From NCBI GenBank assembly GCA_005885405.1, contig VAYN01000007.1:27794-91793 (forward strand): a stretch of 64,000 nucleotides of DNA, in the 5' to 3' direction. A program made the translations under genes and the position numbers. This DNA comes from Actinomycetota bacterium. Lineage in GTDB: Bacteria > Actinomycetota > Thermoleophilia > Solirubrobacterales > 70-9. Each line of letters opens with the position of its first letter. The stretch's first letter is position 1. Under the pieces are notes generated by a model. It saw nothing but the letters and a program-made list of their open reading frames with translations, was not told the origin of the DNA and searched no databases. Below are positions 1 to 64,000 of the stretch, one piece after another.

Positions 1-697
1 TGATCGTCAGGCCGGTGTCGGCGGCGAGCTTCTCGCGCATCTTGTCGGCGAACTCGGGGTGGGTGTTGAGGCCGGTGCCGGTGGCGGTGCCGCCGAGTGG
101 GATCTGGCCGACCCGCCGCAGCGTCCCCTCGACGCGTTGGACGCCGAGGCGGACCTGCGCGGCGTAACCGCCGAACTCCTGGCCAAGCGTGACCGGGACG
201 GCGTCCATCAGGTGGGTGCGGCCGGCCTTGACGACGTCGGCGAACTGCCTCGACTTCTCCGCCAGGGCGGCCTCGAGGGCGCCCATCGCCGGCAGCAGGT
301 CGTGGCTGACCTCGTCTAGCGCCGCCAGGTGGACGGCGGAGGGGAAGACATCGTTCGAGGACTGGCCCATGTTGACGTGGTCGTTGGCATGGGTCTCGCC
401 CCCGGCAAGGTTGGCGATCACCTCGTTGGCGTTCATGTTCGAGGAGGTGCCGGAGCCGGTCTGGAAGACGTCGACCGGGAACTGATCGTCGTGCTCGCCA
501 TTGGCGATCGCCTCGCCGGCGGCCGAAATCCGCTCCGCGAGGTCGCCGTCGAGCAGGCCGAGGGCGCCGTTCGCGTCCGCCGCCGCGCCCTTGATCCGGC
601 CCAGCCAGCGCACCACCGGCACCGGCACCCGCTCGCCCGAGACCGGGAAGTTGTCAACCGCTTTCGTCGTCTCGCCGCCCCACAACTGCTCTGCCAT
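1..697 (-). CDS. fumC: Class II fumarase, N-terminal part (3' end outside window)
   Basis: Interconverts fumarate and malate in the TCA cycle (cytosolic tetramer). About 232 codons are visible and the frame stays open to the window edge. The N-terminal half shows class II fumarase signatures: [10 protein letters not shown] near residue 12, [18 protein letters not shown] (active-site region) and [18 protein letters not shown]. The start at 697 has a GAGGAG Shine-Dalgarno sequence 4-9 nt upstream. The N-terminus is short compared with typical FumC, beginning almost at the conserved WGxxT segment. The lipoprotein gene at 711-1181 ends 13 nt upstream on the same strand, so the two are probably cotranscribed. 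Aspartate ammonia-lyase is a relative, but SSNDVFP and HANDHVN fit fumarase better. Confidence 0.88.
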
Positions 698-710
698 GCG
701 TCTCCTCAGT

Positions 711-1181
711 TCAACCGTTGTCTTTTCCGGCAGCGTATCCATCGCGATAAGCACGCAAGAACGCGGGGGAGAGCGGCTGCTTGCCCGGGGCGTAGCGGGC
801 GGCGACGGTGAGGCGGCGGACGAGGTCGGAGTGGATCCCTTCGCTCTCCTCGCTCCCACCCTGCACGGCGCCGAGCAGGTAGCCGAGCTGGACGGCCGCG
901 TCTCCGCCGGCGTCGGCCCGCGCCTCGGCGTTGAGCTTCGTCGCAGTCTCGATCAGCGCTTCGCCGACCCGGGTCAGGTCGCCGCTTGATTGGTTGCGGA
1001 CGAGGCATTCGCTGATCAACGTCTCGCCTTCGAGGAGAACTTCGTCTGGCGCTGCGGTCAGCGCCCGCGCATAGGCCTCAGGCCCTTCGAGGCATGCGGT
1101 CGGCGTCGAGTCGTCGGAGTTGCCGCAGCCAACTACGAGGGCGAGGGCGAGGAGGAAGACGGTGGCGGCGAAGACGCGCAC
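711..1181 (-). CDS. Predicted secreted lipoprotein of unknown function
   Basis: 156 residues. The N-terminus is a lipoprotein signal peptide: short basic n-region, hydrophobic stretch FLLALALV, then lipobox VVGC, giving a mature lipidated Cys near residue 19. The remainder is Ala/Glu-rich and looks helical; I recognise no enzymatic motif. A GTG start at 1181 is preceded by a TAGGAT hexamer at 1188-1193 (6 nt gap), consistent with a leaderless transcript. It lies directly upstream of fumC on the same strand. Function unknown; the lipoprotein call is based on the signal peptide alone. Confidence 0.6.
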
Positions 1182-1187
1182 CGGCGC

Positions 1188-1193
1188 ATCCTA
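1188..1193 (-). promoter_or_regulatory. -10 hexamer TAGGAT, leaderless promoter candidate for lipoprotein gene
   Basis: TAGGAT on the minus strand ends 6 nt before the GTG at 1181, which would place the transcription start at or next to the start codon. Confidence 0.45.
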
Positions 1194-1223
1194 TGTATCT
1201 GCACGCCTCGGCTCGTGGGGCGG

Positions 1224-1916
1224 CTAGTCGCCGTGCGGACGGGCGGAGACGCCGCCGGTCAGAACCTGCCCGATGCCGCCGGGCGGTCCGGCGGGGGCGC
1301 GCGGTGCGGCCTTTGGTTTCTTCTTCTTGCTCGGCTTGACGCCGGTGAAGTTGACCGCCATCACTTCGACCCATTCGGCGAGCTGGAACATCGGCGCGAC
1401 CGCGTGGTTCCAGGAGAGGTGGAGGTGGTTGCCGCAGCCGTGGCCGGCGTCGCCGTCATAGCCAACCCAGCGGAAGGGCGGCACCGGTTTGTTCTGTTCG
1501 GGCTCGGCGAAGAGGGCGAGGCGGGTGATCCCGGCCCAGTTGGCGTCGCATTTGCTGCTTGGGGTGAGCGGGACGATGTCAACCGCGAGCCCGTTGTAGT
1601 GATCGGAGTTTTTGACGTGGCAGCCGTTGCAGCCGGCGTGTTCGCCGTTGGGCAGCGGGCCGGAATAGCCATCGGTGACGTAGATCGGGTACCGGGCGGC
1701 GATCCAGCGCAGGTTGGGGATGATCCGCTGGTCGACCATGTCGCCTTCGGCGTGGGGGATCGAGGCCGGGATAGGGACGATCTTTCCCGCCGCGTAGACG
1801 ACCCGGGTCGTCGGGGCCGCCTCGGCGTAGGCGCAGACGGCGAACAGGGGCGCCAGGGAGGCCAGGAAGATGGCGAGGGCGCGGGCCCAGGCGCTGGCGA
1901 GGAGACGGTGGCTCAC
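1224..1916 (-). CDS. Secreted M15-like (VanY/DD-peptidase type) zinc peptidase
   Basis: Likely extracytoplasmic peptidoglycan or peptide hydrolase. With the GTG start at 1916 the protein has 230 residues and begins with a clear signal peptide ending near AYAEAAP. The open frame runs further upstream; an ATG at 1979 is the alternative start. The putative zinc site follows M15 logic: SDHYNGLAVD (His and Asp ligands) and, about 60 residues later, NHLHLSW (His). A CNGC pair before the first motif may form a disulfide. The C-terminus is a lysine/proline/alanine-rich tail. The N-terminal DGYSG segment also fits the M15 fold. The true substrate is unknown; family assignment rests on motif spacing. 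Confidence 0.6.
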   Translation of the reverse strand: MSHRLLASAWARALAIFLASLAPLFAVCAYAEAAPTTRVVYAAGKIVPIPASIPHAEGDMVDQRIIPNLRWIAARYPIYVTDGYSGPLPNGEHAGCNGCHVKNSDHYNGLAVDIVPLTPSSKCDANWAGITRLALFAEPEQNKPVPPFRWVGYDGDAGHGCGNHLHLSWNHAVAPMFQLAEWVEVMAVNFTGVKPSKKKKPKAAPRAPAGPPGGIGQVLTGGVSARPHGD

Positions 1917-2002
1917 TCCCGCCTTATCGGCCGTACGACGCCCGTCGCTTGAATCCTGCCCTGGATATCTCCCCGGCATGAGGTAGTTCGAACACGGCGG
2001 GA

Positions 2003-2008
2003 TAGGGT
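2003..2008 (+). promoter_or_regulatory. -10 hexamer TAGGGT, leaderless promoter candidate
   Basis: TAGGGT ends 7 nt before the GTG at 2016 of the ThDP enzyme gene; no convincing -35 element was seen. Confidence 0.45.
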
Positions 2009-2015
2009 TCGATTC

Positions 2016-3614
2016 GTGCCGACCGTTCGCGAAGCGACCTTCGACCTTTTCCGGGAGCACGGGATGACGACGATGTTCGGCAACCCGGGCTCGACCGAGC
2101 TGCCGATGCTGGCCGACTTTCCCGGCGACTTCCGCTACGTCCTCGGCCTGCAGGAGGCGGTCGTGGTCGGGATGGCCGACGGGTTCGCGCAGGCGTCGGG
2201 GAAGACGACGGTCGTCAACCTCCACACGGCGCCTGGCGTCGGCAACGCGATGGGGGCGATCTTCAACGCCCAGGCGAACCACTCGCCGCTCTTGATCACC
2301 GCGGGACAGCAGGCGCGGGCGCAGATCACCCTGCAGGCGAACCTGACCAACCGCGACGCGACCCGGATGCCGCACCCGCTGGTCAAGTGGAGCTTCGAGC
2401 CGCCGCGGGCCGAGGACGTGCCACTGGCGCTTGCCCACGGCGCCCACCTTGCCGGCCTGGCGCCGCGCGGCCCCGTCTTCGTCTCGCTGCCGATGGACGA
2501 CTGGTACGCCGAGGTCGACGAGAAGGACACCCAGGCGGCGATCGCGCGCAGGGTCGACGGCCGCGCCGTCGCCGACCCCGAGGCGGTGCGGGCGCTGGCC
2601 GCGCGCCTCGACGCGGCGACGAATCCCGTCCTCGTCGCCGGCCCCGACATCGACACCGCCGGCGCCTGGGACACCGCCGTTGCCCTCGCCGAGCGCCAGC
2701 GGCTCCCGGTCTGGGCCTCGCCTGCGACCGGCGGCGTCCGCCTCGGCTTCCCCGAGAACCACCCGAACTTCCGCGGCGTCCTGCCACCGGCGATCGGCCC
2801 GGTCGGGCAGACGCTCGAGGGCCACGACCTCGTCCTCATCGCCGGCAGCTCGGTCTTCCCGTACTACCCGCACATTCCCGGGCCGCTGCTGCCCGAGGGG
2901 GCGGAGCTGGTCGCGATCACCAGCGACCCTGACGAGGCTGTGCGGGCGCCGATGGGCGACGCGATCGTCGCCGACGTCGGCCTGACGCTGGCGGCGCTGC
3001 TGGAGGCGGTGCCGGAGTCATCGCGCCAGGCGCCGGAGCCGAACCCCGGGCCGCAGGAAATCCCGGCCGAGGACCCCCTCAACGCCTCGACCGTCCACAC
3101 CGCGTTGGCCGAAGCGATGCCCGAGGACGCGATCGTCGTCCTCGAGTCGCCGTCGAGCACGCTGGCGCTGCGCAACCAGCTGCGGATCTCGCGCCCCGGC
3201 AGCTACTACTTCAGCGCCGGCGGCGGCCTCGGCTTCGGCCTCGCCGCCTCGGTCGGCGTCCAACTCGCCCAGCCCGACCGTCCCGTCGTCTGCGTCCTCG
3301 GCGAGGGCTCGGCCCAGTACGCGATCACCGCCTTCTGGAGCGCCGTCGCCTACCAAGCTCCTGTCACCTTCCTCGTCCTCCAGAACTCCGAGTACGCGAT
3401 CCTCAAGTGGTTCGCCGAAGTCGAGCAGGTCAACGCCGCCCCCGGCCTCGACCTGCCGAAGCTGAACGTCGCCTCGGTTGCCGAGGGGTACGGGGTGAAC
3501 GCGACCCGTGCGAGCAGCCGCGACGAGGTCGCCGGCGCCCTCAGTTCCGCTCTCGCCTCCTCGCAGCCCGAGCTGGTCGAAGTCCCGGTAGCGCCGGGCA
3601 TGTCCCTGTTCTAA
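2016..3614 (+). CDS. ThDP-dependent decarboxylase, benzoylformate-decarboxylase-like
   Basis: 532 residues, the usual length of ThDP decarboxylases. It closely follows the benzoylformate decarboxylase (MdlC) pattern: FGNPGSTELP (the Ser26 equivalent), LQEAVVVGMADGFAQ (ThDP Glu), NLHTAPG (the His70 equivalent), PLVKWSFEP, RAPMGDAIVADVG, and the C-terminal ThDP/Mg motif starting GEGSAQY and reaching QNSEYAI. The expected reaction is decarboxylation of an aromatic or other 2-oxo acid to an aldehyde. Aligned by eye, the second catalytic histidine of MdlC (His281) is Tyr here, in VFPYYPHIPG, with a His two residues on, so the substrate or reaction may differ. The GTG start is preceded by a TAGGGT -10. 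The dehydrogenase gene follows on the same strand; an acetolactate-synthase-like role is the alternative. Confidence 0.75.
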   Translation: MPTVREATFDLFREHGMTTMFGNPGSTELPMLADFPGDFRYVLGLQEAVVVGMADGFAQASGKTTVVNLHTAPGVGNAMGAIFNAQANHSPLLITAGQQARAQITLQANLTNRDATRMPHPLVKWSFEPPRAEDVPLALAHGAHLAGLAPRGPVFVSLPMDDWYAEVDEKDTQAAIARRVDGRAVADPEAVRALAARLDAATNPVLVAGPDIDTAGAWDTAVALAERQRLPVWASPATGGVRLGFPENHPNFRGVLPPAIGPVGQTLEGHDLVLIAGSSVFPYYPHIPGPLLPEGAELVAITSDPDEAVRAPMGDAIVADVGLTLAALLEAVPESSRQAPEPNPGPQEIPAEDPLNASTVHTALAEAMPEDAIVVLESPSSTLALRNQLRISRPGSYYFSAGGGLGFGLAASVGVQLAQPDRPVVCVLGEGSAQYAITAFWSAVAYQAPVTFLVLQNSEYAILKWFAEVEQVNAAPGLDLPKLNVASVAEGYGVNATRASSRDEVAGALSSALASSQPELVEVPVAPGMSLF

Positions 3615-3616
3615 GT

Positions 3617-3657
3617 CGTGGTTCCTTTGTCCGCCATAAGAGGACAAAAGAACCACG
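3617..3657 (+). repeat. Palindrome P1, second copy at 38354-38394
   Basis: Imperfect inverted repeat: arms 3617-3632 and 3642-3657 (16 bp, one mismatch) around a 9-nt loop, starting 3 nt after the stop of the preceding gene. Extended over 45 nt, it matches 38354-38398 at 38 of 45 positions without gaps, so this is a dispersed repeat and not just a local terminator. It covers the most upstream GTG (3618) of the next open frame. Confidence 0.8.
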
Positions 3658-3692
3658 GAACGACGTCGGTCCTGCCGCCGCCAAGCCAGCCG

Positions 3693-6617
3693 GTGGCGGA
3701 CCGGGCGCCGGACGAGCTCGCGGACGGCGTCGCCGCGCCGCTGCGGCGCGACCTCGAGCAGCTGCTCGGCGCCGATCGAGTCCTGCACCGGGTCAGCGAC
3801 CTCGTCTCCTACGCCTCCGACGCCAGCCCCTACCGGCGCTTTCCGCGGGCGGTGGTCGAGGCGCGCGATGCCGAGGACGTCGCCAAGGTCTTGCGCTTCG
3901 GACGGGAGCGCGACATCCCCGTCACCTTCCGCGCCGGCGGCACCAGCCTCAACGGGCAGGGCCAGAGCGACGGCATCCTCGTTGACGTCCGCAAGCACTG
4001 GGGCGGGGTCAGGGTCGAGGACGACGGCATCCGCGCCCGCGTGAAGCCGGGGACGATCCTCGGCCACGCCAACCGCGTCCTCGCCCCGCACGGGCGCAAA
4101 CTCGGCCCCGACCCGGCCAGCACCGACGTCTGCACGGTCGGCGGCGTCGTCGCCAACAACTCGGGCGGCATGCGCTGCGGCGTCACCAAGGACTCCTACT
4201 CGACGGTGCGGGAGATGACCTTTGTGCTGCCGTCGGGGACGGTCATCGACACCGGCGCGCCAGACGCGGCCGAGCGCTTCGCCGCCGCCGAGCCGGAGCT
4301 GGTCGCCGGCCTGGAGGCGATCCGCGACGAGATCCGCGCCGACGCCGAGCTCGCTGAGCGGATCCGCCGCAAGTTCGCGATCAAGAACACGACCGGCTAC
4401 CGCCTCTGCGCCTTCCTCGACGCCGAAGAGCCGCTGGAGATCTTCCGCCGCCTCCTCGTCGGCTCCGAGGGAACGCTCGCCTTCATCGCCGAGGTCGTCT
4501 TCGAGACGGTCCCGGTCTCGCCGGTGACGACGACCGCCTGGGTCCACTTCCCCGGAATCGACGAGGCCGTCGCCCCCGTCGGCGATCTCGTCGCCTCGGG
4601 GGCGACCGCGGTCGAGCTGATGGTGGCGCCGGCGCTGATCACCGCCGCCTGGAACATGGTCGGGGCACCGCAGGAGTGGAAAGAGTTGCCGCCCGAGTCG
4701 GCGGTGCTGCTGGTCGAGTTCGGCGGCGCCGACGAGGGCGACCTCGCGGCGCAGGTCCTGCGCGCCGAAGCGATCCTCGGCTCCCACGAGACGATCCGCC
4801 CCCTCGAGTTCACCCGCGAGCCGGAGGCGATCGAGCTCGCCTGGCGGGTGCGCGAGGGCCTGCACGGCCTGATCGGGCGGGTGCGGCCGGAGGGGACGGC
4901 GCTGATCGTCGAGGACGTCTGCGTGCCGCCGGCGCGGATCGCCGAAGGGGCCAAGGACCTGCAGGCGCTGCTCGGCGAGCACGGCTTCCTGCCCGGCGTC
5001 GCCGGCCACGCCAGCGCCGGGAACCTCCACTTCATGCTGACCCCGGACTTCGCCAAGCAGGAGGACCTCGAGCGCTACGAGGCATTCATGGGCGGCCTCG
5101 TCGAGCTGATCGTCGGCAAGTACGACGGCTCGCTCAAGGCCGAGCACGGGACCGGGGTGAACATGGCCCCTTATGTGGAGCGCGAGTGGGGGGAGAAGGC
5201 GACCGAGCTGATGTGGCGGCTGAAGCAGCTCGCCGACCCCGACGGCGTCCTCTCGCCCGACGTCATCCTCAGCCGCGACCCCGGCGTCCACTTGCGCGAC
5301 CTGAAAACGACGCCGGCGATCGAGGACTGGGGCGGGGCGACGACCTGCGTCGAGTGCGGCTTCTGCGAGCCGGTCTGCCCGAGCCGCAACCTGACGACGA
5401 CCCCGCGCCAGCGGATCGTCCTGCGGCGGGAGATGGCCCGCCAGCCCGAGGGCTCGCCGGTGCAGCGGGCGCTGCTGGCCGAGTACGACTACGACGCGCT
5501 GCAGACGTGCGCGACGGACGGGTCCTGCCAGATCGCCTGTCCGTTGGGGATTGATACGGGGCGGATGGTTAAGGAGCTGCGGGTGGCGCAGCATGGGGAG
5601 CGAGCGGAAAAGGCGGCACTTGCGGCGGCGAAGCGTTGGGGTGCCGTCGAGAAGATCTCTCGGCTGGCCCTCAGGGTCGGGGGGCCTTTGGCTCGCAGGA
5701 CGAAGCGGGGGAAGGGACTGCCCGGGGCGGCGCGTGATGGGGTGCCGGCGGCCGGGGGAGGAGAGGGTGACCCTCTCCGGACAACAGCGGGGAGGGTCCG
5801 GAGAGGGTCACCCTCTCCTCCAACCGGGGCGGCTGCGGTGTACGTGCCGAGCTGTACGAATCGGATTTTCGGTCCGTCATCCACCGAGTCCGCGAAAACG
5901 GTCCCTGGAGAGCCGTTTTCGCGGACTCGATCTGTGGTTGACGATCTTGTGATGGTTTCGGCGCGGGCTGGGATGCCGGTGGTGGTTCCGGAGGATGTGG
6001 CGGGGAGTTGCTGTGGATTGCCTTGGAGCTCGAAAGGGTTTGCCCAGGCTCATGCGCACAAGGCGAATGAGATGGTGGAGCGGTTGTGGGAGTGGAGTGG
6101 GGAGGGGGCGCTGCCGGTTGTGATCGATGCGGCGTCCTGCACGGGGGCGATTGCTGATCCGGCTGAGGGTGTGCTCTCGGAGGAGAACTCGGAGCGGCTC
6201 TCGAAGATCGAGATCGTCGATTCGGTTGCGTGGGCTTTGCGGTTGCTGCCGAACCTCGAGATCGACTCCAAGGTCGCTTCCGCGACGGTTCACCCGACCT
6301 GCGCGACCCGGCGCCTCGCCTTGGCGCACCCGCTCCGCATCCTCGCCAATGCCCTAGCCGACGACGTCTACATCGCCCCCTCCGCCACCTGCTGCGCCTT
6401 CGCCGGCGACCGCGGCATCACCCACCCCGAGCTCACCGCCTCCGCCACGCGCCCCCAGGCGGAAGAGCTAAGCGGCCGCCATTTCGACGCCTACCTCTCC
6501 ACCAATCGCACCTGCGAGATAGCGATGGAGCGGGCAACCAACCAGCCCTACGAGTCGGTGGTGTCCCTCCTAGAGCGCCTCACCCGAACTTCCCCAACCT
6601 CTACCCAGCCGAGATAG
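3693..6617 (+). CDS. FAD-linked oxidase / Fe-S oxidoreductase fusion (D-lactate or glycolate dehydrogenase type)
   Basis: Single-chain GlcD-GlcF-like or DldII-like enzyme, expected to oxidise a D-2-hydroxy acid at the membrane face. From the start: FAD-binding PCMH domain (TFRAGGTSLNGQ, VGGVVANNSGG), FAD-oxidase C domain (HASAGNLHF), two ferredoxin-type clusters (CVECGFCEPVCP, and CATDGSCQIACP), then CCG-type cysteine domains (PSCTNR, GSCCGLPWSSKG, PTCATRR, TCCAFAGDRG). The frame is open from GTG 3618, but that codon lies in the dispersed palindrome P1, so I prefer GTG 3693 (974 residues). Two perfect palindromes (5757-5821, 5885-5929) are read through in frame between the Fe-S and CCG parts, adding roughly 22 and 15 residues, and a 21-bp palindrome covers the stop codon. 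From about 5550 to 6240 codon use shifts from C-ending to T/G-ending codons. Confidence 0.82.
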   Translation: MADRAPDELADGVAAPLRRDLEQLLGADRVLHRVSDLVSYASDASPYRRFPRAVVEARDAEDVAKVLRFGRERDIPVTFRAGGTSLNGQGQSDGILVDVRKHWGGVRVEDDGIRARVKPGTILGHANRVLAPHGRKLGPDPASTDVCTVGGVVANNSGGMRCGVTKDSYSTVREMTFVLPSGTVIDTGAPDAAERFAAAEPELVAGLEAIRDEIRADAELAERIRRKFAIKNTTGYRLCAFLDAEEPLEIFRRLLVGSEGTLAFIAEVVFETVPVSPVTTTAWVHFPGIDEAVAPVGDLVASGATAVELMVAPALITAAWNMVGAPQEWKELPPESAVLLVEFGGADEGDLAAQVLRAEAILGSHETIRPLEFTREPEAIELAWRVREGLHGLIGRVRPEGTALIVEDVCVPPARIAEGAKDLQALLGEHGFLPGVAGHASAGNLHFMLTPDFAKQEDLERYEAFMGGLVELIVGKYDGSLKAEHGTGVNMAPYVEREWGEKATELMWRLKQLADPDGVLSPDVILSRDPGVHLRDLKTTPAIEDWGGATTCVECGFCEPVCPSRNLTTTPRQRIVLRREMARQPEGSPVQRALLAEYDYDALQTCATDGSCQIACPLGIDTGRMVKELRVAQHGERAEKAALAAAKRWGAVEKISRLALRVGGPLARRTKRGKGLPGAARDGVPAAGGGEGDPLRTTAGRVRRGSPSPPTGAAAVYVPSCTNRIFGPSSTESAKTVPGEPFSRTRSVVDDLVMVSARAGMPVVVPEDVAGSCCGLPWSSKGFAQAHAHKANEMVERLWEWSGEGALPVVIDAASCTGAIADPAEGVLSEENSERLSKIEIVDSVAWALRLLPNLEIDSKVASATVHPTCATRRLALAHPLRILANALADDVYIAPSATCCAFAGDRGITHPELTASATRPQAEELSGRHFDAYLSTNRTCEIAMERATNQPYESVVSLLERLTRTSPTSTQPR
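5757..5821 (+). repeat. Perfect 25-bp palindrome P3 inside a coding region
   Basis: Arms 5757-5781 and 5797-5821 are perfectly complementary over 25 bp around a 15-nt loop. Each arm is itself a palindrome (GGAGAGGGT-G-ACCCTCTCC), so a four-way nested structure is possible. It is translated in frame as a Gly/Arg/Pro/Ser-rich segment of the dehydrogenase. Confidence 0.9.
5885..5929 (+). repeat. Perfect 17-bp palindrome P4 inside a coding region
   Basis: Arms 5885-5901 and 5913-5929, perfect over 17 bp with an 11-nt loop. It is translated in frame between the conserved PSCTNRIFG segment and the VSARAG segment of the dehydrogenase, where related proteins by memory have only a short connection. 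Confidence 0.85.
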
Positions 6618-6635
6618 AGGTTGGGGAAGTTCGGG
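6583..6635 (+). terminator. Perfect 21-bp palindrome P5 across a stop codon, between convergent genes
   Basis: Arms 6583-6603 and 6615-6635, perfect over 21 bp with an 11-nt loop. The TAG stop of the dehydrogenase (6615-6617) forms the first bases of the right arm and the opposing SDR gene ends at 6637. There is no T-tract, so it may act as a bidirectional terminator or 3' stabiliser. Confidence 0.75.
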
Positions 6636-6636
6636 G

Positions 6637-7479
6637 CTAACCCGCGCTCTTCGCGTCGAGGTCCCGCACCAGCGCCCGCGTTTTCTCGTCCGTCTCCATC
6701 CGCTTGTCCAGCAGCGGGTTGATCAGGCCACGGAAGGCGGAGACATACCGCCACCATTTCGGGACGAAGATCCGCGGCGCCTGTTCCTCGATCCCGCGCA
6801 CCAGCCCCGCCCCCGCCTCTTCGGGACTGATCCGTTTCAGCAGCCACTCGGGGCTCAGTTCCCGGATCCGCGGCGACTCCTCCTGCTCGAAGGCGTCCTG
6901 GACCATCTTCGTGTCGACCCAGCCGAAGTAGGCGACGCTGGCGCTGGCGCCGTGCGGAGCCAGCTCCGCCCGCAACGTCCGCCCCAACGCCTCGACCCCG
7001 GCCTTGGCAACCGCGTAGGGGCTATTGCCAAACCCGTTGGCGAAGGCGTAGACGGAGGAGACGACGATCATCTGGCCGCGCCGCTCGACGATCTGCGGCA
7101 GCGCCGCCCGCACCGTCCGCCAGACGCCGAGCAGGTCGACTTCAAAGACGCGCTCCCATTCCTCGCCGGAGATCGAGCGCACCGTCGCGAACTGCTTCTG
7201 GGCGATGCCGGCGTTGGCGACGGCGACGTCGATGCCGCCGAACCGCTCGACGACCTCGGCGACGGCGTTCATCAGCGCGCTCTGGTCGGTGACGTCGCCG
7301 CCGAGCCCGATCGCGCGCGGGCCGATGCGCTCCGCCGCCTCCCGCGCCTCGTCCGCGTCGAGGTCGAGCACCGCCACCGAGGCGCCGCGCAGGTGCATCT
7401 GCCGCGCGGTCTCGAAGCCGATGCCGCGGGCGGCGCCGGTCACCAGCGCGACCTTGCCGTTCAAGTCGTAGCGCTCCAT
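6637..7479 (-). CDS. Short-chain dehydrogenase/reductase (classical SDR)
   Basis: 280 residues. Rossmann motif TGAARGIGF near residue 14, VANAGIA, VVSSVYAF (catalytic Ser) and SPYAVAKAG (Tyr and Lys of YxxxK) define an active classical SDR with NAD(P) specificity not determined; the Asp after the second strand (VLDLDAD) favours NAD. A C-terminal extension beyond the core (about residues 200-280) includes a segment IFVPKWWRYVSAFRGL that may associate with membranes. Start ATG 7479 with TAGGGT 9 nt upstream. Substrate unknown. It converges on the dehydrogenase gene across palindrome P5. Confidence 0.75.
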   Translation of the reverse strand: MERYDLNGKVALVTGAARGIGFETARQMHLRGASVAVLDLDADEAREAAERIGPRAIGLGGDVTDQSALMNAVAEVVERFGGIDVAVANAGIAQKQFATVRSISGEEWERVFEVDLLGVWRTVRAALPQIVERRGQMIVVSSVYAFANGFGNSPYAVAKAGVEALGRTLRAELAPHGASASVAYFGWVDTKMVQDAFEQEESPRIRELSPEWLLKRISPEEAGAGLVRGIEEQAPRIFVPKWWRYVSAFRGLINPLLDKRMETDEKTRALVRDLDAKSAG

Positions 7480-7488
7480 CGGCGCTGC

Positions 7489-7494
7489 ACCCTA
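7489..7494 (-). promoter_or_regulatory. -10 hexamer TAGGGT, leaderless promoter candidate for SDR gene
   Basis: TAGGGT on the minus strand ends 9 nt before the ATG at 7479. Confidence 0.4.
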
Positions 7495-7533
7495 GCGACC
7501 CGGCGCCACCCGTCTCCGCGCCGCCCCTCGCCT

Positions 7534-7539
7534 TAGGCT
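7534..7539 (+). promoter_or_regulatory. -10 hexamer TAGGCT, leaderless promoter candidate
   Basis: TAGGCT ends 6 nt before the GTG at 7546. It would drive the two-gene unit 7546-8583. Confidence 0.45.
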
Positions 7540-7545
7540 GCCCGC

Positions 7546-8139
7546 GTGCCCGACGCCTCCTCCGCTTACGCCGAGCTCGCCGCCGCCCGCGGCCTCGAGC
7601 AGCTGCCCGGCTTCGACCCCGGGCCGTTGACGCCGCTGATCGTCGAGGCCAAGGGCCAGCCGCTGCAACCGGCGGCGCGCGGGCAACTCGGCGAAGGGGT
7701 CGACGGCGTCGTCGGCCAGCTCGCCTACAGGCGCAACAAGACCTTCCGCTTTCACGTCGCCCTCACCGATGTTCCGGCGGCGACCGCCTTCGCGCCGCGC
7801 GTCTTCTGCATCCGCCGCGGCCGCAGCACCCGCGACGACGAGTTCTACGGCTTCGAGGCGCGCCACTCGAAGCTTTGGACCGAGAGCACGGCACTGAACG
7901 AGCGCTACGCGGTCAGCACCAGCCCCTACCAGGACCCGAACTGGCTGCGGCAGCTGTTCTCGCCGAGCTTCGTCGATTGGCTGGGGACGAAGCCGCCCGC
8001 CGACTTCTCCTTCGAGCTCGCCTACGGCGCCCTGCTCGGCAGCATCGAGGAGGACGACCCGGGCGCCGCCGGCCTCGCCGCGCTCTGCGACGCCACCGCG
8101 CACGTCGCCGACCGGATCCGCGGGGAGTGCGAGGAGTAG
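7546..8139 (+). CDS. Hypothetical protein (197 aa)
   Basis: I do not recognise the family. The sequence is soluble-looking with no signal peptide or membrane segment; it contains a central beta-rich portion (AYRRNKTFRFHVALTDV, VFCIRRGR) and a region rich in aromatic and acidic residues. GTG start supported by a TAGGCT -10 at 7534-7539. The stop codon is immediately followed by the ATG of the next gene (8140), so the two products are likely made together; the partner is a small membrane protein, which suggests a shared role at the membrane. Confidence 0.6.
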   Translation: MPDASSAYAELAAARGLEQLPGFDPGPLTPLIVEAKGQPLQPAARGQLGEGVDGVVGQLAYRRNKTFRFHVALTDVPAATAFAPRVFCIRRGRSTRDDEFYGFEARHSKLWTESTALNERYAVSTSPYQDPNWLRQLFSPSFVDWLGTKPPADFSFELAYGALLGSIEEDDPGAAGLAALCDATAHVADRIRGECEE

Positions 8140-8583
8140 ATGCAGCTCAACAAGGTCGGCATCGGCCTGATCGCCTTCTTCGGCCTCGGCGGCCTCGCCG
8201 TCGCAGTTGCTCCCTTCTTCGTCGGCATCCCGGCCGAGGCTGCATTCACCCTCGTCCTCCTCGGCGGCATCTGGGCGCTGACCGCCTTCGGCCTCGTCCT
8301 CTACGCCCGCCGCCAGAACCGCAAGGCCGCCCACAACGACTGGATCTTCCGGCAGGGCCTGCGCGGCACCGCGACCGTCCTCTCCGCCGGCAGCAGCGCC
8401 ACCGTCAACGAGATGCCGCTGATGAGCCTGCGGCTCGACCTCGACGTGCCGGGACAGGGGCGGCGGGAGGTGAAGCGGCGGGAGATCATGCCCGTCTTTG
8501 CTGCCACCCGGATGGAGCCGGGCCTGGTCCTGCCGGTCTACGCCAACCCGAAGGACCCGAACGAGTTCGTCCTCGTCTGGTGA
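8140..8583 (+). CDS. Small membrane protein with C-terminal cytosolic beta domain
   Basis: 147 residues. Two N-terminal transmembrane helices (about residues 7-27 and 34-55) separated by a short Pro-containing turn, then a basic stop-transfer region (ARRQNRKAAH) and a domain with alternating strands ending NPKDPNEFVLVW. This layout is common in small actinobacterial proteins with a 2-TM plus DUF3592/SHOCT-like style, but I cannot assign a function. Start codon abuts the previous stop, indicating translational coupling. Confidence 0.6.
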   Translation: MQLNKVGIGLIAFFGLGGLAVAVAPFFVGIPAEAAFTLVLLGGIWALTAFGLVLYARRQNRKAAHNDWIFRQGLRGTATVLSAGSSATVNEMPLMSLRLDLDVPGQGRREVKRREIMPVFAATRMEPGLVLPVYANPKDPNEFVLVW

Positions 8584-8591
8584 GGCGCACC

Positions 8592-8597
8592 TAGAAT
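8592..8597 (+). promoter_or_regulatory. -10 hexamer TAGAAT, leaderless promoter candidate for ileS
   Basis: TAGAAT, close to the TATAAT consensus, ends 9 nt before the GTG at 8607. No T-box leader is possible if transcription starts here. Confidence 0.5.
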
Positions 8598-8606
8598 CCG
8601 CAGTTC

Positions 8607-11600
8607 GTGCCCGGATTCGAACCCGTAGACCCGAAGCAGTCCTTCCCCGAGCTGGAGCAGCGGGTGCTCGCGCGCTGGCGCGAGGAGAAGGTCTTCGAGC
8701 GCTCGCTCGCCCAGCGCGCCGAGGCGCCGGTCTGGAGCTTCTACGAGGGGCCGCCGACCGCCAACGGCCGCCCCGGCTCCCACCACGTCCTCGCCCGCGT
8801 CTTCAAGGATGTCTACCCGCGCTACAAGACGATGTGCGGGTACCGGGTCCCGCGCAAGGCCGGCTGGGACTGCCACGGACTGCCGGTCGAGCTCGAGGTC
8901 GAAAAGCAGCTCGGCATCTCCTCCAAGCAGGAGATCGAGGAGTTCGGGATCGCCGAGTTCAACCAGCGCTGCCGCGAGTCCGTCTTCGAGTACGTCGAGG
9001 ACTGGAACAAGCTGACCGAGCGGATCGGCTTCTGGATCGATCTCGACGACCCCTACGTGACCCTCGAGGACGACTACATCGAGTCGGTCTGGTGGTCGCT
9101 GAAGCAGCTCTGGGACAAGGACCGCCTCTACGAGGGCCACAAGGTCGTCCCTTACTGCCCCCGCTGCGGGACGGCGCTCTCCTCGCACGAGGTGGCGCTC
9201 GGCTACGAGGACGTCAAAGACCCGTCGATCTACGTGCGGTTCCCGCTGCTGGGTGAGGACGGAAGCGAGTCCGGCGAGTCGATGCTGGTCTGGACGACGA
9301 CCCCGTGGACCCTCCCCGGCAACGTCGCCGTCGCCGCGGCGCCCGATGTCACCTACGTACGGGCGCGGCTCGACGGCGAGACCGTGATCCTCGCCGAGCC
9401 GTTGGTCGAGCGGGTGCTGGGGGAGGGGGCGGAGGTGCTCGATCGCTTCCCCGGTTCCGAGCTCGTCGGCCGCAGCTACCGCGGGCACGTCTTCGCCCTG
9501 GAGGACGGCGGTCCCGCCAACGCCTTCCGGGTCCTCGCCGGCGACTTCGTGACGACCGAGGACGGGACCGGTCTCGTCCACATCGCCCCCGCCTTCGGCG
9601 AAGACGACTACCGGGTCGCCGCCGTGGCCGGGATCTTCGACCCGACCGACGCCGCCACCCTCTACAACCCGGTCGGACTCGATGGCAGATTCGACGACCG
9701 TGTCACCGGCTTCGAGGGCAAGTTCGTCAAGGACGCCGACGTCACCGCGGCTCTGATCGGCGACCTCGACCAGCGCGGCCTGCTCTTCCGCGAGCAGGTC
9801 TACGAGCACGCCTACCCGCACTGCTGGCGCTGCGGGACGCCGCTCCTCTACTACGCGAAGTCGAGCTGGTACATCGCCACCTCCCAGGCCCGCGACCAGC
9901 TGCTCGCCAACAACGAGGAGATCGGCTGGCACCCCGAGCACATCAAGCACGGGCGCTTCGGCAAATGGCTGGAGAACAACGTCGACTGGGCGCTCTCGCG
10001 CGACCGCTACTGGGGGACGCCGCTGCCGATCTGGGAGTGCACCGGGGAGGGCTGCGACGGCCGCTTCTGCGCCGGCTCGGTCGCCGAGCTGCGCGAGCGG
10101 GCGCGCGAGCCCGTCCCCGACGACCTCCACCGCCCCTACATCGACGGCGTCACCCTCGACTGCTCCGACTGCGGCGGCGTCATGCGCCGGGTGGTCTCGG
10201 TGATCGACACCTGGTACGACAGCGGCGCGATGCCCTTCGCGCAGTTCCACTACCCGTTCGAGGGCAAAGAGGAGTTCGAGGAGCGCTTCCCGGCCGACTA
10301 CATCTGCGAGGCCCAGGACCAGACCCGCGGCTGGTTCTACACCCTGCTCGCCGAGTCGACCCTGCTCTTCGACACCTCCAGCTACCGCAACTGCGTCTGC
10401 CTCGGCCTCATCCTCGACCCTGAGGGCCAGAAGATGTCGAAGAGCCGCGGCAACGTCGTCGACCCCTGGGACGTCCTCGACGCCCACGGCGCCGACGCCT
10501 TCCGCTGGTACTACCTGACCGCCCAGCAGCCCTGGGCCGGCTACCGCTTCAGCGTCGACACGGTCGGTGAGTCGGTCCGCCAGTTCCTCCTCACCCTCTG
10601 GAACACCTACTCCTTCTGGGTCCTCTACGCCAACGCGGAAAACCTGACTGCGGCGGATTTCTCCGCTGAGCCAGAGAGCGCGAACGACCTCGACCGCTGG
10701 GCGCTCTCGCGGCTGCAGGCGACGACGGCGACCGTGCGCGAGCGGATGGACGACTACGACTGCACCGCGGCGGGGCGGGCGATCGCCGAGTACGTCGAGG
10801 AGCTCTCCAACTGGTACGTGCGACTCAGCCGTCGGCGCTTCTGGGACGGCGATCACGCCGCCTTCGCGACCCTGCGCCACTGCTTGCTGGAGACGACGGC
10901 GATGCTGGCTCCGTTCGTCCCCTTCCTCGCCGATGAGATCCACCGCAACCTCAGCGGCGAGACGGAGTCGGTCCACCTCCGCGACTTCCCGACGGTCGAC
11001 GAGTCCCTCGCCGACTCCGACCTAGAGCAGGGGATGGAGGCGGTCCGGCTCACGGTCGAGCTCGGCCGCGCCGCCCGCGCCCAGGCGAAGGCGAAGGTGC
11101 GCCAGCCGCTGCGCCGGGCCGTGATCGTCGCCAACGAGGCCGAGCGGGCCGCGATCGAAGCCCGCGCCGCCCTCGTCACCGCCGAGCTCAACGTCAAGGA
11201 GCTCGACTTCGTCAGCGACGAGTCGGAGCTGGTCAGCTACTCGGCCAAGCCCAACTACCGCGCCCTCGGTCCCCGCTTCGGCAAAAGCATGCCCCAGGTC
11301 GCAGCCGCGGTAGAGGCCCTCGACGCCGCTCACGTCGCCGCGACCCTCGCCGAGGGCGGCGAAGTCGGGATCTCGATCGACGGCACCGACCACACCCTCG
11401 GCCCTGAAGACATCACCCTCGCCCTCCAGCCCCTCGAGGGCTACGAGGTAGAGGCCGAGGCCGGCCACGCCGTCGCCCTCCAACTAGAGCTCGACGACGA
11501 GCTCCGCCGCGAGGGCCTAGCCCGCGAGATCGTCCACGCCGTCCAGAACGCCCGCAAAGCCGCAGGCCTGGAGATCACCGACCGCATCGACCTCACCCTC

Positions 11601-11981
11601 GCCGGCGACCCCGACCTCCTCGAGGCCGCCCAGGCCCACCAGGACTACCTGACGACCGAGGTTCTAGCCACTTCGGTCTCCTACGAGGGCGACGACAACG
11701 GAGCCGCCGCCAAGATCGACGGCGGCGACCTCAAACGAATCGTCGAACTTCACCCAGCAGTGATCCGGCGCGACGCCGGCTACCTCGATCAGGGCCGCTT
11801 CGATGCGCTTGGCGATCTCCGCCTTCTGCTCGTCGGAGCGGCCCTCGTACCAGTGGACGTGAACGAACGGCATGGAAGGAGAGCGCGGCGCCGCCTTAGG
11901 CGAGCGCCGGCTCCAGCTCGGCCTCGAGGCGGCGCTTCGGCATCGCGCCGACGACTTTCTTGGCGATCGCGCCGTCCTTGA
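8607..11981 (+). CDS. ileS: Isoleucyl-tRNA synthetase with extended, antisense-overlapping C-terminus
   Basis: Charges tRNA-Ile. Class I signatures: PPTANGRPGSHHVLAR (the HIGH site in the GxHH form I recall from some bacterial IleS), GWDCHGLPVE, the editing-domain entry WTTTPWTLPGNVAV, and KMSKSRGNVVDPWD. Cys pairs CPRCG, CWRCG and LDCSDCGG suggest bound zinc. The recognisable protein ends near residue 1035, a normal length of about 1040, but the frame stays open to residue 1124. The last 300 or so bases read antisense through the whole tautomerase gene (11664-11873) and into trxA. Either the native stop was lost or the two strands share coding sequence here. GTG start with a TAGAAT -10. Confidence 0.92.
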   Translation: MPGFEPVDPKQSFPELEQRVLARWREEKVFERSLAQRAEAPVWSFYEGPPTANGRPGSHHVLARVFKDVYPRYKTMCGYRVPRKAGWDCHGLPVELEVEKQLGISSKQEIEEFGIAEFNQRCRESVFEYVEDWNKLTERIGFWIDLDDPYVTLEDDYIESVWWSLKQLWDKDRLYEGHKVVPYCPRCGTALSSHEVALGYEDVKDPSIYVRFPLLGEDGSESGESMLVWTTTPWTLPGNVAVAAAPDVTYVRARLDGETVILAEPLVERVLGEGAEVLDRFPGSELVGRSYRGHVFALEDGGPANAFRVLAGDFVTTEDGTGLVHIAPAFGEDDYRVAAVAGIFDPTDAATLYNPVGLDGRFDDRVTGFEGKFVKDADVTAALIGDLDQRGLLFREQVYEHAYPHCWRCGTPLLYYAKSSWYIATSQARDQLLANNEEIGWHPEHIKHGRFGKWLENNVDWALSRDRYWGTPLPIWECTGEGCDGRFCAGSVAELRERAREPVPDDLHRPYIDGVTLDCSDCGGVMRRVVSVIDTWYDSGAMPFAQFHYPFEGKEEFEERFPADYICEAQDQTRGWFYTLLAESTLLFDTSSYRNCVCLGLILDPEGQKMSKSRGNVVDPWDVLDAHGADAFRWYYLTAQQPWAGYRFSVDTVGESVRQFLLTLWNTYSFWVLYANAENLTAADFSAEPESANDLDRWALSRLQATTATVRERMDDYDCTAAGRAIAEYVEELSNWYVRLSRRRFWDGDHAAFATLRHCLLETTAMLAPFVPFLADEIHRNLSGETESVHLRDFPTVDESLADSDLEQGMEAVRLTVELGRAARAQAKAKVRQPLRRAVIVANEAERAAIEARAALVTAELNVKELDFVSDESELVSYSAKPNYRALGPRFGKSMPQVAAAVEALDAAHVAATLAEGGEVGISIDGTDHTLGPEDITLALQPLEGYEVEAEAGHAVALQLELDDELRREGLAREIVHAVQNARKAAGLEITDRIDLTLAGDPDLLEAAQAHQDYLTTEVLATSVSYEGDDNGAAAKIDGGDLKRIVELHPAVIRRDAGYLDQGRFDALGDLRLLLVGAALVPVDVNERHGRRARRRLRRAPAPARPRGGASASRRRLSWRSRRP
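11664..11873 (-). CDS. 4-oxalocrotonate tautomerase-like small protein
   Basis: 69 residues. After the initiator Met comes the catalytic Pro1 expected for the 4-OT superfamily (PFVHVHWYEGRSDEQK), followed by the characteristic amphipathic helix with AEIAKRIEAALIEV. Family members are 60-80 residues, so length fits. The C-terminal third diverges from typical 4-OT, and this portion is encoded opposite the end of ileS. ATG start at 11873, 22 nt after trxA on the same strand, probably one operon (ppm1-trxA-tautomerase). Substrate unknown. Confidence 0.65.
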   Translation of the reverse strand: MPFVHVHWYEGRSDEQKAEIAKRIEAALIEVAGVAPDHCWVKFDDSFEVAAVDLGGGSVVVALVGDRSG

Positions 11982-12222
11982 AGAGGATCATCGTCGGGAT
12001 CGAGAGGACTTCGTAGTTGGCCGCCGTCTGCTGGTTCTCGTCGACGTTGATCGAGACGATCTTGAGGTCGTCGCGCTCGGCGTCGATCTCCTCCAGGACC
12101 GGGTGGACGACGCGGCACGGACCGCACCAGGGTGCCCAGAAGTCGACGAGGACGGGGCCCTCGGCGTCGAGCACGTCAGCTTTGAAGGTGGCGTCGGTTA
12201 CGTCCGTCAATTTCCCAGTCAC
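11896..12222 (-). CDS. trxA: Thioredoxin
   Basis: 108 residues, exactly thioredoxin-sized. Cytosolic dithiol-disulfide oxidoreductase with active site FWAPWCGPCR near residue 28-37, cis-Pro segment SIPTMILFKDG, and the buried Asp of VLVDFWA. GTG start at 12222 with GGGAG upstream. Sits between ppm1 and the tautomerase gene on the same strand. The 3' end is crossed by the extended ileS reading frame on the other strand. Confidence 0.95.
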   Translation of the reverse strand: MTGKLTDVTDATFKADVLDAEGPVLVDFWAPWCGPCRVVHPVLEEIDAERDDLKIVSINVDENQQTAANYEVLSIPTMILFKDGAIAKKVVGAMPKRRLEAELEPALA

Positions 12223-12266
12223 TGGTATCGGTCTCCCGGTCGATGTTTCGGCTTCAGCTCAATACT

Positions 12267-12989
12267 TCAGAAAGTATAGCGCCGTAGTAGGGGGAGGCGC
12301 CAGACCGCCTCGGCGACGATCTTGAGGTCCATCTTCGAGCTTCCTACCCGCCGCTCGCGGAAAACGATCGGCACCTCGACCACCTTAAAGCCGAGGCGGA
12401 TCGCCCGGTAGGTCACCTCGACCTGGAAGGCGTAGCCGCGGGTGCTGATCTGGTCGAGGTCGATCGCTTCGAGGACCTCGCGCCTGAAGCACTTGAAGCC
12501 GCCGGTGAGGTCGCGGACGTCGACCCCGAGCACCAGTCGCGCATAGGTACTGCCGGCGCGGCTAACCGCCCGGCGCAGCGGCCCCCAATCGCTGACCCCG
12601 CCGCCGGCGACGTAACGGGAGCCGAGTACCACGTCGGCCCGCTTCGCCGCCTCCAGCAGCCGCGGCAGGTAGGCGGGGTCGTGGGAGAAGTCGGCGTCCA
12701 TCTCCAGGACAAGGCCGGCGCCGCCGGCGAGCGCCGCGCGAAAGCCGGCGATGTAGGCGGGCCCGAGCCCTTCCTTGCGCGGCCGGTGCAGCACCGCCAC
12801 GTTCTCGTGCTGCGCAGCGAGCCGGTCGGCGATCTCCCCGGTCCCGTCCGGCGAGCTGTCGTCGACGATCAGCACCTGGGCGCCCGGCGGCAGCTTCGCG
12901 CGGGCGGCGTCGACCAGCGGCTCGACGTTTTCAGCCTCGTTGTAGGTCGGCAGGACCAGCCAGGCGGGGCCGCCGTGGTGCTCGCTCAT
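12267..12989 (-). CDS. Polyprenol monophosphomannose synthase / DPM1-like glycosyltransferase
   Basis: 240 residues, GT2 family. Transfers mannose from GDP-mannose to a polyprenyl phosphate, supplying mannose for cell-envelope glycans and glycoproteins at the inner membrane. Motifs: LPTYNEAENV, VDDSSPDGTG (nucleotide-binding Asp), EMDADFSHDP (DxD), GSRYVAGGG and GGFKCFRREVL, all as in Ppm1/DPM1. No membrane-anchor domain is attached, so it is a stand-alone catalytic subunit as in many actinobacteria. ATG start at 12989 with TAGCAT 8 nt upstream; first gene of the ppm1-trxA-tautomerase unit. Confidence 0.85.
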   Translation of the reverse strand: MSEHHGGPAWLVLPTYNEAENVEPLVDAARAKLPPGAQVLIVDDSSPDGTGEIADRLAAQHENVAVLHRPRKEGLGPAYIAGFRAALAGGAGLVLEMDADFSHDPAYLPRLLEAAKRADVVLGSRYVAGGGVSDWGPLRRAVSRAGSTYARLVLGVDVRDLTGGFKCFRREVLEAIDLDQISTRGYAFQVEVTYRAIRLGFKVVEVPIVFRERRVGSSKMDLKIVAEAVWRLPLLRRYTF

Positions 12990-12997
12990 CGGTCGCG

Positions 12998-13003
12998 ATG
13001 CTA
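12998..13003 (-). promoter_or_regulatory. -10 hexamer TAGCAT, leaderless promoter candidate for ppm1
   Basis: Minus-strand TAGCAT ends 8 nt before the ATG at 12989. The plus-strand ATG at 12998 is part of this element, arguing against using it as the polX start. Confidence 0.4.
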
Positions 13004-13029
13004 TTCGGCGGGCGCCGGGGAGGAACTCC

Positions 13030-13035
13030 TAAAGT
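13030..13035 (+). promoter_or_regulatory. -10 hexamer TAAAGT, leaderless promoter candidate for polX
   Basis: TAAAGT ends 7 nt before the GTG at 13043, supporting that start over the ATG at 12998. The divergent ppm1 element is 27 bp away. Confidence 0.45.
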
Positions 13036-13042
13036 TGCCTCC

Positions 13043-14770
13043 GTGACCAACGCCGAGATCGCCGCCGCGCTGGAAGAGCTGGGAGTCCTCTACGAGCTCG
13101 ACGGCGCCGACAGATACCGCGTCCTCGCCTACGGCACCGCCGCCAAGGCAATCCGCGAGAGCCCGGTCTCCGTCGCCGAGCTCGCCGGCCGCGGCGAAGC
13201 GACCAAGGTGCCTGGCGTCGGCAAGACGCTGGCGGAAAAGATCGACGCGCTGATCGCGACCGGCGAGATCCCCGCCGCGGTGAAGCTGAAGGCGAAGTTC
13301 CCGCCGACCTTGATCGAGGTCACGCGCGTCCCCGGGGTCGGCTCGAAAACCGCCCGCCGCCTCTTCGAGGAGCTGGAAATCTCCTCGATGGAGGACCTGA
13401 AAGCGGCGGCCGAGGGGGAAAAGATCCGCGACGTCAAAGGCCTCGGCCCGAAGGCGGAGGAAAACATCCTCGCCTCGCTCGAGCGGCTCGGCGAGCCGGG
13501 CGAGGGACCGGGCCGCCTGCTGCTCTCGAAGGTGAAGCCGATCGCCGAGGAGCTGGCGGCGGCGCTGCGCGAGCATCCGGCCTCCGACCGAGTCGAGGTG
13601 GCGGGCTCGGTCCGGCGCTGGGGCGAGACCTGCAAGGACATCGACCTGATCGCCACCGCCGAGGAGCCTGCGGCGCTCTCCGAGCACCTCGCGAGCCACC
13701 CGCTGATCGCCGCCGCAGGCACCCCCGGCCCCAACGGCGTCCGTGCCCAGACCCACAACGGCGTCTCGGTCGACCTGCGGATCGTCGCGCCCGCCGCCTT
13801 CGGCAACCTGCTCCAGCACTTCACCGGCTCCAAGGCCCACAACGTGCAGCTGCGCGAAGAGGCGGTCTCTCGCGGCCTCTCGGTCTCCGAGCACGGGATC
13901 ACCGAGACCGAGAGCGGCGACATCCAGACCTGCGCGACCGAGCAGGAGGTCTACGAGCGCCTCGGCTACGCCTACATCGAGCCGGAGCTGCGCGAGGGCC
14001 GCGGCGAGCTGAAGGCGGCGCGCGAAGGCAAGCTGCCGCAGCTGGTCGAGCTCGGCGACGTCAAGGGCGACCTCCACTCCCACACCACCCTCTCCGACGG
14101 GCGCAACAGCGTCGAGGAGATGGCCGAAGCGGCGCGCGACCGCGGCTACGAATACCTGGCGATCACCGACCACTCGGCCAGCCACGGCTTCGGCGACCAC
14201 GTCACCGCCGAGCGCCTCTGGGAGCGGATCGAGGAGATCGCCGCCTGGAACAAGGGCTACGGCAAGAAGGACTTCCGCCTCCTCGCCGGCTCGGAGATCA
14301 ACATCGGCCTCGACGGCACCCTCGACTACCCCGACGACCTCGTCGCCGCCCTCGACTGGGTCGTCGCCTCCGTCCACACCTCCTTCAACGTCTCCGAAAA
14401 GCAGATGACCGAGCGCGTCGTCACCGCGATCGAAAATCCGAACGTCGACTGCATCGGCCACCTCACCGGCCGCCTGATCGGCCGCCGCGAGCCCTACGGC
14501 ATCGACGTCGAGAAGGTCGCCGAGGCCGCGGCGCGCACCGGCACGATGATCGAGATCAACGGCAATCCCAACCGCCGCGACCTCTCCGACCTCCACGCGC
14601 GCCTCGCCTCCGAAGCCGGAGTGATGATCGTCCTCAACACCGACGCCCACGGCGTCGACACCCTCGACAACATGGCCTACGCCGTAGCCACCGCCCGCCG
14701 CGCCTGGCTCACCCCCGGCGACGTCGCCAACACGCAGACCTGGAGCGAGTTCAGGAAGCTATTGGGATGA
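13043..14770 (+). CDS. polX: DNA polymerase X family with C-terminal PHP domain (PolX)
   Basis: 575 residues, normal for bacterial PolX, a gap-filling repair polymerase with PHP exonuclease/phosphatase domain. N-terminal 8-kDa-like and helix-hairpin-helix motifs (VPGVGKTLAEKI, VPGVGSKTARRL, VKGLGPKAEENI), nucleotidyltransferase palm GSVRRWGETCKDIDLI with the paired Asp, third Asp in VSVDLRIV, and a PHP domain starting GDLHSHTTLSDG and containing LAITDHSASHG and HLTGRLIGRR. GTG 13043 chosen because of the TAAAGT hexamer and because the upstream ATG lies in the opposing promoter. The stop overlaps the next start (ATGA, 14767-14770). Confidence 0.92.
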   Translation: MTNAEIAAALEELGVLYELDGADRYRVLAYGTAAKAIRESPVSVAELAGRGEATKVPGVGKTLAEKIDALIATGEIPAAVKLKAKFPPTLIEVTRVPGVGSKTARRLFEELEISSMEDLKAAAEGEKIRDVKGLGPKAEENILASLERLGEPGEGPGRLLLSKVKPIAEELAAALREHPASDRVEVAGSVRRWGETCKDIDLIATAEEPAALSEHLASHPLIAAAGTPGPNGVRAQTHNGVSVDLRIVAPAAFGNLLQHFTGSKAHNVQLREEAVSRGLSVSEHGITETESGDIQTCATEQEVYERLGYAYIEPELREGRGELKAAREGKLPQLVELGDVKGDLHSHTTLSDGRNSVEEMAEAARDRGYEYLAITDHSASHGFGDHVTAERLWERIEEIAAWNKGYGKKDFRLLAGSEINIGLDGTLDYPDDLVAALDWVVASVHTSFNVSEKQMTERVVTAIENPNVDCIGHLTGRLIGRREPYGIDVEKVAEAAARTGTMIEINGNPNRRDLSDLHARLASEAGVMIVLNTDAHGVDTLDNMAYAVATARRAWLTPGDVANTQTWSEFRKLLG

Positions 14771-15594
14771 CTGAGGCGGACAACTCGACGCTGTTGGAGG
14801 AATGGGCCGCTTCTCCTGAGCTTCGTGCGGTTCGTTCCCGGATCAGGGTGCTGGCGGTGCTGGGTGGGATGGCGGGCGTAGCGACGGTCGTCCTCTGGGC
14901 CTGGATCTTCAACGCCCAAGTAGAAGAAAATGCTTACTCGACCGACCCCTCCGGAGTCCCGACGATCACCTGGATCGCCGCCGCGGTTGCCGGGGTGGCG
15001 GCGATCGCCCTGGGCCTGGTCCTATTTGTCCAGCGGGAAGCGGCAAGGCGCAAGTTCGAAGAACGTCTCGAACAAGAACAGCGCGAGCAGCTCCGCGCCG
15101 ACCGCGACGAGCAGATCTCACCGGGAGAGCTGGGGGAGCTCCTAGCGGCAAACCGCGCCCTGCTCGACGAGTACCAAAAGCCCGTGAGGGCCCAGGCTCG
15201 CACCAGCTACCTCTACGCCCAGATCGCGATCCTGATCGGCCTTGCCGTCCTGGTCATCGGCGCCGTGATGGTTCTGGTTACCGGTGAAGCGGCTGCCCGA
15301 ATCTCGGTGGCCAGCCTCGCTGCGGTCGGGGTCGCCATCTCCGGCTATGTCGCCCGTACCTACCTTCGCGTCTACGATCGAGCCCAGGAGCAGTTGAACT
15401 ACTACTTCCGCGAGCCCCTCGTCACCAGTTATCTGCTGACCGCCGAGCGGTTAGCCGAGAAGCTCCGAGGGGGTCGGCGTCAGAGGGCGTACGCCTCGAT
15501 GGTCGAGGAGATCGTTCGGTTTGTGAGGGCCGATCTCGACCAGGGTGCCTCGGACAGTTCCTCCGGGAAAGCTCGATTGCGCTCAGACGGTTAG
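14767..15594 (+). CDS. Four-TM membrane protein resembling TRADD-N-associated 2TM families
   Basis: 275 residues. TM helices near residues 29-48, 67-87, 150-170 and 178-196, with a charged Glu/Arg coiled-coil-like stretch (about 88-120) between pairs two and three and a cytosolic C-terminal helix region. The segment QARTSYLYAQIAI, followed by two TM helices and ISGYVARTYLRV, then YYFREPLVTSYLLTAERL, reminds me of the 2TM domain reported beside cyanobacterial TRADD-N proteins; this is from memory and weak. Translationally coupled to polX by an ATGA overlap. It overlaps the convergent gene 15583-16095 by 12 nt. No function is assigned. Confidence 0.5.
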   Translation: MTEADNSTLLEEWAASPELRAVRSRIRVLAVLGGMAGVATVVLWAWIFNAQVEENAYSTDPSGVPTITWIAAAVAGVAAIALGLVLFVQREAARRKFEERLEQEQREQLRADRDEQISPGELGELLAANRALLDEYQKPVRAQARTSYLYAQIAILIGLAVLVIGAVMVLVTGEAAARISVASLAAVGVAISGYVARTYLRVYDRAQEQLNYYFREPLVTSYLLTAERLAEKLRGGRRQRAYASMVEEIVRFVRADLDQGASDSSSGKARLRSDG

Positions 15595-16095
15595 TCGATC
15601 GCTGCGCAGCCCCGGCGCCCGCACCAGCTCGATCGGTTTCAGCGGGTGGTTGGGGACGACATAGAACTTGACGCCGTCGCGGGCCTCGATGCCGAGGACC
15701 GCCGCCTCGCGGGTGTGCCAGGCGAGGGAGACGATCAGGGCGTAGCCGGCGCCGACGGCGGCGACGCCGGGGAAGAAGATGCCGAGGAAGCCGGCGAGGA
15801 TCGCGGTCATCGCGATCGGCCAGAGGCGGGTAAAGGCGATCCGGGCAGGGTTCTGGTCCGGGAGCGAGGTGGCGGTGCGGGCACGGGCGAGAGCGTCGCG
15901 GACGTCGTCCGCGGCCCGCTGCGGACGGCCCAGGTAGAGGCCGATCGCCAGCGAGATCAGCCACCAGGCGGCGGCGACGAGGACGATCGTGGTTTCGCCG
16001 TCGCGGTTGGCGGCGACGGCGGTGATCGCGCCGAGCGCGGTCGCCTCGGCGGCGGTGATGAAGACGCTGACGCGAAGGAGGTCGGTGTAAGGCAT
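15583..16095 (-). CDS. Hypothetical multi-spanning membrane protein
   Basis: 170 residues with about four hydrophobic helices (residues 8-28, 36-54, 90-112, 113-130), the first two separated by a short polar turn. The loop between the second and third helices is Arg/Ala-rich and probably cytosolic. The C-terminus (NHPLKPIELVRAPG) is a short tail. I do not recognise the family. It lies 16 nt downstream of otsB on the same strand and is likely cotranscribed with it; its 3' end overlaps the convergent 4-TM gene. Confidence 0.5.
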   Translation of the reverse strand: MPYTDLLRVSVFITAAEATALGAITAVAANRDGETTIVLVAAAWWLISLAIGLYLGRPQRAADDVRDALARARTATSLPDQNPARIAFTRLWPIAMTAILAGFLGIFFPGVAAVGAGYALIVSLAWHTREAAVLGIEARDGVKFYVVPNHPLKPIELVRAPGLRSDRLTV

Positions 16096-16111
16096 CAGCT
16101 GCTCGCCGGCA

Positions 16112-16930
16112 TCATCGCGCCAGCCACTCGAGGATCTCCAGCCAGCCGTCGAGGCCGGCGACGGTCACGTCGGACTCCTCCGCCAGCTCCGCCGGTGCCT
16201 CGGCCGAGAGCACGCCGACGCAGACCCCGGCGACGAGCTGTCCCTCCTCCCGCAGCTCCCGCAGCCGCCTGAAGGCGTCGAGGTCGGTGCGGTCGTCGCC
16301 GGCGTAGACGGCGCGGTCAACCCCGTCCTCGGCCAGCAGCGAGGCGATCGCCCCGTCCTTGCCGCCGCCGCCGACCGGGCGCAGCTCCAGCACCTTGCGC
16401 CCCCAGCGTGGTTCCAGCCCGGCGCGACCGCCCTCGTTGGCGACCTCGTGGGCGCAGCTCTCGGCGGCGGCTTCGTCGACGGCGCCGCGCCAGTGCAGCG
16501 CCTGGATCGGTCCCTTGTCCTCCTGTCGCAGCCCCGCCGCACGCAACCGCTCGCCGTCGAGGCCGGCGAGAAACGCGGCCGCTTCGCCCTCGCGTCCGGC
16601 GATCGACGGATCTGGCCGCGGCGCTTCGTCCCCCGGCAGCAGCAGCTCGAGCCCGTGGTTGCCGGCGTAGGCGAGAGAGTCGAGACCAACCAGCCGCCGC
16701 GCCTCCTCCGCCCGCCGGCCGGAGATGCAGCCGACCAGTCCATAGCGCTCGCTCAGGGCCGCCAGCGCTTCGCGCGCCGCCGCCGGCACCGCCGCGTCCT
16801 CGGCCCGCTCGACGATCGGCGCCAGGGTCCCGTCGACGTCGGTCAAGATCGCTGCACGGGCAGGCTCGGTGCGGAGCGGCTCGAGCCTTGCGGCCCACTC
16901 GCCGCCCCCGCTCTCGGACTGGGGGGACAC
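16112..16930 (-). CDS. otsB: Trehalose-6-phosphate phosphatase
   Basis: 272 residues, HAD-superfamily OtsB. Converts trehalose 6-phosphate to trehalose. HAD motif 1 LTDVDGTLAPI (nucleophile Asp), motif 2 region GCISGRR, YAGNHGLE typical of OtsB, Lys in GRKVLELRP, and motif 4 YAGDDRTDLDAF. GTG start at 16930. No OtsA is present in the window. The intergenic space to the divergent TauE gene is only 17 nt and contains overlapping TA-rich hexamers for both directions. Confidence 0.88.
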   Translation of the reverse strand: MSPQSESGGGEWAARLEPLRTEPARAAILTDVDGTLAPIVERAEDAAVPAAAREALAALSERYGLVGCISGRRAEEARRLVGLDSLAYAGNHGLELLLPGDEAPRPDPSIAGREGEAAAFLAGLDGERLRAAGLRQEDKGPIQALHWRGAVDEAAAESCAHEVANEGGRAGLEPRWGRKVLELRPVGGGGKDGAIASLLAEDGVDRAVYAGDDRTDLDAFRRLRELREEGQLVAGVCVGVLSAEAPAELAEESDVTVAGLDGWLEILEWLAR

Positions 16931-16935
16931 GGCTC

Positions 16936-16941
16936 TAGTAT
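16936..16941 (+). promoter_or_regulatory. -10 hexamer TAGTAT, leaderless promoter candidate
   Basis: TAGTAT ends 6 nt before the ATG at 16948. Read on the minus strand the same bases give TACTAG 4 nt before the otsB GTG, so this 17-nt spacer may hold a shared divergent promoter. Confidence 0.45.
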
Positions 16942-16947
16942 CGCGAG

Positions 16948-17328
16948 ATGGACGCCGCCGCGACCCCGGACCACGAGATCTGGAAGCTGGCGGCGATCGG
17001 CACCCTCGCCGGAATCTTCAGCGGCCTCTTCGGCGTCGGCGGCGGGACGATCATCGTGCCGCTGCTGATCTTCTGGTTCGCCTACGGCGAGCGCCTGGCG
17101 ACCGGCACCAGCCTCGCAGCGATCATCCTCATCGGCCTCCTCGGCGCCCTCGCCCAGGGCGGGATCTACGGCAACGTCCACGTCGGCACCGCGCTGCTGC
17201 TCTCGATCCCCGCCGTACTCGGAGTCATCCTCGGGACCGCGATTCAACAGCGGATCCCCCAGCGCGCGGTCTCCTACCTCTTCGCCGCGCTCCTGATCGC
17301 GATCGCGGTGGAGCTGATCCTCTCGTGA
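16948..17328 (+). CDS. Half-size TauE/SafE-family permease, N-terminal-type half
   Basis: 126 residues with four hydrophobic helices. It carries the family glycine motif LFGVGGGTIIVPLL in the first helix pair. Full TauE/SafE (sulfite or sulfonate exporter type) proteins have two such repeats in about 250 residues; here each repeat is a separate gene. The partner begins 13 nt downstream in a different frame with its own ATG, so a paired heterodimer is more likely than a recent frameshift. Substrate unknown. Confidence 0.7.
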   Translation: MDAAATPDHEIWKLAAIGTLAGIFSGLFGVGGGTIIVPLLIFWFAYGERLATGTSLAAIILIGLLGALAQGGIYGNVHVGTALLLSIPAVLGVILGTAIQQRIPQRAVSYLFAALLIAIAVELILS

Positions 17329-17341
17329 GCGAGAAAACGCG

Positions 17342-17707
17342 ATGAACGAGTTCATCGCAGTCCTGATCTGCCTCTTCGGCGGCCTCACCGGCGGCCTCGT
17401 GGGGGTCGGCGGCGGCGTCCTCTTCGTCCCGGCGCTGACGATCTTCATCGGGCTCACCCAGGTCGAGGCCGAGTCGACCTCGCTGCTGATGATCGTGATC
17501 GTCGCCATCGTCGGCGCCTACCGCCAGAACGGCTACGGCAACGTCCGCGTCCGCGAGGCGATGATTATCGGCGCGCTCTCGCCGCTCGGCGTCTGGATCG
17601 GCGTCACCGCCGCCAACCACATCTCCGAACGCGCCCTGCAGCTCTCCTTCGCGGCGCTGGCGCTGTTCATGGCGGCGCAGCTGATTCGTCGCGCCCGCAC
17701 CGCCTGA
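17342..17707 (+). CDS. Half-size TauE/SafE-family permease, second half
   Basis: 121 residues, four hydrophobic helices, and the matching motif LVGVGGGVLFVPAL near the N-terminus. With the preceding gene it reconstitutes a full two-repeat transporter. Equal halves with the motif at the same place in each resemble the presumed ancestral duplicated unit. No domain other than the membrane repeat is present. Confidence 0.7.
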   Translation: MNEFIAVLICLFGGLTGGLVGVGGGVLFVPALTIFIGLTQVEAESTSLLMIVIVAIVGAYRQNGYGNVRVREAMIIGALSPLGVWIGVTAANHISERALQLSFAALALFMAAQLIRRARTA

Positions 17708-17733
17708 ACGGCCGGCGCAGAAAGACGATGGTC

Positions 17734-17739
17734 TACGCT
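17734..17739 (+). promoter_or_regulatory. -10 hexamer TACGCT, leaderless promoter candidate
   Basis: TACGCT ends 7 nt before the GTG at 17747 of the PAC2 gene. Confidence 0.4.
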
Positions 17740-17746
17740 CGAAAGC

Positions 17747-18616
17747 GTGGATTCATTGAGTTGGGAAGGCGACCTGCCGCACCTGCGCGCGCCGATCATG
17801 GTCTGCGCATTCCGCGGCTGGAACGACGCGGCGGCCGCGGCGTCGACCGCGCTTGGAGCGGTCGCCACCTCACTCGACGCGGAGCTCGTCGCCAGCGTCG
17901 ATCCTGAGGACTACTTCGACTTCCAGTCAACGCGGCCGACGATCACGATGGACGAAGGGCAGACGCGCCGCATCGAGTGGCCGGAGAACAACGTCTACGC
18001 GGCGCTGGTGCCGAGCGCCGACCGCGACCTCGTCCTGCTCGACGGGACCGAGCCGAACCTGCGCTGGCGCACCTTCTCGGAGACGATCGCGACCGTCGCC
18101 GATGCCCTCGGGGTGGAGATGGTCGTCACCCTCGGCGCCCTGATCGCCGAGGTCTCCCACACCCTGCCGGTGCCGATCACCGGCCTCGCCTCCAGCGCCG
18201 AGCTGGTCGAGGAGCTCGAACTCGAGCGCTCCAGCTACGAGGGCCCGACCGGGATCGTCGGCGTCGTCCACGACCTCTGCCGCCAGAACGGCATCGACTC
18301 CGCTTCGCTTTGGGCCGCCGTGCCCCACTACGTCGCCGCCGTCCCCAACCCGAAGGCAGCCCTTGCCTTGCTGCGCCGGCTCGAGGGCCTGACCGGGATC
18401 GCCGTCGAGGCCTCCGAGCTGGAAGAGGAAACGGCCGACTACGAGGAGCAGATCGGCCGCGCCGTCGCCGCCAACCCGGAGATCGAGGATTTGGTCACCC
18501 GGATCGAGGCCGAACAGGCCGATCTCCTCGACGAGGAAGGCGAGCTCCCTTCAGCCGACACCTTGGCCCGAGAGTTCCAGCGCTTCCTCCGCCAGCGCGG
18601 CGACGACAAGAGCTAG
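17747..18616 (+). CDS. PAC2-family protein (proteasome-assembly-chaperone-like)
   Basis: 289 residues, close to actinobacterial PAC2 proteins. The N-terminal core starts APIMVCAFRGWNDAAAAAS and includes YFDFQSTRP, followed by VVTLGALIAEVSHTLPVPI and GPTGIVGVVHDLC, the usual PAC2 landmarks; the C-terminal third is acidic and helical (about residues 225-289), possibly coiled. In actinobacteria these proteins are conserved and poorly characterised; a proteasome link is family inference. GTG start with TACGCT upstream. Converges on the helicase-nuclease gene with 4 nt between stops. Confidence 0.75.
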   Translation: MDSLSWEGDLPHLRAPIMVCAFRGWNDAAAAASTALGAVATSLDAELVASVDPEDYFDFQSTRPTITMDEGQTRRIEWPENNVYAALVPSADRDLVLLDGTEPNLRWRTFSETIATVADALGVEMVVTLGALIAEVSHTLPVPITGLASSAELVEELELERSSYEGPTGIVGVVHDLCRQNGIDSASLWAAVPHYVAAVPNPKAALALLRRLEGLTGIAVEASELEEETADYEEQIGRAVAANPEIEDLVTRIEAEQADLLDEEGELPSADTLAREFQRFLRQRGDDKS

Positions 18617-18620
18617 ACCC

Positions 18621-21587
18621 TCAAGCTTCCGCCGCCGGGCAGATCAACCGGTAGTCGCACCAGCTGCAGACGGTGGGGGAGGGGCGGGGCTCGAAGTCCT
18701 GGCTGAGGATGCCCTCGCCGACCTGGAGGACGGTGCGCTCTACCCGCTCGGCGTCGTCGGGCTTGGTCGGGGCCGCCACCTTGTCGCCGTCGAGGACGTA
18801 GTAGTAGCTGCCGATGCCGGCTTCGATGCCCCAGGCCTCGCGTGCCGCCATCCGGTAGAGCGCCAGCTGCAGGTCGTCGTCGAGGTCCGCTTCGGTCTTG
18901 CGCTCTCCGGTCTTGTAATCGATCAGCTCGTAGTCGCCGTCGGGGAGGCGGTCGACGCGGTCAACGCGGCCGCGGACATGGTGATCGCCGACCTTGAAGT
19001 CGAACTTTTTCTCCAGCCAGACCGGTTCGCCCTCGGAGTCGCGCTCGTTTTCCCAGTAGAGGCGGAGTGCCTCGCGGGCGCGATCGCGGAACTGCAGCTC
19101 GTCGTCGCTGGAGCCGAACCCGGTCCGGCGCCAGCCGGACTCGAAGAGCCGGTTCAGGACCCGCAGCCCTTCCTCGGGGTTTTCGGGCGGCTCCTTGTGG
19201 AAGCGTTCGAGGACGTTGTGGAAGAGGATGCCGAAGCGCTGGTTGATCGTCGGCTCCTGGGGGATCCCGAAGACCCGCGCGAACTTGTACTTGAGTGGGC
19301 AGGTGAGGTAGAGCGAGAGGTCCGAGGCCGAGAGGCTGAGCTTGCCGTCGCCGCGGCGCGGCAGGAAGGCGGCGAGCGAGGGCTCCTCGCGGGCGGCGAC
19401 GAGGTCGAGGCGGCGGCCGCGCTCCCGCTCTGAGTCGAGCAGGTAGGAGTCGAGCGAGGAGGCGTCGAGCTCGGCCTGCTGCTCAGGGGTGGCTACCTGT
19501 CGCAAGAGCCCGTTGACCGCCTCGATCGCCTCCGCCGTCGGCTCGTCCCCCGGGCGCTGTGCCAGCGCCGCCAGCTTCAAGAGCTCAAGGTAGCGGGCGA
19601 TCGCCCGGTTGACGTCGATCGCCGTGTCGAGCCGCGGCTCGGAGAGCTCGCGCCCGGCTCGCCAGGAGGCCTCCAGCACCTGCTCGCGCAGCGTCCGGTA
19701 GGTCGCGTGCAGGCCCTCGGCGGGGCCGAACAGCTCCTCCTCGTGCGCCTCCTCCTCGCCGCCCGCCGCCCGCAGGGCACCCTCGAAGAAGTGGGAGGGA
19801 CGCTCGGCCTCGCCGCCCTGCCCGCGCTCGAGGCGGGAGAGGACGAGGCCACGGCGGGCGGGGGAGCCGATCCGCTCCCAGTCGCGCTCCTCCTCGAGGC
19901 CGAGGACGAAGACGTGGTCGAAGCCGAGTCCCTTGACCGCGTCGGCCGCCATCACGTTGACCGCCCCGGGGGAGCGCTGATGCTCGGTCTCTTCCTCCTC
20001 GGTCCCGGCCTCGGCGACGGCGCTCAGGTAGGTGACGAAGCCGCGGGTCGAGCCGTGGGGCTCACGTCGGGTCCAGGCGGTCGCCAGCTCGGCCAGCTGC
20101 GAAAGCGCGAGCAGCCGCTCGGCCACCTCCGGCTGGGCGGCGAAGAGGCGCTGGCGGCGCAACCCGACCTGCTCGATCAGCCGCCGCACGAAGACGTCGG
20201 CCCGGCGTTCCTCCATCACCGCGGCGGCGCCGTTGTAGAGCTTGAGGAAGGCCCCGATCCGCTCCCGCGCCTCGGGCTGGAACTGGGGGCTGTCGAGCGC
20301 GGCCTCGCAGGCGGCGACCATGTCCTGCTTGCGACGCCGCGCGATCGTCGTCAGCCGCGCCAGGTCGCCCGAGCGCAGTTCGACCGGCGGCCGGGTCAGC
20401 GCCCGCGCCGCCGCGGCCGAGTCGTCGGGGTCGGCCAGCACCCGCAACCAGGCGATCGCGTCGCGCACCTCGGGCCGCTGGAAGAGCGCCGTCGGGCCGG
20501 ATAGGTGGAAGGGGATGCCGCGCTCTTCCATCGCCGCGGCGATGGCGCCGCCTTGTTTGGCCGGGTCGGCGACGAGGACGCAGATCTGGTCGGGCGGCGT
20601 CCCGGCGGCGCCGAGGTGCTCGACCGCTCGCGCCACTGCCTGCGCCTGCGCGCGCTCGTTGCTGCAGCGCCAGAAGCCGAGCTCGGGTTCGCGGAAGCGC
20701 TGCTCGAGCAGGATCCGCGCACCGCCGGGATGGACGCCGTCGAACCAACCCTCGGCCGCGGTCACCTCGGCGCCGCTCTCCAGCGCGAAGACCTGGTTCG
20801 GGTTGTCGGGGGCAAGCGATTCGAGCACCGCCAGCTGCGCCGGCGTCGCCTCCTCGAGCTCGTCGACCATCACCTGCGGGAAGCGCTCGGCGATCCGGCG
20901 CCGCACGTCGGGCCGCTCGACCAGGAGGCAGTCGAGGGCGAGGAAGACGTCGCCGCGGTCGAGGCTGCCGGACTCCGAGAGGATGCGGTCGTGATGGGCG
21001 TAGAGCTCGGCGAACTCGAGCTCGCGCCGCGCCGCCTCGCGCTCGGCCTCGTCGCCGGCGGCTTCCGCCCGCGATTGCGCTGCCTCGGAGAGGCTGGTCG
21101 GCCCCGTTCGCTCCGCCTTGAGGCGGTCGATCCGGGCCAGCAGCCGGGCCAGCAGTCCAGCCGGGTTGCCGCGGATCTCGTGCCGCCGCAGCGGCAGCTG
21201 ATCGAGCCGGTCGAGCAGCATCGCCAGCCGCTGGGCCCGGCCGAGGACGTCGAAGAAGGGGTCCAGCCCCGCCTCCTCGGGGTGCTCGCGGAGGAGGCGC
21301 TCGCCGATCGCGTCCCAGCTGCCGACCCAGAGCTCCTCGAAGGACCCCTCCAGCAGCGCCTCGCAGCGTTCGCGCAGGCGGGCGGCGGTGGCCTGGCGGG
21401 AGGCGATCGTGAGGACGCTCTCAGGGCGGGCCCCGGCGTCGACGAGGTGGGCGAGGCGATGTGCGAGGAGCTCGGTCTTGCCGGTGCCGGCCGGGCCGAT
21501 GATCAGCAGCGGCCCCTCGCCGTGGGCAACCGCGCGCTCACGCTCCGGAGCGGTGCTCTCAGTCGTCGGGAGGTCCTCGCGCACCAC
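18621..21587 (-). CDS. UvrD/AddB-AdnA-like helicase with PD-(D/E)XK Fe-S nuclease domain
   Basis: 988 residues. Walker A GPAGTGKTELLAHR near residue 32; motif II region VMVDELEEATPAQ has DELE in place of the usual DExQ; the C-terminal motor part has NVMAADAVKGLGFDHVFVLGL, but I find no TRAR-like motif VI. The nuclease domain (about residues 760-988) has VRGRVDRVDRL and LIDYKTG, plus four Cys (LTCPLKYKF and CSWCDYRLICP) as in Fe-S AddB/AdnA nucleases. This suggests a double-strand-break processing subunit with a weakened motor. No partner subunit lies nearby. Tandem GTGs at 21587 and 21584; the latter is 6 nt after the TAGCTT element. Confidence 0.8.
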   Translation of the reverse strand: MVREDLPTTESTAPERERAVAHGEGPLLIIGPAGTGKTELLAHRLAHLVDAGARPESVLTIASRQATAARLRERCEALLEGSFEELWVGSWDAIGERLLREHPEEAGLDPFFDVLGRAQRLAMLLDRLDQLPLRRHEIRGNPAGLLARLLARIDRLKAERTGPTSLSEAAQSRAEAAGDEAEREAARRELEFAELYAHHDRILSESGSLDRGDVFLALDCLLVERPDVRRRIAERFPQVMVDELEEATPAQLAVLESLAPDNPNQVFALESGAEVTAAEGWFDGVHPGGARILLEQRFREPELGFWRCSNERAQAQAVARAVEHLGAAGTPPDQICVLVADPAKQGGAIAAAMEERGIPFHLSGPTALFQRPEVRDAIAWLRVLADPDDSAAAARALTRPPVELRSGDLARLTTIARRRKQDMVAACEAALDSPQFQPEARERIGAFLKLYNGAAAVMEERRADVFVRRLIEQVGLRRQRLFAAQPEVAERLLALSQLAELATAWTRREPHGSTRGFVTYLSAVAEAGTEEEETEHQRSPGAVNVMAADAVKGLGFDHVFVLGLEEERDWERIGSPARRGLVLSRLERGQGGEAERPSHFFEGALRAAGGEEEAHEEELFGPAEGLHATYRTLREQVLEASWRAGRELSEPRLDTAIDVNRAIARYLELLKLAALAQRPGDEPTAEAIEAVNGLLRQVATPEQQAELDASSLDSYLLDSERERGRRLDLVAAREEPSLAAFLPRRGDGKLSLSASDLSLYLTCPLKYKFARVFGIPQEPTINQRFGILFHNVLERFHKEPPENPEEGLRVLNRLFESGWRRTGFGSSDDELQFRDRAREALRLYWENERDSEGEPVWLEKKFDFKVGDHHVRGRVDRVDRLPDGDYELIDYKTGERKTEADLDDDLQLALYRMAAREAWGIEAGIGSYYYVLDGDKVAAPTKPDDAERVERTVLQVGEGILSQDFEPRPSPTVCSWCDYRLICPAAEA

Positions 21588-21590
21588 CCA

Positions 21591-21596
21591 AAGCTA
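21591..21596 (-). promoter_or_regulatory. -10 hexamer TAGCTT, leaderless promoter candidate
   Basis: Minus-strand TAGCTT ends 6 nt before the GTG at 21584 and 3 nt before the GTG at 21587, favouring the second GTG. Confidence 0.4.
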
Positions 21597-21615
21597 GCGC
21601 CCTGGAGATGTTCTC

Positions 21616-21621
21616 TAGCAT
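21616..21621 (+). promoter_or_regulatory. -10 hexamer TAGCAT, leaderless promoter candidate
   Basis: TAGCAT ends 7 nt before the ATG at 21629, supporting that start and not the ATG at 21608. Confidence 0.45.
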
Positions 21622-21628
21622 CCGCGCG

Positions 21629-22456
21629 ATGGACGTCCTCTCCGCCGACTGGCCCGCGATCTGCCGCCGCATCGTCGCTGCCCAGCGGCCGATCTTCGAA
21701 GAGACGCGGACCAGCGAGGAGCGGACCGTCTACGAGGGGATCGGCGAGGGCGGCGACCGCACCCTCGTGATCGACCGCCGCGCTGAGGATGTCGTCTTCG
21801 CCGAGCTCGACAAGCTCGCTGCCGAAGGCGCCTCCTTCGTCGCCGTCTCCGAGGAGCGGGGCGAAGTCAGCTTCGGCTCTGGTGGCGAGGCGCGCGTCGT
21901 CATCGACCCGATCGACGGCTCGCTGAACGCGCGCCGCACGATCCCTTCCTTCGCCGTTTCGATCGCCGTCGCCTCGGGCCCCTCGATGGCCGACGTCGAG
22001 TTCGGCTTCGTCCACGACTTCGGCGCCGACGAGGAGTTCATGGCGCGCCGCGGCGACGGCGCAAAGCTGAACGGGGAGCCGGTGCGGGTCACCGCGCCCG
22101 CCGACCGGCTCGAGGTCGTCGGTGTCGAGTCGGCCGAGCCGGAGTGGGCGTTGCCAGCTTTCGAGGCGCTGATCGGCAAGGTCTTCCGCCTGCGGGTTGT
22201 CGGCGCGATCGCGATCAGCGCCGTCTACGTCGCCGCCGGCCGCTTCGATGCGATGCTGAGCCTGCGCTCCTGCCGCTCGGTTGATGCAGCGGCTGCCCAG
22301 CTGATCGCCCGTGAGGCGGGCGGCGCTGTTTCGTTCGGCGAGGGGGATTTGAGCGAGGCGGCGCTCGACCTTGACGCCCGCTACCCGATGGCGGCGGCAA
22401 ACGACGAGGACGGCCTCGCGACCGTCCGCGCCGCGCAGTTGGCCAAAGCCGCGTAA
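21629..22456 (+). CDS. Inositol monophosphatase superfamily protein
   Basis: 275 residues. The metal-binding motif DPIDGSLNARR (family DPIDGTxN) is present near residue 96, preceded by the Glu of VSEERGEV; the second metal motif reads SVDAAAAQLIAREAGG, keeping the Asp but lacking the usual Trp of WDxAAG. Expected to hydrolyse a sugar or inositol phosphate, or fructose 1,6-bisphosphate or PAP. ATG 21629 is preferred over 21608 on the basis of the TAGCAT hexamer. No operon partner; the histone-like gene follows after a 109-nt regulatory gap. Confidence 0.75.
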   Translation: MDVLSADWPAICRRIVAAQRPIFEETRTSEERTVYEGIGEGGDRTLVIDRRAEDVVFAELDKLAAEGASFVAVSEERGEVSFGSGGEARVVIDPIDGSLNARRTIPSFAVSIAVASGPSMADVEFGFVHDFGADEEFMARRGDGAKLNGEPVRVTAPADRLEVVGVESAEPEWALPAFEALIGKVFRLRVVGAIAISAVYVAAGRFDAMLSLRSCRSVDAAAAQLIAREAGGAVSFGEGDLSEAALDLDARYPMAAANDEDGLATVRAAQLAKAA

Positions 22457-22492
22457 CCCTTCTCTCCAGGCGGTTTACAAACGTGTGTTCCT

Positions 22493-22508
22493 ACGAACTT
22501 ATGTTCGT
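22493..22508 (+). promoter_or_regulatory. SOS-box-like palindrome ACGAAC-TTAT-GTTCGT
   Basis: Perfect 6-bp inverted repeat with a 4-bp spacer fitting the Gram-positive LexA site CGAAC-N4-GTTCG. It lies 58 bp before the ATG of the histone-like gene, between TTTACA (22474-22479, -35-like) and TACACT (22509-22514), where a repressor would block RNA polymerase. Confidence 0.6.
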
Positions 22509-22565
22509 TACACTCGGGCACTTCCCCAAGCCCCCAATTCAAGACTGAAGAGGTGTTTTCTTCCT

Positions 22566-23114
22566 ATGGCAGAGAGCAAAAGCAACGGCAGCAAATCCAA
22601 AACTCAGGCGAAACGCGCCACCACCGAAGCGAAAAAATCCGCGGTCAAAACCGCCAAAGCTTCGAAACGCGCCGCCACCAAGACCGCTGTCGCTGAGAAA
22701 AACCAGGTCCAGGGCGTCGTCCAGACCGCTGTCGACTTCCCCGTCGGCGCCGTCCTCACCGTCAGCGACCGCGTCTCCGAGCTGGTCGAGCCGTGGACGG
22801 ACCGCAGCAAGGCCGAGCGGCAGATCAAGAACTACCGGAGCAACCTGCGCAAATCGCTGAAACGGACCGAGCGCCGCGGTTCCACCGCCCGCCGTAAGGC
22901 GATCACCGAGGCCCGCAAGACCCGCAACCAGGTCGAGCGCGAGGCCCGCAACCGTCGCCGCGAGGTCGAGACGACGATCAAGCGCAACCGCACCGAGGTC
23001 GAGAGCCGCGTCCGCAAGGCGATCGAGGAGCAGACCTCCCGTGCCCAGGGCGTCGTCGATACCGCCACCGGCGTAGTCGGCACCGTCAGCGGGCAGCTGA
23101 CCGCTCTGCGGTAA
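22566..23114 (+). CDS. Histone-H1-like, lysine/alanine-rich basic protein
   Basis: 182 residues. The N-terminal 45 residues are Lys/Ala/Ser/Thr-rich (KRATTEAKKSAVKTAKASKR), the style of histone H1-like tails in actinobacterial nucleoid proteins. A middle hydrophobic amphipathic part (VVQTAVDFPVGAVLTVSDRV) is followed by a long Arg/Glu/Lys coiled-coil-like stretch (residues 80-160) and a hydrophobic C-terminal segment. This could bind DNA, or coat granules as phasin-like proteins do. ATG at 22566; AGAGGTG upstream is a possible ribosome site. The upstream region holds an SOS-box-like palindrome, suggesting damage-induced expression. Confidence 0.55.
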   Translation: MAESKSNGSKSKTQAKRATTEAKKSAVKTAKASKRAATKTAVAEKNQVQGVVQTAVDFPVGAVLTVSDRVSELVEPWTDRSKAERQIKNYRSNLRKSLKRTERRGSTARRKAITEARKTRNQVEREARNRRREVETTIKRNRTEVESRVRKAIEEQTSRAQGVVDTATGVVGTVSGQLTALR

Positions 23115-23120
23115 GCAGCA

Positions 23121-24971
23121 TCAGCGTCCTTTGACGCTCACAGGCCGCGAGGCGCCCGGTCCGTAGGGCCAGCCCTCGCGGCCTTTTACGTAGGCGCGGA
23201 ACTGAAAGCGGACGCCGCGGCTGTCGTCGTCGCTGAACCGGTAGGCGTAGCGGAAGCGACCGTGGCGGTCGGCCTCGACGGTGCGGAACTCGCTCCAGCG
23301 GGCGCCCGGATAGCGGAACTGCAGCTCGACCGGGATGCCGCCAACCGCGCCCACCGCCCCCGCTGCCGGAATCCTGCCGCTGAAGATGACCGGTGCCCCG
23401 CCGATGGCGGCTGTCGCCGTCGAGGCCCGGAAACGGATGGCCGTCGCCGCGGCGAGCTCGGTGACGGGACCCTCAGCCTTCGTCAGCTGGCGACTGCCGT
23501 CGAAGCCGGCGACCACCTCCCTGCTCGGTCCGGGCTTCAGTCGCAGCGAGAAGGTCCCATCGGCGCCGGTGCGGACCAGAGTGGTTCGCTGGGGTCGGTC
23601 AGCGCCCGCGGCGAAGGTCTCGCTGATCGCAATCGTTTGGCCGGCGAGCGGCCCGCCCGAGGCGCGCCGTAGGGAGCCGCTGAAACGCAGACCGGAGAGC
23701 TGGGACCGCAGGGTTACCTGCGTCTTCAGCGGGTTGACCAGAACCATCCGGCCTCCCCGGACCCGGTTGTCGCCGTTGGCGGAGTTGCCGGCGGCGTCGA
23801 AGCCGGTGGCTAGGAACTCGTACTTGCCGGGCGGGTAGGCGTCGGAGTCCCAGCGGGCAACCAGGCGCCCGGCCTCCACCCGAGTCGGGAGCGCCTCGTA
23901 GCGAGCGCGGGTCCCGGACCGGCGGACGCCGATCGAGCCGCGATCGGCGCTCGGTCCGGAAAGCCGATCGCCGACCGAAGCCTCGATCCGCTCCGGGTCG
24001 GCCGGGTCCTGGGCGGCGGCGAACTCCACCCGCGGTGGTTCTTCGTCGATCCGCACCGTCGCGCTCTGCGGCGGTGGCGAGCCGGCCGCACCGTCGCCGA
24101 CGTTGCCGGCGGCGTCGCGTCCATAGAAGCGGATCGCGTGGACCCCGCTGCCGCCGACCCAGGCGAAGGCCGTGGCACCGGGGGCGGTGATCGGCGAGGC
24201 GCCATCGATCGCAATCGCGCTGAAGGGGCCGGCGGGGCCGGTCGGCTCCATCCCTGAGAGGTTGTCGGCGCTCGTCGCCGTCAGCTTCACCGGGCCGTTG
24301 CTCCACCCGGACGGGACGCCTTCCAGCGTGACCGCCGGCGCCGCGGCGTCGACGGCGAGGAAGACCGTCTGAGCTTGGGAGCGGACGCCTGAGCCCGAAA
24401 CCGACACCACCCGTGCCTCGGTGATGCCCTCCGGGAGCAATCCGAGAGAGACCTGGCCCGCGTTCGCCGCAATGCGGATATCACCAGGCCTCAGCGCCAC
24501 CTCGTAGCCCGAAATCCCCGAAAGCGGCAGCGCGACCGCGGGCGGATCGAGCTCGAGTTTCGCCTGCTCGCCCCCGAGGAGCCAGCGCCCGGGCCCGTGC
24601 ACGGTGGGCGGCGGTGGCACCGCGTCGTCGAACCGAAGCAAGGTCTCAGCCCGGCGCAACTCGTTGCCGGCTGCGTCCTCGAGCCAGCCTTCCAGCGTGT
24701 AGACGCCGCTCACCGGTGGCACCTGGACTTTTTCGAGGGGATCGCGCGCAGGCGCCTCCATCAGCCCGCCGACCTGCTGTCCTTGTGGGTCGAGCAGCCG
24801 GTAAGCCGCCCGCGTGCCGTCGCTCGCCACTCCTGGAACCTCTCGCGGGTCGATCGAGAAAACGGGGCTCGCCTGCCAGCTGGCGGAGCTCGCCTGGGAC
24901 GGACCACTTCCTGCCATCGAGAGCAGACCGACCACCAGGCCCGCAATCAGCCTTCTCCTCAGCCGGCTCAC
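23121..24971 (-). CDS. Secreted protein with repeated Ig-like domains
   Basis: 616 residues. N-terminal signal peptide (basic RLRRR, then AGLVVGLLSMAGSG, cleavage near QASSA). Several beta-sandwich-like repeats follow with recurring phrases: YTLEGWLEDAAGNELR, IRFYGRDAAGNVGDG and FLATGFDAAGNSANG, the xxDAAGN turn typical of bacterial Ig-like (Big/SLAP-type) domains. The C-terminal part carries carboxypeptidase-regulatory-like segments (GADGTFSLRLKPG, ADRHGRFRYAYRF). Likely an adhesive or cell-wall-associated exoprotein. Its ATG overlaps the stop of the sigma/anti-sigma gene by 4 nt (24968-24971), so the two are translationally coupled. Confidence 0.7.
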   Translation of the reverse strand: MSRLRRRLIAGLVVGLLSMAGSGPSQASSASWQASPVFSIDPREVPGVASDGTRAAYRLLDPQGQQVGGLMEAPARDPLEKVQVPPVSGVYTLEGWLEDAAGNELRRAETLLRFDDAVPPPPTVHGPGRWLLGGEQAKLELDPPAVALPLSGISGYEVALRPGDIRIAANAGQVSLGLLPEGITEARVVSVSGSGVRSQAQTVFLAVDAAAPAVTLEGVPSGWSNGPVKLTATSADNLSGMEPTGPAGPFSAIAIDGASPITAPGATAFAWVGGSGVHAIRFYGRDAAGNVGDGAAGSPPPQSATVRIDEEPPRVEFAAAQDPADPERIEASVGDRLSGPSADRGSIGVRRSGTRARYEALPTRVEAGRLVARWDSDAYPPGKYEFLATGFDAAGNSANGDNRVRGGRMVLVNPLKTQVTLRSQLSGLRFSGSLRRASGGPLAGQTIAISETFAAGADRPQRTTLVRTGADGTFSLRLKPGPSREVVAGFDGSRQLTKAEGPVTELAAATAIRFRASTATAAIGGAPVIFSGRIPAAGAVGAVGGIPVELQFRYPGARWSEFRTVEADRHGRFRYAYRFSDDDSRGVRFQFRAYVKGREGWPYGPGASRPVSVKGR

Positions 24972-26248
24972 GGGCCGAACTCCCCGGCCGGGCTGCTGCC
25001 GCCGGAGCTGGGCGCCGGAGCCGGTGCGGCGACCGGTTCGGGCGCCGGTTCCGGTTCCGGGATGGGTTCGGCGCTGACGGGTTCCGGTTCGACGGCGACT
25101 GGTTCGGTTTTCGCTGGTGCTTCGGCGGCTGGCTGCTGTTCGGGAGTGGGCTTTGGCGTCGCCTCCGGATGCGGCTCGGGAGCCGGCGCCGGATCGGGCT
25201 CGCTCGGGAGCGGAGGCTGCGGCTCCGGGAGGGAGTCAACCCGGCGGTCCTGCTGGCGCACGATGGCGTGTGGTTGCTCGTCGCCGCCTTCGAGCGGCCC
25301 TGGGAGGACACCGGTGGCGAAGCAAGCCGCGGCACTGCCCGCGGCGCCGATGCAGATGGCGGCGATCTTCGCCAGGCCGGCCCCGCCGGCCCCACCACCG
25401 CCGGCGATCTGCACGACCGCCTCGCCGCGGCCGCCGAAGCGGGACGCCGCATTCCCGATCGCCTCGTGGACCCGTTCCAAGAGCGAGCGGTGCACAGGGA
25501 CGGCGGGGGCCAAGGCAGCCGCGGCTGCCGGTGCCGCCCGGTAGGTCCGCAACGTGGCCCGGCAGGCGGCGCACGCCCGCAGGTGCTCGCGCAGCTCCGC
25601 CACCTGCTCGCGACCGGCCTCGCCGTCGCAGAAGGCCGAGAGCAGCGGCTTCATCTCCGCGCAGCGGCTGCCGTCCTCGCTGCGCGCGACGAGGCTGCGG
25701 AACCGCTCCCGTCCCTCGGCGAGGCAGCGGTTCACTTTCGTCTGGCTCCAGCGGGTGATCTCGCCGATCTCGGCGTACGAGTAGCCCTCGGCGAGCAGCG
25801 TCAGCGCCCGCAGCTCCTGGGGCTTCAGCGCTTGCAGCGCCTCGCGGCTGCGGAACACCGCCTCCCGCCGCTCGAGCCTCTCCGCCGGGCCGTCGCCGGG
25901 GGAGGGGAGGAGCGCGGTCCAGTCCTCGTCGCCGGGCTCGGGGGCGCGAGCGGCCGGGCCGGCGAGGACGCGCTCGCGCTCTTGGCGGACCGCCAGCGCC
26001 TCGTGCTTGACCACCGTCTGCATCCACTTGACCAGTTGTCGCGGCTCCGCCGTCGGCGCCTTGCGCAGGAGGATCTCCAGGCCGCGCTGCAGGGCTTCGT
26101 CGGCGTCGTCGGCGCAGAGGGAGTAGCGGGCGGCGGTCCGCCGCAGAGCCGCCTCGTGCCGCGAGTAGGTCTCGACAGCCGCCCGCTTGCGGGCGGCGTG
26201 GTCATTCTGGCCGAGCGGGTTCGCACCCCCGGCGTTGAGAGTCTGCAT
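24968..26248 (-). CDS. ECF-like sigma factor fused to zinc-finger anti-sigma domain and TM helix
   Basis: 426 residues combining a regulator and its inhibitor. Sigma region 2 (about residues 25-80, [17 protein letters not shown] and [11 protein letters not shown]), region 4 helix-turn-helix (about 125-180, [19 protein letters not shown]), a zinc anti-sigma module ([17 protein letters not shown] then HLRACAACR), a single TM segment ([18 protein letters not shown]) and an extracellular Pro/Glu/Ala-rich tail of about 120 residues. Membrane-tethered sigma/anti-sigma fusions are known in a few ECF groups; activation would need proteolytic release or a conformational change. The frame is open further upstream but ATG 26248 starts the conserved part. 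It is coupled by 4 nt to the Ig-like exoprotein gene, a plausible target or sensor partner. Confidence 0.72.
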
Positions 26249-26410
26249 CGCTGTCTCGTTTTCCCTGCCGCTTCGGTCGTCTCGTTCGGACACTGGCAGC
26301 GATAGGTACGAGAGCGGTTCGACTCTCCCCCCACTGGACAAATGCCTCAGGGCAAAAGGACGGAAATTGCAAAGCGGATCAGAAGAACGTCCAGACGGTC
26401 GTTCGCTCGC

Positions 26411-26416
26411 TAGGAT
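26411..26416 (+). promoter_or_regulatory. -10 hexamer TAGGAT, leaderless promoter candidate
   Basis: TAGGAT ends 7 nt before the ATG at 26424, which also marks the start of the conserved Rossmann fold of the epimerase-family gene. Confidence 0.45.
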
Positions 26417-26423
26417 CGCCCCC

Positions 26424-27371
26424 ATGAGCACTTGCGTAGTCACCGGCGGCGCCGGTTTCCTCGGTTCCCATCTCTGCGAACGACTACTGCGGGACGGGCA
26501 TCGAGTCATCTGCATCGACAACCTCGAGACCGGATCGCTGGAGAACATCGCCCACATCCGCGACGAGGCGTTCGAGTTCCGCAACATCGACATCACCGAG
26601 AAGGTCGACATCCCGGAGCCGGTCGACTTCGTCTACCACCTTGCCTCGCCGGCGAGCCCGATCGACTACCTGCGGCTGCCGCTGCACACGCTCAAGGTCG
26701 GCTCCCACGGCACCCACCACATGCTCGGCGTCGCCAAGTGGAAGCGCGCCCGCTTCCTGATCGCCTCGACCAGCGAGGTCTACGGCGACCCCGAGGTCCA
26801 TCCGCAGAAAGAGGACTACTGGGGGCACGTCAACCCGATTGGCCCGCGCGGCGTCTACGACGAGGCGAAGCGCTATGCGGAGGCGCTGACGATGGCCTAC
26901 CACCGCCAGCAGGGCGTGGACACGGCGATGGTCCGCATCTTCAACACCTACGGCCCGCGGATGCGCGCCCACGACGGCCGCGCGATCCCGACCTTCCTCC
27001 GCCAGGCGCTGCAGGACCGGCCGATCACGGTCTTCGGTGACGGTAGCCAGACCCGCAGCTTCTGTTACGTCGACGACCTGATCGACGGCATCGTCCGCCT
27101 CGCCGAGTCCGACGTGCACTCGCCCGTCAACATCGGCAACCCGGACGAGTTCACCCTCCTGGAACTGGCGAAGAAGGTCGTCGAGCTGACCGACTCGCGC
27201 TCGGAGATCGTCTACGAGGCGCTGCCCACCGACGACCCCAAACAGCGCCGCCCCGACATCGGCCGCGCCCGCGACCTGCTCGGCTGGGAACCGACGGTCG
27301 ACCTCACGGAGGGTCTGCGTCGGACGATCGACCAGAGCGGCGTCGAGCGCCTCGTCGGCGCTAGCGACTAG
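26424..27371 (+). CDS. UDP-glucuronate decarboxylase (UDP-xylose synthase) type SDR
   Basis: 315 residues, extended [18 protein letters not shown] at the N-terminus (NAD binding), [12 protein letters not shown] and STSEVYGDP (typical of UXS), catalytic [11 protein letters not shown] with Tyr and Lys, [11 protein letters not shown], and [15 protein letters not shown] at the C-terminus. Converts UDP-glucuronate to UDP-xylose for surface glycans. The start at 26424 is fixed by the Rossmann fold and the TAGGAT element; the frame upstream is noncoding. A terminator separates it from the convergent HtaA-like gene. dTDP-glucose dehydratase is less likely given the ASPASP motif. Confidence 0.82.
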
Positions 27372-27391
27372 CGCCGACCAAGCAACAAAAA

Positions 27392-27413
27392 GGGGCGGCC
27401 CGAAGGCCGCCCC
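27392..27413 (-). terminator. Intrinsic terminator for the HtaA-like gene (bidirectional stem)
   Basis: Nine-bp GC stem (27392-27400 with 27405-27413) closed by a TTCG loop on the minus strand and followed there by five T residues, a textbook Rho-independent terminator. The same stem also follows the convergent epimerase gene. Confidence 0.85.
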
Positions 27414-27442
27414 CTCTCGCGATGCAGCGAGCTTGTTGCTGA

Positions 27443-28735
27443 CTACTGGGTCTGGGCGGTGAAGGAGAACGTGCCCAGCGGGTTGCCGGCGGTGATGTGG
27501 TCTTTTTCGACCCGTTTCGCCGCTGCCTCTTTGGCTGCTTCTTTGCCGGCTTTTTCTTCAGCTGCTTTCTGGTCCGGATTTGCCGATTCGCATTTTTCCG
27601 GAGCGGCTTTTGCACAGAATTCGGCGTAGAACCCTGCTTCGTAGTAGGCCTGGTAGACCTTGACGAAGCCCTCGAGCACTTCAGCCGAGATCGGCTGAAG
27701 CACTGCCGAGGAGTCGACGCTGACGGTGCGAGCCGCCGCATCGGTGGTGACTTTGGTGATGGTCAGGTCGGCGATCGAGCTGCGCCCGAGGTTGCCGAGG
27801 TTGAGGCTCTCGCTGGCGTTGGATTTGGCGACGACTTCAACCGTCACCGTTTTAGCCGAGAGGTCGAGCCACATGTTGCCCAGCGTGATCTCCGTTTCCA
27901 GCGCCGTGGTGGGGCTGGTCGGGAGTTTCTGCGTCAGTAGCAGGCCACCCGCGGTCTGCACCTGTCCGGCCTGCCCGGTCGGGCCGATGTTGCCGCCGCT
28001 GATCGGAAGCTCGTAGTTGCCGAAGCCTTTTTCGGTGGTCGGTGCGATCACCGCGGCCTCGGTTTCCACGTCTTTCAGCTTTTTCAGCAGTTCCTGGTCG
28101 GCGTTGAAGCTGACGTTGCCGCCGGGAACGATCGTAACCGTGGCCGGCTGCTCTTCGGCCTTGGCCGAACCCATCAGCTTGTTGGCGATGAACGGCTTCG
28201 GCTTGCCCTTGGCGTAGCCGAGCTTCTTGTTCAGCTTCTTCGCCGCCGTCTTGGTCAGCTTCAGCTTCTTGATCGTCATGCTGACGCCGAAGCCGGCGCG
28301 GGTGAAGCTGTAGCCGCTGACGGTTGCGAGCTTGATCTTCTTCCCAGCGACCTTGGCGAAGAGGGCTTTCTTGTTCGTGTCGAGGACGAGCCCCTTGACC
28401 GGCGCGCTCTTCTTGCCGGCCTTGAACTTGAGGCCGCCGCCAAGGTTGACGGTGCCGCCGCCGGTGGTCGGATCGACTTCGCCGCCGGTGCCCGGGAAGG
28501 TGGCCTTCTTGCCCTTCAGCTTCGCGGGCGCGATCTTCGTCGTCTTGATCCCAAACGTCTTCAGGTACTTCGTGAAGCCGTTGTTGAGGGTGATGGTCGC
28601 GGAGCCGCTTTCGACCGGATCGGCCGTCGCAGAGGCGTAGGGAGCGAACGCCAGCAGCGCGAACAGCGCAGCAGCGAGAGCCGCCAGTGGCAGCTTCGTA
28701 CCCCTAGCCATCCGTGGCTGGGTTGCTTCAGTCAT
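27443..28735 (-). CDS. Secreted HtaA-like surface protein
   Basis: 430 residues. Signal peptide ([21 protein letters not shown]) followed by two Lys/Gly/Thr-rich beta domains: [39 protein letters not shown], and a second copy with [22 protein letters not shown] and [10 protein letters not shown]. This arrangement resembles HtaA domains, known in corynebacterial heme uptake; heme binding here is only inference. A Lys/Ala/Glu-rich linker precedes the C-terminal SFTAQTQ. ATG at 28735 has an excellent GGAGGA site. It diverges from the mutase gene. Confidence 0.6.
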
Positions 28736-28851
28736 ATGTGAGTCCTCCGTTGCTGCCGCCCCCTGCTGTCCCGTTAGGCGACTTACGGCGATTTGTTGTC
28801 TGTCCAGGTTATTCCCGGATCACTGCTCTTTACAACCCCGCCGGCGGACAG

Positions 28852-30522
28852 ATGTTCCGCTTCAATATTCTCCCCCGGGTGACTGCAGCTGACGGATCCG
28901 GCGCCCAGGAGGCGCACCGCACGATCGCACCCGTGGTCGGACCCGACGACGAGCGCGTCTTCACCGACTCCGGGATCGAGATCCAGCCCCTCTACGACGA
29001 GGGCGATGTCGCCCCAGGGCTGGAGGAGCGGCTCGGCGAGCCGGGCCAGCCGCCGTTCACCCGCGGCATCCATGAGCGGATGTACCGCGACCGGCTCTGG
29101 ACGATGCGCCAGTACGCCGGCTTCGCCTCCCCCGAGGACACCAACGAGCGCTACCGCTACCTGATCGAGCACGGCTCGACCGGCCTCTCGATGGCCTTTG
29201 ACCTGCCGACCCAGCTCGGCCGCGACTCCGACGACCCGCTCTGCCACGGCGAGGTCGGCCGCACCGGCGTCCCGATCGACACGATCGAGGACATGCGGAT
29301 CTGCTTCGACCAGATCCCGCTCGACGGCGTCTCGACCTCGATGACGATCAATGCCCCGGCGGCGATTCTGCTGCTGCTCTACGAGCTGGTCGGCGAGGAA
29401 CAGGGTGTGCCCTCCGAGAAGCTGCGCGGCACCGTCCAGAACGACGTGCTGAAGGAGTACATGGCGCGCGGCAACTACATCTACCCGGCCGAGCCGACGA
29501 TGCGGCTGACGACGGACATCTTCGAGTACTGCAGCGAGAACGTGCCGAAATGGAACACGATCTCGATCTCCGGGTACCACATCCGCGAGAAGGGCTGCTC
29601 GGCCGTGCAGGAGGTCGCCTTCACGCTCTCCAACGCGATTGCCTACGTCGAAGCGGCGCTCGAGCGAGGGCTGAAGATCGACGAGTTCGCGCCGCGGCTG
29701 GCCTTCTTCTTCAACGGCCACAACAACGTCTTCCAGGAGATCGCCAAGTTCCGGGCGGTGCGGCGGATGTGGGCGGAGATCGTCAAGGAGCGGTTCGGGG
29801 CGGAGAACGAGAAATCGATGCAGATCCGCTTCCACACCCAGACCGGCGGCGTCACCCTGCAGGCCCAGCAGCCGGAGGTCAACATCATCCGCGTCGCCCT
29901 GCAGGGCTTCGCCGCAGTCTGCGGCGGCACCCAGTCGCTGCACACCAACGGCTTCGACGAGGCGCTGGCGCTGCCGACCGAGCGCTCGGCCCGGATCGCC
30001 CTGCGAACCCAGCAGGTGATCGCCTACGAGTCCGGGGCGGCGGACACCGTCGACCCCTTCGCCGGCTCCTACTTCGTCGAGTCGCTGACCGACGAGATCG
30101 AACTGCGGGCCAAGGAGCTGATGGAGAAGGTCGAAGAGCTCGGCGGCTCGGTCGAGGCGCTGGAGTTCATGCAGCGAGAGATCGAGGAGTCGGCCCTCAG
30201 CTATCACGAGCGCTACAAGAGCGGCCAGGACGTGATCGTCGGCGTCAATAAATTCGTCACCGACCAGGTCGACGACGTCGACATCCTCAAGGTCGACCCC
30301 GAGGCCGAGCAGCGCCAGCTGGCCCGTCTCAAGGCCTTCAAGGAGAACCGTGACCAGGCCGAGGTCGAGGCCAAGCTCGAGTCGATCCGCGACGCAGCCC
30401 GCGGCGACGGCAACCTCCTGCACCCGATCCGCGCCGCCCTCAAAGCCAACGCTTCGATCGGCGAGGTCTGTGGCGCCATGCGCGAGGTCTTCGGCGAATA
30501 CAAGGGCGGCGCTTTCTTCTAA
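28852..30522 (+). CDS. Methylmalonyl-CoA mutase large (catalytic) subunit
   Basis: 556 residues, catalytic TIM-barrel only; no B12-binding DxHxxG domain is attached, so a separate cobalamin subunit must exist elsewhere. Converts (R)-methylmalonyl-CoA to succinyl-CoA in propionate use. Signatures: [66 protein letters not shown], and [22 protein letters not shown], partly quoted. The Tyr of RQYAGF is as in methylmalonyl-CoA mutases, whereas hydroxyisobutyryl-CoA mutases have Ile there. ATG 28852 chosen; GTG 28879 is possible. The open frame upstream overlaps the opposing gene and is not coding. PccB lies 1.1 kb downstream, completing the pathway. Confidence 0.85.
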
Positions 30523-30601
30523 GCCCCCGAAGTGCTGAACGGTTCGTCCCAGCTTTCGCAGCCGGGGAGGAACGTGGCGGCGGTAGTTGAAGCCGCAACC
30601 G

Positions 30602-30811
30602 ATGATCGAGGTTTCCAGGACCCTGATGAAGTCCGAACCCGAGCTGGCGGAGCTGATCGCCACCGTCGAGGGGGTCGAGGTGACGATGGCCGAGAAGGGC
30701 TTCGGCACCCGTGTCCAGCTGCGTGCCGGGGAGGAGTCCGGTCTCGGCGAGGCCGATCTGGAAGCAGTGCTCGACCACCTGGCGGAGCCGCAGCGGCGAC
30801 CGTTCGTCTGA
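30602..30811 (+). CDS. Small hypothetical protein
   Basis: 69 residues from ATG 30602 (TTG 30587 is an alternative, with GGGGAGGA upstream). The sequence MIEVSRTLMKSEPELAEL then VEVTMAEKGFGTRVQLRAG shows an alpha-beta pattern, with no known motif. It sits 80 nt after the mutase gene in the same direction and is probably cotranscribed with it or with the next gene. Length, codon use and the internal pattern suggest it is real, but I cannot name it. Confidence 0.5.
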   Translation: MIEVSRTLMKSEPELAELIATVEGVEVTMAEKGFGTRVQLRAGEESGLGEADLEAVLDHLAEPQRRPFV

Positions 30812-30839
30812 CAACGAAGTCCAAAGGAGACTCTGAAGA

Positions 30840-31532
30840 GTGAAGACCCTGAAGCGGCACCTCACGGTTGCCAACGTCTTGTCCATCACCGCGATTTTCA
30901 TCGCCCTCAGCGCGACCGCGGTGGCGGCCACCAAGCTGGGTGCCGGCCAGGTGAAGGCCGTCAACATCGCCCGCCAGGCGGTGACCAACGCCAAAATCAA
31001 GACCCAGGCGGTCACCTCCGGGAAAATCAAAAACGGTGGGGTCGTCAACGCTGACCTCGGCGCCGGCGCAGTCAGCAACTCGAAGATCGTGAACGGCGCT
31101 GTCGGCGCTTCGAAGCTCGCCAAGGAAGCCGTCACCAGCGGCGCCCTCGCGAAGAAAGCCGTTACCGAAGCCAAACTGGGTGCGGAATCGGTCGGAACTG
31201 GCAAGCTCGACAACGAAGCGGTCACCTCGGCGAAGGTTTCTTCAACGGTCTGGAAGCAGCTGGTCAAGAACGTCCAGTACGTGACCGAAACCAGCGCCAA
31301 CAACTCCGAAGACGAAAAGAACGTGACGGCCTCCTGCCCGACCGGCAAGGAAGCGATTGCCGGCGGCGCCCGGGTCAACGCGCCCGCCAGCGTCAAAGTC
31401 GCGCTTAACGGCGATTACCCCGCTGTTGCCTCGAACAACGCTCGCACCGGCTGGATCGCCTCCGGCCGCGAGACCCCCGAAGAGGCTGGCAACTGGCAGA
31501 TCGTCGCCTATGTGATCTGCGCAGAACTGTAG
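30840..31532 (+). CDS. Secreted coil-repeat protein (tail-fibre or collagen-like stalk style)
   Basis: 230 residues. After a signal-anchor segment (NVLSITAIFIALSATAVAA) come about ten tandem units with the pattern AV-x(2-3)-K-I/L-x(2)-G/A (for example NAKIKTQAVTSGKIKNG, GASKLAKEAVTSGALAKK), then a globular C-terminus with two Cys (ASCPTGKEAIAGGARV and VICAEL). Such regular heptad-like or ten-residue repeats form trimeric stalks in fibre proteins; the C-terminal domain may bind a ligand. GTG start with AAAGGAG about 12 nt upstream. A strong terminator follows. This protein style is common in Solirubrobacterales by memory. Confidence 0.6.
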   Translation: MKTLKRHLTVANVLSITAIFIALSATAVAATKLGAGQVKAVNIARQAVTNAKIKTQAVTSGKIKNGGVVNADLGAGAVSNSKIVNGAVGASKLAKEAVTSGALAKKAVTEAKLGAESVGTGKLDNEAVTSAKVSSTVWKQLVKNVQYVTETSANNSEDEKNVTASCPTGKEAIAGGARVNAPASVKVALNGDYPAVASNNARTGWIASGRETPEEAGNWQIVAYVICAEL

Positions 31533-31556
31533 ATTCACTGCGCATCGTGGAAACGC

Positions 31557-31582
31557 GAGGGGCCCGCTTCGGCGGGCCCCTC
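31557..31582 (+). terminator. Intrinsic terminator after the coil-repeat gene
   Basis: Eleven-bp perfect stem (31557-31567 with 31572-31582) with a TTCG loop, 24 nt after the stop codon and followed by GTATAT. Confidence 0.8.
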
Positions 31583-31615
31583 GTATATCTGGGGACACTC
31601 CGCGGGCGGCGTAAA

Positions 31616-31621
31616 TAGACT
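31616..31621 (+). promoter_or_regulatory. -10 hexamer TAGACT, leaderless promoter candidate for pccB
   Basis: TAGACT ends 10 nt before the ATG at 31632, just downstream of the terminator of the preceding gene. Confidence 0.4.
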
Positions 31622-31631
31622 TCCGCGCCCG

Positions 31632-33200
31632 ATGCGCGAGAGAAACCCCGAAACCCACGACGAGAAGCTCGCCTACCTGCGCGAGCTGCGCGAGGCGGCG
31701 ATCAACTCCGCCTCCGAGGCCGCGGTCGAGAAGCAGCACGCGAAGGGCAAGATGACGGCCCGCGAGCGGATCGAGAAGCTGCTCGACCCCGGCTCCTTCG
31801 AGGAGCTCGACACCTTCGTCCGCCACCGCACCTACGACTTCGAAATGCAGAAGAACCGGCCCTGGGGCGACGCCGTCGTCACCGGCCACGGGACGATCGA
31901 CGGCCGCACCGTCTTCGTCTTCTCCCAGGACTTCACCGTCTTCGGCGGCAGCCTCGGCGAGGTGATGTCGGAGAAGATGTGCAAGGTGATGGACCTGGCC
32001 GCCCAGGTGGGGGCGCCGGTGATCGGGATCAACGACTCCGGCGGCGCCCGCATCCAGGAGGGGGTCGTCTCCCTCGGTGCCTACGGCGACGTCTTCGTCC
32101 GCAACGTCCAGTGCTCTGGCGTGATTCCGCAGATCAGCCTGATCATGGGCCCCTGCGCCGGCGGCGCCGTCTACTCGCCGGCGATGACCGACTTCATCTT
32201 CATGGTCAAAGAGACCTCGCACATGTTCATCACCGGCCCGGAAGTGATCAAGACCGTGACCGGGGAGGAAGTCGAGTTCGAGGAGCTCGGCGGGGCGATG
32301 AGCCATAACTCGAAGTCCGGCGTCGCCCACTTCGCCGCCGAGGACGAGGAGAGCTGCCTCGAGGACGTCCGCTACCTGATGAGCTTCCTGCCCTCGAACA
32401 ACCTCGAGGCGCCGCCGCGGTTCGAGCCGACGGACGACCCCGAGCGCGAAGACGACGAGCTCGACACGCTCGTCCCCGACGACCCGCAGAAGCCCTACGA
32501 CATGCGCGACGTGATCGCCCGCGTCGTCGACGACGAGGAGTTCTTCGAGGTCCACGAGCACTTCGCGAAAAACATCGTCTGCGGGTTCTCCCGCCTCGAC
32601 GGCTATCCCGTCGGCATCGTCGGCAACCAACCCGCCTTCCTCGCCGGGGTGCTGGACATTGAGGCCTCCGAGAAGGCGGCCCGATTCGTGCGCACCTGCG
32701 ATTGCTACAACATCCCGATCCTCACCTTCACCGACGTCCCGGGCTTCCTGCCGGGGACCGACCAGGAGTGGAACGGGATCATCCGCCACGGCGCCAAGCT
32801 GCTCTACGCCTTCACCGAGGCGACGGTGCCGAAGCTCACTGTCGTCACCCGCAAGGCCTACGGCGGCGCCTACGACGTGATGAACTCCAAGCACATGCTG
32901 GCCGACTACAACGTCGCCTGGCCGACCGCCGAGGTCGCGGTGATGGGCCCAGAGGGCGCCGTCAACATCATCTACCGCAAAGACATCGCCAACTCGCCGA
33001 CCCCCGACGAGCGCCGCCAGAAACTGATCGACGACTACAAAGCCCACTTCGCCAACCCCTACTCGGCGGCGGAGCGCGGCTACATCGACGACGTCATTGA
33101 GCCCCGCCAGACCCGCCCGAAGCTGATCCGGGCGCTGCGGATGCTGCAGACCAAGCGCGTCGATCAGCCGAAGCGCAAGCACGGCAACATTCCGCTTTAG
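31632..33200 (+). CDS. pccB: Propionyl-CoA carboxylase beta chain (carboxyltransferase)
   Basis: 522 residues, full length for the biotin-dependent acyl-CoA carboxyltransferase. Transfers CO2 from carboxybiotin to propionyl-CoA, giving methylmalonyl-CoA. Landmarks: [56 protein letters not shown], and [14 protein letters not shown]. The Asp in GGAYDVM corresponds by memory to Asp422 of Streptomyces PccB, which favours propionyl-CoA over acetyl-CoA (Ile in AccB). The biotinylated alpha subunit is not in the window. Together with the mutase at 28852-30522 this makes a propionate-to-succinyl-CoA route. Confidence 0.88.
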
Positions 33201-33207
33201 CGACGAC

Positions 33208-33227
33208 GCAGTGTCGTACGACACTGC
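33208..33227 (+). promoter_or_regulatory. Perfect 20-bp palindrome, putative toxin-antitoxin operator
   Basis: GCAGTGTCGT followed directly by ACGACACTGC, a fully self-complementary 20-mer with no loop. It abuts the -35 element TTGAAC of the toxin-antitoxin promoter and begins 8 nt after the pccB stop. The absence of a loop favours a protein-binding site over a terminator. Confidence 0.6.
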
Positions 33228-33256
33228 TTGAACCCGTCCGACAGGGTTGCTAGCTT
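33228..33256 (+). promoter_or_regulatory. -35 TTGAAC / 17 bp / -10 TAGCTT, leaderless promoter of toxin-antitoxin operon
   Basis: TTGAAC at 33228-33233 and TAGCTT at 33251-33256 are separated by 17 bp, and the ATG at 33263 is 6 nt past the -10, so the transcript should start at the start codon. Confidence 0.6.
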
Positions 33257-33262
33257 GCGGAT

Positions 33263-33553
33263 ATGGAGTTGAAGAGCGTCCCGGTCAAGAGCAACGACGT
33301 ACGCGTTCCCAAGCCAGAGGTCGGCAGCGCCTACCTCGTCGAGCGCTACAGCGCCGACAGCGTCAAGGCCGTGATCCTGCATCCGGACGACTTCGCCGAG
33401 CTGCAGAGCCGGGCGCGGATCCTCGAGGAGGCGGCCCGTCCCGCCGGCTTCGAGCTGACCGACCTCGGAGCCGAAGCTCACCAGATCGCCGAGTCCCGCG
33501 AGGGTGAGCTGATCGAAGACGAGGCGGCTGTCCGCAGCCTGCTCGGCCTTTGA
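33263..33553 (+). CDS. Putative type II antitoxin
   Basis: 96 residues. The N-terminal part (VKSNDVRVPKPEVG, AYLVERY) could be a small DNA-binding strand pair, followed by AVILHPDDFAELQSRARILEEA, a segment reminiscent of Phd/YefM-like antitoxins (KAVLVsxedyexL), and an acidic C-terminus rich in Glu/Asp that may wrap the toxin. Its stop overlaps the toxin start by 4 nt. The promoter carries a 20-bp palindrome that could be the site for autorepression. The family call is tentative; the context is the main support. Confidence 0.55.
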   Translation: MELKSVPVKSNDVRVPKPEVGSAYLVERYSADSVKAVILHPDDFAELQSRARILEEAARPAGFELTDLGAEAHQIAESREGELIEDEAAVRSLLGL

Positions 33554-34089
33554 CCATCGCAGCCGGCGAGGTGTACTGGGCCGTCGTGCCCTACACGCCG
33601 CAGGCGCCGTTCCAGGTGTTCGTCAAGGACAAGCCACCGGTCGCGGTCCCCGACGCCGGCACGATCGTCGAGGGCCTGCGCAAGGGAGGCGACGCCGAGC
33701 TGCGCTTTGTGGTCGAGGCCAAGGCAAGGCCCGTCCTCCTGCTTTCAGACCGAGTCGACCCGCGCACCGGTGACCTCTTCGGCCTCCGCCTCGTCCGGCT
33801 CGGATCGCTGGGGGAGGAGGCAGCCGAGCGGATCAGGGAGCAGCGGGAGCCTGGCCTCTTTCACCTCAAACCGGAGCGTTTCCCCGATCTCGATCAAGAG
33901 TCGGCGGCGATGATCAGCGCCCCGATCCGCCTCCACGAGAGCGCCGTCTACCTGGCCGAGCCCCTCGGTCGCCTCGACCAGAACGAGATGCGAGTGCTTG
34001 CCGAGCGCTTCGTCACCTACTGGGAGCTCGACCTCCACCAGCTCCTGATCGGGAAGATCAGGGAGCTCCTGCGCAAACGAGAGTCCTAG
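33550..34089 (+). CDS. PemK/MazF-like toxin candidate, larger than usual
   Basis: 179 residues, TTG start at 33550 overlapping the antitoxin stop (TTGA). MazF/PemK-like landmarks: GEVYWAVVPYTP at the N-terminus, ARPVLLLSDRVDP (compare RPALVLS), and late SAVYLAEPLGRLDQNEM (compare the strand-helix before IGRLS). MazF proteins are typically 110-120 residues; here an insert of about 40 residues (VFVKDKPPVAVP onward) separates the first two strands, and there is a C-terminal helical extension WELDLHQLLIGKIRELL. If active it would be an mRNA endoribonuclease. Gene order, overlap and operator support a toxin-antitoxin module. Confidence 0.55.
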   Translation: MTIAAGEVYWAVVPYTPQAPFQVFVKDKPPVAVPDAGTIVEGLRKGGDAELRFVVEAKARPVLLLSDRVDPRTGDLFGLRLVRLGSLGEEAAERIREQREPGLFHLKPERFPDLDQESAAMISAPIRLHESAVYLAEPLGRLDQNEMRVLAERFVTYWELDLHQLLIGKIRELLRKRES

Positions 34090-34126
34090 CGGCCGTTCGG
34101 CGCGCCGAACGTCTACGGAACGGCCG
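34090..34126. terminator. Bidirectional palindrome between toxin and potC genes
   Basis: A perfect 18-bp palindrome CGTTCGGCG/CGCCGAACG (34094-34111) lies in the 23-nt gap between two convergent stops. An alternative outer stem pairs CGGCCGTT (34090-34097) with AACGGCCG (34119-34126). Likely serves as terminator for both directions. Confidence 0.5.
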
Positions 34127-35000
34127 TCGCCTCGGTCTCGACGCCACCGCCGGCTCCGCGGCCGGCAGTGGCGCCGCCCTCCTCGGCTCCGAGGCGGTGG
34201 GCGAGGTAGACGGGGATGATCGAGATCAGGATCACGATCACCGCGACGGCGTTGACGATCGGGAGTTCGTGGGGGCGGAAGAGGTTGGAGTAGATCCAGA
34301 TCGGCAGGGTCTGTTCGCCGGCGCCGATCGTGAAGTTGGTGACGATGATCTCGTCGAAGGAGAGGGCGAAGGCGAGCAGGCCGCCGGCGATCAGGGCGCT
34401 TTTCATCCCCGGGAAGGTGACGTAGCGGAAGGTCTGCCAGGAGTGGGCGCCGAGGTCGGCTGAGGCCTCCTCGAAGGAACCCGAGAGTCGCCGTAGCCGC
34501 GCAACGGCGTTGTTGTAGACGACGACGATGCAGAAAGTGGCGTGACCGACGATCACGGTGAAAAGGCTGAGCGGGACGTCGAGGACCTGGGTGAAGGTGT
34601 TGGAGATTGCGACGCCGGTGACGATCCCCGGCAGGGCAATCGGCAGGATCACCAGGAAGCTGATCGTCTCGCGGCCGAAGAAGCGGTGGCGGGCGACTGC
34701 CAGGGAGGCCAGCGTCCCCAGCACTAGGGCGATGGACGCGGCGACGACGCCGGCCTTGATCGAGGTGATGAAGGCTTCGCGGGCGGAATCGTCCTTGAAG
34801 GCCTGGCTGAACCAGTGGGTGGTGAAGCCCGGGGGCGGCCACTCGAGGATCTTGCTCGAGTTGAAGGCGTAGACCCCGATCACGATCAGCGGGATGTAAA
34901 TGAAGGCGAGGGCAAGCGCGACGGCTGCCCGCAGCATCCACTTGGAGCGTCTCGAGAGCCTCATTGCGCGGTCGCCTCCATCAGACGTGCTCGAAGGCAC
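34113..35000 (-). CDS. potC: ABC transporter permease, PotC type (polyamine family)
   Basis: 295 residues, binding-protein-dependent transport permease with six TM helices. The coupling-helix EAA loop reads ASADLGAHSWQTFRYVTFPGM near residues 178-200, as in PotC. The N-terminal basic segment (RLSRRSKWMLR) precedes the first TM. The C-terminal Gly/Ala-rich tail is soluble. Start ATG 35000 overlaps the end of potB by 20 nt. Part of the potA-potD-potB-potC operon; substrate assigned as spermidine/putrescine or a related cation by family only. Confidence 0.82.
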   Translation of the reverse strand: MPSSTSDGGDRAMRLSRRSKWMLRAAVALALAFIYIPLIVIGVYAFNSSKILEWPPPGFTTHWFSQAFKDDSAREAFITSIKAGVVAASIALVLGTLASLAVARHRFFGRETISFLVILPIALPGIVTGVAISNTFTQVLDVPLSLFTVIVGHATFCIVVVYNNAVARLRRLSGSFEEASADLGAHSWQTFRYVTFPGMKSALIAGGLLAFALSFDEIIVTNFTIGAGEQTLPIWIYSNLFRPHELPIVNAVAVIVILISIIPVYLAHRLGAEEGGATAGRGAGGGVETEATAVP

Positions 35001-35868
35001 CCAGGCGGCGGGCGACCAGGAGGTAGGCGATCATCACGACGACGGGCACCAGCGCCAGGGCGGCGGCGAAGGGCTGGTTGTTGGAGATGTTGCTGAAGAT
35101 GACGTTGCCGAGGAACTGCTCGTTGGAGACTAGGCGCGGCGTGATGTAGTCGCCGAGGGTCAGCGAGAAGGTGAAGATCGAGCCGGCGACGACGGCAGGG
35201 AAGGCGAGGGGCAGGATCACCCGGCGGAAGGTCGTGAAGGGGGAGGCGCCGAGGTCCTCCGAGGCGCTGATCAGCGAGTTTGGGATTCGCTCGAGACCGG
35301 CGTAGATCGGCAGGATCATGTACGGGAGCCAGAGATAGCTGAAGACCAGCCAGACCGCGGTGGTCCCGTAGCCGGGGCCGTGGAGCCCGATCGGTTCGAG
35401 CGCCCAGTTGATCGCCCCGTTGGCCGAGAGCAGCGTTCGCCAGGCGTAGACCTTGACCAGGTAGCTCGACCAGAGCGGCAGCAGGATCCCGATCACCAGC
35501 AGCGCCTTGCCGCGCCGGCTCGCGATCTTCGCCATATAGAAGGCGATCGGAAAGGCGATCACCGCATCGGTGATCGTGACCAGGAGCGCGGTGCGGACCG
35601 TCCGCCAGGCGATGTCCTTGTAGACGGGTTCGTTCCACAGCGCTTCAAAGTTTTCGAGGGTGAAGCTCTTCTCGGTCAGCCCGCTCAACGGGTCGACCGA
35701 CCAGAAGGCGGCGACCAGGAGCAGGGCGAGGGACCCCAGGTAACCGATCACCAGCCAGCCGACCGGGCCGGCCAGCAGCGCCCCTACCTGCAAGCGCTCG
35801 CGGCCGTGGAAGAGGTCGGCCAGCTTGTGGCCGACCGACCTCCTCTCCGCAGCCGCTTCAGATGCCAT
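34981..35868 (-). CDS. potB: ABC transporter permease, PotB type (polyamine family)
   Basis: 295 residues with six TM helices. EAA loop ASEDLGASPFTTFRRVILPLAFPA, shortened here, lies near residues 200-225. The large periplasmic loop following TM1 (FWSVDPLSGLTEKSF) and AWRTVRTALLVTITDAVIAFP are typical of PotB. Located between potD (upstream, 17 nt gap) and potC (20-nt overlap). Together with PotC it forms the membrane channel energised by the ATPase at 37082-38317. Confidence 0.82.
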   Translation of the reverse strand: MASEAAAERRSVGHKLADLFHGRERLQVGALLAGPVGWLVIGYLGSLALLLVAAFWSVDPLSGLTEKSFTLENFEALWNEPVYKDIAWRTVRTALLVTITDAVIAFPIAFYMAKIASRRGKALLVIGILLPLWSSYLVKVYAWRTLLSANGAINWALEPIGLHGPGYGTTAVWLVFSYLWLPYMILPIYAGLERIPNSLISASEDLGASPFTTFRRVILPLAFPAVVAGSIFTFSLTLGDYITPRLVSNEQFLGNVIFSNISNNQPFAAALALVPVVVMIAYLLVARRLGAFEHV

Positions 35869-35885
35869 GAACTAGAGGCTCTTCC

Positions 35886-37085
35886 TCAGCCTTTGATCGT
35901 CGTCCAGGCTTTCACCCAGTCGTTGTAGTCCATGCATTCGCCATCGCCGGTGCCGCAGTCGGCGAGCGGGGTTTCCCAGTAGTAGACCCGCTCCCAGAAT
36001 TCCGGTTCTTCGGCGTGGTATTCGGCGCAGAAGTTCTTATTCGCCGTCTCTTTGCAGGCGAGTTCCTGTGCCGGTGCCTCGCCGAAGTATTCGGCGACTT
36101 CCGCGTTGACTTTCGGTTCGATGATCCAGTTCATCCACTCGTACATGCAGTTCGGATGTTTGGCGTCCTTGGCCAGCATCCAGGTGTCGGACCATCCGGT
36201 TGCACCCTCTTCGGGCAGGAAGCCCTGGCTTGCCGGGCTGGCAGCGACCGGCGCGCCTTCTTCCTTCAGCGCGAAGTACTGGTACTGCCAGGTGGTGCCG
36301 ACGACGTTGTCTTCGTTGGCGAAGCCGGAGATCTGCTTGGCCGCTTCAGACCAGTATTCGCCGACGTAGGGCTGCTGTTCTTCCAGCAGCTTGACCGCCG
36401 CGTTGAACTGCTCTTCGTCCAGCGCGTAGGGGTTTTCGATCCCCAGGTCCGGTTCGTGGGTCTTCAGGTAGACGGCCGCTTCGGCGATCGACATCGGATC
36501 GTCGTACTGGCTGATCTTGCCTTTGTATTTGGCGGCCTCTTTCGGGTCCATCGTCACCGCCCAGGACTTCGGTGCCGGTTTCACGCCATTCGAGTTCCAC
36601 ATCAACAGGTTGGCGCCGCGGCCGTGCGGGATGCCGTAGTTGACCCCGTCGAAGGTGTTGTAGGGCTGGTCTTTGAGGTCGGCGAAGACCGTCTCGTAGT
36701 TGGGGACGAGGTCGACGTTGACCGGAGCGACCAGGTCGGCCGCGACGAGCCGGGCGCTGGCGTTGCCGGAGGCAGAGACGCCGTCGTACTGCCCGGTTTT
36801 CATCAGCTCGACCATTTCGTCAGAGGTGCCGGCTTCCTTGTTGTTGACTTTGCAGCCGGTTTTCTGTTCGAACGGTTTGCTCCATTCGGGTTCCACGTAG
36901 CCGGCCCAGGAGATCAGCGATACTTCGCCCTCTCCCTTGCCGACCTTTTGCAGTTCTTCGCTGCTACTGCCGCCGGTGGTGTCGTCGCTGCCGCCCCCGC
37001 AACCTGCAAGCGCGAGCATGAAGACGACCAGGCCGGCGACGACGAGCCACGCCGTGCGGGCGGGATTGCCATCCCTTCTCCTCAT
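35886..37085 (-). CDS. potD: Polyamine-type ABC transporter substrate-binding lipoprotein
   Basis: 399 residues. Lipoprotein signal peptide (LVVAGLVVFMLALAGCGGG, lipid Cys at the C of AGC), then a solute-binding fold: VSLISWAGYVEPEW at the start of the mature domain, FDGVNYGIPHGRGANLLMW, and FLPEEGATGWSDTWML. PotD/PotF-like layout suggests binding of polyamine or a similar compound. ATG at 37085 is fixed by an AGGAGG site 10-15 nt upstream. It overlaps the potA stop (ATGA, 37082-37085), so translation of PotA and PotD is coupled. Confidence 0.82.
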   Translation of the reverse strand: MRRRDGNPARTAWLVVAGLVVFMLALAGCGGGSDDTTGGSSSEELQKVGKGEGEVSLISWAGYVEPEWSKPFEQKTGCKVNNKEAGTSDEMVELMKTGQYDGVSASGNASARLVAADLVAPVNVDLVPNYETVFADLKDQPYNTFDGVNYGIPHGRGANLLMWNSNGVKPAPKSWAVTMDPKEAAKYKGKISQYDDPMSIAEAAVYLKTHEPDLGIENPYALDEEQFNAAVKLLEEQQPYVGEYWSEAAKQISGFANEDNVVGTTWQYQYFALKEEGAPVAASPASQGFLPEEGATGWSDTWMLAKDAKHPNCMYEWMNWIIEPKVNAEVAEYFGEAPAQELACKETANKNFCAEYHAEEPEFWERVYYWETPLADCGTGDGECMDYNDWVKAWTTIKG

Positions 37086-38317
37086 GATGCTGCTACCTCC
37101 TCGTTGGTTGACTTCCCGCCGACAGCGGCCGCGTGCTCCGGCCGCCACCCGACTAGGACCTCGTTTCCCTGCGCTGGCAGCGCGCCCGAAGACGCACTCT
37201 CCACGTTCTGTCTTACGAGCTGGAGCTTCTCCCCAGTGTCCAGCTGAATCGTGAAGCGGGTAACCATGCCGGCGTAGGCGACGTCGACGATGCGGCCGGT
37301 CTCCGTGTGGAGACCGTCGCTCGGAGCGCCCGGCTCAAGTAGATCGATCTTCTCCGGGCGGATCGTCATCCGCTGCCCGTCGCGCTCGATCAGGTTGGAG
37401 ACGCCGACGAAGCCGGCGACGAACTCGTTCGCCGGGTGCTCGTAGAGCTCCAGCGGCGGGCTCACCTGCTCGATCCGGCCGCCGTTAAAGACGGCGATGC
37501 GGTCGCTCATCGTCAGCGCCTCGTCCTGGTCGTGGGTGACGTATACGAAAGTGATCCCGACCTCGCCCTGAATCGTCTTCAGCTCCGTCTGCATCTCCTC
37601 GCGCAGCTTCAGGTCGAGGGCGCCGAGCGGCTCGTCGAGCAGCAGCACCTTGGGCCGGTTGACGATCGCCCGCGCCAAGGCGACGCGCTGGCGCTGGCCG
37701 CCGGAGAGCTCGCCGGGCTTGCGGTCCGCGTAGCCCGGCAGGCGCACCATCTCCAGCGCATCCTCACCGCGCTTGATGCGCTCGGCCTTGCCGACGCCGG
37801 CGACCTTCATCCCGTAGGCGACGTTCTCGCCGACGCTCATGTGGGGGAAGAGGGCGTAGTCCTGGAACACCGTGTTGACGGCGCGGTCGTACGGCGGCAC
37901 CCCGCTGACATCCTCGCCGGCCAGCTCGATCGTCCCCTCGGTCGGGTCCTCGAAGCCGGCGATCATCCGCAGCGTCGTCGTCTTCCCCGAGCCCGAGGGC
38001 CCCAGCATCGTGAAGAACTCTCCCTTCGCGATCTCCAAATCGATCCCCGCAACCGCGGCCACCTCCCCGTAGTACTTCGTGAGGCCGGTGAGACGGATGT
38101 CAGGAGTGCTCGCGTCTATACGTGGGACGTTATCCGGGGAGGTGCGGATTGCAAGAACAAAGTGGACGGCGGGGATTAGCCGGGGTGGAGTACGGCTGTT
38201 TGGGGGCGGGAGGCGGTGGGGGTCCCTGGGAGCACCTCCGCCGAGTCGGGGTGGGGTCAGGCTGCCGCCCCGGGCCGCAACGCTCGGTCTCCGTGCCAAG
38301 TACCCAGGGACCCCCAC
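37082..38317 (-). CDS. potA: Polyamine-type ABC transporter ATPase (start codon unclear)
   Basis: Walker A GPSGSGKTT, Q-loop FQDYALFP, signature LSGGQRQRVALARA and Walker B VLLLDEP identify an ABC ATPase; the C-terminal TOBE region (IRPEKIDL) fits PotA/PotG. The recognisable protein starts about 38100 with DIRLTGLTKYYG. No in-frame ATG, GTG or TTG occurs between there and 38299 (TTG) or 38317 (GTG), and both of those lie in palindrome D1. I therefore give the full open frame; the true start may be a non-standard codon (for example ATA at 38117-38119) or lie in the palindrome, adding about 70 Pro/Arg-rich residues. The cognate binding protein and permeases follow. Confidence 0.82.
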   Translation of the reverse strand: MGVPGYLARRPSVAARGGSLTPPRLGGGAPRDPHRLPPPNSRTPPRLIPAVHFVLAIRTSPDNVPRIDASTPDIRLTGLTKYYGEVAAVAGIDLEIAKGEFFTMLGPSGSGKTTTLRMIAGFEDPTEGTIELAGEDVSGVPPYDRAVNTVFQDYALFPHMSVGENVAYGMKVAGVGKAERIKRGEDALEMVRLPGYADRKPGELSGGQRQRVALARAIVNRPKVLLLDEPLGALDLKLREEMQTELKTIQGEVGITFVYVTHDQDEALTMSDRIAVFNGGRIEQVSPPLELYEHPANEFVAGFVGVSNLIERDGQRMTIRPEKIDLLEPGAPSDGLHTETGRIVDVAYAGMVTRFTIQLDTGEKLQLVRQNVESASSGALPAQGNEVLVGWRPEHAAAVGGKSTNEEVAAS

Positions 38318-38328
38318 CGCCTCCCGCC
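38205..38328 (+). repeat. Long palindrome D1 (26-bp perfect arms, 72-nt loop)
   Basis: Arms 38205-38230 and 38303-38328 are perfectly complementary. Each arm has a GGGGGTCCC core. D1 lies in the non-conserved stretch between the recognisable part of potA and grpB. From 38125 to 38424 there is no recognisable coding sequence other than this element and P2. Confidence 0.9.
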
Positions 38329-38353
38329 AGTCAGCCGCGGTGGGGTTCAGTTG

Positions 38354-38394
38354 CGTGGTTCCTTTGTCCGGCTATAGAGGACTAAGGAGCCACG
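38354..38394 (+). repeat. Palindrome P2, copy of P1 (3617-3657)
   Basis: Arms 38354-38369 and 38379-38394 (16 bp, two mismatches) around a 9-nt loop. Over 45 nt it matches P1 at 38 positions. It lies 30 nt before the grpB start. Confidence 0.8.
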
Positions 38395-38424
38395 GAACTC
38401 GATTTCAGTGAGAGGGTGCGGCTC

Positions 38425-38922
38425 ATGGCTGGTGATGAAGCGATTCGGCTTGTTTCTTATGACCCCAGTTGGCCCGAGCGGTTCGAGGAGGAGCGGGTTG
38501 CTCTGGAGGGGGCGATCGGGGAGTGGGTGGTTGGCGGGATCCACCACGTCGGGAGCACGGCGGTGCCGGGGATGGAGGCGAAGCCGATCATCGACATCCT
38601 CGTGGGGGTGCGGGATCTGGATGAAGCTCGCGCCTGCTTCGACCCCCTCGCCGAGCTGGACTACCTCTACGCGCCGTACCTGCCGGAGCAGATGCGCTGG
38701 TTCTGCAAGCCAGATCCAGCGCACCGGACCCACCACTTGCACTTGGTCCCCGTCAACTCACAGCGATACCGCGACGAGCTCGCCTTCCGCGACAAGCTGC
38801 GCTCTGACCCTGGCCTGGCCCAGCGCTACGTCGCACTGAAGCGAGAACTAGCTGCGGGGCATCCCTCGGACCGCGAGGCATATACGGATGGCAAGAGCAC
38901 CTTCATCTCTCGCTGTCTCTGA
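38425..38922 (+). CDS. GrpB-family (UPF0157) nucleotidyltransferase-like protein
   Basis: 165 residues, normal for the family. GrpB landmarks: VSYDPSWPERFEEER, IHHVGSTAVPGMEAKPIIDI and THHLHLVPVNS followed by RDELAFRDKLRSDP. The GS...KPIID core is a minimal nucleotidyltransferase fold; some relatives are fused to dephospho-CoA kinase, but the biochemical role is not settled. ATG 38425 preferred over GTG 38416 because of GAGGG 8 nt upstream. The gene is bracketed by palindromes D1/P2 and D2, and its 5' part uses more T-ending codons than its neighbours, so it may be a recent arrival. Confidence 0.82.
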   Translation: MAGDEAIRLVSYDPSWPERFEEERVALEGAIGEWVVGGIHHVGSTAVPGMEAKPIIDILVGVRDLDEARACFDPLAELDYLYAPYLPEQMRWFCKPDPAHRTHHLHLVPVNSQRYRDELAFRDKLRSDPGLAQRYVALKRELAAGHPSDREAYTDGKSTFISRCL

Positions 38923-38934
38923 TCCAACTGTCGA

Positions 38935-39057
38935 AGGAGCGGGCGGGGCACCCCCTGAGCGCCACTTAGCACGAGGCGGGCCAGCAACCTTCTAGCGCCA
39001 GCGGCTGCGAACCCACCCGCCAAGCTGCGGCGAGCAGGGGGTGCCCCGCCCGCTCCT
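38935..39057 (+). repeat. Long palindrome D2 (23-bp perfect arms, 77-nt loop)
   Basis: Arms 38935-38957 and 39035-39057 pair perfectly and extend by 4 bp beyond a 2-nt mismatch. Each arm has a GGGGCACCCC core. It fills the gap between the convergent grpB and NlpC/P60 genes and may terminate both. Confidence 0.9.
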
Positions 39058-39071
39058 ACCTAAGACCCTCG

Positions 39072-39626
39072 CTAGTAACCAGCGGGGTGACGCGCGGTGA
39101 AGCCGACGTTGTCGCGCAGATCCTCGTGCCAGCGGGGGCCCGTTTCGCCGCCCGAGTCGCCGGAAGTGTCCCAGCGGAAGCCGGCGATCACGGCGTAGGC
39201 GTGGCCGCCGTTGGCCCAGACGGTGATCCAGCGCCCTTCGCCTTCTTCGGCCCAGTTCATCATCGGGCCCGAGGGAAGGGGGCTTTCGAGGAATTTGCCG
39301 CCGTGGAGGGCGAAGCTGACCGAACCGGAGCAGTCGTAGCCGGCGTCCCACCAGCGGGCGTGGCCTCCGCCGTAGATGTAGGGCTTGCTGCGGATCTTGT
39401 TGGCCGCGGCGATTACGCGCTTGACCCGGGCGGGCGCGCTCGCCGGCGGGATCAGCATCCCGTTGTCCAGCAGCTTCGCCTTCGCGGTCGGCGTGCAGAC
39501 ATCGACTTCAGCGGGGGACATACCGCCGGTCGTGCAGCGAGCGGAGGCGCTGCCCGGGGCGATCAAAGCGGTGGCGAAGAGGGCGATGACAAGCGCAAGC
39601 CCAGCCAACCTGAAGTTGTGACGCAA
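39072..39626 (-). CDS. Secreted NlpC/P60-like cell-wall hydrolase
   Basis: 184 residues. Signal peptide (LAGLALVIALFATALIAPGSASA) followed by a cysteine peptidase domain: KPYIYGGGHARWWDAGYDCSGS, partly quoted, holds the catalytic Cys in DCSGSVSFAL, and GHAYAVIAG holds the catalytic His. Expected to cut peptidoglycan stem peptides outside the cell. The open frame extends far upstream, but TTG 39626 with GAAGGAG 6 nt before it starts the signal peptide cleanly. The 5' leader is a ydaO-type c-di-AMP riboswitch, as is common for actinobacterial cell-wall hydrolases (Rpf, NlpC/P60). Confidence 0.78.
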   Translation of the reverse strand: MRHNFRLAGLALVIALFATALIAPGSASARCTTGGMSPAEVDVCTPTAKAKLLDNGMLIPPASAPARVKRVIAAANKIRSKPYIYGGGHARWWDAGYDCSGSVSFALHGGKFLESPLPSGPMMNWAEEGEGRWITVWANGGHAYAVIAGFRWDTSGDSGGETGPRWHEDLRDNVGFTARHPAGY

Positions 39627-39639
39627 ACCGATTCTCCTT

Positions 39640-39785
39640 CGTCGGCCTACGGGGTTAGCTGTCGGGCTGGCGCGAAAGGAGCTTGCGCCCCCACCTTCAA
39701 CTTGGTGGGTTAGCCCCGAAAACGTGGTTCCCCCGCTCCTCGTACGCTCTTTGCGCTGAGGATTCGGCGTTTCGGTTACTGACCG
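39640..39785 (-). promoter_or_regulatory. ydaO/yuaA-type c-di-AMP riboswitch
   Basis: On the minus strand the leader contains, in order, CCGAATCCTC, GAGCGGGGGAACCACG, TTTTCGGGGCTAACCC, a hairpin CCACCAAGTTGAAGGTGG, CTTTCGCGCCAGCCC and GACAGCTAACCCCGTAGGC. These match the conserved blocks of the ydaO riboswitch (GGGGGANCCA, UNGGGGNNAAUC, CGUCAGCUAACCUCGNAGGC). It ends about 7 nt before the Shine-Dalgarno sequence of the hydrolase gene. c-di-AMP binding would normally switch the gene off. Confidence 0.88.
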
Positions 39786-39884
39786 GCGGCAGTGTAGACG
39801 ATCGCGCGGCGGTCTGCTTACAAAACGCAAATATTTGCCCGGAGAACCCGCTCCCATCGAGGTTCTGTTCGACGCGGCGGCTGG

Positions 39885-39890
39885 TAGCTT
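39885..39890 (+). promoter_or_regulatory. -10 hexamer TAGCTT, leaderless promoter candidate
   Basis: TAGCTT ends 10 nt before the ATG at 39901 of the SDR gene. Confidence 0.4.
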
Positions 39891-39900
39891 GCGCCCTGGG

Positions 39901-40704
39901 ATGAACCTTTCGGGCCGAAAAACGCTGCTGACCGGGGCCACGGGCGGGCTTGGCAGGGCGATCGCGCAGGCGATGGCCGAGCGCGGCGCAGTGCTCTCGC
40001 TGAGTGCTCGCAACCGCGAGGCGCTGGAGGCGATGGCCGCCGAGCTGCCCGGCAGCGGCCACTCGGTCCTCCCAGCCGACCTTGCCGAGCCCGACGCCGC
40101 CGCGCGCCTCGCCGCCGAGGCCGCTGGCACCGAGATCCTCGTCGCCAACGCCGGCCTTCCAGCTGCGGGCAGGGTGGAGGACTTCAGCTCTGAGCAAGTG
40201 AAGCGGGCCCTGCGGGTCAACCTCGAGGCGCCGATGCTGCTCGCCCAGGCGCTCTACCCGGCGATGGTCGAGGCGGGCGCCGGGCATCTGCTCTTCGTCG
40301 CTTCTCTCTCCGGCAAGGCAGCGAGCCCGCGCTCGGCTATCTACAACGCGACCAAGTTCGGTCTCCGCGGCTTTTCCCTCGGCCTCCGCGCCGACCTGGT
40401 GCCGAAGGGCGTCGGCGTCTCGCTGCTGACCCCGGGCTTCATCCGGGAAGCGGGGATGTTCGCCGACGCCGGCGCCAAGCCACCGCCGGGGATGGGCACC
40501 GCCACCCCCGAGCAGGTCGGCGCGGGTGCTGTCAAGGCGATCGAGCGCGACAAGGTCGAGGTGACCGTGGCGCCGCTGCAGCAACGCGCCGGCGCCCACC
40601 TGGCAGCGATCAGCCCCGCGCTCAGCGTCAAGGTCCAGAGTGGCTCCGCCGGCCAGAAGGCAGCCGACGCGATCGCCGACGGCCACCCGGCCGACAAGCG
40701 CTGA
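39901..40704 (+). CDS. Short-chain dehydrogenase/reductase
   Basis: 267 residues. TGATGGLGRAIAQAM (NADP-type glycine motif; SARNRE at the second strand favours NADP), LVANAGLPAAG, FVASLSGKAAS and IYNATKFGLRG (catalytic Tyr and Lys). The C-terminal region after residue 190 is basic and may bind a membrane or long-chain substrate. The substrate is unknown; many such SDRs act on acyl or ketone groups. ATG 39901 begins the conserved fold and follows TAGCTT; upstream open frame is noncoding. Followed by aconitase with its own promoter. Confidence 0.72.
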   Translation: MNLSGRKTLLTGATGGLGRAIAQAMAERGAVLSLSARNREALEAMAAELPGSGHSVLPADLAEPDAAARLAAEAAGTEILVANAGLPAAGRVEDFSSEQVKRALRVNLEAPMLLAQALYPAMVEAGAGHLLFVASLSGKAASPRSAIYNATKFGLRGFSLGLRADLVPKGVGVSLLTPGFIREAGMFADAGAKPPPGMGTATPEQVGAGAVKAIERDKVEVTVAPLQQRAGAHLAAISPALSVKVQSGSAGQKAADAIADGHPADKR

Positions 40705-40757
40705 GCCGCTGGCTCGCCAGGCGCCTCGGCCGCGCCGAGCCGGCGCCACGTTTTCCT

Positions 40758-40763
40758 TAGACT
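40758..40763 (+). promoter_or_regulatory. -10 hexamer TAGACT, leaderless promoter candidate for aconitase
   Basis: TAGACT ends 7 nt before the GTG at 40771. Confidence 0.45.
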
Positions 40764-40770
40764 CGAACGC

Positions 40771-43572
40771 GTGAGCAGCGATTCCTTCGGCGCCCGTTCG
40801 AGCCTCCAGGTGGGGGGCCGCGAGTTCGAGATCTTCCGGCTTGACGCGCTGCAAGAGCGCTTCGACGTCGCCCGCCTGCCGTACTCGATCAAGGTCCTGC
40901 TGGAGAACGTGCTGCGGCTCGAGGACGGGACCTCGGTTTCCGCCGCCGACGTCGAGGCGATCGCCTCCTGGGACGCGGCCGCTGAGCCCAGCGTCGAGAT
41001 CCCCTTCCAGCCCGCCCGGGTGCTGATGCAGGACTTCACCGGGGTCCCCGCCGTCGTCGACCTGGCCGCGATGCGCGACGCGATGGAGGAGATCGGCGGC
41101 GACCCGGCGGCGATCAATCCGCTCGTCGACGTCGACCTTGTGATCGACCACTCGGTCCAGGTCGACGCCTTCGGCAACGAGCGCGCCTTCGCCGTCAACG
41201 CCGAGCACGACTTCGAGCGCAACCTCGAGCGCTACTCGTTCCTCAAATGGGGCCAGCAGTCCTTCGACAACTTCCGCGTCGTCCCGCCGGCGACCGGGAT
41301 CTGCCACCAGGTCAACCTCGAGTACCTGGCCCAGGTCGTCTACAGCCGCGAGAACGGCGGGGTCCTTCAGGCCTACCCCGACACCCTCGTCGGCACCGAC
41401 TCGCACACGACGATGGTCAACGGGCTCGGCGTCCTCGGCTGGGGCGTCGGCGGAATCGAGGCTGAGGCGGCAATGCTGGGTCAGCCGATCTCGATGCTGC
41501 TGCCGCAGGTGCTCGGCTTCAAGCTCTCCGGCGAGCTGCCGGAGGGGGCGACGGCGACCGATCTCGTCCTCACCGTGACCGAGATGCTGCGCGAGCGCGG
41601 TGTCGTCTCCAAGTTCGTCGAGTTCTTCGGCCCCGGGCTGCCGACCCTCGGCCTCGCCGACCGCGCCACCCTCGGCAACATGTCGCCGGAGTTCGGCTCG
41701 ACCTGCGCGATCTTCCCGGTCGACGCCGAGACCCTGCGCTACCTCGACCTCACCGGCCGCCCGACCGAGACGATCGAGCTGGTCGACGCCTACGCGCGCG
41801 AGCAGGGGATGTTCGCCGACGAGGGCTACGAGGACCCGGTCTTCTCCGACCTGCTGGAGCTCGACCTCGGCGAGGTCGTCCCCAGCCTCGCGGGGCCGAA
41901 ACGCCCCCAGGACCGGGTGCCGCTGGCGCAGGCGAAGGAGTCCTTCCTCGAGGCGATGGGGGAGTTCGACCCCGAGGCCGCAGAGCAGATGGGAAATGGG
42001 CGCGACGAGGCGATCGAAGAGTCCTTCCCCGCCAGTGACCCACCTGCCGAGGACCACGACGACAGCCGCGGCAAGCCCCGCCCTGCCGTCTCCGCCTCGA
42101 CGGCGACCCCCAAGCGCACCAGCGACGCGATCGAGGTCAGCCTCGAGGACGGGACCGAGTTCGACCTCGACCACGGCCGCGTCGTCATCGCCGCGATCAC
42201 CAGCTGCACCAACACGTCCAACCCGAGCGTGATGCTCGGGGCGGGCCTGCTCGCCCGCAAGGCGGTCGAACGGGGCCTGCAGCGCAAGCCCTGGGTGAAG
42301 ACCTCGCTCGCGCCCGGGTCCACGGTCGTCACCGAGTACTTGGAGAAAGCCGGGCTGACCGAGTACCTCGACGCCCTCCAGTTCAACCTCGTCGGCTATG
42401 GCTGCACGACCTGCATCGGCAACAGCGGCCCCCTCCCCGAGCCCATCGCGAGCGCGGTCGAAAAAGCCGACCTCGTCGCCTGCTCCGTCCTCTCCGGCAA
42501 CCGCAATTTCGAAGGCCGCATCAATCCGCACGTGAAGGCCAACTACCTCGCCAGCCCGCCGCTGGTCGTCGCCTACGCGCTTGCCGGCCGCATGGACGTC
42601 GATCTGGTCAACGAGCCGCTGGGGGAGGGACAGGATGGCGAGCCCGTATTTCTGCGCGACGTCTGGCCGAGCGCCGAGGAGGTGAAGGAGGCGGTCGCCG
42701 CCTCCGTCGCCTCGGAGATGTTCGAGCGCAACTACGCCGACGTTTTCAGCGGCGACGAGATGTGGAACGCGGTCGAGGTCCCCTCCGGCGACCGCTACAC
42801 CTGGCCCGACTCCACCTACGTCCGCCGCCCTAGCTTCTTCGAGCAGATGCCTGCCGCGGCCCCCGGAGTCGAGCCGATCTCCGGTGCCCGCGCCCTCGCG
42901 GTGCTGAGCGATTCGGTCACGACCGACCACATCTCCCCGGCGGGAGCGATCAAACGCGACAGCCCGGCTGGCAGCTGGCTGATGGAAAGCGGGGTCGAGG
43001 TCAAGGACTCCAACTCCTACGGCGCCCGTCGCGGCAACCACGAGGTGATGATCCGCGGCACCTTCGCCAACATCCGCCTCCGCAACCAGCTGGTCGAGCG
43101 CGCCGGCGGCTACACCCGGCACTTCCCCGACGGCGCGGAGACGACGATCTACGAGGCGGCGATGAGCTACGCCGCCGATGGAGTCCCGCTGGTGGTCCTG
43201 GCGGGCAAAGAGTACGGCTCCGGCTCCTCGCGCGACTGGGCGGCGAAGGGGACGAAACTCCTTGGGGTCCGCGCCGTGATCGCCGAGAGCTACGAGCGCA
43301 TCCACCGCTCCAACCTGATCGGGATGGGCGTGTTGCCCCTGCAGTTCGCCGCAGGCGATAGCGCTGCCTCGCTCGGGCTTGACGGCTCCGAGCGTTTCGA
43401 CGTTGGCGACCTCGAAGAAGGGCGGGCGAAAGAGGTGACCGTCACCGCTCGCGCCGACGACGGAACCGAGAAGACCTTCACCGCGACGGTAAGGCTGGAC
43501 ACGCCGAACGAGGTCACCTACTTCGCCAACGGCGGCATCCTCCAGACCGTCCTGCGCAAGTTAAAAGGGTAG
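40771..43572 (+). CDS. acnA: Aconitate hydratase
   Basis: 933 residues, AcnA type 4Fe-4S enzyme isomerising citrate and isocitrate. Cluster and active-site landmarks: [14 protein letters not shown] (first Cys), [14 protein letters not shown] (second and third Cys), [16 protein letters not shown] and [18 protein letters not shown]-like domain order is preserved. Between domains there is an acidic insert (about residues 395-450) carrying [13 protein letters not shown], a peptide I know mainly from small actinobacterial proteins and actinobacterial aconitases. GTG start with TAGACT -10. Monocistronic, with its own structured 3' region. Confidence 0.93.
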
Positions 43573-43585
43573 GCGCAGCGGGGCC

Positions 43586-43701
43586 GCGGGAGGCAGGGGG
43601 GTCCGCGCGACCCTCACTGCACCTGTGCGCGTCGGTAGCCAGGGAGGGATGCCGACGCGAGCCGTTCCCCCTGGCGGGACTGCCCTGAGGAACAGTCAGG
43701 G
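43586..43701. other. Structured intergenic region (terminator or small RNA candidate)
   Basis: Between acnA and the convergent DUF3817 gene (178 nt) three stems are visible: CAGGGGG (43594-43600) with CCCCCTG (43667-43673), CGCGTCGG (43628-43635) with CCGACGCG (43652-43659), and CCCTGA (43683-43688) with TCAGGG (43696-43701). The left flank (43586-43604) resembles the arm of palindrome D1 (GCGGGAGGC then GGGGGTCC). No open frame of note. Confidence 0.4.
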
Positions 43702-43749
43702 TTTAGCTATACCGGCTCGAACCCCCTCGGTCAAGCAGAATCGAGCGCT

Positions 43750-44115
43750 TTAGGTACGTTCATGGGCGCTTTCCGGGGACGGCTTTTGCGAAATCGGGTG
43801 TCTGGCGATCCCCCAGCCCTTGCGCTCGATCAGCTCGATCGCGGTGACGCTGCCGACCGGCCCGACCGGGGTCAGGGTGGCGGCGAGCAGGGTGTAGGGG
43901 GCCTCCTTGCGGATGCAGGCGATCCAGATCACGACACAGAGGGCGATGAAGCCGAGGCCATGGGCCCAGCCGAAGAGCATCGTCTCGGTCTCAAACCCCG
44001 GCACCAGCCAGAAGAGGAGCAGGCCGCCGAAGATCGCGAGCTCGATCCAGGAAAGGCGCTTGACCCAGACGAAGAGCTCGCCCGGAACGGGCTTCTCGAA
44101 CGGCTTGCGGGCCAT
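43750..44115 (-). CDS. DUF3817-type small membrane protein
   Basis: 121 residues with three TM helices: LSWIELAIFGGLLLFWLV, the GWAHGLGFIALCVVIWIA segment and the weaker LLAATLTPVGPVGSV. The WAHG motif in the second helix and the PVGP turn are typical of DUF3817. Function unknown for the family. It begins 5 nt after the kgd stop on the same strand, so it is probably translated from the kgd message. Confidence 0.72.
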   Translation of the reverse strand: MARKPFEKPVPGELFVWVKRLSWIELAIFGGLLLFWLVPGFETETMLFGWAHGLGFIALCVVIWIACIRKEAPYTLLAATLTPVGPVGSVTAIELIERKGWGIARHPISQKPSPESAHERT

Positions 44116-44120
44116 CTCAG

Positions 44121-47100
44121 CTAGTTGGAGGGGGTGAGCGCGGTGAGGACGATGCGCTCCTGCTCCCGCGCGTGGGCACCGGAGTAGCCCTCGCCGGTGC
44201 TGGCGCGACCCTGGCGGCCGATGTAGGTGAGGGTGACGCCCTCGGGCAGGACGTCGGGCATCCGTCGCGACATCACCTTCCAGGCGCCCATGTTGCGCGG
44301 CTCCTCCTGGACCCAGGCGATCTCCTTCAGGTTCGGGTAGGAGGCGATCAGCCGTTCCAGCTGTTCCTTCGCGAAGGGGTAGAGGACCTCGACGCGGGCG
44401 ATGGCGACGTTCTCGGCGCCGCCGCGGCGCTCGTTGCCGTCCATGTCGTAGTAGACCTTGCCGGTGCAGAGGACGAGCCGCTCGACCTTCTCCCGCCGCT
44501 CGCCGGCAGTCGGGTCGTCGAGGATGAACTGCAGTTCGCCGTCGGTCAGCTCCTCCAGGGTGGCGGCGGCGCCGGCGTGGCGCAGCAGCCCCTTCGGGGT
44601 GAAGACGATCAGCGGCCGCGGCTTCTTGATCAGCGCCTGGCGGCGCAGCAGGTGGAAGTACTGGGCGGCGGTGGTCGGGTAGGCGATGCGGATGTTGCCC
44701 TCGGCGCCGAGGGCGAGGAAGCGCTCGATCCGCGCGCTCGAGTGCTCCGGGCCCGAGCCCTCGTAGCCGTGCGGCAGCAGCAGGGTGAGACGGCTGGTCT
44801 GGCCCCACTTCGACTCGCCGGAGACGATGAAGCTGTCGACGATCACCTGGCCGGCGTTGGCGAAGTCGCCGAACTGGGCCTCCCAGAGGACGAGCGCGCT
44901 TGGGCTCGCCGCCGAGTAGCCGTACTCGAAGCCGAGGCAGGCGGTCTCCGAGAGGGGGCTGTTGTAGAGCTCAAACGGGGCGGAGGCCTCCTCGAGGTGC
45001 TTCATCGGCGTGTACTCAAGGCCGGTGTTCTCGTCGTGGAGGACGAGGTGGCGGTGGGAGAAGGTGCCGCGCTCGGTGTCCTGGCCGGTGAGGCGGATGT
45101 GGACGCCGTCGGTCAGCAGCGTGCCAAAGGCGAGCGCCTCGGCCTGGCCGAAGTCAACCCCGCCCTGCTCGAGCGCCTCGACTCGCCGCTGGAGCGGGCG
45201 GCGCAGCTTGCGGTGGACGTTGAAGCCCTCGGGGGTCTTCAGCAGCTCCTCGTTGATCGCGCGCAGCTTCTCGGCCCCGACCGCGGTGTGGACGGGCGGG
45301 CTGGCGGTGCGATCAAGCAGTTCGCCGGTCTGGGTGGTGCCGGTGACCGTCGGGTCCTCGTACTCGCCGGACTCCATCTTCTCGCGCAGGCCTTTCAGCG
45401 CCCCGGACATCTCGGCGTGGCGCTCGTCGGAGGCCTTGCCGACCTCCTCGGCGGAGACGGTGCCGTCCTCGATCAGCTTCTCGGCGTAGAGCTCAGAGAC
45501 CGGCGGGTGGGACTTGATCTTCGCCGCCATCGTCGGCTGGGTGTAGGCGGGCTCGTCGGTCTCGTTGTGGCCGAAGCGGCGGTAGCCGATGACGTCGATG
45601 ACGACGTCGCGGCACCAGCGCTCGCGATAGGCCATCGCCAGCCGCACGGCGGCGATGCAGCCCTCGACGTCGTCGGCGTTGACATGGATGATCGGGACGT
45701 TGAACCCCTTCGCCATGTCGGCGGCGTAGGGGGTCGAGCGGGCGTCCGAGGGGTCGGTGGTGAAGCCGACCTGGTTGTTCTGGATCACGTGCACGGTGCC
45801 GCCGGTGCTGTAGCCGGGCAGCGCCTGCAGGTTGAGCGTCTCGGCGACGACGCCCTGGGCGGGGAAGGCGGCGTCGCCGTGCAGGAGCACCGGCACCGCG
45901 CGCTTGTGGTCGAGGCTGAGGTTCGGCCCCTCGAAGTCCTGCTGGAGGAAGCGGGTGCCGCCGGTGACGACGGGGTCGACGAACTCGAGGTGGCTCGGGT
46001 TCGGGTAGAGGCGGACCGAGATCTTCTTGCCGTCGCCGGTCTCATAGACCCCGCGGTGGCCGTAGTGGTACTTGACGTCGCCGGTGCCCCCGTGCGGAAT
46101 CGAGGCGACGGCCTTGACCGCGTCGATCTGCTTGGAGCCCTCGAACTCGGCCAGGATCGACTCGACCGAGCGGCCGAGGTTGTGGGCGAGGACGCTGAGG
46201 CGACCGCGGTGGGCCATCCCGAAGACGACCTCCTCGGCCTCGGCGCGCTGGGCAAGGGTGACGACTTCGTCGAGCATCGGGACGACGGCGTCAAGCCCCT
46301 CGATCGAGAACATCTTTTGGCCCAAATACGCTTTCTCGAGGAAGCGCTCGAACTGGAAGACGTCAATCAGCCGGTTCAGCAGGCGCTTTTTCTCCTCGTC
46401 GGTGAGGGGCTGGCGGTGCGCCCCCGTCTCGATCATCTCCCGCAGCCAGATCCGCTGCTGGTGGGAGGAGAGGTGCTCGACCTGGTAGCCGATCGTGCCG
46501 CAGTAGGCGTCGCGCATCCGCGGCAACGCCTCGAGCAGGGTTTCGCCGGGGACGCCGATGCGGAGGATCGAGGCCGGGATCCGCGCCATCAGCTCGGGGG
46601 TGAGGTTGACGTTCTCCGGCTGCAGCGCCGGGTCCCCTTTCGGCTCGGAGCCGAGCGGATCGAGGTGCGCGGCGAGGTGGCCGTGAGTGCGGTATGCCTT
46701 CAGCAGCGAGGTCGCCGCCTGCACCGCCTGCAGCAGCTCTTCGTCGATCTGGCCGGGGGCGGTGCTGGCCTCAGCAGCCGGGGCCGCGGCGGAGAGCGGC
46801 GGCGCCGAGGCCGAGGCGGGGTGAGCGTTGGTGACGAGGGCGGCGTCGAAGCCGAGATCTTTGGCGACCGCCTCGTAGAACCCGTCCTCGCCCTGAAGCA
46901 GTTCCTCGACCCGCCGCAGGAAGGCGCCGGACTCGGCGCCCTGGATGACGCGGTGGTCGTAGGTAGAGGTCAGCGTCATCACTTTGCTGACGCCGAGCTG
47001 CTTCAGCCGTTCCGGCGAGGCGTGCTTCCACTCGGGCGGGTAGGCGATCGAGCCGGTGGCGATGATCGCGCTCTGGCCGCTGAGCAGGCGCGGCACCGAG

Positions 47101-48167
47101 GCCATCGTCCCGATCCCGCCCGGGTTGGTGAGGCTGATGTTGGTCCCCTGGAAGTCGTCGGCGGAGAGTTTGTTCTCGCGCGTCTTCGCGATCAGCTCTT
47201 CGTAGCGGGAGTGGAAACCGGTGAAGTCGAGCCCGTCGGCGCCCTTGATCGCGGGGACCATGAGGGTGTGGGAGCCGTCTTTCTTCTCGACGTCGACGGC
47301 GATTCCGAGGTTGACGGGGCTGCCGTCGATCGCGAACGGCTTGCCGTCTTCTTCGGCAAAGACCCTGACCATCACCGGGAACTCTTTCGTCGCCTCGACG
47401 ATCGCCCAGGCGATGAGGTGCGTGAAGGAGACCTTCAGCCCGCGGTCTTTGAGGACCGAGTTGATCGCCTTCCGTTTCGCATCCAGCGTGTCGACAGCGA
47501 TCGTGCGGAAAGAGGTCGCAGTCGGGACGGCCCGACTTTCATCCATCGCATTGGCAAGCATCGCCGCGGCCCCGCGCAACTGCTTAGCCTCACCCTGGGC
47601 GGCGGCAGCAGTGGTCCCGTTCCCCCCGCCGTTCGCCTGCAACACATCGTCCTTGGTGACCTTGGCACCCGGCCCCGAACCCTTAACCGAACCCAGATCC
47701 ACTCCGTTGGCCTCAGCAACTCTCCGAGCCACAGGCGTAGCACGTACATCCGCGCCCGAGCCGTTGCCTGACCCGTTCGAACCCTGACCAGAATCCCCGC
47801 CTTTAGGCGCGGGTGGCGTCGTAGGGGGGACCCCCTGCTGCTCTGCAGCTGGGGGTGGGTCCCCTGCGTCGACAGGACCCGCGCCCCCAGCGCTTGGTCC
47901 CTGATCAGTCCCACCATCCCCCGCTTCCATCTCAGCCAAGGGAGCACCCACGGGAACCTCGTCGTCGACCTGAGCGACGATCTTGGTGATCACCCCGTCC
48001 ATAGGCGCCGGCACCTCAGCGTCGACCTTGTCCGTCGACACCTCGACGACGGTGTCCCCCTCCTTGACCGAGTCCCCCTCGGCCACATGCCATTCGAGAA
48101 CGATGCCCTCGGTCACGGACTCGCCCATCTCGGGCATGGTGATCTGGACCGTCGCCGTCTCTGGCAT
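44121..48167 (-). CDS. kgd: 2-oxoglutarate dehydrogenase, E2-E1 fusion with N-terminal lipoyl and subunit-binding domains
   Basis: 1348 residues. N-terminal lipoyl domain (residues 5-82, lipoyl-Lys in STDKVDAE, Lys47), Pro/Gly/Ser linker (83-138), peripheral-subunit-binding domain (139-177, ATPVARRVAEANGVDL), succinyltransferase catalytic domain (about 200-430, active His in TYDHRVIQG, His405), then the ThDP-dependent E1 part (475-1348, GMAHRGRLSVL, ALLHGDAAF in VLLHGDAAF, HGYEGSGPEHSSAR). Kgd/OdhA of mycobacteria and corynebacteria have E2 and E1 fused but lack lipoyl and binding domains; here one chain could run E1 and E2 chemistry and needs only E3. A TAGACT -10 lies 10 nt before the ATG. 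The linker DNA forms a hairpin (47848-47891). Confidence 0.93.
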   Translation of the reverse strand: MPETATVQITMPEMGESVTEGIVLEWHVAEGDSVKEGDTVVEVSTDKVDAEVPAPMDGVITKIVAQVDDEVPVGAPLAEMEAGDGGTDQGPSAGGAGPVDAGDPPPAAEQQGVPPTTPPAPKGGDSGQGSNGSGNGSGADVRATPVARRVAEANGVDLGSVKGSGPGAKVTKDDVLQANGGGNGTTAAAAQGEAKQLRGAAAMLANAMDESRAVPTATSFRTIAVDTLDAKRKAINSVLKDRGLKVSFTHLIAWAIVEATKEFPVMVRVFAEEDGKPFAIDGSPVNLGIAVDVEKKDGSHTLMVPAIKGADGLDFTGFHSRYEELIAKTRENKLSADDFQGTNISLTNPGGIGTMASVPRLLSGQSAIIATGSIAYPPEWKHASPERLKQLGVSKVMTLTSTYDHRVIQGAESGAFLRRVEELLQGEDGFYEAVAKDLGFDAALVTNAHPASASAPPLSAAAPAAEASTAPGQIDEELLQAVQAATSLLKAYRTHGHLAAHLDPLGSEPKGDPALQPENVNLTPELMARIPASILRIGVPGETLLEALPRMRDAYCGTIGYQVEHLSSHQQRIWLREMIETGAHRQPLTDEEKKRLLNRLIDVFQFERFLEKAYLGQKMFSIEGLDAVVPMLDEVVTLAQRAEAEEVVFGMAHRGRLSVLAHNLGRSVESILAEFEGSKQIDAVKAVASIPHGGTGDVKYHYGHRGVYETGDGKKISVRLYPNPSHLEFVDPVVTGGTRFLQQDFEGPNLSLDHKRAVPVLLHGDAAFPAQGVVAETLNLQALPGYSTGGTVHVIQNNQVGFTTDPSDARSTPYAADMAKGFNVPIIHVNADDVEGCIAAVRLAMAYRERWCRDVVIDVIGYRRFGHNETDEPAYTQPTMAAKIKSHPPVSELYAEKLIEDGTVSAEEVGKASDERHAEMSGALKGLREKMESGEYEDPTVTGTTQTGELLDRTASPPVHTAVGAEKLRAINEELLKTPEGFNVHRKLRRPLQRRVEALEQGGVDFGQAEALAFGTLLTDGVHIRLTGQDTERGTFSHRHLVLHDENTGLEYTPMKHLEEASAPFELYNSPLSETACLGFEYGYSAASPSALVLWEAQFGDFANAGQVIVDSFIVSGESKWGQTSRLTLLLPHGYEGSGPEHSSARIERFLALGAEGNIRIAYPTTAAQYFHLLRRQALIKKPRPLIVFTPKGLLRHAGAAATLEELTDGELQFILDDPTAGERREKVERLVLCTGKVYYDMDGNERRGGAENVAIARVEVLYPFAKEQLERLIASYPNLKEIAWVQEEPRNMGAWKVMSRRMPDVLPEGVTLTYIGRQGRASTGEGYSGAHAREQERIVLTALTPSN
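47848..47891 (-). repeat. Hairpin within the kgd linker coding sequence
   Basis: GCTGGGGG (47848-47855) pairs with CCCCCAGC (47884-47891) and GGGTCC (47857-47862) with GGACCC (47875-47880), with a small bulge. An overlapping alternative pairs AGGGG at 47823 with CCCCT at 47865. It encodes part of the Pro/Ala/Gly linker (about residues 93-107). Confidence 0.5.
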
Positions 48168-48177
48168 CTCTGGGCTC

Positions 48178-48183
48178 AGTCTA
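48178..48183 (-). promoter_or_regulatory. -10 hexamer TAGACT, leaderless promoter candidate for kgd
   Basis: Minus-strand TAGACT ends 10 nt before the kgd ATG at 48167, within a 62-nt divergent spacer. Confidence 0.4.
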
Positions 48184-48215
48184 AGGAAGTTGGTTTACGG
48201 GGGCCGCCATAGAGA

Positions 48216-48221
48216 TACCCT
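48216..48221 (+). promoter_or_regulatory. -10 hexamer TACCCT, leaderless promoter candidate
   Basis: TACCCT ends 8 nt before the ATG at 48230; TTTACG at 48194-48199 is a possible -35 at 16 bp spacing. Confidence 0.45.
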
Positions 48222-48229
48222 GGTACCCG

Positions 48230-50221
48230 ATGAGCTACTTCGTCACCGGCGCGACCGGCTTCATCGGTCGCAATCTCGTCCAGAAACTCCTGCAGCGGGA
48301 GGGCACGATCTACGCCCTCGTGCGGGCGGGGTCGCGCGGTCGCCTCGAGGAGCTGCGGACCGGGTTCGGCGCTGACGGCGCCCGCATCGTCCCGATCACC
48401 GGCGATCTCTCCCAGCCTGGACTCGGTGTCTCCGAGGAGGACTTGCTGACGATGCGGGGGGAGATCAAACACTTCTTCCACCTCGCCGCGGTCTACGACC
48501 TCACCGCCGACGCCGAGACCCAGGAGGTCGCCAACGTCGAGGGGACGCGCCACGCGATCGAGCTCGCCGGCGCGCTCGAGGCGGGCTGCTTCCACCAGGT
48601 CAGCTCGATCGCCGCCGCCGGCCTCTACCGGGGGGTCTGGACCGAGGACATGTTCGACGAGGCCGAACAGCTGGACAACAACCCCTACTTCCGCACCAAG
48701 CACGAGTCCGAGCGGCTGGTCCGCGACGAGTGCCAGCGCCCCTGGCGCGTCTACCGGCCGGGGATCGTCGTCGGCGATTCGCGGACCGGGGAGATCGACA
48801 AGATCGACGGGCCCTACTTCATGTTCAAGAGCCTGCAGCGGCTGCGCCGGGTGGCGCCGAGCTGGCTGCCATTCCTCGGCATCGAAGGCGGTGAGATCAA
48901 CATCGTCCCGGTCGACTACGTCGCCGCGGCGATCGACTTCCTCGCCCACAAGCCGCGGCTGAACGGGCGCGCCTTCCACCTCACCGACCCCAACCCGCAC
49001 ACCGCGGGCGAGGTGATGAACATCTTCGCCCGCGCCGCCGACGCGCCGCAGATGGCGGTGCGGCTCGACAGCGACGTCACCGAGCCGGCGACCGGTGCCG
49101 TGCGGACGGCGCTGAAGCTGTTCCCGCCGGCGAAGCGGGCCGCCAAGGTCGCGCTCGACCAGCTCGGCCTGCCGGCCGAGGTCCTCGGCTACATCGATTA
49201 CCCGACGACCTTCGACTCGACGAAAACGCAGAAAGCGCTGAAGGACTCGGGGCTCGAGGTGCCGCCGCTGGAGAGCTACGCGGCGCGGATCTGGGACTAC
49301 TGGGAGCGCAATCTCGATCCCGACCTCTTCAAGGACCGCTCGCTCTCGGGCGCGGTCCGGGGCAAAGTCATCCTCATCACCGGCGCCTCCTCGGGGATCG
49401 GCAAAGCGACCGCGGTCAAGGTCGCCGACGCCGGCGCGACGGTGCTGCTCGTCGCCCGCTCGCTCGACAAGCTGGAGGAGACGAAAGAGGAGATCGTCGC
49501 CGGCGGCGGCACCGCCCACATCCACCAGTGCGACCTCTCCGACATCGAGGACATCGAGCGGATGGCTGAGGAGGTCCTCACCTACCACGGTCACGTCGAC
49601 ATCCTCGTCAACAACGCCGGGCGCTCAATCCGGCGCTCGATCGCCCTCTCCTACGACCGCTACCACGACTTCGAGCGCACGATCCAGCTCAACTACCTCG
49701 GCGCTGTGCGGCTGATCCTGGCCCTGCTGCCGGCGATGCGCGGCCGCAAGCACGGCCACATCATCAACATCAGCTCGATCGGGACCCAGACCAACCCGCC
49801 GCGGTTTTCGGCCTACGTCGCCTCAAAGGCGGCGCTTGACGCCTTCAGCCGCGTGATCGCCTCCGAGGTCGTCGACGACAACGTCCACCTGACGACGATC
49901 AACATGCCGCTGGTGCGGACGCCGATGATCGCGCCGACGCGGATGTACGACATGTTCCCGGCGATCACCCCCGAGGAGGCGGCGGAGATGATCACCAAGG
50001 CGATGATCAACCGCCCGAAGAAGGTCGCAACGCGCCTCGGCAACTTCGGCGAGCTGCTCTACGCGGTGGCGCCGAAGGCAAGCGACTCGATCCTCAACAC
50101 CGCCTACAAGCTCTTCCCCGATTCGCAGGCGGCGAAAGGGAAAAAAGAGGAGGCGCGCGACAAAGCGCCTTCCACTGAGGCCGTCGCCTTTGCGCACCTG
50201 ATGAAAGGCGTGCACTGGTAG
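48230..50221 (+). CDS. Bifunctional acyl-CoA/fatty-acyl reductase-like double SDR
   Basis: 663 residues made of two Rossmann domains. N-terminal extended SDR (1-370): FVTGATGFIGRNLVQ, FHLAAVYDL, NPYFRTKHESE (Tyr-x3-Lys) and VYRPGIVVGDS, as in thioester reductases. C-terminal classical SDR (about 378-663): KVILITGASSGIGKAT, VNNAGRSIRRS, INISSIGTQ and FSAYVASKAALDA. This two-domain layout and length match mycobacterial AcrA1 (Rv3391), thought to reduce acyl-CoA to aldehyde or alcohol; a role in wax or ether lipid formation would fit the alkyl-DHAP-synthase-like gene next door. ATG start with TACCCT hexamer. Confidence 0.72.
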   Translation: MSYFVTGATGFIGRNLVQKLLQREGTIYALVRAGSRGRLEELRTGFGADGARIVPITGDLSQPGLGVSEEDLLTMRGEIKHFFHLAAVYDLTADAETQEVANVEGTRHAIELAGALEAGCFHQVSSIAAAGLYRGVWTEDMFDEAEQLDNNPYFRTKHESERLVRDECQRPWRVYRPGIVVGDSRTGEIDKIDGPYFMFKSLQRLRRVAPSWLPFLGIEGGEINIVPVDYVAAAIDFLAHKPRLNGRAFHLTDPNPHTAGEVMNIFARAADAPQMAVRLDSDVTEPATGAVRTALKLFPPAKRAAKVALDQLGLPAEVLGYIDYPTTFDSTKTQKALKDSGLEVPPLESYAARIWDYWERNLDPDLFKDRSLSGAVRGKVILITGASSGIGKATAVKVADAGATVLLVARSLDKLEETKEEIVAGGGTAHIHQCDLSDIEDIERMAEEVLTYHGHVDILVNNAGRSIRRSIALSYDRYHDFERTIQLNYLGAVRLILALLPAMRGRKHGHIINISSIGTQTNPPRFSAYVASKAALDAFSRVIASEVVDDNVHLTTINMPLVRTPMIAPTRMYDMFPAITPEEAAEMITKAMINRPKKVATRLGNFGELLYAVAPKASDSILNTAYKLFPDSQAAKGKKEEARDKAPSTEAVAFAHLMKGVHW

Positions 50222-50227
50222 TCGCGG

Positions 50228-50233
50228 TAGGTT
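50228..50233 (+). promoter_or_regulatory. -10 hexamer TAGGTT, leaderless promoter candidate
   Basis: TAGGTT ends 6 nt before the ATG at 50240 and 7 nt after the stop of the upstream gene, so the flavoprotein gene may have its own start in addition to readthrough. Confidence 0.4.
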
Positions 50234-50239
50234 GACCCC

Positions 50240-51793
50240 ATGGCTGAGCGCAGGCTCAAGCACTGGGGTTGGGGTTACGAGGACCAGGCGCCGACGGCGA
50301 CGCAGCTGCGCGAGGCGGCGGAAGGGATCCGGGCGCGGTTCGGGTTCGGCGGCGAGGTCGAGAAGCCGGTGCCGCTCGAGGAGGTGGAGCTGCGGGCGTC
50401 GCGGCTGAAGCGGCCGAGTGGGTTGGGGAAGGCTTATCGGGATGTGGTGCGGGGGTTCTATGGGAGGTTCGAGAATCCGCCGGATCTTGTTGCCTTTCCC
50501 CGCGACGAGTCGGAGATCGAGGCGGTGCTGAGTTGGGCCGAGGCAGAGGGGGCGGCGGTGATTCCGTTCGGCGGCGGCACCAGCGTGGTCGGCGGGGTGG
50601 AGCCGCGGGTGGGAGAGCGGCCGGTGGTCTCGCTGGACCTGCGGCGGCTCGACCGGGTGCTGGAGGTGGACCCGGCCTCGCTGGCGGCGCGGATCCAGGC
50701 CGGAGCGACCGGGCCGGGGCTGGAGGACCAGCTGCGCGAGCACGGGCTCACCCTGCGCCACTTCCCGCAGTCCTTCGAGTACGCCACCCTCGGTGGCTGG
50801 ATCGCGACCCGTGCCGGCGGGCACTTCGCGACGCTCGAGACCCACATCGACGACCTCGTCGAGTCGGTGCGTGCGATCACTCCGCGGGGGACGTGGGAGA
50901 GTCGGCGGTTGCCGGGCTCCGGCGCGGGTCCCTCGCCCGACCGGATGCTGGTCGGCTCGGAGGGCATCCTCGGCGTCATCGCCGAGGCCTGGGTGCGGGT
51001 GCGGCCGCGACCGCGGTTCAAGGTTTCGGCCGGCGTCACCTTCAAGGACTTCGACGAGGCTGCGGAGGCGGTTCGAGCGATCGCCCAGTCCGGCCTGCAT
51101 CCCGCCAACTGCCGCCTCCTCGACGCCGCCGAGGCGGAGCTGACCGGCGCCGGCGACGGCAGCGCCAACCTGCTCATCCTCGGCTTCGAGTCCGCCGACC
51201 ATCCAGTCGACCACTGGATGGACCTGGCGCTCGCGCCTGCCCGGGAGCACGGCGGGTCTACGGGCGAGGTCCGCACCTCCGGAGGCGGCGATGATGCGGT
51301 GGGAGCCTGGCGCGGAGCGTTCCTGCTGGCGCCGTATCTGCGCGATACCTTCGTCGCCTGCGGCGTCCTCTCGGAGACCTTCGAGACGGCGATCACCTGG
51401 GACCGGTTCGAGGAGTTCCACGCGACCGTGATGGAGACGACCCGCCGCGCCGTCGCCGCCGCGAGCGGCGTCCCCGCTGACGGGCCGGGTGCGCCCCGTG
51501 TCAGCTGTCGCCTCACCCACGTCTACCCTGACGGCGCCGCTCCCTACTTCACCGTCCTCGCCCCGGCAATCCGCGGCGGCGAGGTCGAGCAGTGGGACGA
51601 GATCAAGGCCGCCGTCTCCGAGGCCCTGATCGACGCCGGCGGCACGATCACCCACCACCACGCCGTCGGCCGCGACCATCGCCCCTGGTATGACCGCCAG
51701 CGCCCGGCCCCGTTCGCCGCCGCCCTCCGCGCCGCCAAGGCCGAGCTCGACCCGGCGGGGATGCTCAACCCCGGCGTCCTCCTCGACCCCTAG
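50240..51793 (+). CDS. FAD-binding oxidoreductase, alkyl-DHAP synthase (AGPS)-like
   Basis: 517 residues. VAO/PCMH flavoprotein: PFGGGTSVVGGVEP (FAD pyrophosphate), FEYATLGGWIATRAGGHF, DRMLVGSEGILGVI, and the AGPS hallmark ITHHHAVGRDHRPW close to the C-terminus. AGPS swaps the acyl group of acyl-DHAP for a fatty alcohol, making an ether lipid. The preceding gene could provide fatty alcohol or aldehyde. The N-terminus (KHWGWGYEDQAP) also matches AGPS. A stretch near 50390-50490 uses GTG/GGG codons unlike the rest. The stop is embedded in a 21-bp palindrome. Confidence 0.78.
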   Translation: MAERRLKHWGWGYEDQAPTATQLREAAEGIRARFGFGGEVEKPVPLEEVELRASRLKRPSGLGKAYRDVVRGFYGRFENPPDLVAFPRDESEIEAVLSWAEAEGAAVIPFGGGTSVVGGVEPRVGERPVVSLDLRRLDRVLEVDPASLAARIQAGATGPGLEDQLREHGLTLRHFPQSFEYATLGGWIATRAGGHFATLETHIDDLVESVRAITPRGTWESRRLPGSGAGPSPDRMLVGSEGILGVIAEAWVRVRPRPRFKVSAGVTFKDFDEAAEAVRAIAQSGLHPANCRLLDAAEAELTGAGDGSANLLILGFESADHPVDHWMDLALAPAREHGGSTGEVRTSGGGDDAVGAWRGAFLLAPYLRDTFVACGVLSETFETAITWDRFEEFHATVMETTRRAVAAASGVPADGPGAPRVSCRLTHVYPDGAAPYFTVLAPAIRGGEVEQWDEIKAAVSEALIDAGGTITHHHAVGRDHRPWYDRQRPAPFAAALRAAKAELDPAGMLNPGVLLDP

Positions 51794-51844
51794 CCGGCGT
51801 TCGTCCTTTCCCCACCTATTCCAGGGAAAGGACGAACGCCGGCT
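51792..51844 (+). terminator. Perfect 21-bp palindrome starting in a stop codon
   Basis: Arms 51792-51812 and 51824-51844 pair perfectly with an 11-nt loop; the left arm begins in the TAG stop (51791-51793) of the flavoprotein. Moderately T-rich sequence (TTCTTATTT) follows. Same size and stop-embedded layout as P5 (6583-6635). Confidence 0.75.
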
Positions 51845-51930
51845 TATGAAGTTCTTATTTCCGCTTCAGTAGCGGGAAACGTCTCGGCTGCAGCATCGAA
51901 CTGTTCCTGCCACCCAGCAAGGAGGATCCG

Positions 51931-52449
51931 ATGTTCAAAGCAGCGAGGAAGCACTTTCGGGCGATCGGCCTGATCGGCGTCGCCTCTGCCCTCGTGGTCG
52001 GCGGGGTCGCCGCCGCCCAGGGCGATTCCAGCGGCGCCGGTGAGAGCCAGGGCAAGCGCCCGCCCGGCCCGCCGCCGATGATGGCGCTCGGCATGAAAGG
52101 CCTCACGTACGCCGAGCTCCACGTTCGCAACAAGGACGGCGAGAGCGAAACGCTCCGCCTCGACCAAGGCAAGGTGAAGAGCACCACCTCGGACTCGATC
52201 ACGATCACCGAGAACGACGGCAGCGAGGTGACGATCCCGGTCGACGACGAAACCGAGGTCCTCGGAAAGTCCGGCAAGGACACGGCCCTCGCCGACCTCG
52301 AGGCCGGCCAGCAGGTCAGCGTTACCGCCCCCGACGGCGAGCCCGCCGACGCGATCATGGTGATGCCGAAAAAGGGCGAGATCATCCACGCCTTCCACGG
52401 CGGTCCGATGCCACCGTCGCCCGGCGCCGAGCTACACACCGAGCGCTGA
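51931..52449 (+). CDS. Secreted small beta-domain protein
   Basis: 172 residues. Basic n-region, hydrophobic AIGLIGVASALVVGGVAAA and likely cleavage after AAAQ. The mature part has a Gly/Pro/Met-rich stretch (GPPPMMALGM), then an OB-like strand series: AELHVRNKDGES, KVKSTTSDSITITENDGSEVTI, VDDETEVLGKSG and LEAGQQVSVTAPDGEPA. This repeated question-mark-like pattern is like DUF5666 domains found in periplasmic proteins. GGAGG 7 nt before the ATG. A terminator follows. Role unknown. Confidence 0.65.
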   Translation: MFKAARKHFRAIGLIGVASALVVGGVAAAQGDSSGAGESQGKRPPGPPPMMALGMKGLTYAELHVRNKDGESETLRLDQGKVKSTTSDSITITENDGSEVTIPVDDETEVLGKSGKDTALADLEAGQQVSVTAPDGEPADAIMVMPKKGEIIHAFHGGPMPPSPGAELHTER

Positions 52450-52471
52450 GCTAGAAAAACCAAGGTCCGGC

Positions 52472-52500
52472 CGGGGTGGCAGGGGAGACCGCCCCGTTTT
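52472..52500 (+). terminator. Intrinsic terminator after the secreted protein gene
   Basis: Eight-bp stem (52472-52479 with 52489-52496, one G-U pair) followed by TTTT, 22 nt after the stop codon. Confidence 0.7.
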
Positions 52501-52505
52501 ACCCT
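52500..52505 (+). promoter_or_regulatory. -10 hexamer TACCCT, leaderless promoter candidate
   Basis: TACCCT ends 9 nt before the GTG at 52515; it overlaps the end of the preceding terminator. Confidence 0.4.
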
Positions 52506-52514
52506 TCCTCCACC

Positions 52515-52694
52515 GTGTCTTCAGAGAAAGCAGACGCCAAGCCGACCGAGCGCGATCCGTGGCGCGTCAACGAAGAAGCACGCCGCCGCCAGCTGCGTGA
52601 AGACGGCCAGCGGCCATTGGGCGTGAACCTGGCGGAAGGACTCGCGCTCAGCGAATTCCTTTCCACCTTCACCGGCAGCGCCAAGCGCAGTTGA
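52515..52694 (+). CDS. Small charged protein upstream of a nucleotidyltransferase relic
   Basis: 59 residues: VSSEKADAKPTERDPW, then a charged helix (EEARRRQLREDGQRP) and a hydrophobic C-terminal part (LAEGLALSEFLSTF). Stop and next start overlap (TTGA, 52691-52694), as in toxin-antitoxin pairs. GTG start supported by TACCCT hexamer. I believe such short proteins often precede DUF6036-type nucleotidyltransferase genes in actinobacteria, but the name and function are unknown. Confidence 0.5.
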   Translation: MSSEKADAKPTERDPWRVNEEARRRQLREDGQRPLGVNLAEGLALSEFLSTFTGSAKRS

Positions 52695-53035
52695 GCACGG
52701 CGCCACTTCGCCTGCGCGAGCTGCTCGAGCGGTTGGTCGAGGCAGAGATCGAATTTGTCCTGGTGGGCGGCCTCGCTGTGAATGCATGGGGATATCTGCG
52801 TGCCACCCAGGACATAGACGTGGTTCCGGATCCCGCGCCGGACAACCTCGCGAAGCTCGATGAGCTCCTTCGAGAGCTAGGTGGGAAGGTCGCGCCAGCG
52901 ACCGGCCGCGGGACCGGGATGACCTCGAGGCGCTCGAAGCTGCCCAGAAGCCAGATGAGGACGTGGATTGACGGCAGCCGGCGCTACCCTTTCGCGACTT
53001 CATTTCCTGGCCGGGTAGCCACTTCCGTTGCCTGA
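52691..53035 (+). pseudogene. Decayed MNT/DUF6036-like nucleotidyltransferase
   Basis: The N-terminal 60 residues are a clear minimal nucleotidyltransferase: LLERLVEAEIEFVLVGGLAVNAW, shortened, then RATQDIDVV with the GG...DxD catalytic pattern. After LRELGGKVAP the frame loses sense, but family-like sequence continues in the other frames: RDDLEALEAAQKPDEDVD at 52915-52968, then LTAAGATLSRLHFLAG at 52968-53015. Two frameshifts and an early end indicate a broken gene. TTG start overlapping the upstream stop. The intact version would resemble nucleotidyltransferases of antitoxin/toxin modules. Confidence 0.6.
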
Positions 53036-53048
53036 GCCGCGTCCGTCG

Positions 53049-54002
53049 ATGGAAACGATCACCTCCGAACAGCCCACCGTGCCTGCGCCGCCGTCCCATG
53101 AGCCCGAGACGGGCGAGGTCGTGCCGCGGCGCTCGCCGCTCCGGGCGGCGATCAAGACCGGGCGGCCGAAGGAGTGGATCAAAAATGTCTTCGTCTTCGC
53201 CGGGCTCCTCTTCTCCGGCAAGTTCGACCAGTCGCACGCAGTCGTCGAGGCGACGATCACCTTCGTCGCCTTCTGCCTCGTCTCCAGCGCCGGCTACTTC
53301 CTCAACGACCTGATCGACGTCGAGCTCGACCGCAAGCACCCGAAGAAGCGCTTCCGGCCGCTGCCGGCCGGGGAGCTGTCAGAGCGGGCGGCGATCACGA
53401 TCGCCCCGGTTCTTGCCCTGATCGCCGTCGCCCTCGCCTTCGGCGCGGTCAACTGGGAAGTCGGGCTGATGGTCGTCGGCTACGGCGTCGCCCAGACCGC
53501 CTACAGCCTTGGCCTCAAGCAGATCGTGATCATCGACGTGATGACGCTGGCGGGTCTCTTCATCCTCCGCGTCGCCGCCGGAGCCAGCGCCGTCGACGCC
53601 CACGCCTCCGAATGGCTGATCCTCTGCACCGGCATGCTCGCCGCCTTCCTCGGCTTCACCAAGCGCCGCCAGGAGGCGGTCTCCGAGCTCCACGAGGGCA
53701 CCTCGACCCGGCCCGTCCTCGAGCACTACTCGCTGCCCTTCCTCGACCAGATGGTCTCCCTGGTCACCACCGGCACCGTGATCAGCTACGCGATCTACAC
53801 CGTCAACTCACCCCAGATCGGCAGCCAGATGATGCTGACGATCCCGCCCGTCGTCTACGGAATCTTCCGCTACCTCTACCTGATCTACGACCGCAACGAC
53901 GACCGCTCGATGTCAGGGATCGTCGCCGGGGACCGCGGCATCCAAGCCGCAGGCGCCGCCTTCGCGGTAATCGCCTTCCTGCTGCTCTACGTCTTCAACT
54001 AG
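53049..54002 (+). CDS. Decaprenyl-phosphate phosphoribosyltransferase (UbiA superfamily)
   Basis: 317 residues, about eight or nine TM helices. The first Asp motif reads NDLIDVELDRKHPKKRFRP, the DPPR-synthase form (NDxxDxxxDxxHPxKxxRP), and the second is in the DVMTLAGLFILRVAAG segment followed by WLILCTGMLAAFLGFTKRRQE. Transfers phosphoribose from PRPP to decaprenyl phosphate, the first step to decaprenyl-phospho-arabinose (Rv3806c role) or a related sugar carrier. ATG 53049 preferred over TTG 53028. In mycobacteria it feeds the arabinan wall; here only a carrier sugar can be inferred. Confidence 0.85.
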   Translation: METITSEQPTVPAPPSHEPETGEVVPRRSPLRAAIKTGRPKEWIKNVFVFAGLLFSGKFDQSHAVVEATITFVAFCLVSSAGYFLNDLIDVELDRKHPKKRFRPLPAGELSERAAITIAPVLALIAVALAFGAVNWEVGLMVVGYGVAQTAYSLGLKQIVIIDVMTLAGLFILRVAAGASAVDAHASEWLILCTGMLAAFLGFTKRRQEAVSELHEGTSTRPVLEHYSLPFLDQMVSLVTTGTVISYAIYTVNSPQIGSQMMLTIPPVVYGIFRYLYLIYDRNDDRSMSGIVAGDRGIQAAGAAFAVIAFLLLYVFN

Positions 54003-54007
54003 AGCGG

Positions 54008-54430
54008 TTAGGCCAGCTCGGCCTCGGGACCGCCGCCCTCCATCAGGTAGAAGCGGGCGCGGCCCAGCTCCTCGCCGTTGACCATGACCACGGCGGCGTG
54101 AGGGCCGGCGGTGGCGAAGGCGGCGGTGGCGGCTATCGACATGACGAGGCGTTGCTCTTGGCCTTCGGGGAGGCCTGGGGGGCGCCCGGTCTCGAAGTTG
54201 GCGGTGAGGCCGTCGCCGAGCTCGTTGCCGTCGGGGTCCTGGACGGTGACGACCAGCTCGTGGGGGGTGTTGGTCTCGTGCCAGGCGACGTCGACGCCGA
54301 GGCCGATCGAGAAGGACCACTCGTGGGGGAACTCGGGCAGGCGGAGGACGTTCCAGCCGCCGCCGGTCAGGTAGAGCTTGCCGTTGACGGCCTCACTGTG
54401 GTCGCAGAGGAGGAGGAAGCCGAGATTCAT
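54008..54430 (-). CDS. Conserved hypothetical (DUF6941-like)
   Basis: 140 residues. MNLGFLLLCDHSEAVNGKLYLTGGGWN at the start and repeated beta-strands (FSIGLGVDVAW, ELVVTVQDPDGN, HAAVVMVNGEELG, RARFYLMEG) suggest a beta-sandwich with no signal peptide. I associate the opening CDxA..GKL..GGGW pattern with DUF6941 proteins. Last gene of a three-gene unit; its ATG overlaps the upstream stop by 4 nt (54427-54430). No function known. Confidence 0.6.
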   Translation of the reverse strand: MNLGFLLLCDHSEAVNGKLYLTGGGWNVLRLPEFPHEWSFSIGLGVDVAWHETNTPHELVVTVQDPDGNELGDGLTANFETGRPPGLPEGQEQRLVMSIAATAAFATAGPHAAVVMVNGEELGRARFYLMEGGGPEAELA

Positions 54431-54759
54431 GGCGCCTCCCCCTCGGCGTAGGGGATGACCGGCAGGTCGGAGCGCAGATCCACCTTGCCGCCGCGGCTGA
54501 ACTGGAGGTCGATCGTCTCGTTCTTGCGGTAGGTGCCGAAGAGGCCGAGGTACATCGCCAGCCAGCGACTCATCCCGACTTTCTCCTTGACGATCGGGCG
54601 GCCGAAGTGGATTTCGCCGCCTTCGATCCGGTAGCTCCCCTTCGGCTGCTCGATCCCGTTGATGAAGACGGTGAAGGGGGGTTCGGCGCCGGCCGGCAGC
54701 TTCACGCGCTCGCCGGCGGCATAGCTGCCCTTCGGGATCTCGGTCTGGGTCTCGGTCAT
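54427..54759 (-). CDS. Hypothetical protein, middle gene of coupled unit
   Basis: 110 residues. KGSYAAGERVKLPAG, FTVFINGIEQPKGSYRIEGGEIHFGRPIVKEK (shortened) and GLFGTYRKNETIDLQF look like a small beta protein; the GTYRKNETIDLQF segment is typical of an otherwise unnamed actinobacterial family. No signal peptide or TM. Overlaps both neighbours by 4 nt (ATGA), so all three proteins are probably made in fixed ratio. Function unknown. Confidence 0.55.
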   Translation of the reverse strand: MTETQTEIPKGSYAAGERVKLPAGAEPPFTVFINGIEQPKGSYRIEGGEIHFGRPIVKEKVGMSRWLAMYLGLFGTYRKNETIDLQFSRGGKVDLRSDLPVIPYAEGEAP

Positions 54760-55115
54760 CGCGCTCCTGCTTCCAAAGTCTCCCGCACGAGGTCGAACGG
54801 CGTGTCGTGGTTGGTCGGGTCGAGCTCCTCCCGGACTACCCCGCCCTTGAAGGGGACGAACGTTCCGTCGCCGCGCACGTCCACCCCGGCGACCGATTTG
54901 CGGAAGAGCCCACCGCTGCTCAGCTGCAGCCGCGCGTGGACCTGGTCGCCGGGCTCGAAGTCCCGCAGCGACTGCACCGGCCGCACCGGGCCCTCGCTGC
55001 GGATCGCCAGTGCCCGCTCCCGCATCGCCGCCACAGCTTCACCTAACTCCCCATATGACTGATGATCGACATCCGATCCATGCCGGATCGTCAACTTCCA
55101 CTTCGGACGGGCCAC
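54756..55115 (-). CDS. Hypothetical protein, first gene of coupled unit
   Basis: 119 residues. Begins MARPKWKLTIRHGSDVDHQSYG, shortened to the first 15 here: MARPKWKLTIRHGSD. Contains a helix (GELGEAVAAMRERAL) and a beta C-terminal half (GDQVHARLQLSSGG, VAGVDVRGDGTFVPFKGG). GTG start at 55115 with TAGGCT 6 nt upstream. No family known to me. Starts the three-gene unit ending at 54008. Confidence 0.55.
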   Translation of the reverse strand: MARPKWKLTIRHGSDVDHQSYGELGEAVAAMRERALAIRSEGPVRPVQSLRDFEPGDQVHARLQLSSGGLFRKSVAGVDVRGDGTFVPFKGGVVREELDPTNHDTPFDLVRETLEAGAR

Positions 55116-55121
55116 CCGAGC

Positions 55122-55127
55122 AGCCTA
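55122..55127 (-). promoter_or_regulatory. -10 hexamer TAGGCT, leaderless promoter candidate
   Basis: Minus-strand TAGGCT ends 6 nt before the GTG at 55115; it lies just downstream (on the minus strand) of palindrome D3. Confidence 0.45.
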
Positions 55128-55137
55128 GGCGATGGAA

Positions 55138-55241
55138 GGAGGGCGGGTACCCCCTCTCACAAAGGCTCAAGAAGTCCCGCTGGCACCCGCAAGTCCGACC
55201 AGCTGCGCGACGGGCTTTGGGAGAGGGGGTACCCGCCCTCC
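55138..55241 (-). repeat. Long palindrome D3 (21-bp perfect arms, 62-nt loop)
   Basis: Arms 55138-55158 and 55221-55241 pair perfectly; the inner flanks (CAAAG with CTTTG) extend the stem past one mismatch. Each arm contains the self-complementary core GGGTACCC. It lies 8 nt beyond the citrate synthase stop and before the three-gene unit, so it may terminate gltA transcripts. Confidence 0.9.
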
Positions 55242-55249
55242 CCTGGCAA

Positions 55250-56599
<1,350 letters not shown>

Positions 56600-56647
56600 G
56601 GGCGGCGCCCATTCTGTCACTTCGCCCCCGCCGGCTGTTAAGAAGCG

Positions 56648-57571
56648 TCAAGAAGCGACTCGACCCTCGAACTGGGTCATCGAGCGCAGCTGCTCGAAGC
56701 GCTCGTCGATCTCCTCCCGGGTCAGCCGTGAGACCCGCTCGGTCCCGAACTCCTCGACGTTGAAGGAAGCGAGGACGGTGCCGTAGCCCATCGCCCGCCG
56801 CAGCTCGGCGTCGTCGAGCTCGCCTTCGACGCCGTCGAGGTAGCCGAAGAAGCCGCCGGCGAAGCTGTCGCCCGCTCCGGTCGGGTCGCGCACGTCCTCG
56901 AGCGGGAAGCCGGGCAGGGCGAAGAAGCCGCCCTCGGTGAAGAGCGCCGCGCCGTACTCGCCCTGCTTGGCGATCACCGCGCGCGGTCCCATCGCCATCA
57001 CGGCGCGGGCGGCGCGGGCGAGGTTTGATTCGCCGGTCAGCATCCTGATCTCAGCGTCGTTGACGACAAGGCAGTCGACCTCGGCGATCGCCGCCGTCAG
57101 CGAGTCCTTGGCGGTTTCGATCCAGAGGTTCATCGAGTCGAGGCCGCTGAGCCGGGCCGAGCCGCACTGCGCCCGCACCTGCCGCTGTAGGTCCGGCTGG
57201 ATGTTGGCGAGGAAGAGGGTGTCGGCTTCCTGGGAGGCGGGGGAGAGCTTCGGCTCGAACTCGGCGAAGACGCCGAGCTGCGTGTCCTCGGTATGGGCGA
57301 CGTTGAGGTCGTACTCGTAGCGACCGCGCCAGAAAAAGGACCTGCCGCCCGGCACCCGCTCGATGTCGTCGCAGAGGACCCCGCGCTTCTCCAGCACCTC
57401 GAACTGTTCGGGGCCGAAATCGTCGCCGACCGGGCCGACCGGGCGCACCTCGGTGAAGAAGCTGGCGGCAAGGGAGAAGTGGACGGCGGCGCCCCCGAGC
57501 ATGCGCTCGCGCTCCCCAAACGGGGTCTTTACTGCGTCGAAAGCGATTGATCCAACAACCGTGAGCGACAT
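56648..57571 (-). CDS. PfkB/ribokinase-family sugar or nucleoside kinase
   Basis: 307 residues. VVGSIAFDAVKTPFG opening, GGAAVHFSLAASFF (substrate-binding lid), VGDDFG, VVNDAEIRMLTGE and the C-terminal catalytic motif DPTGAGDSFAGGFFG with base Asp. Members phosphorylate sugars or nucleosides with ATP; substrate cannot be read here. ATG at 57571 with TACGCT 9 nt upstream; the open frame extends much further but the rest is antisense to the quinone reductase. Adjacent gltA lies 48 nt downstream on the same strand. Confidence 0.82.
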   Translation of the reverse strand: MSLTVVGSIAFDAVKTPFGERERMLGGAAVHFSLAASFFTEVRPVGPVGDDFGPEQFEVLEKRGVLCDDIERVPGGRSFFWRGRYEYDLNVAHTEDTQLGVFAEFEPKLSPASQEADTLFLANIQPDLQRQVRAQCGSARLSGLDSMNLWIETAKDSLTAAIAEVDCLVVNDAEIRMLTGESNLARAARAVMAMGPRAVIAKQGEYGAALFTEGGFFALPGFPLEDVRDPTGAGDSFAGGFFGYLDGVEGELDDAELRRAMGYGTVLASFNVEEFGTERVSRLTREEIDERFEQLRSMTQFEGRVAS

Positions 57572-57580
57572 GCGACGGCC

Positions 57581-57586
57581 AGCGTA
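57581..57586 (-). promoter_or_regulatory. -10 hexamer TACGCT, leaderless promoter candidate
   Basis: Minus-strand TACGCT ends 9 nt before the ATG at 57571 of the PfkB gene. Confidence 0.4.
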
Positions 57587-57634
57587 AATCACGTGACCGC
57601 GCAGCAGCGGCCTCCCTGCGAGACTCAGCGCCAC

Positions 57635-58582
57635 ATGAAAGCGATCCAGATCGAAGAGTTCGGCGGGCCGGAGGTGCTGCAGTACACCGAGGTCGCCGAC
57701 CCGAACCCGAAACTGAGCGAGATCGTCGTCAACGTCAAACGGAGCGGCGTCAATTTCGCTGACACCCACGCCTCTCGCAACGACTACCTCGCCGAGCAGA
57801 CCCTTCCCCTGATCCCGGGCGCCGAGATCAGCGGCCAGACCAACGACGGCCGCCGCGTTGCCGTCCTTCTCGGCAGCGGTGGCTACGCCGAGAAGGTGGC
57901 GGTGCCGCAGGGGCAGATGATCGAGCTCCCGCCCGAGGTCGACTACGACCAGGCCGCCGGCGGTCTGCTGCAGGGGCTGACGGCGATGGCCCTGGTCCAC
58001 CGTTGCGCCCGGATCGAGCCGGGGGAGACGATCGTCGTTGAGGCCGCCGCCGGCGGCACCGGCACGCTCGCGGTCCAGATCGCGAAGCGGGCGGGGGCGA
58101 AGGTCATCGGCCTCGCCTCCAGCGAGGAGAAGCGCGAGCTGGTGCGCGGCCTCGGAGCCGACGCCTGCGTCGACTCCCGCGCCGAGGACCTCGGCGCGGC
58201 GATCCGCGAGGCCAACGACGACAAGCGCGTCGACGCCTTCCTCCACATGAGCGGCGGCGACGCCTTCGACGCCGAGATGGGGGTTCTCGCCCCGCTCGGG
58301 CGGATGGTCGTCTTCGGAATCGCCTCGCGCGAACAGCGCGAAGTCTCGACCGCTGCCTTGCTGCGGGGCTCGAAGTCGGTGATCGGCTTCTGGCTCGCCC
58401 ACCTGCTGGCGCGCCCAGATCTGCTCGGCCCGATGATCAAAGATCTGTTCGCGGCGATCGCCGCGAACGAGCTGACGGTTACGATCGGGGAGGTGTACCC
58501 GCTCTCCGAAGCGAAGCGGGCGCACGAAGACCTGATCGCCCGCCGCACCAGCGGCAAGCTCCTCTTGGACCCGTCTCAGTGA
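57635..58582 (+). CDS. Zinc-independent NADPH:quinone oxidoreductase-like MDR protein
   Basis: 315 residues. MDR superfamily: MKAIQIEEFGGPEVLQY, KRSGVNFADTHASRNDY, GAEISGQ, LQGLTAMALVHRC, and the NADPH Rossmann motif AAAGGTGTLAVQIAKRAGA. No zinc-binding catalytic Cys/His pattern, so it is a quinone oxidoreductase or enoyl reductase relative. ATG 57635 is preferred to GTG 57593. Only 10 nt separate its stop from the DEAD-helicase start; they may be cotranscribed. Confidence 0.8.
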   Translation: MKAIQIEEFGGPEVLQYTEVADPNPKLSEIVVNVKRSGVNFADTHASRNDYLAEQTLPLIPGAEISGQTNDGRRVAVLLGSGGYAEKVAVPQGQMIELPPEVDYDQAAGGLLQGLTAMALVHRCARIEPGETIVVEAAAGGTGTLAVQIAKRAGAKVIGLASSEEKRELVRGLGADACVDSRAEDLGAAIREANDDKRVDAFLHMSGGDAFDAEMGVLAPLGRMVVFGIASREQREVSTAALLRGSKSVIGFWLAHLLARPDLLGPMIKDLFAAIAANELTVTIGEVYPLSEAKRAHEDLIARRTSGKLLLDPSQ

Positions 58583-58592
58583 CGCACCTCAA

Positions 58593-60071
58593 GTGAACTT
58601 CAAGGAACTAGGACTCTCGCCTGCAATCCAGCAGGCGCTGGACGAGCTCGGCTACGAGGACCCAACGCCGATCCAGGAGCAGGCGATCCCGGAGCTGCTC
58701 GGCGGCCACGACGTGATCGGCCAGGCCCAGACCGGGACCGGCAAGACCGCCGCCTTCGGGCTGCCGCTGCTGCAGTACCTCGATCCCGAGAACAACGAGG
58801 TGCAGGCGATCGTCCTCACCCCGACCCGCGAGCTCTGCATCCAGGTGACGCAGGCGCTGCGCTCCTACGCCGAGCACCTCGACATCGAGATCGTCGCCGT
58901 CTTCGGCGGCGCCCCGATCCGCTCCCAGCAGTCGCAGCTGCGCTCGGGGGCGCACGTGGTTGTCGCCACCGTCGGCCGGATGATGGACCTGATGTCGCGC
59001 CGCTCGCTGGTCCTCACCGCGGCCCGCTACGTCGTCCTCGACGAGGCCGACGAGATGCTCGACCTCGGCTTCATCGAGGACGTCGAGAAAATCCTGCGGA
59101 TGTGCCCGAGCGGGCGCCAGACGGCGCTCTTCTCGGCGACGATGCCGCCGCCGATCCAGAAGCTCGCCGAGGGCTACATGTACGACCCGACGACGATCAG
59201 CATCACCCCGGAGACGCTGACCGTCGACAAGATCCAGCAGGCCTACGTCGAGGTTCCGGCCAAGGAGAAGGCCTCGCGCCTGGTCGAGCTGCTGAAGACC
59301 GAAGAACCCGAGCAGGCGATCATCTTCACCCGGACCAAAATCGGCGCCACCAAGCTGGAAAAGACGCTCAAGGACAAAGGCCTCGACGTCAAGGCCCTGC
59401 ATGGTGACCTCAGCCAGGGCGTCCGCGACGGGGTGATGATCTCCTTCAAGGACCACCGCGTGCGGCTGCTGGTCGCGACCGACATCGCCGCCCGCGGGCT
59501 CGACGTCGACCACGTCACCCACGTCATCAACTACGACGTCCCGAACTCCTCGGAGACCTACGTGCACCGGATCGGCCGCACCGGCCGGGTCGGGCGCACC
59601 GGCCGGGCGATTACCTTCGTCACGCCCGACCAGAAGGACGAGATCGCCCGCATCGAGCGCGACGTCAAGACCAAGATCGGCGAGTGGGAGACCCCGGAGG
59701 AGCGGCTCGAGCACGCGCCGCCGCCGCGCCGGCGCGAGCGCAAGCCGCGCCGCCTGCGCGAGGCTCCAGCCGCGCCCGAGCGCGAGGCCGCGGCGGAGAC
59801 CAATGGCGATGGGGGGGACGAGAAGGCGAAAGCCGAGACGACCAAGCTCTTCGTCAACCGCGGCGAGCGCAGCGGCATCAGCGAAGAGGACCTGCGCTGG
59901 GCCCTGCGCGAGGGCGCCGTGCTTCCCGAGGAGGCGATCCACGACGTCCGCGTCCTCCACCGCTTCTCTTTTGTCGAGGTCGACCCGGATCAGGCCGAGC
60001 GCACCGTCGAGTTCCTCGACGGGACGAAGCTCAAAGGCAAAGAGATCCGGCTCGAGATCGCCAAGAGCTGA
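58593..60071 (+). CDS. DEAD-box RNA helicase with DbpA-like C-terminal RNA-binding domain
   Basis: 492 residues. ATP-dependent RNA remodelling. Q-motif (LGYEDPTPIQEQAI), AQTGTGKTAAFGLP, PTRELCIQV, DEADEMLDLGF, SAT (FSATMPP), ARGLDVDHV and HRIGRTGRVGRTGRA. Residues 365-410 are an Arg/Pro/Ala linker; the last 75 (KLFVNRGERSGISEEDLRWAL, shortened to KLFVNRGERSGISEEDL) form the DbpA/RbaA-type RNA-binding fold that directs such helicases to structured RNA, often rRNA. GTG start. A hairpin follows the stop. Confidence 0.92.
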   Translation: MNFKELGLSPAIQQALDELGYEDPTPIQEQAIPELLGGHDVIGQAQTGTGKTAAFGLPLLQYLDPENNEVQAIVLTPTRELCIQVTQALRSYAEHLDIEIVAVFGGAPIRSQQSQLRSGAHVVVATVGRMMDLMSRRSLVLTAARYVVLDEADEMLDLGFIEDVEKILRMCPSGRQTALFSATMPPPIQKLAEGYMYDPTTISITPETLTVDKIQQAYVEVPAKEKASRLVELLKTEEPEQAIIFTRTKIGATKLEKTLKDKGLDVKALHGDLSQGVRDGVMISFKDHRVRLLVATDIAARGLDVDHVTHVINYDVPNSSETYVHRIGRTGRVGRTGRAITFVTPDQKDEIARIERDVKTKIGEWETPEERLEHAPPPRRRERKPRRLREAPAAPEREAAAETNGDGGDEKAKAETTKLFVNRGERSGISEEDLRWALREGAVLPEEAIHDVRVLHRFSFVEVDPDQAERTVEFLDGTKLKGKEIRLEIAKS

Positions 60072-60085
60072 CGACTCCGAGATTT

Positions 60086-60102
60086 GGGGGGTTATAGCCC
60101 CC
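60086..60102 (+). terminator. Terminator candidate after DEAD helicase
   Basis: GGGGGG (60086-60091) can pair with CCCCC (60098-60102) across TTATAG, 14 nt after the stop codon; no strong T-run follows. Confidence 0.4.
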
Positions 60103-60157
60103 AGAAGTTCGGAGGGGCCACCGAATCGAGCACTCCCTTCTGGGTATCTGGGAGGAG

Positions 60158-62302
60158 ATGCGATTTCTCACGCTTTTCCCCGCCTGCCTGCTCGTGGCGC
60201 TCGCCTTGTCGGGAGGGGCCGCTGACGCATCGCCGACCTGCGCCGAAGGTCCGGTGACGAGCGGCGAGACGACCTACGGGACCCCCTGCGATGACGTGAT
60301 CGTCGCCCCGGCCGGGGTCGAGACCGTCCAGGCCGGGGGCGGGGACGACACGATCGTCGCCGGGCCGATCACCGCCGCCACCGACTGCCCCGCCGGCTGC
60401 CGACTCGGGATCGGCAGCCAGACCTTCGAAGGGGGCGAAGGCGACGACGTCGTCTACGGCGAGCGCGGCAACGACATCCTCCGCGGCGGGCCGGGCAACG
60501 ACCAGCTCTTCGGCGGGGTCGGGGACGATCTGCTGCAGGGCGGGGGAGGCGACGACCGCCTGGCGGGCGGCTTCGGCTTCGACTCGATCGACGGCGAAGG
60601 CGACGACGACTACGTCCGCGGCGACTCGACGATCGATCGCATCTTCGACAGCGGCGGCGGCACCGACACGCTCAGCTTTTCGACCGGCGTCACCCCCGGT
60701 TTTGGCGGTACCGCCACGATCGCCGGCTTCCCCCTGCCGCGCGGGGTGCGGCTGAAACTCGGAGAAGGGGGCGAAAACGCCAACAACGGCATTGCGGCGC
60801 TCGGCGGCGGGGTCGACGAAGTCGAAGTCGGCGCCTTCGAGGTGATCGTCGGCACCGCCTTTCTCGACCACCTCGTCGGCACCGGGGCGGCAGAGACGTT
60901 CTACGGCGGTGGCGGCGCCGACGTGATCGAAAGCGGCGGCGGGGGCGACACGATCGTCGGCGGCGCCGATGGGGACGACTGCGAAGGGGGGACGATCTCC
61001 GAATGCGAGGGCGCGGTTGCTCCCCGCGAAAGCTCCAAAGTCAGCGTCGGCTTCATGACCCCGCCGGGCGCGACCCCTTACGCGCAGCTCTACCTGGTCG
61101 GCAGCAGCGGCGGCGATGACGTCACCGTCACCTACTCAGCGGCGAGCGTCACTTTCATTCTGGCGACGGGGGCGTTCGACCAGAGCGCGGCTGACGCCGG
61201 CGGCTGCGAGGTCAAATCCGCGACCGAAGCCGTCTGCGCGCTCGGCGCACCCCTCGACTCGGTGCTGCTCGCCGGTATGGACGGCGCCGATTCGATCGCC
61301 GCGACGAACTTCCCCGCTTCGGTCGGAGTCGTCGTTACCGGTGGCGATGACGGCGACACCCTCGAAGGGGGCGGGGAAAACGAAGAGATCCTCGTCGATG
61401 GTTCCGGCGAGGGCAAAGACATCCTCAGCGGCCTCGGCGGCGACGAGGCGTTCACCCACAACGGTGGCAACGACGAACTCCTAGGAGGCGACGGCAACGA
61501 CCTCTTCCTCTCGGTCTCCATCTGCGACGGCGAGCGGGTTGTCGGCGGCCCCGGGCGCGACAGCTCCTCCTGGGCACGTTTCAAAGAAAGCGGCGCCTAT
61601 GCCAGCCTGGAAAGCGGCGTCGCCGGTCGCCCATCCGGGGGGCAGGCGCTGGACTGCGGCGCCGAACCAACCGACTCCCTGCAGGAGATCGAGGACCTGG
61701 AGGGCTCCGAAAACGGCGACGTCCTCTTCGGCGACGCCGGCCAGAATCAGCTCTACGGGCGCGCGGGCCCGGACTCCTACTTCGCCGGTGCCGGAGAAGA
61801 CTCGATCCTCGCCAACTCGGGCGATGCTGATCTGGCGATCGACTGCGGCGCCGACGAGGACTCGGCAACCGTCGACCGCCCCCAGTACGGCGACCCGCAG
61901 CCGGTCGGATGCGAGTCGGTCTTTGAAGCCGACCCGAACAACTTCCGCAACCGAACGCTGCTCCCTCCGCCACCGCTGCCAGAGCCAGAACCGCCGCCAC
62001 CGGCGCCGCGGCTGGACCGGCGGCCGCCGCAGACGACGCTGATTGCACATCCGCCTGCGTCCCTGCGGACTCTGAAGAAGTGGCGTCACGTTGCTTTCCG
62101 CTTCAGCTCCAGCGAGGCCGGCTCCAGCTTCCGCTGCAAGCTCGACGCACGCCCATTCCGTTCCTGCGCCTCGCCCCGTGCCTACCGCGTCAAAATCGGG
62201 CAGCACGTTTTCCGCGTCTTCGGAATCGACCGCGCCGGCAACCGGGACGAGACGCCCGCGGTGTTCAGGTTCCGGCTGCGGAGCCGCTCGTCAGTCCGGT
62301 GA
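60158..62302 (+). CDS. Secreted RTX-like calcium-binding repeat protein
   Basis: 714 residues. Signal peptide (LFPACLLVALALSGGAADA). Two blocks of RTX nonapeptides: about residues 85-160 (GGEGDDVVYGERGNDIL, GGPGNDQLFG, GGGGDDRLAGG) and again near 250-275 and 420-445 (GGDGDTLEGGG, GGNDELLGGDGNDLF), expected to fold as calcium-filled beta-rolls. A Pro-rich linker (about 595-620) leads to a C-terminal domain with CKLDARPFRSCASP and FRVFGIDRAGNRDETP, a module I associate with Solirubrobacterales exoproteins. GGGAGGAG precedes ATG directly. Overlaps the convergent response-regulator gene by 38 nt. Confidence 0.8.
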   Translation: MRFLTLFPACLLVALALSGGAADASPTCAEGPVTSGETTYGTPCDDVIVAPAGVETVQAGGGDDTIVAGPITAATDCPAGCRLGIGSQTFEGGEGDDVVYGERGNDILRGGPGNDQLFGGVGDDLLQGGGGDDRLAGGFGFDSIDGEGDDDYVRGDSTIDRIFDSGGGTDTLSFSTGVTPGFGGTATIAGFPLPRGVRLKLGEGGENANNGIAALGGGVDEVEVGAFEVIVGTAFLDHLVGTGAAETFYGGGGADVIESGGGGDTIVGGADGDDCEGGTISECEGAVAPRESSKVSVGFMTPPGATPYAQLYLVGSSGGDDVTVTYSAASVTFILATGAFDQSAADAGGCEVKSATEAVCALGAPLDSVLLAGMDGADSIAATNFPASVGVVVTGGDDGDTLEGGGENEEILVDGSGEGKDILSGLGGDEAFTHNGGNDELLGGDGNDLFLSVSICDGERVVGGPGRDSSSWARFKESGAYASLESGVAGRPSGGQALDCGAEPTDSLQEIEDLEGSENGDVLFGDAGQNQLYGRAGPDSYFAGAGEDSILANSGDADLAIDCGADEDSATVDRPQYGDPQPVGCESVFEADPNNFRNRTLLPPPPLPEPEPPPPAPRLDRRPPQTTLIAHPPASLRTLKKWRHVAFRFSSSEAGSSFRCKLDARPFRSCASPRAYRVKIGQHVFRVFGIDRAGNRDETPAVFRFRLRSRSSVR

Positions 62303-62642
62303 TCGTCTCCAGCAGCCGGTCGAAGTCGATCGGCTTGGTGATGTAGCCGCTGATCTCGAGGTCGGTGGGCGCGTCGGCGTCGCCCGGGTTCTGATGGGCG
62401 CTGACGATCAGGGCGGGGACGTCGTTGCCGGTGGCGCGGATCTCCCGCAGCGCGTCGATGCCGGACTTGCGCGGCATCATCGCGTCGAGCAGCAGGACCT
62501 CGGGTTCGACGCCGCCGGAGATGTGGTCGAGGACCTCTTGCCCGTCGGCGGCGGTGGCGACGGTGTGGCCGGCCATCTCCAGCCGGGTTCGCATCAGCAG
62601 CAGGATCGTCTCCGAGTCGTCGGCGACGAGGATCATCGCCAT
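62265..62642 (-). CDS. Stand-alone response regulator receiver
   Basis: 125 residues, receiver domain only (CheY/Spo0F-like). VADDSETI carries the acidic pair, LLLDAMMPRKSG the phospho-acceptor Asp near residue 53, IVSAHQ the Ser, and ITKPIDFDRL the conserved Lys. No output domain, so it acts by protein contact or phosphotransfer. Its start overlaps the stop of the histidine-kinase gene by one base (62642), so the two are an operon; the kinase is the likely partner. Confidence 0.88.
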   Translation of the reverse strand: MAMILVADDSETILLLMRTRLEMAGHTVATAADGQEVLDHISGGVEPEVLLLDAMMPRKSGIDALREIRATGNDVPALIVSAHQNPGDADAPTDLEISGYITKPIDFDRLLETITGLTSGSAAGT

Positions 62643-63790
62643 CAGCTGGCCTCCGCAGGGGCGCGGCCCTGGCCGCTGGTGGCGCCGTCGCCCGACCCTG
62701 ACGGGGCGACCGGCAGCAGGATCCTGAAGGTCGACCCTTGGCCGACCGTCGACTCGGCGCTGATGCTGCCGCCGTGCAGCTCAACCAGGGATTTGGAGAT
62801 CGCCAGCCCGAGGCCGGTGCCGCCGACGCGCTGCGTCAGTCCTGCGTCGCCGCGGGTAAAGCGCTCGAAGATCCGCTCCAACTGGTCGGTTGGGATGCCC
62901 GGGCCGTTGTCGCTCACCGCGATCTCCACCTCGGTGCCGGCGGCGCGGGCCGCGACCCCGATCGACGCGCCTTCGGGCGAGTACTCATGCGCGTTCGTAA
63001 TCAGGTTCACGAGGATCTGTCGGATTCGGTCGGTGGCCGCCTCGGTCTGGGCGCGCATCGTACGCACGACGTCGTCGATGAGCGGCGCGACCTCGGTCGG
63101 CTGCGGACGGATGGCCAGGCGGCCGGCGTCGGAGCGGGCGAGGTCGAGGAGGTCGTTGAGCAGCCGCACCAGGTGGCGGCAGTTGTCGAGGATGACCTCG
63201 ACCGTCTCCGCCTGGCGCGGGGTCAGGGACTCACGTTCGAGCATCAGCAGCTCGGCGAAGCCCTGGACCGAGGTGAGCGGGCTGCGCAGCTCGTGCGAGG
63301 CGGTGAGGACGAACTCGTCTTTGAGCCGGTCGAGTTCTTCGCGCCGGACCTCCTCCTGCTCGAGCTCCTCGGCCATCTCGTTGAAGGCGGCGCCTAGGGT
63401 GGCGGTCTCCGAGAGGCCGCCGACCTCGACCCGGGCGCTGCGGTCGCCGGAGGCGAGGCGGCCGGCGGCGTCGACGAGCTCCTCGAGCGGCCGCCGCATT
63501 GAGGAGATCAGGCCGCTGAAGAGGAGGAGGGCGCCGGTCAGCCCGGCGAGCAGGCCGGCGGCGACGAGGAGGGCGGTGTCGCGGGTGTCGCCGGAGATCT
63601 CGTCGCGCAGTTCCTCGCGGCGCTGCGCCTGCTGCGTGACGGTCGCCCGCGCTTTCGCGCCCCCGGTCCCCTGCGCGATCCGCACCCGCGCGCCCATCTC
63701 CACCTGGTAGGAGCGGGCGATCGCGTCCTCGAAGTCCTGGCGCTGCTCGATGAAGCGGCCGACGCCGATCACCGCCATCGCGGTGAGCAC
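62642..63790 (-). CDS. Membrane sensor histidine kinase (start uncertain)
   Basis: At least 382 residues. A first TM helix begins upstream of the first usable GTG (63790): codons to about 63820 read NRLRIGFAIGF, so the real start is probably further up, but I see no ATG, GTG or TTG in frame; CTG 63842-63844 is a candidate. Then an extracellular loop of about 60 residues, TM2 (LLVAAGLLAGLTGALLLFSGL), HAMP (PLEELVDAAGRLASGD), HisKA with phospho-His in ASHELRSPLTSV, N-box NLITNAHEY, DNGPGIP and GGTGLGLAISK. Forms a two-component unit with the receiver at 62265-62642. Confidence 0.85.
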   Translation of the reverse strand: MLTAMAVIGVGRFIEQRQDFEDAIARSYQVEMGARVRIAQGTGGAKARATVTQQAQRREELRDEISGDTRDTALLVAAGLLAGLTGALLLFSGLISSMRRPLEELVDAAGRLASGDRSARVEVGGLSETATLGAAFNEMAEELEQEEVRREELDRLKDEFVLTASHELRSPLTSVQGFAELLMLERESLTPRQAETVEVILDNCRHLVRLLNDLLDLARSDAGRLAIRPQPTEVAPLIDDVVRTMRAQTEAATDRIRQILVNLITNAHEYSPEGASIGVAARAAGTEVEIAVSDNGPGIPTDQLERIFERFTRGDAGLTQRVGGTGLGLAISKSLVELHGGSISAESTVGQGSTFRILLPVAPSGSGDGATSGQGRAPAEAS

Positions 63791-63863
63791 GGCAAAGCCG
63801 ATCGCGAACCCGATCCGCAGCCGGTTGGCGAGCGACGGGCTCAGCCGTCGATTGGATCGTGAA

Positions 63864-63869
63864 TATGCT
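63864..63869 (+). promoter_or_regulatory. -10 hexamer TATGCT, leaderless promoter candidate
   Basis: TATGCT ends 9 nt before the ATG at 63879; it lies in the spacer divergent from the kinase gene. Confidence 0.4.
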
Positions 63870-63878
63870 TGCGCCCCT

Positions 63879-64000
63879 ATGGCTGACGAGGCTACCGAGC
63901 AGGGCGGAACCGGAGCGGCGCCGGACGGAATCGACCAAAAGCCGCTCGAAGCCTGGTTCGGCGAGAACGTCTCCGGCGTCGACTTCCCGCTCCGCTTCGA
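63879..64000 (+). CDS. Start of phosphotransferase-family protein (truncated by window end)
   Basis: Forty codons are visible: an acidic N-terminal stretch (ADEATEQGGTG), then KPLEAWFGENVSGVDFPLRF. The LEAWFxENVxG...PLRF opening is typical of APH/choline-kinase-like phosphotransferase proteins found with acyl-CoA metabolism in actinobacteria. The catalytic region lies beyond the window, so this is only a likely call. TATGCT hexamer 9 nt upstream. Confidence 0.5.
   Translation, partial: MADEATEQGGTGAAPDGIDQKPLEAWFGENVSGVDFPLRF

Follow-up and report, generated by a model that had tools for sequence, protein, structure and literature searches.

Palindromes P2 and P3, which lie inside a single FAD/Fe-S dehydrogenase gene, are on comparative sequence evidence in-frame insertions, and they probably represent dispersed, non-autonomous hairpin elements of one Solirubrobacterales genus and its close relatives. 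Elements of this kind occur at many loci; at the same codon position they are present in some close relatives and absent in others; unrelated conserved genes are interrupted by them with the frame intact, and orthologous copies diverge yet stay palindromic. Since the inserts keep the frame and the arms of each hairpin diverge in concert between species, we regard them as a selfish or mutation-driven DNA element that adds predicted peptide segments to ordinary enzymes. So far, in-frame palindromic insertions have largely been regarded as a Rickettsiales trait, apart from scattered intragenic REPs elsewhere. The present elements constitute an independent actinobacterial case in which a given codon position may hold a copy, a diverged copy or none, depending on the species, and this variation makes the entry of such elements into proteins directly testable.

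The four palindromes of the window (the whole analysed stretch of 64,000 nucleotides) are listed in Table 1, together with the gene concerned and two further palindromes. Five order-2 Markov randomisations of the window produced no palindrome of comparable quality, so the four are real and far above chance. The earlier note had described P2 as a perfect 25-bp palindrome; it is indeed perfect, but its arms measure 26 bp, while the 17 bp given for P3 and the 21 bp for P4, which overlies the stop codon, were accurate. A sample of 464 kb from the same genome, partly made of stretches picked for holding family matches, contained 24 comparable palindromes, whereas its order-3 Markov counterpart had none. 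The genome itself (G000) is an assembly of 2.6 Mb in 30 contigs, 93% complete, with a GC content of 68%.

Table 1. Positions of the palindromes, the dehydrogenase gene and the region of altered codon usage in the window.
Feature	Position	Strand	Description
P1	3617-3657	.	Imperfect palindrome of the CGTGGTTCCTTTGTCC family; arms of 16 nt with a single mismatch, loop of 9 nt
Dehydrogenase ORF	3618-6617	+	FAD/Fe-S dehydrogenase of the D-2-hydroxyglutarate/glycolate/lactate dehydrogenase type; domains FAD_binding_4, FAD-oxidase_C, Fer4_8, CCG
C-poor, G/T-rich third codon positions	about 5540-6230	+	Around P2 and P3; in G000 and G009, weak in G031
P2	5757-5821	.	Perfect 26-bp arms (5757-5782/5796-5821), 13-nt loop AACAGCGGGGAGG; in frame, reads GGEGDPLRTTAGRVRRGSPSP (predicted)
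P2 apex	5779-5799	+	GGAC-AACAGCGGGGAGG-GTCC, conserved core of the P2 family
P3	5885-5929	.	Perfect 17-bp arms (5885-5901/5913-5929), 11-nt loop; in frame, reads ESAKTVPGEPFSRTR (predicted)
P4	6583-6635	.	Perfect 21-bp arms (6583-6603/6615-6635), 11-nt loop; over stop codon TAG 6615-6617
Further P1-family copy	38349-38399	.	Orthologous place in G009 without it
Further palindrome	51792-51844	.	Perfect, 21 bp, 11-nt loop; overlaps the 3' end of predicted gene 50240-51793

The dehydrogenase was matched in 58 of 61 relatives, and most of the matches belonged to the same family and were near full length. Its start is uncertain (GTG 3618 or GTG 3693). The reading frame remains open through both P2 and P3, as had been claimed, and the peptides predicted across them include GGEGDPLR.. 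and ESAKTVPGEPFSR. P4 provides the last ~10 residues of the protein (RTSPTSTQPR) and its stop codon. P1 had been taken for a dispersed hairpin at the 5' end of the gene; it is dispersed, but it sits between two genes, 3 nt past the upstream stop, and is probably non-coding, because its frame when read from 3618 differs from that of the P1 copies located inside genes elsewhere.

Alignment of homologues showed that P2 and P3 were absent from six genomes of the same genus, whereas G009 and G031 carried P2, and G009 also P3, at the same points. The segment from PLARR to ..RAG comprised 96 residues in the window versus 57 in G001, G002, G003, G004, G007, and G010; thus, most close homologues were much shorter here rather than equally long. 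The orthologues of P2 in G009 and G031 had perfect arms of 26 and 28 bp, and that of P3 in G009 had compensated arms. P4 occurred as a single copy in its own genome, yet had an orthologue in G009, while the place of P1 in G009 held unrelated sequence. In G006, an unrelated 20-bp palindrome was located within the same linker of the dehydrogenase.

P1, P2, and P3 each belonged to a dispersed repeat family rather than being unique. A search of the genome for further copies yielded about 11 elements for P1, about 9 for P3, and 8 exact copies of the P2 apex along with its relatives. Elements were about 35–76 bp long. The 44 members of the P2 family, collected across species, shared a 13-nt loop and had locus-specific arms of 20–30 bp. 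With up to 2 mismatches, the P2 apex was detected in G000, G009, G006, G002, G031, G011, and G007 and was almost missing otherwise among the 61 relatives. A search of 84,980 species genomes placed it in Solirubrobacterales, with no match in any Rickettsiales genome, and it was not found in viral contigs; the window thus most likely derives from an uncultured member (a MAG) of this order (Thermoleophilia, Actinomycetota). Four matches outside the order (Archangium, Lentzea, Sulfotelmatobacter, Saprospiraceae) were rejected as chance, their flanks being non-palindromic. The arms of the P1 family were species-specific: the arm CGTGGTTCCTTTGTCC, present in G000, was not found in 20 relatives, and the arm CGCCTGTTCCTTTTCG was almost confined to G009, yet the two arms occupied the same site in the HAD gene. 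No report of palindromes in Solirubrobacterales was found in the open-access papers searched.

The search for other genes with in-frame inserts, proposed in the earlier note, revealed many of them throughout the genome, varying in presence among relatives. In-frame palindromes were found in an Lhr-type DEAD helicase, a HAD hydrolase, a GFO/IDH/MocA oxidoreductase, a phosphodiesterase (PDE), PhzF, an enzyme of the MR/MLE enolase superfamily, a PHP/glycosyltransferase protein, CofE, and RecJ, the latter with two inserts; a membrane-type protein encoded on C28 was the other gene with four palindromes. Presence and absence of the inserts among relatives was observed for MR_MLE, RecJ, CofE, Lhr, HAD, PhzF, and PDE. 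For example, the MR_MLE insert comprised 16 residues in G000 and G009 and was missing in six other genomes. Compared with insert-less homologues, the net gain was about 12–40 residues, and the inserts fell between conserved motifs, where segment length varies. Copies of one family were read in one frame: those of the P1 family in three genes all gave RGS(F/L)VR..RTKEPR, and those of the P3 family in three genes gave ESA(K/R)T..EPFSRTR, the P3 frame of the dehydrogenase being that of the in-gene copies in the MR_MLE and RecJ genes. Gain and loss of sites between G000 and G009 was frequent. Separate MAGs held orthologous but sequence-diverged palindromes; therefore, an assembly artefact was ruled out.

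In the census, predicted genes contained 18 of the 36 palindromes of G000 and 10 of the 22 of G009, in frame where examined; these counts refer to about 0.6 Mb of stretches, some of them picked for family matches (240 kb of C28 being the least biased part), with genes called by a simple codon-score script rather than a standard annotator. These in-gene shares were below the 85% that coding density would predict (p about 9e-7 for G000), which is what would be expected if many in-gene insertions were removed. Half or more of the elements were intergenic or at gene ends. Density was far higher in G005 and G006 (25 and 18 palindromes per 100 kb), where only 3 of 43 palindromes were in predicted genes, versus a background level of 1–3 per 100 kb in G003, G026, and more distant relatives.

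The distribution outside genes raises the question of whether the hairpins are functional RNA, that is, terminators, attenuators or mRNA stabilisers that are palindromic through selection on the transcript, with the in-ORF copies as by-products. The many elements at gene ends or between genes, nearly all of those in G005 and G006 among them, and the position of P4 over a stop codon would suit a terminator-like role, and the predicted RNA stems are very stable (−59.7 kcal/mol for P2 and −40.4 kcal/mol for P4). However, none of P1–P4 was followed by a T run, although an intrinsic terminator consists of a GC-rich hairpin and a subsequent U-tract, and P2 and P3 sit inside an ORF, unlike such a terminator at the end of a transcript. 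About half of the palindromes in G000 and G009 were in ORFs, and no Rfam family reached the gathering score for the hairpins, which matched only sub-threshold microRNA-hairpin look-alikes. The mismatches of in-gene stems, read in the sense of the mRNA, comprised 11 G.T and 11 A.C, with no wobble excess. As G.U pairs were not preferred, copying of the arms at the DNA level (template switching) appears to be favoured over selection on RNA, and we consider the RNA explanation unlikely.

The evolution of the arms points in the same direction. Six orthologous sites compared between G000 and G009 provided 131 arm pairs, 30 of which had changed. Both sides were altered in 22 of the 30, with Watson–Crick pairing in both species, whereas about 2 (1.9) such pairs would be expected if the two sides changed independently; one-sided changes numbered 6, versus about 43 expected under independence at the same rate, and 2 pairs were altered on both sides and unpaired in one species. 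Such paired changes between orthologues read like a naturally preserved trace of template-switch mutation in bacteria. Among the 44 P2 elements, pairing was mostly at least 90% Watson–Crick to about position 23 and 83–88% at positions 24–26, and from position 28 onwards it dropped to 30–50%, which corresponds to the background; positions 6–7 were an exception and often formed a G.G non-pair. Several Watson–Crick pair types were observed at most arm positions. The loop was better conserved than the arms, being identical in G000 and G009 at the three P2-family sites compared. In our proposed mechanism, the perfect arms would be kept not by selection for an RNA structure or for the peptide but by template switching of replication at the hairpin, with one arm copied onto the other.

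Template switching could also act without any insertion of a mobile element, the palindromes arising locally in existing linkers. Perfect stems can arise in this manner (PMC8794818), and the outer arms of P2 elements differ from locus to locus; moreover, some orthologous sites in sister species hold non-palindromic sequence of similar length, and therefore local palindrome formation is possible at those sites. As a general account, however, this is quite unlikely, given that the apex is conserved at some 40 loci across species, that species-specific P1 arms recur at many loci, and that the inserts lengthen the proteins relative to insert-less homologues.

Under the preferred explanation, insertion of dispersed elements, the latter would spread as DNA hairpins by an agent that is neither a RAYT nor a reverse transcriptase, and inserts would survive where the frame stays open and the peptide is tolerated in a variable segment. 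The conserved loop and variable arms of the P2 family point to an as yet undiscovered agent that recognises the tip of the hairpin. The searches for transposase-type proteins covered Y1_Tnp and RVT_1 only. RVT_1 was absent from G000, G009, G005, G006, and G002, and retro-mobilisation was rejected. Neither a transposase nor signs of excision or target-site duplication were detected for the elements. With regard to MITEs, which have terminal inverted repeats, a target-site duplication and a parent transposase, the whole element was a single inverted repeat, and one clean empty site had no obvious target duplication.

A known way of moving short palindromes is that of the REP-like elements, which are mobilised by RAYT (Y1 transposase) in gamma-proteobacteria. 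The elements considered here are likewise short and present in many copies, mostly intergenic in G005 and G006 and in part intragenic, and intragenic REPs, including those in recB and uvrA, have been described (PMC3733652). Like REPs, including the GTAG/CGTC type, they are located mostly at gene ends, with some in genes of replication and repair: those of Solirubrobacterales are in RecJ and the Lhr-type helicase. Nevertheless, a search of 12 genomes from the genus (G000, which lacks about 7% of its sequence, and eleven congeners) returned no Y1_Tnp match, with positive controls; the stems are 17–30 bp long rather than 5–13 bp (PMC3733652); inspection of the elements read revealed no GTAG end tag; and the P2 family consists of a conserved loop with locus-specific arms, not of one conserved unit. 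A RAYT-driven origin is thus very improbable. The weakest explanation, namely that the inverted repeats arose by chance or through codon bias in a GC-rich gene whose linkers are naturally long, could draw on the base composition of the genome but is refuted by the Markov controls, the insert-less homologues and the repeat families, and we assign it practically no probability.

The genus apparently does not have the standard hairpin nuclease SbcCD, and long hairpins might therefore be tolerable: SbcD stayed below the cut-off throughout the 12 genomes. A causal role for the loss of SbcCD was rejected; SbcD was equally missing in palindrome-poor relatives, and its absence is therefore at most permissive and does not explain the difference between them.

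The closest known kind of element is the Rickettsia palindromic element (RPE), together with the WPE of Wolbachia; these are dispersed palindromic families of alpha-proteobacteria, about 100–150 bp long, inserted in frame into unrelated conserved genes by an unknown mobility mechanism (PMC2229807, PMC3767692, PMC10969869). The earlier note had drawn this analogy, and it is appropriate with regard to in-frame insertion into unrelated genes, as well as to the existence of several families and of related species with inserts at the same place. It does not extend to membership, since the elements of Solirubrobacterales differ in host, are roughly half as long (about 40–70 bp), and evolve differently in their arms: repeat identity in RPEs is reported to decay with time (PMC6649704), whereas the arms described here stay matched while diverging. 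Perfect inverted repeats in protein-coding genes are also known from the mitochondria of Nematomorpha, where they are apparently maintained and template switching has been proposed (PMC6649704). There, both arms encode conserved protein; here, the arms belong to added peptide that is missing in relatives, and they form dispersed families. Under template switching, or quasipalindrome correction, a single event is expected to alter both arms and so return the stem to perfect pairing (PMC8794818, PMC7202029). Those studies concern RNA genes and reporter quasipalindromes, while the present case is one of dispersed elements in bacterial ORFs.

A further feature of the dehydrogenase is its codon usage, which had been said to change in the last third of the gene. 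The change was confirmed, but it is restricted to about residues 640–870 and has reverted by residue 900. In G000, the proportion of C at third positions fell from mostly 0.35–0.7 to 0.12–0.18 at about residues 650–850; G009 was similar, the shift in G031 was weaker, and none was seen in relatives without the inserts. Among fourfold sites with C inferred as the ancestral state, 29 of 33 in the shift region of G000 had changed (23 C>G and 6 C>T), compared with 28 of 167 in the rest of the gene. It is possible, though doubtful, that the elements themselves are responsible. They would then be hairpins defined by a conserved single-stranded loop, with arms continually recopied from each other and species-specific even at orthologous sites, which spread through the genus, insert in frame into core enzymes and shift nearby third codon positions from C to G/T. 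Strand-specific mutation could bring about such a shift, as could selection that disfavours Rho loading where hairpins are coding. Depletion of C relative to relatives was mixed, being strong in PHP_GT, MR_MLE, and RecJ and absent in HAD, CofE, and PhzF. Coding windows near palindromes were C-poor across G000 and G009, and the gene-level paired test showed a modest effect, with C lower near the palindromes in 17 of 23 genes (Wilcoxon p = 0.018).

At the orthologous site in the HAD gene, the window's own genome, G000 (locus L010, contig G000:C18), and the sister species, G009 (L192, G009:C9), each carried a species-specific version of the P1-family palindromic repeat. Because this site is filled by each genome's own version, concerted evolution or replacement is suggested.

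Four in-frame palindromes of different families were found in a single gene for a membrane-type protein (L062:9641-11671, corresponding to G000:C28:69641-71671), of which only two remained palindromic in G009. The CofE gene was interrupted by contig ends in G009 (G009:C6 and G009:C19; L201, L210), which fell close to the position of a palindrome in the G000 gene and probably represent an assembly break at the hairpin.

A lineage-specific depletion of C at third codon positions was observed at window 5540-6230 and in other genes of G000 and G009, flanking some in-gene palindromes. Read in the coding strand, the changes were C>G and C>T, and the loss was greatest close to P2- and P3-family elements.

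In samples of the related genomes G005 and G006 (G005:C46 and G006:C82; L241-L250), the density of long palindromes was 18-25 per 100 kb, and nearly all were extragenic; among them were families that had the loop ACAGCCTGCCAG in common and differed in the arms.

The three longer-loop inverted repeats of the window, for which the table gives arm and loop ranges spanning all three, were treated as a separate kind, outside the main palindrome census. The perfect palindrome listed with them is built like P4, which lies over the dehydrogenase stop codon.

Further inverted repeats in the window
Feature	Position	Arms	Loop	Remark
Long inverted repeat	38205-38328	26-29 nt	50-72 nt	
Long inverted repeat	38935-39057	26-29 nt	50-72 nt	
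Long inverted repeat	55138-55241	26-29 nt	50-72 nt	
Perfect palindrome	51792-51844	21 bp	11 nt	Overlaps end of predicted gene
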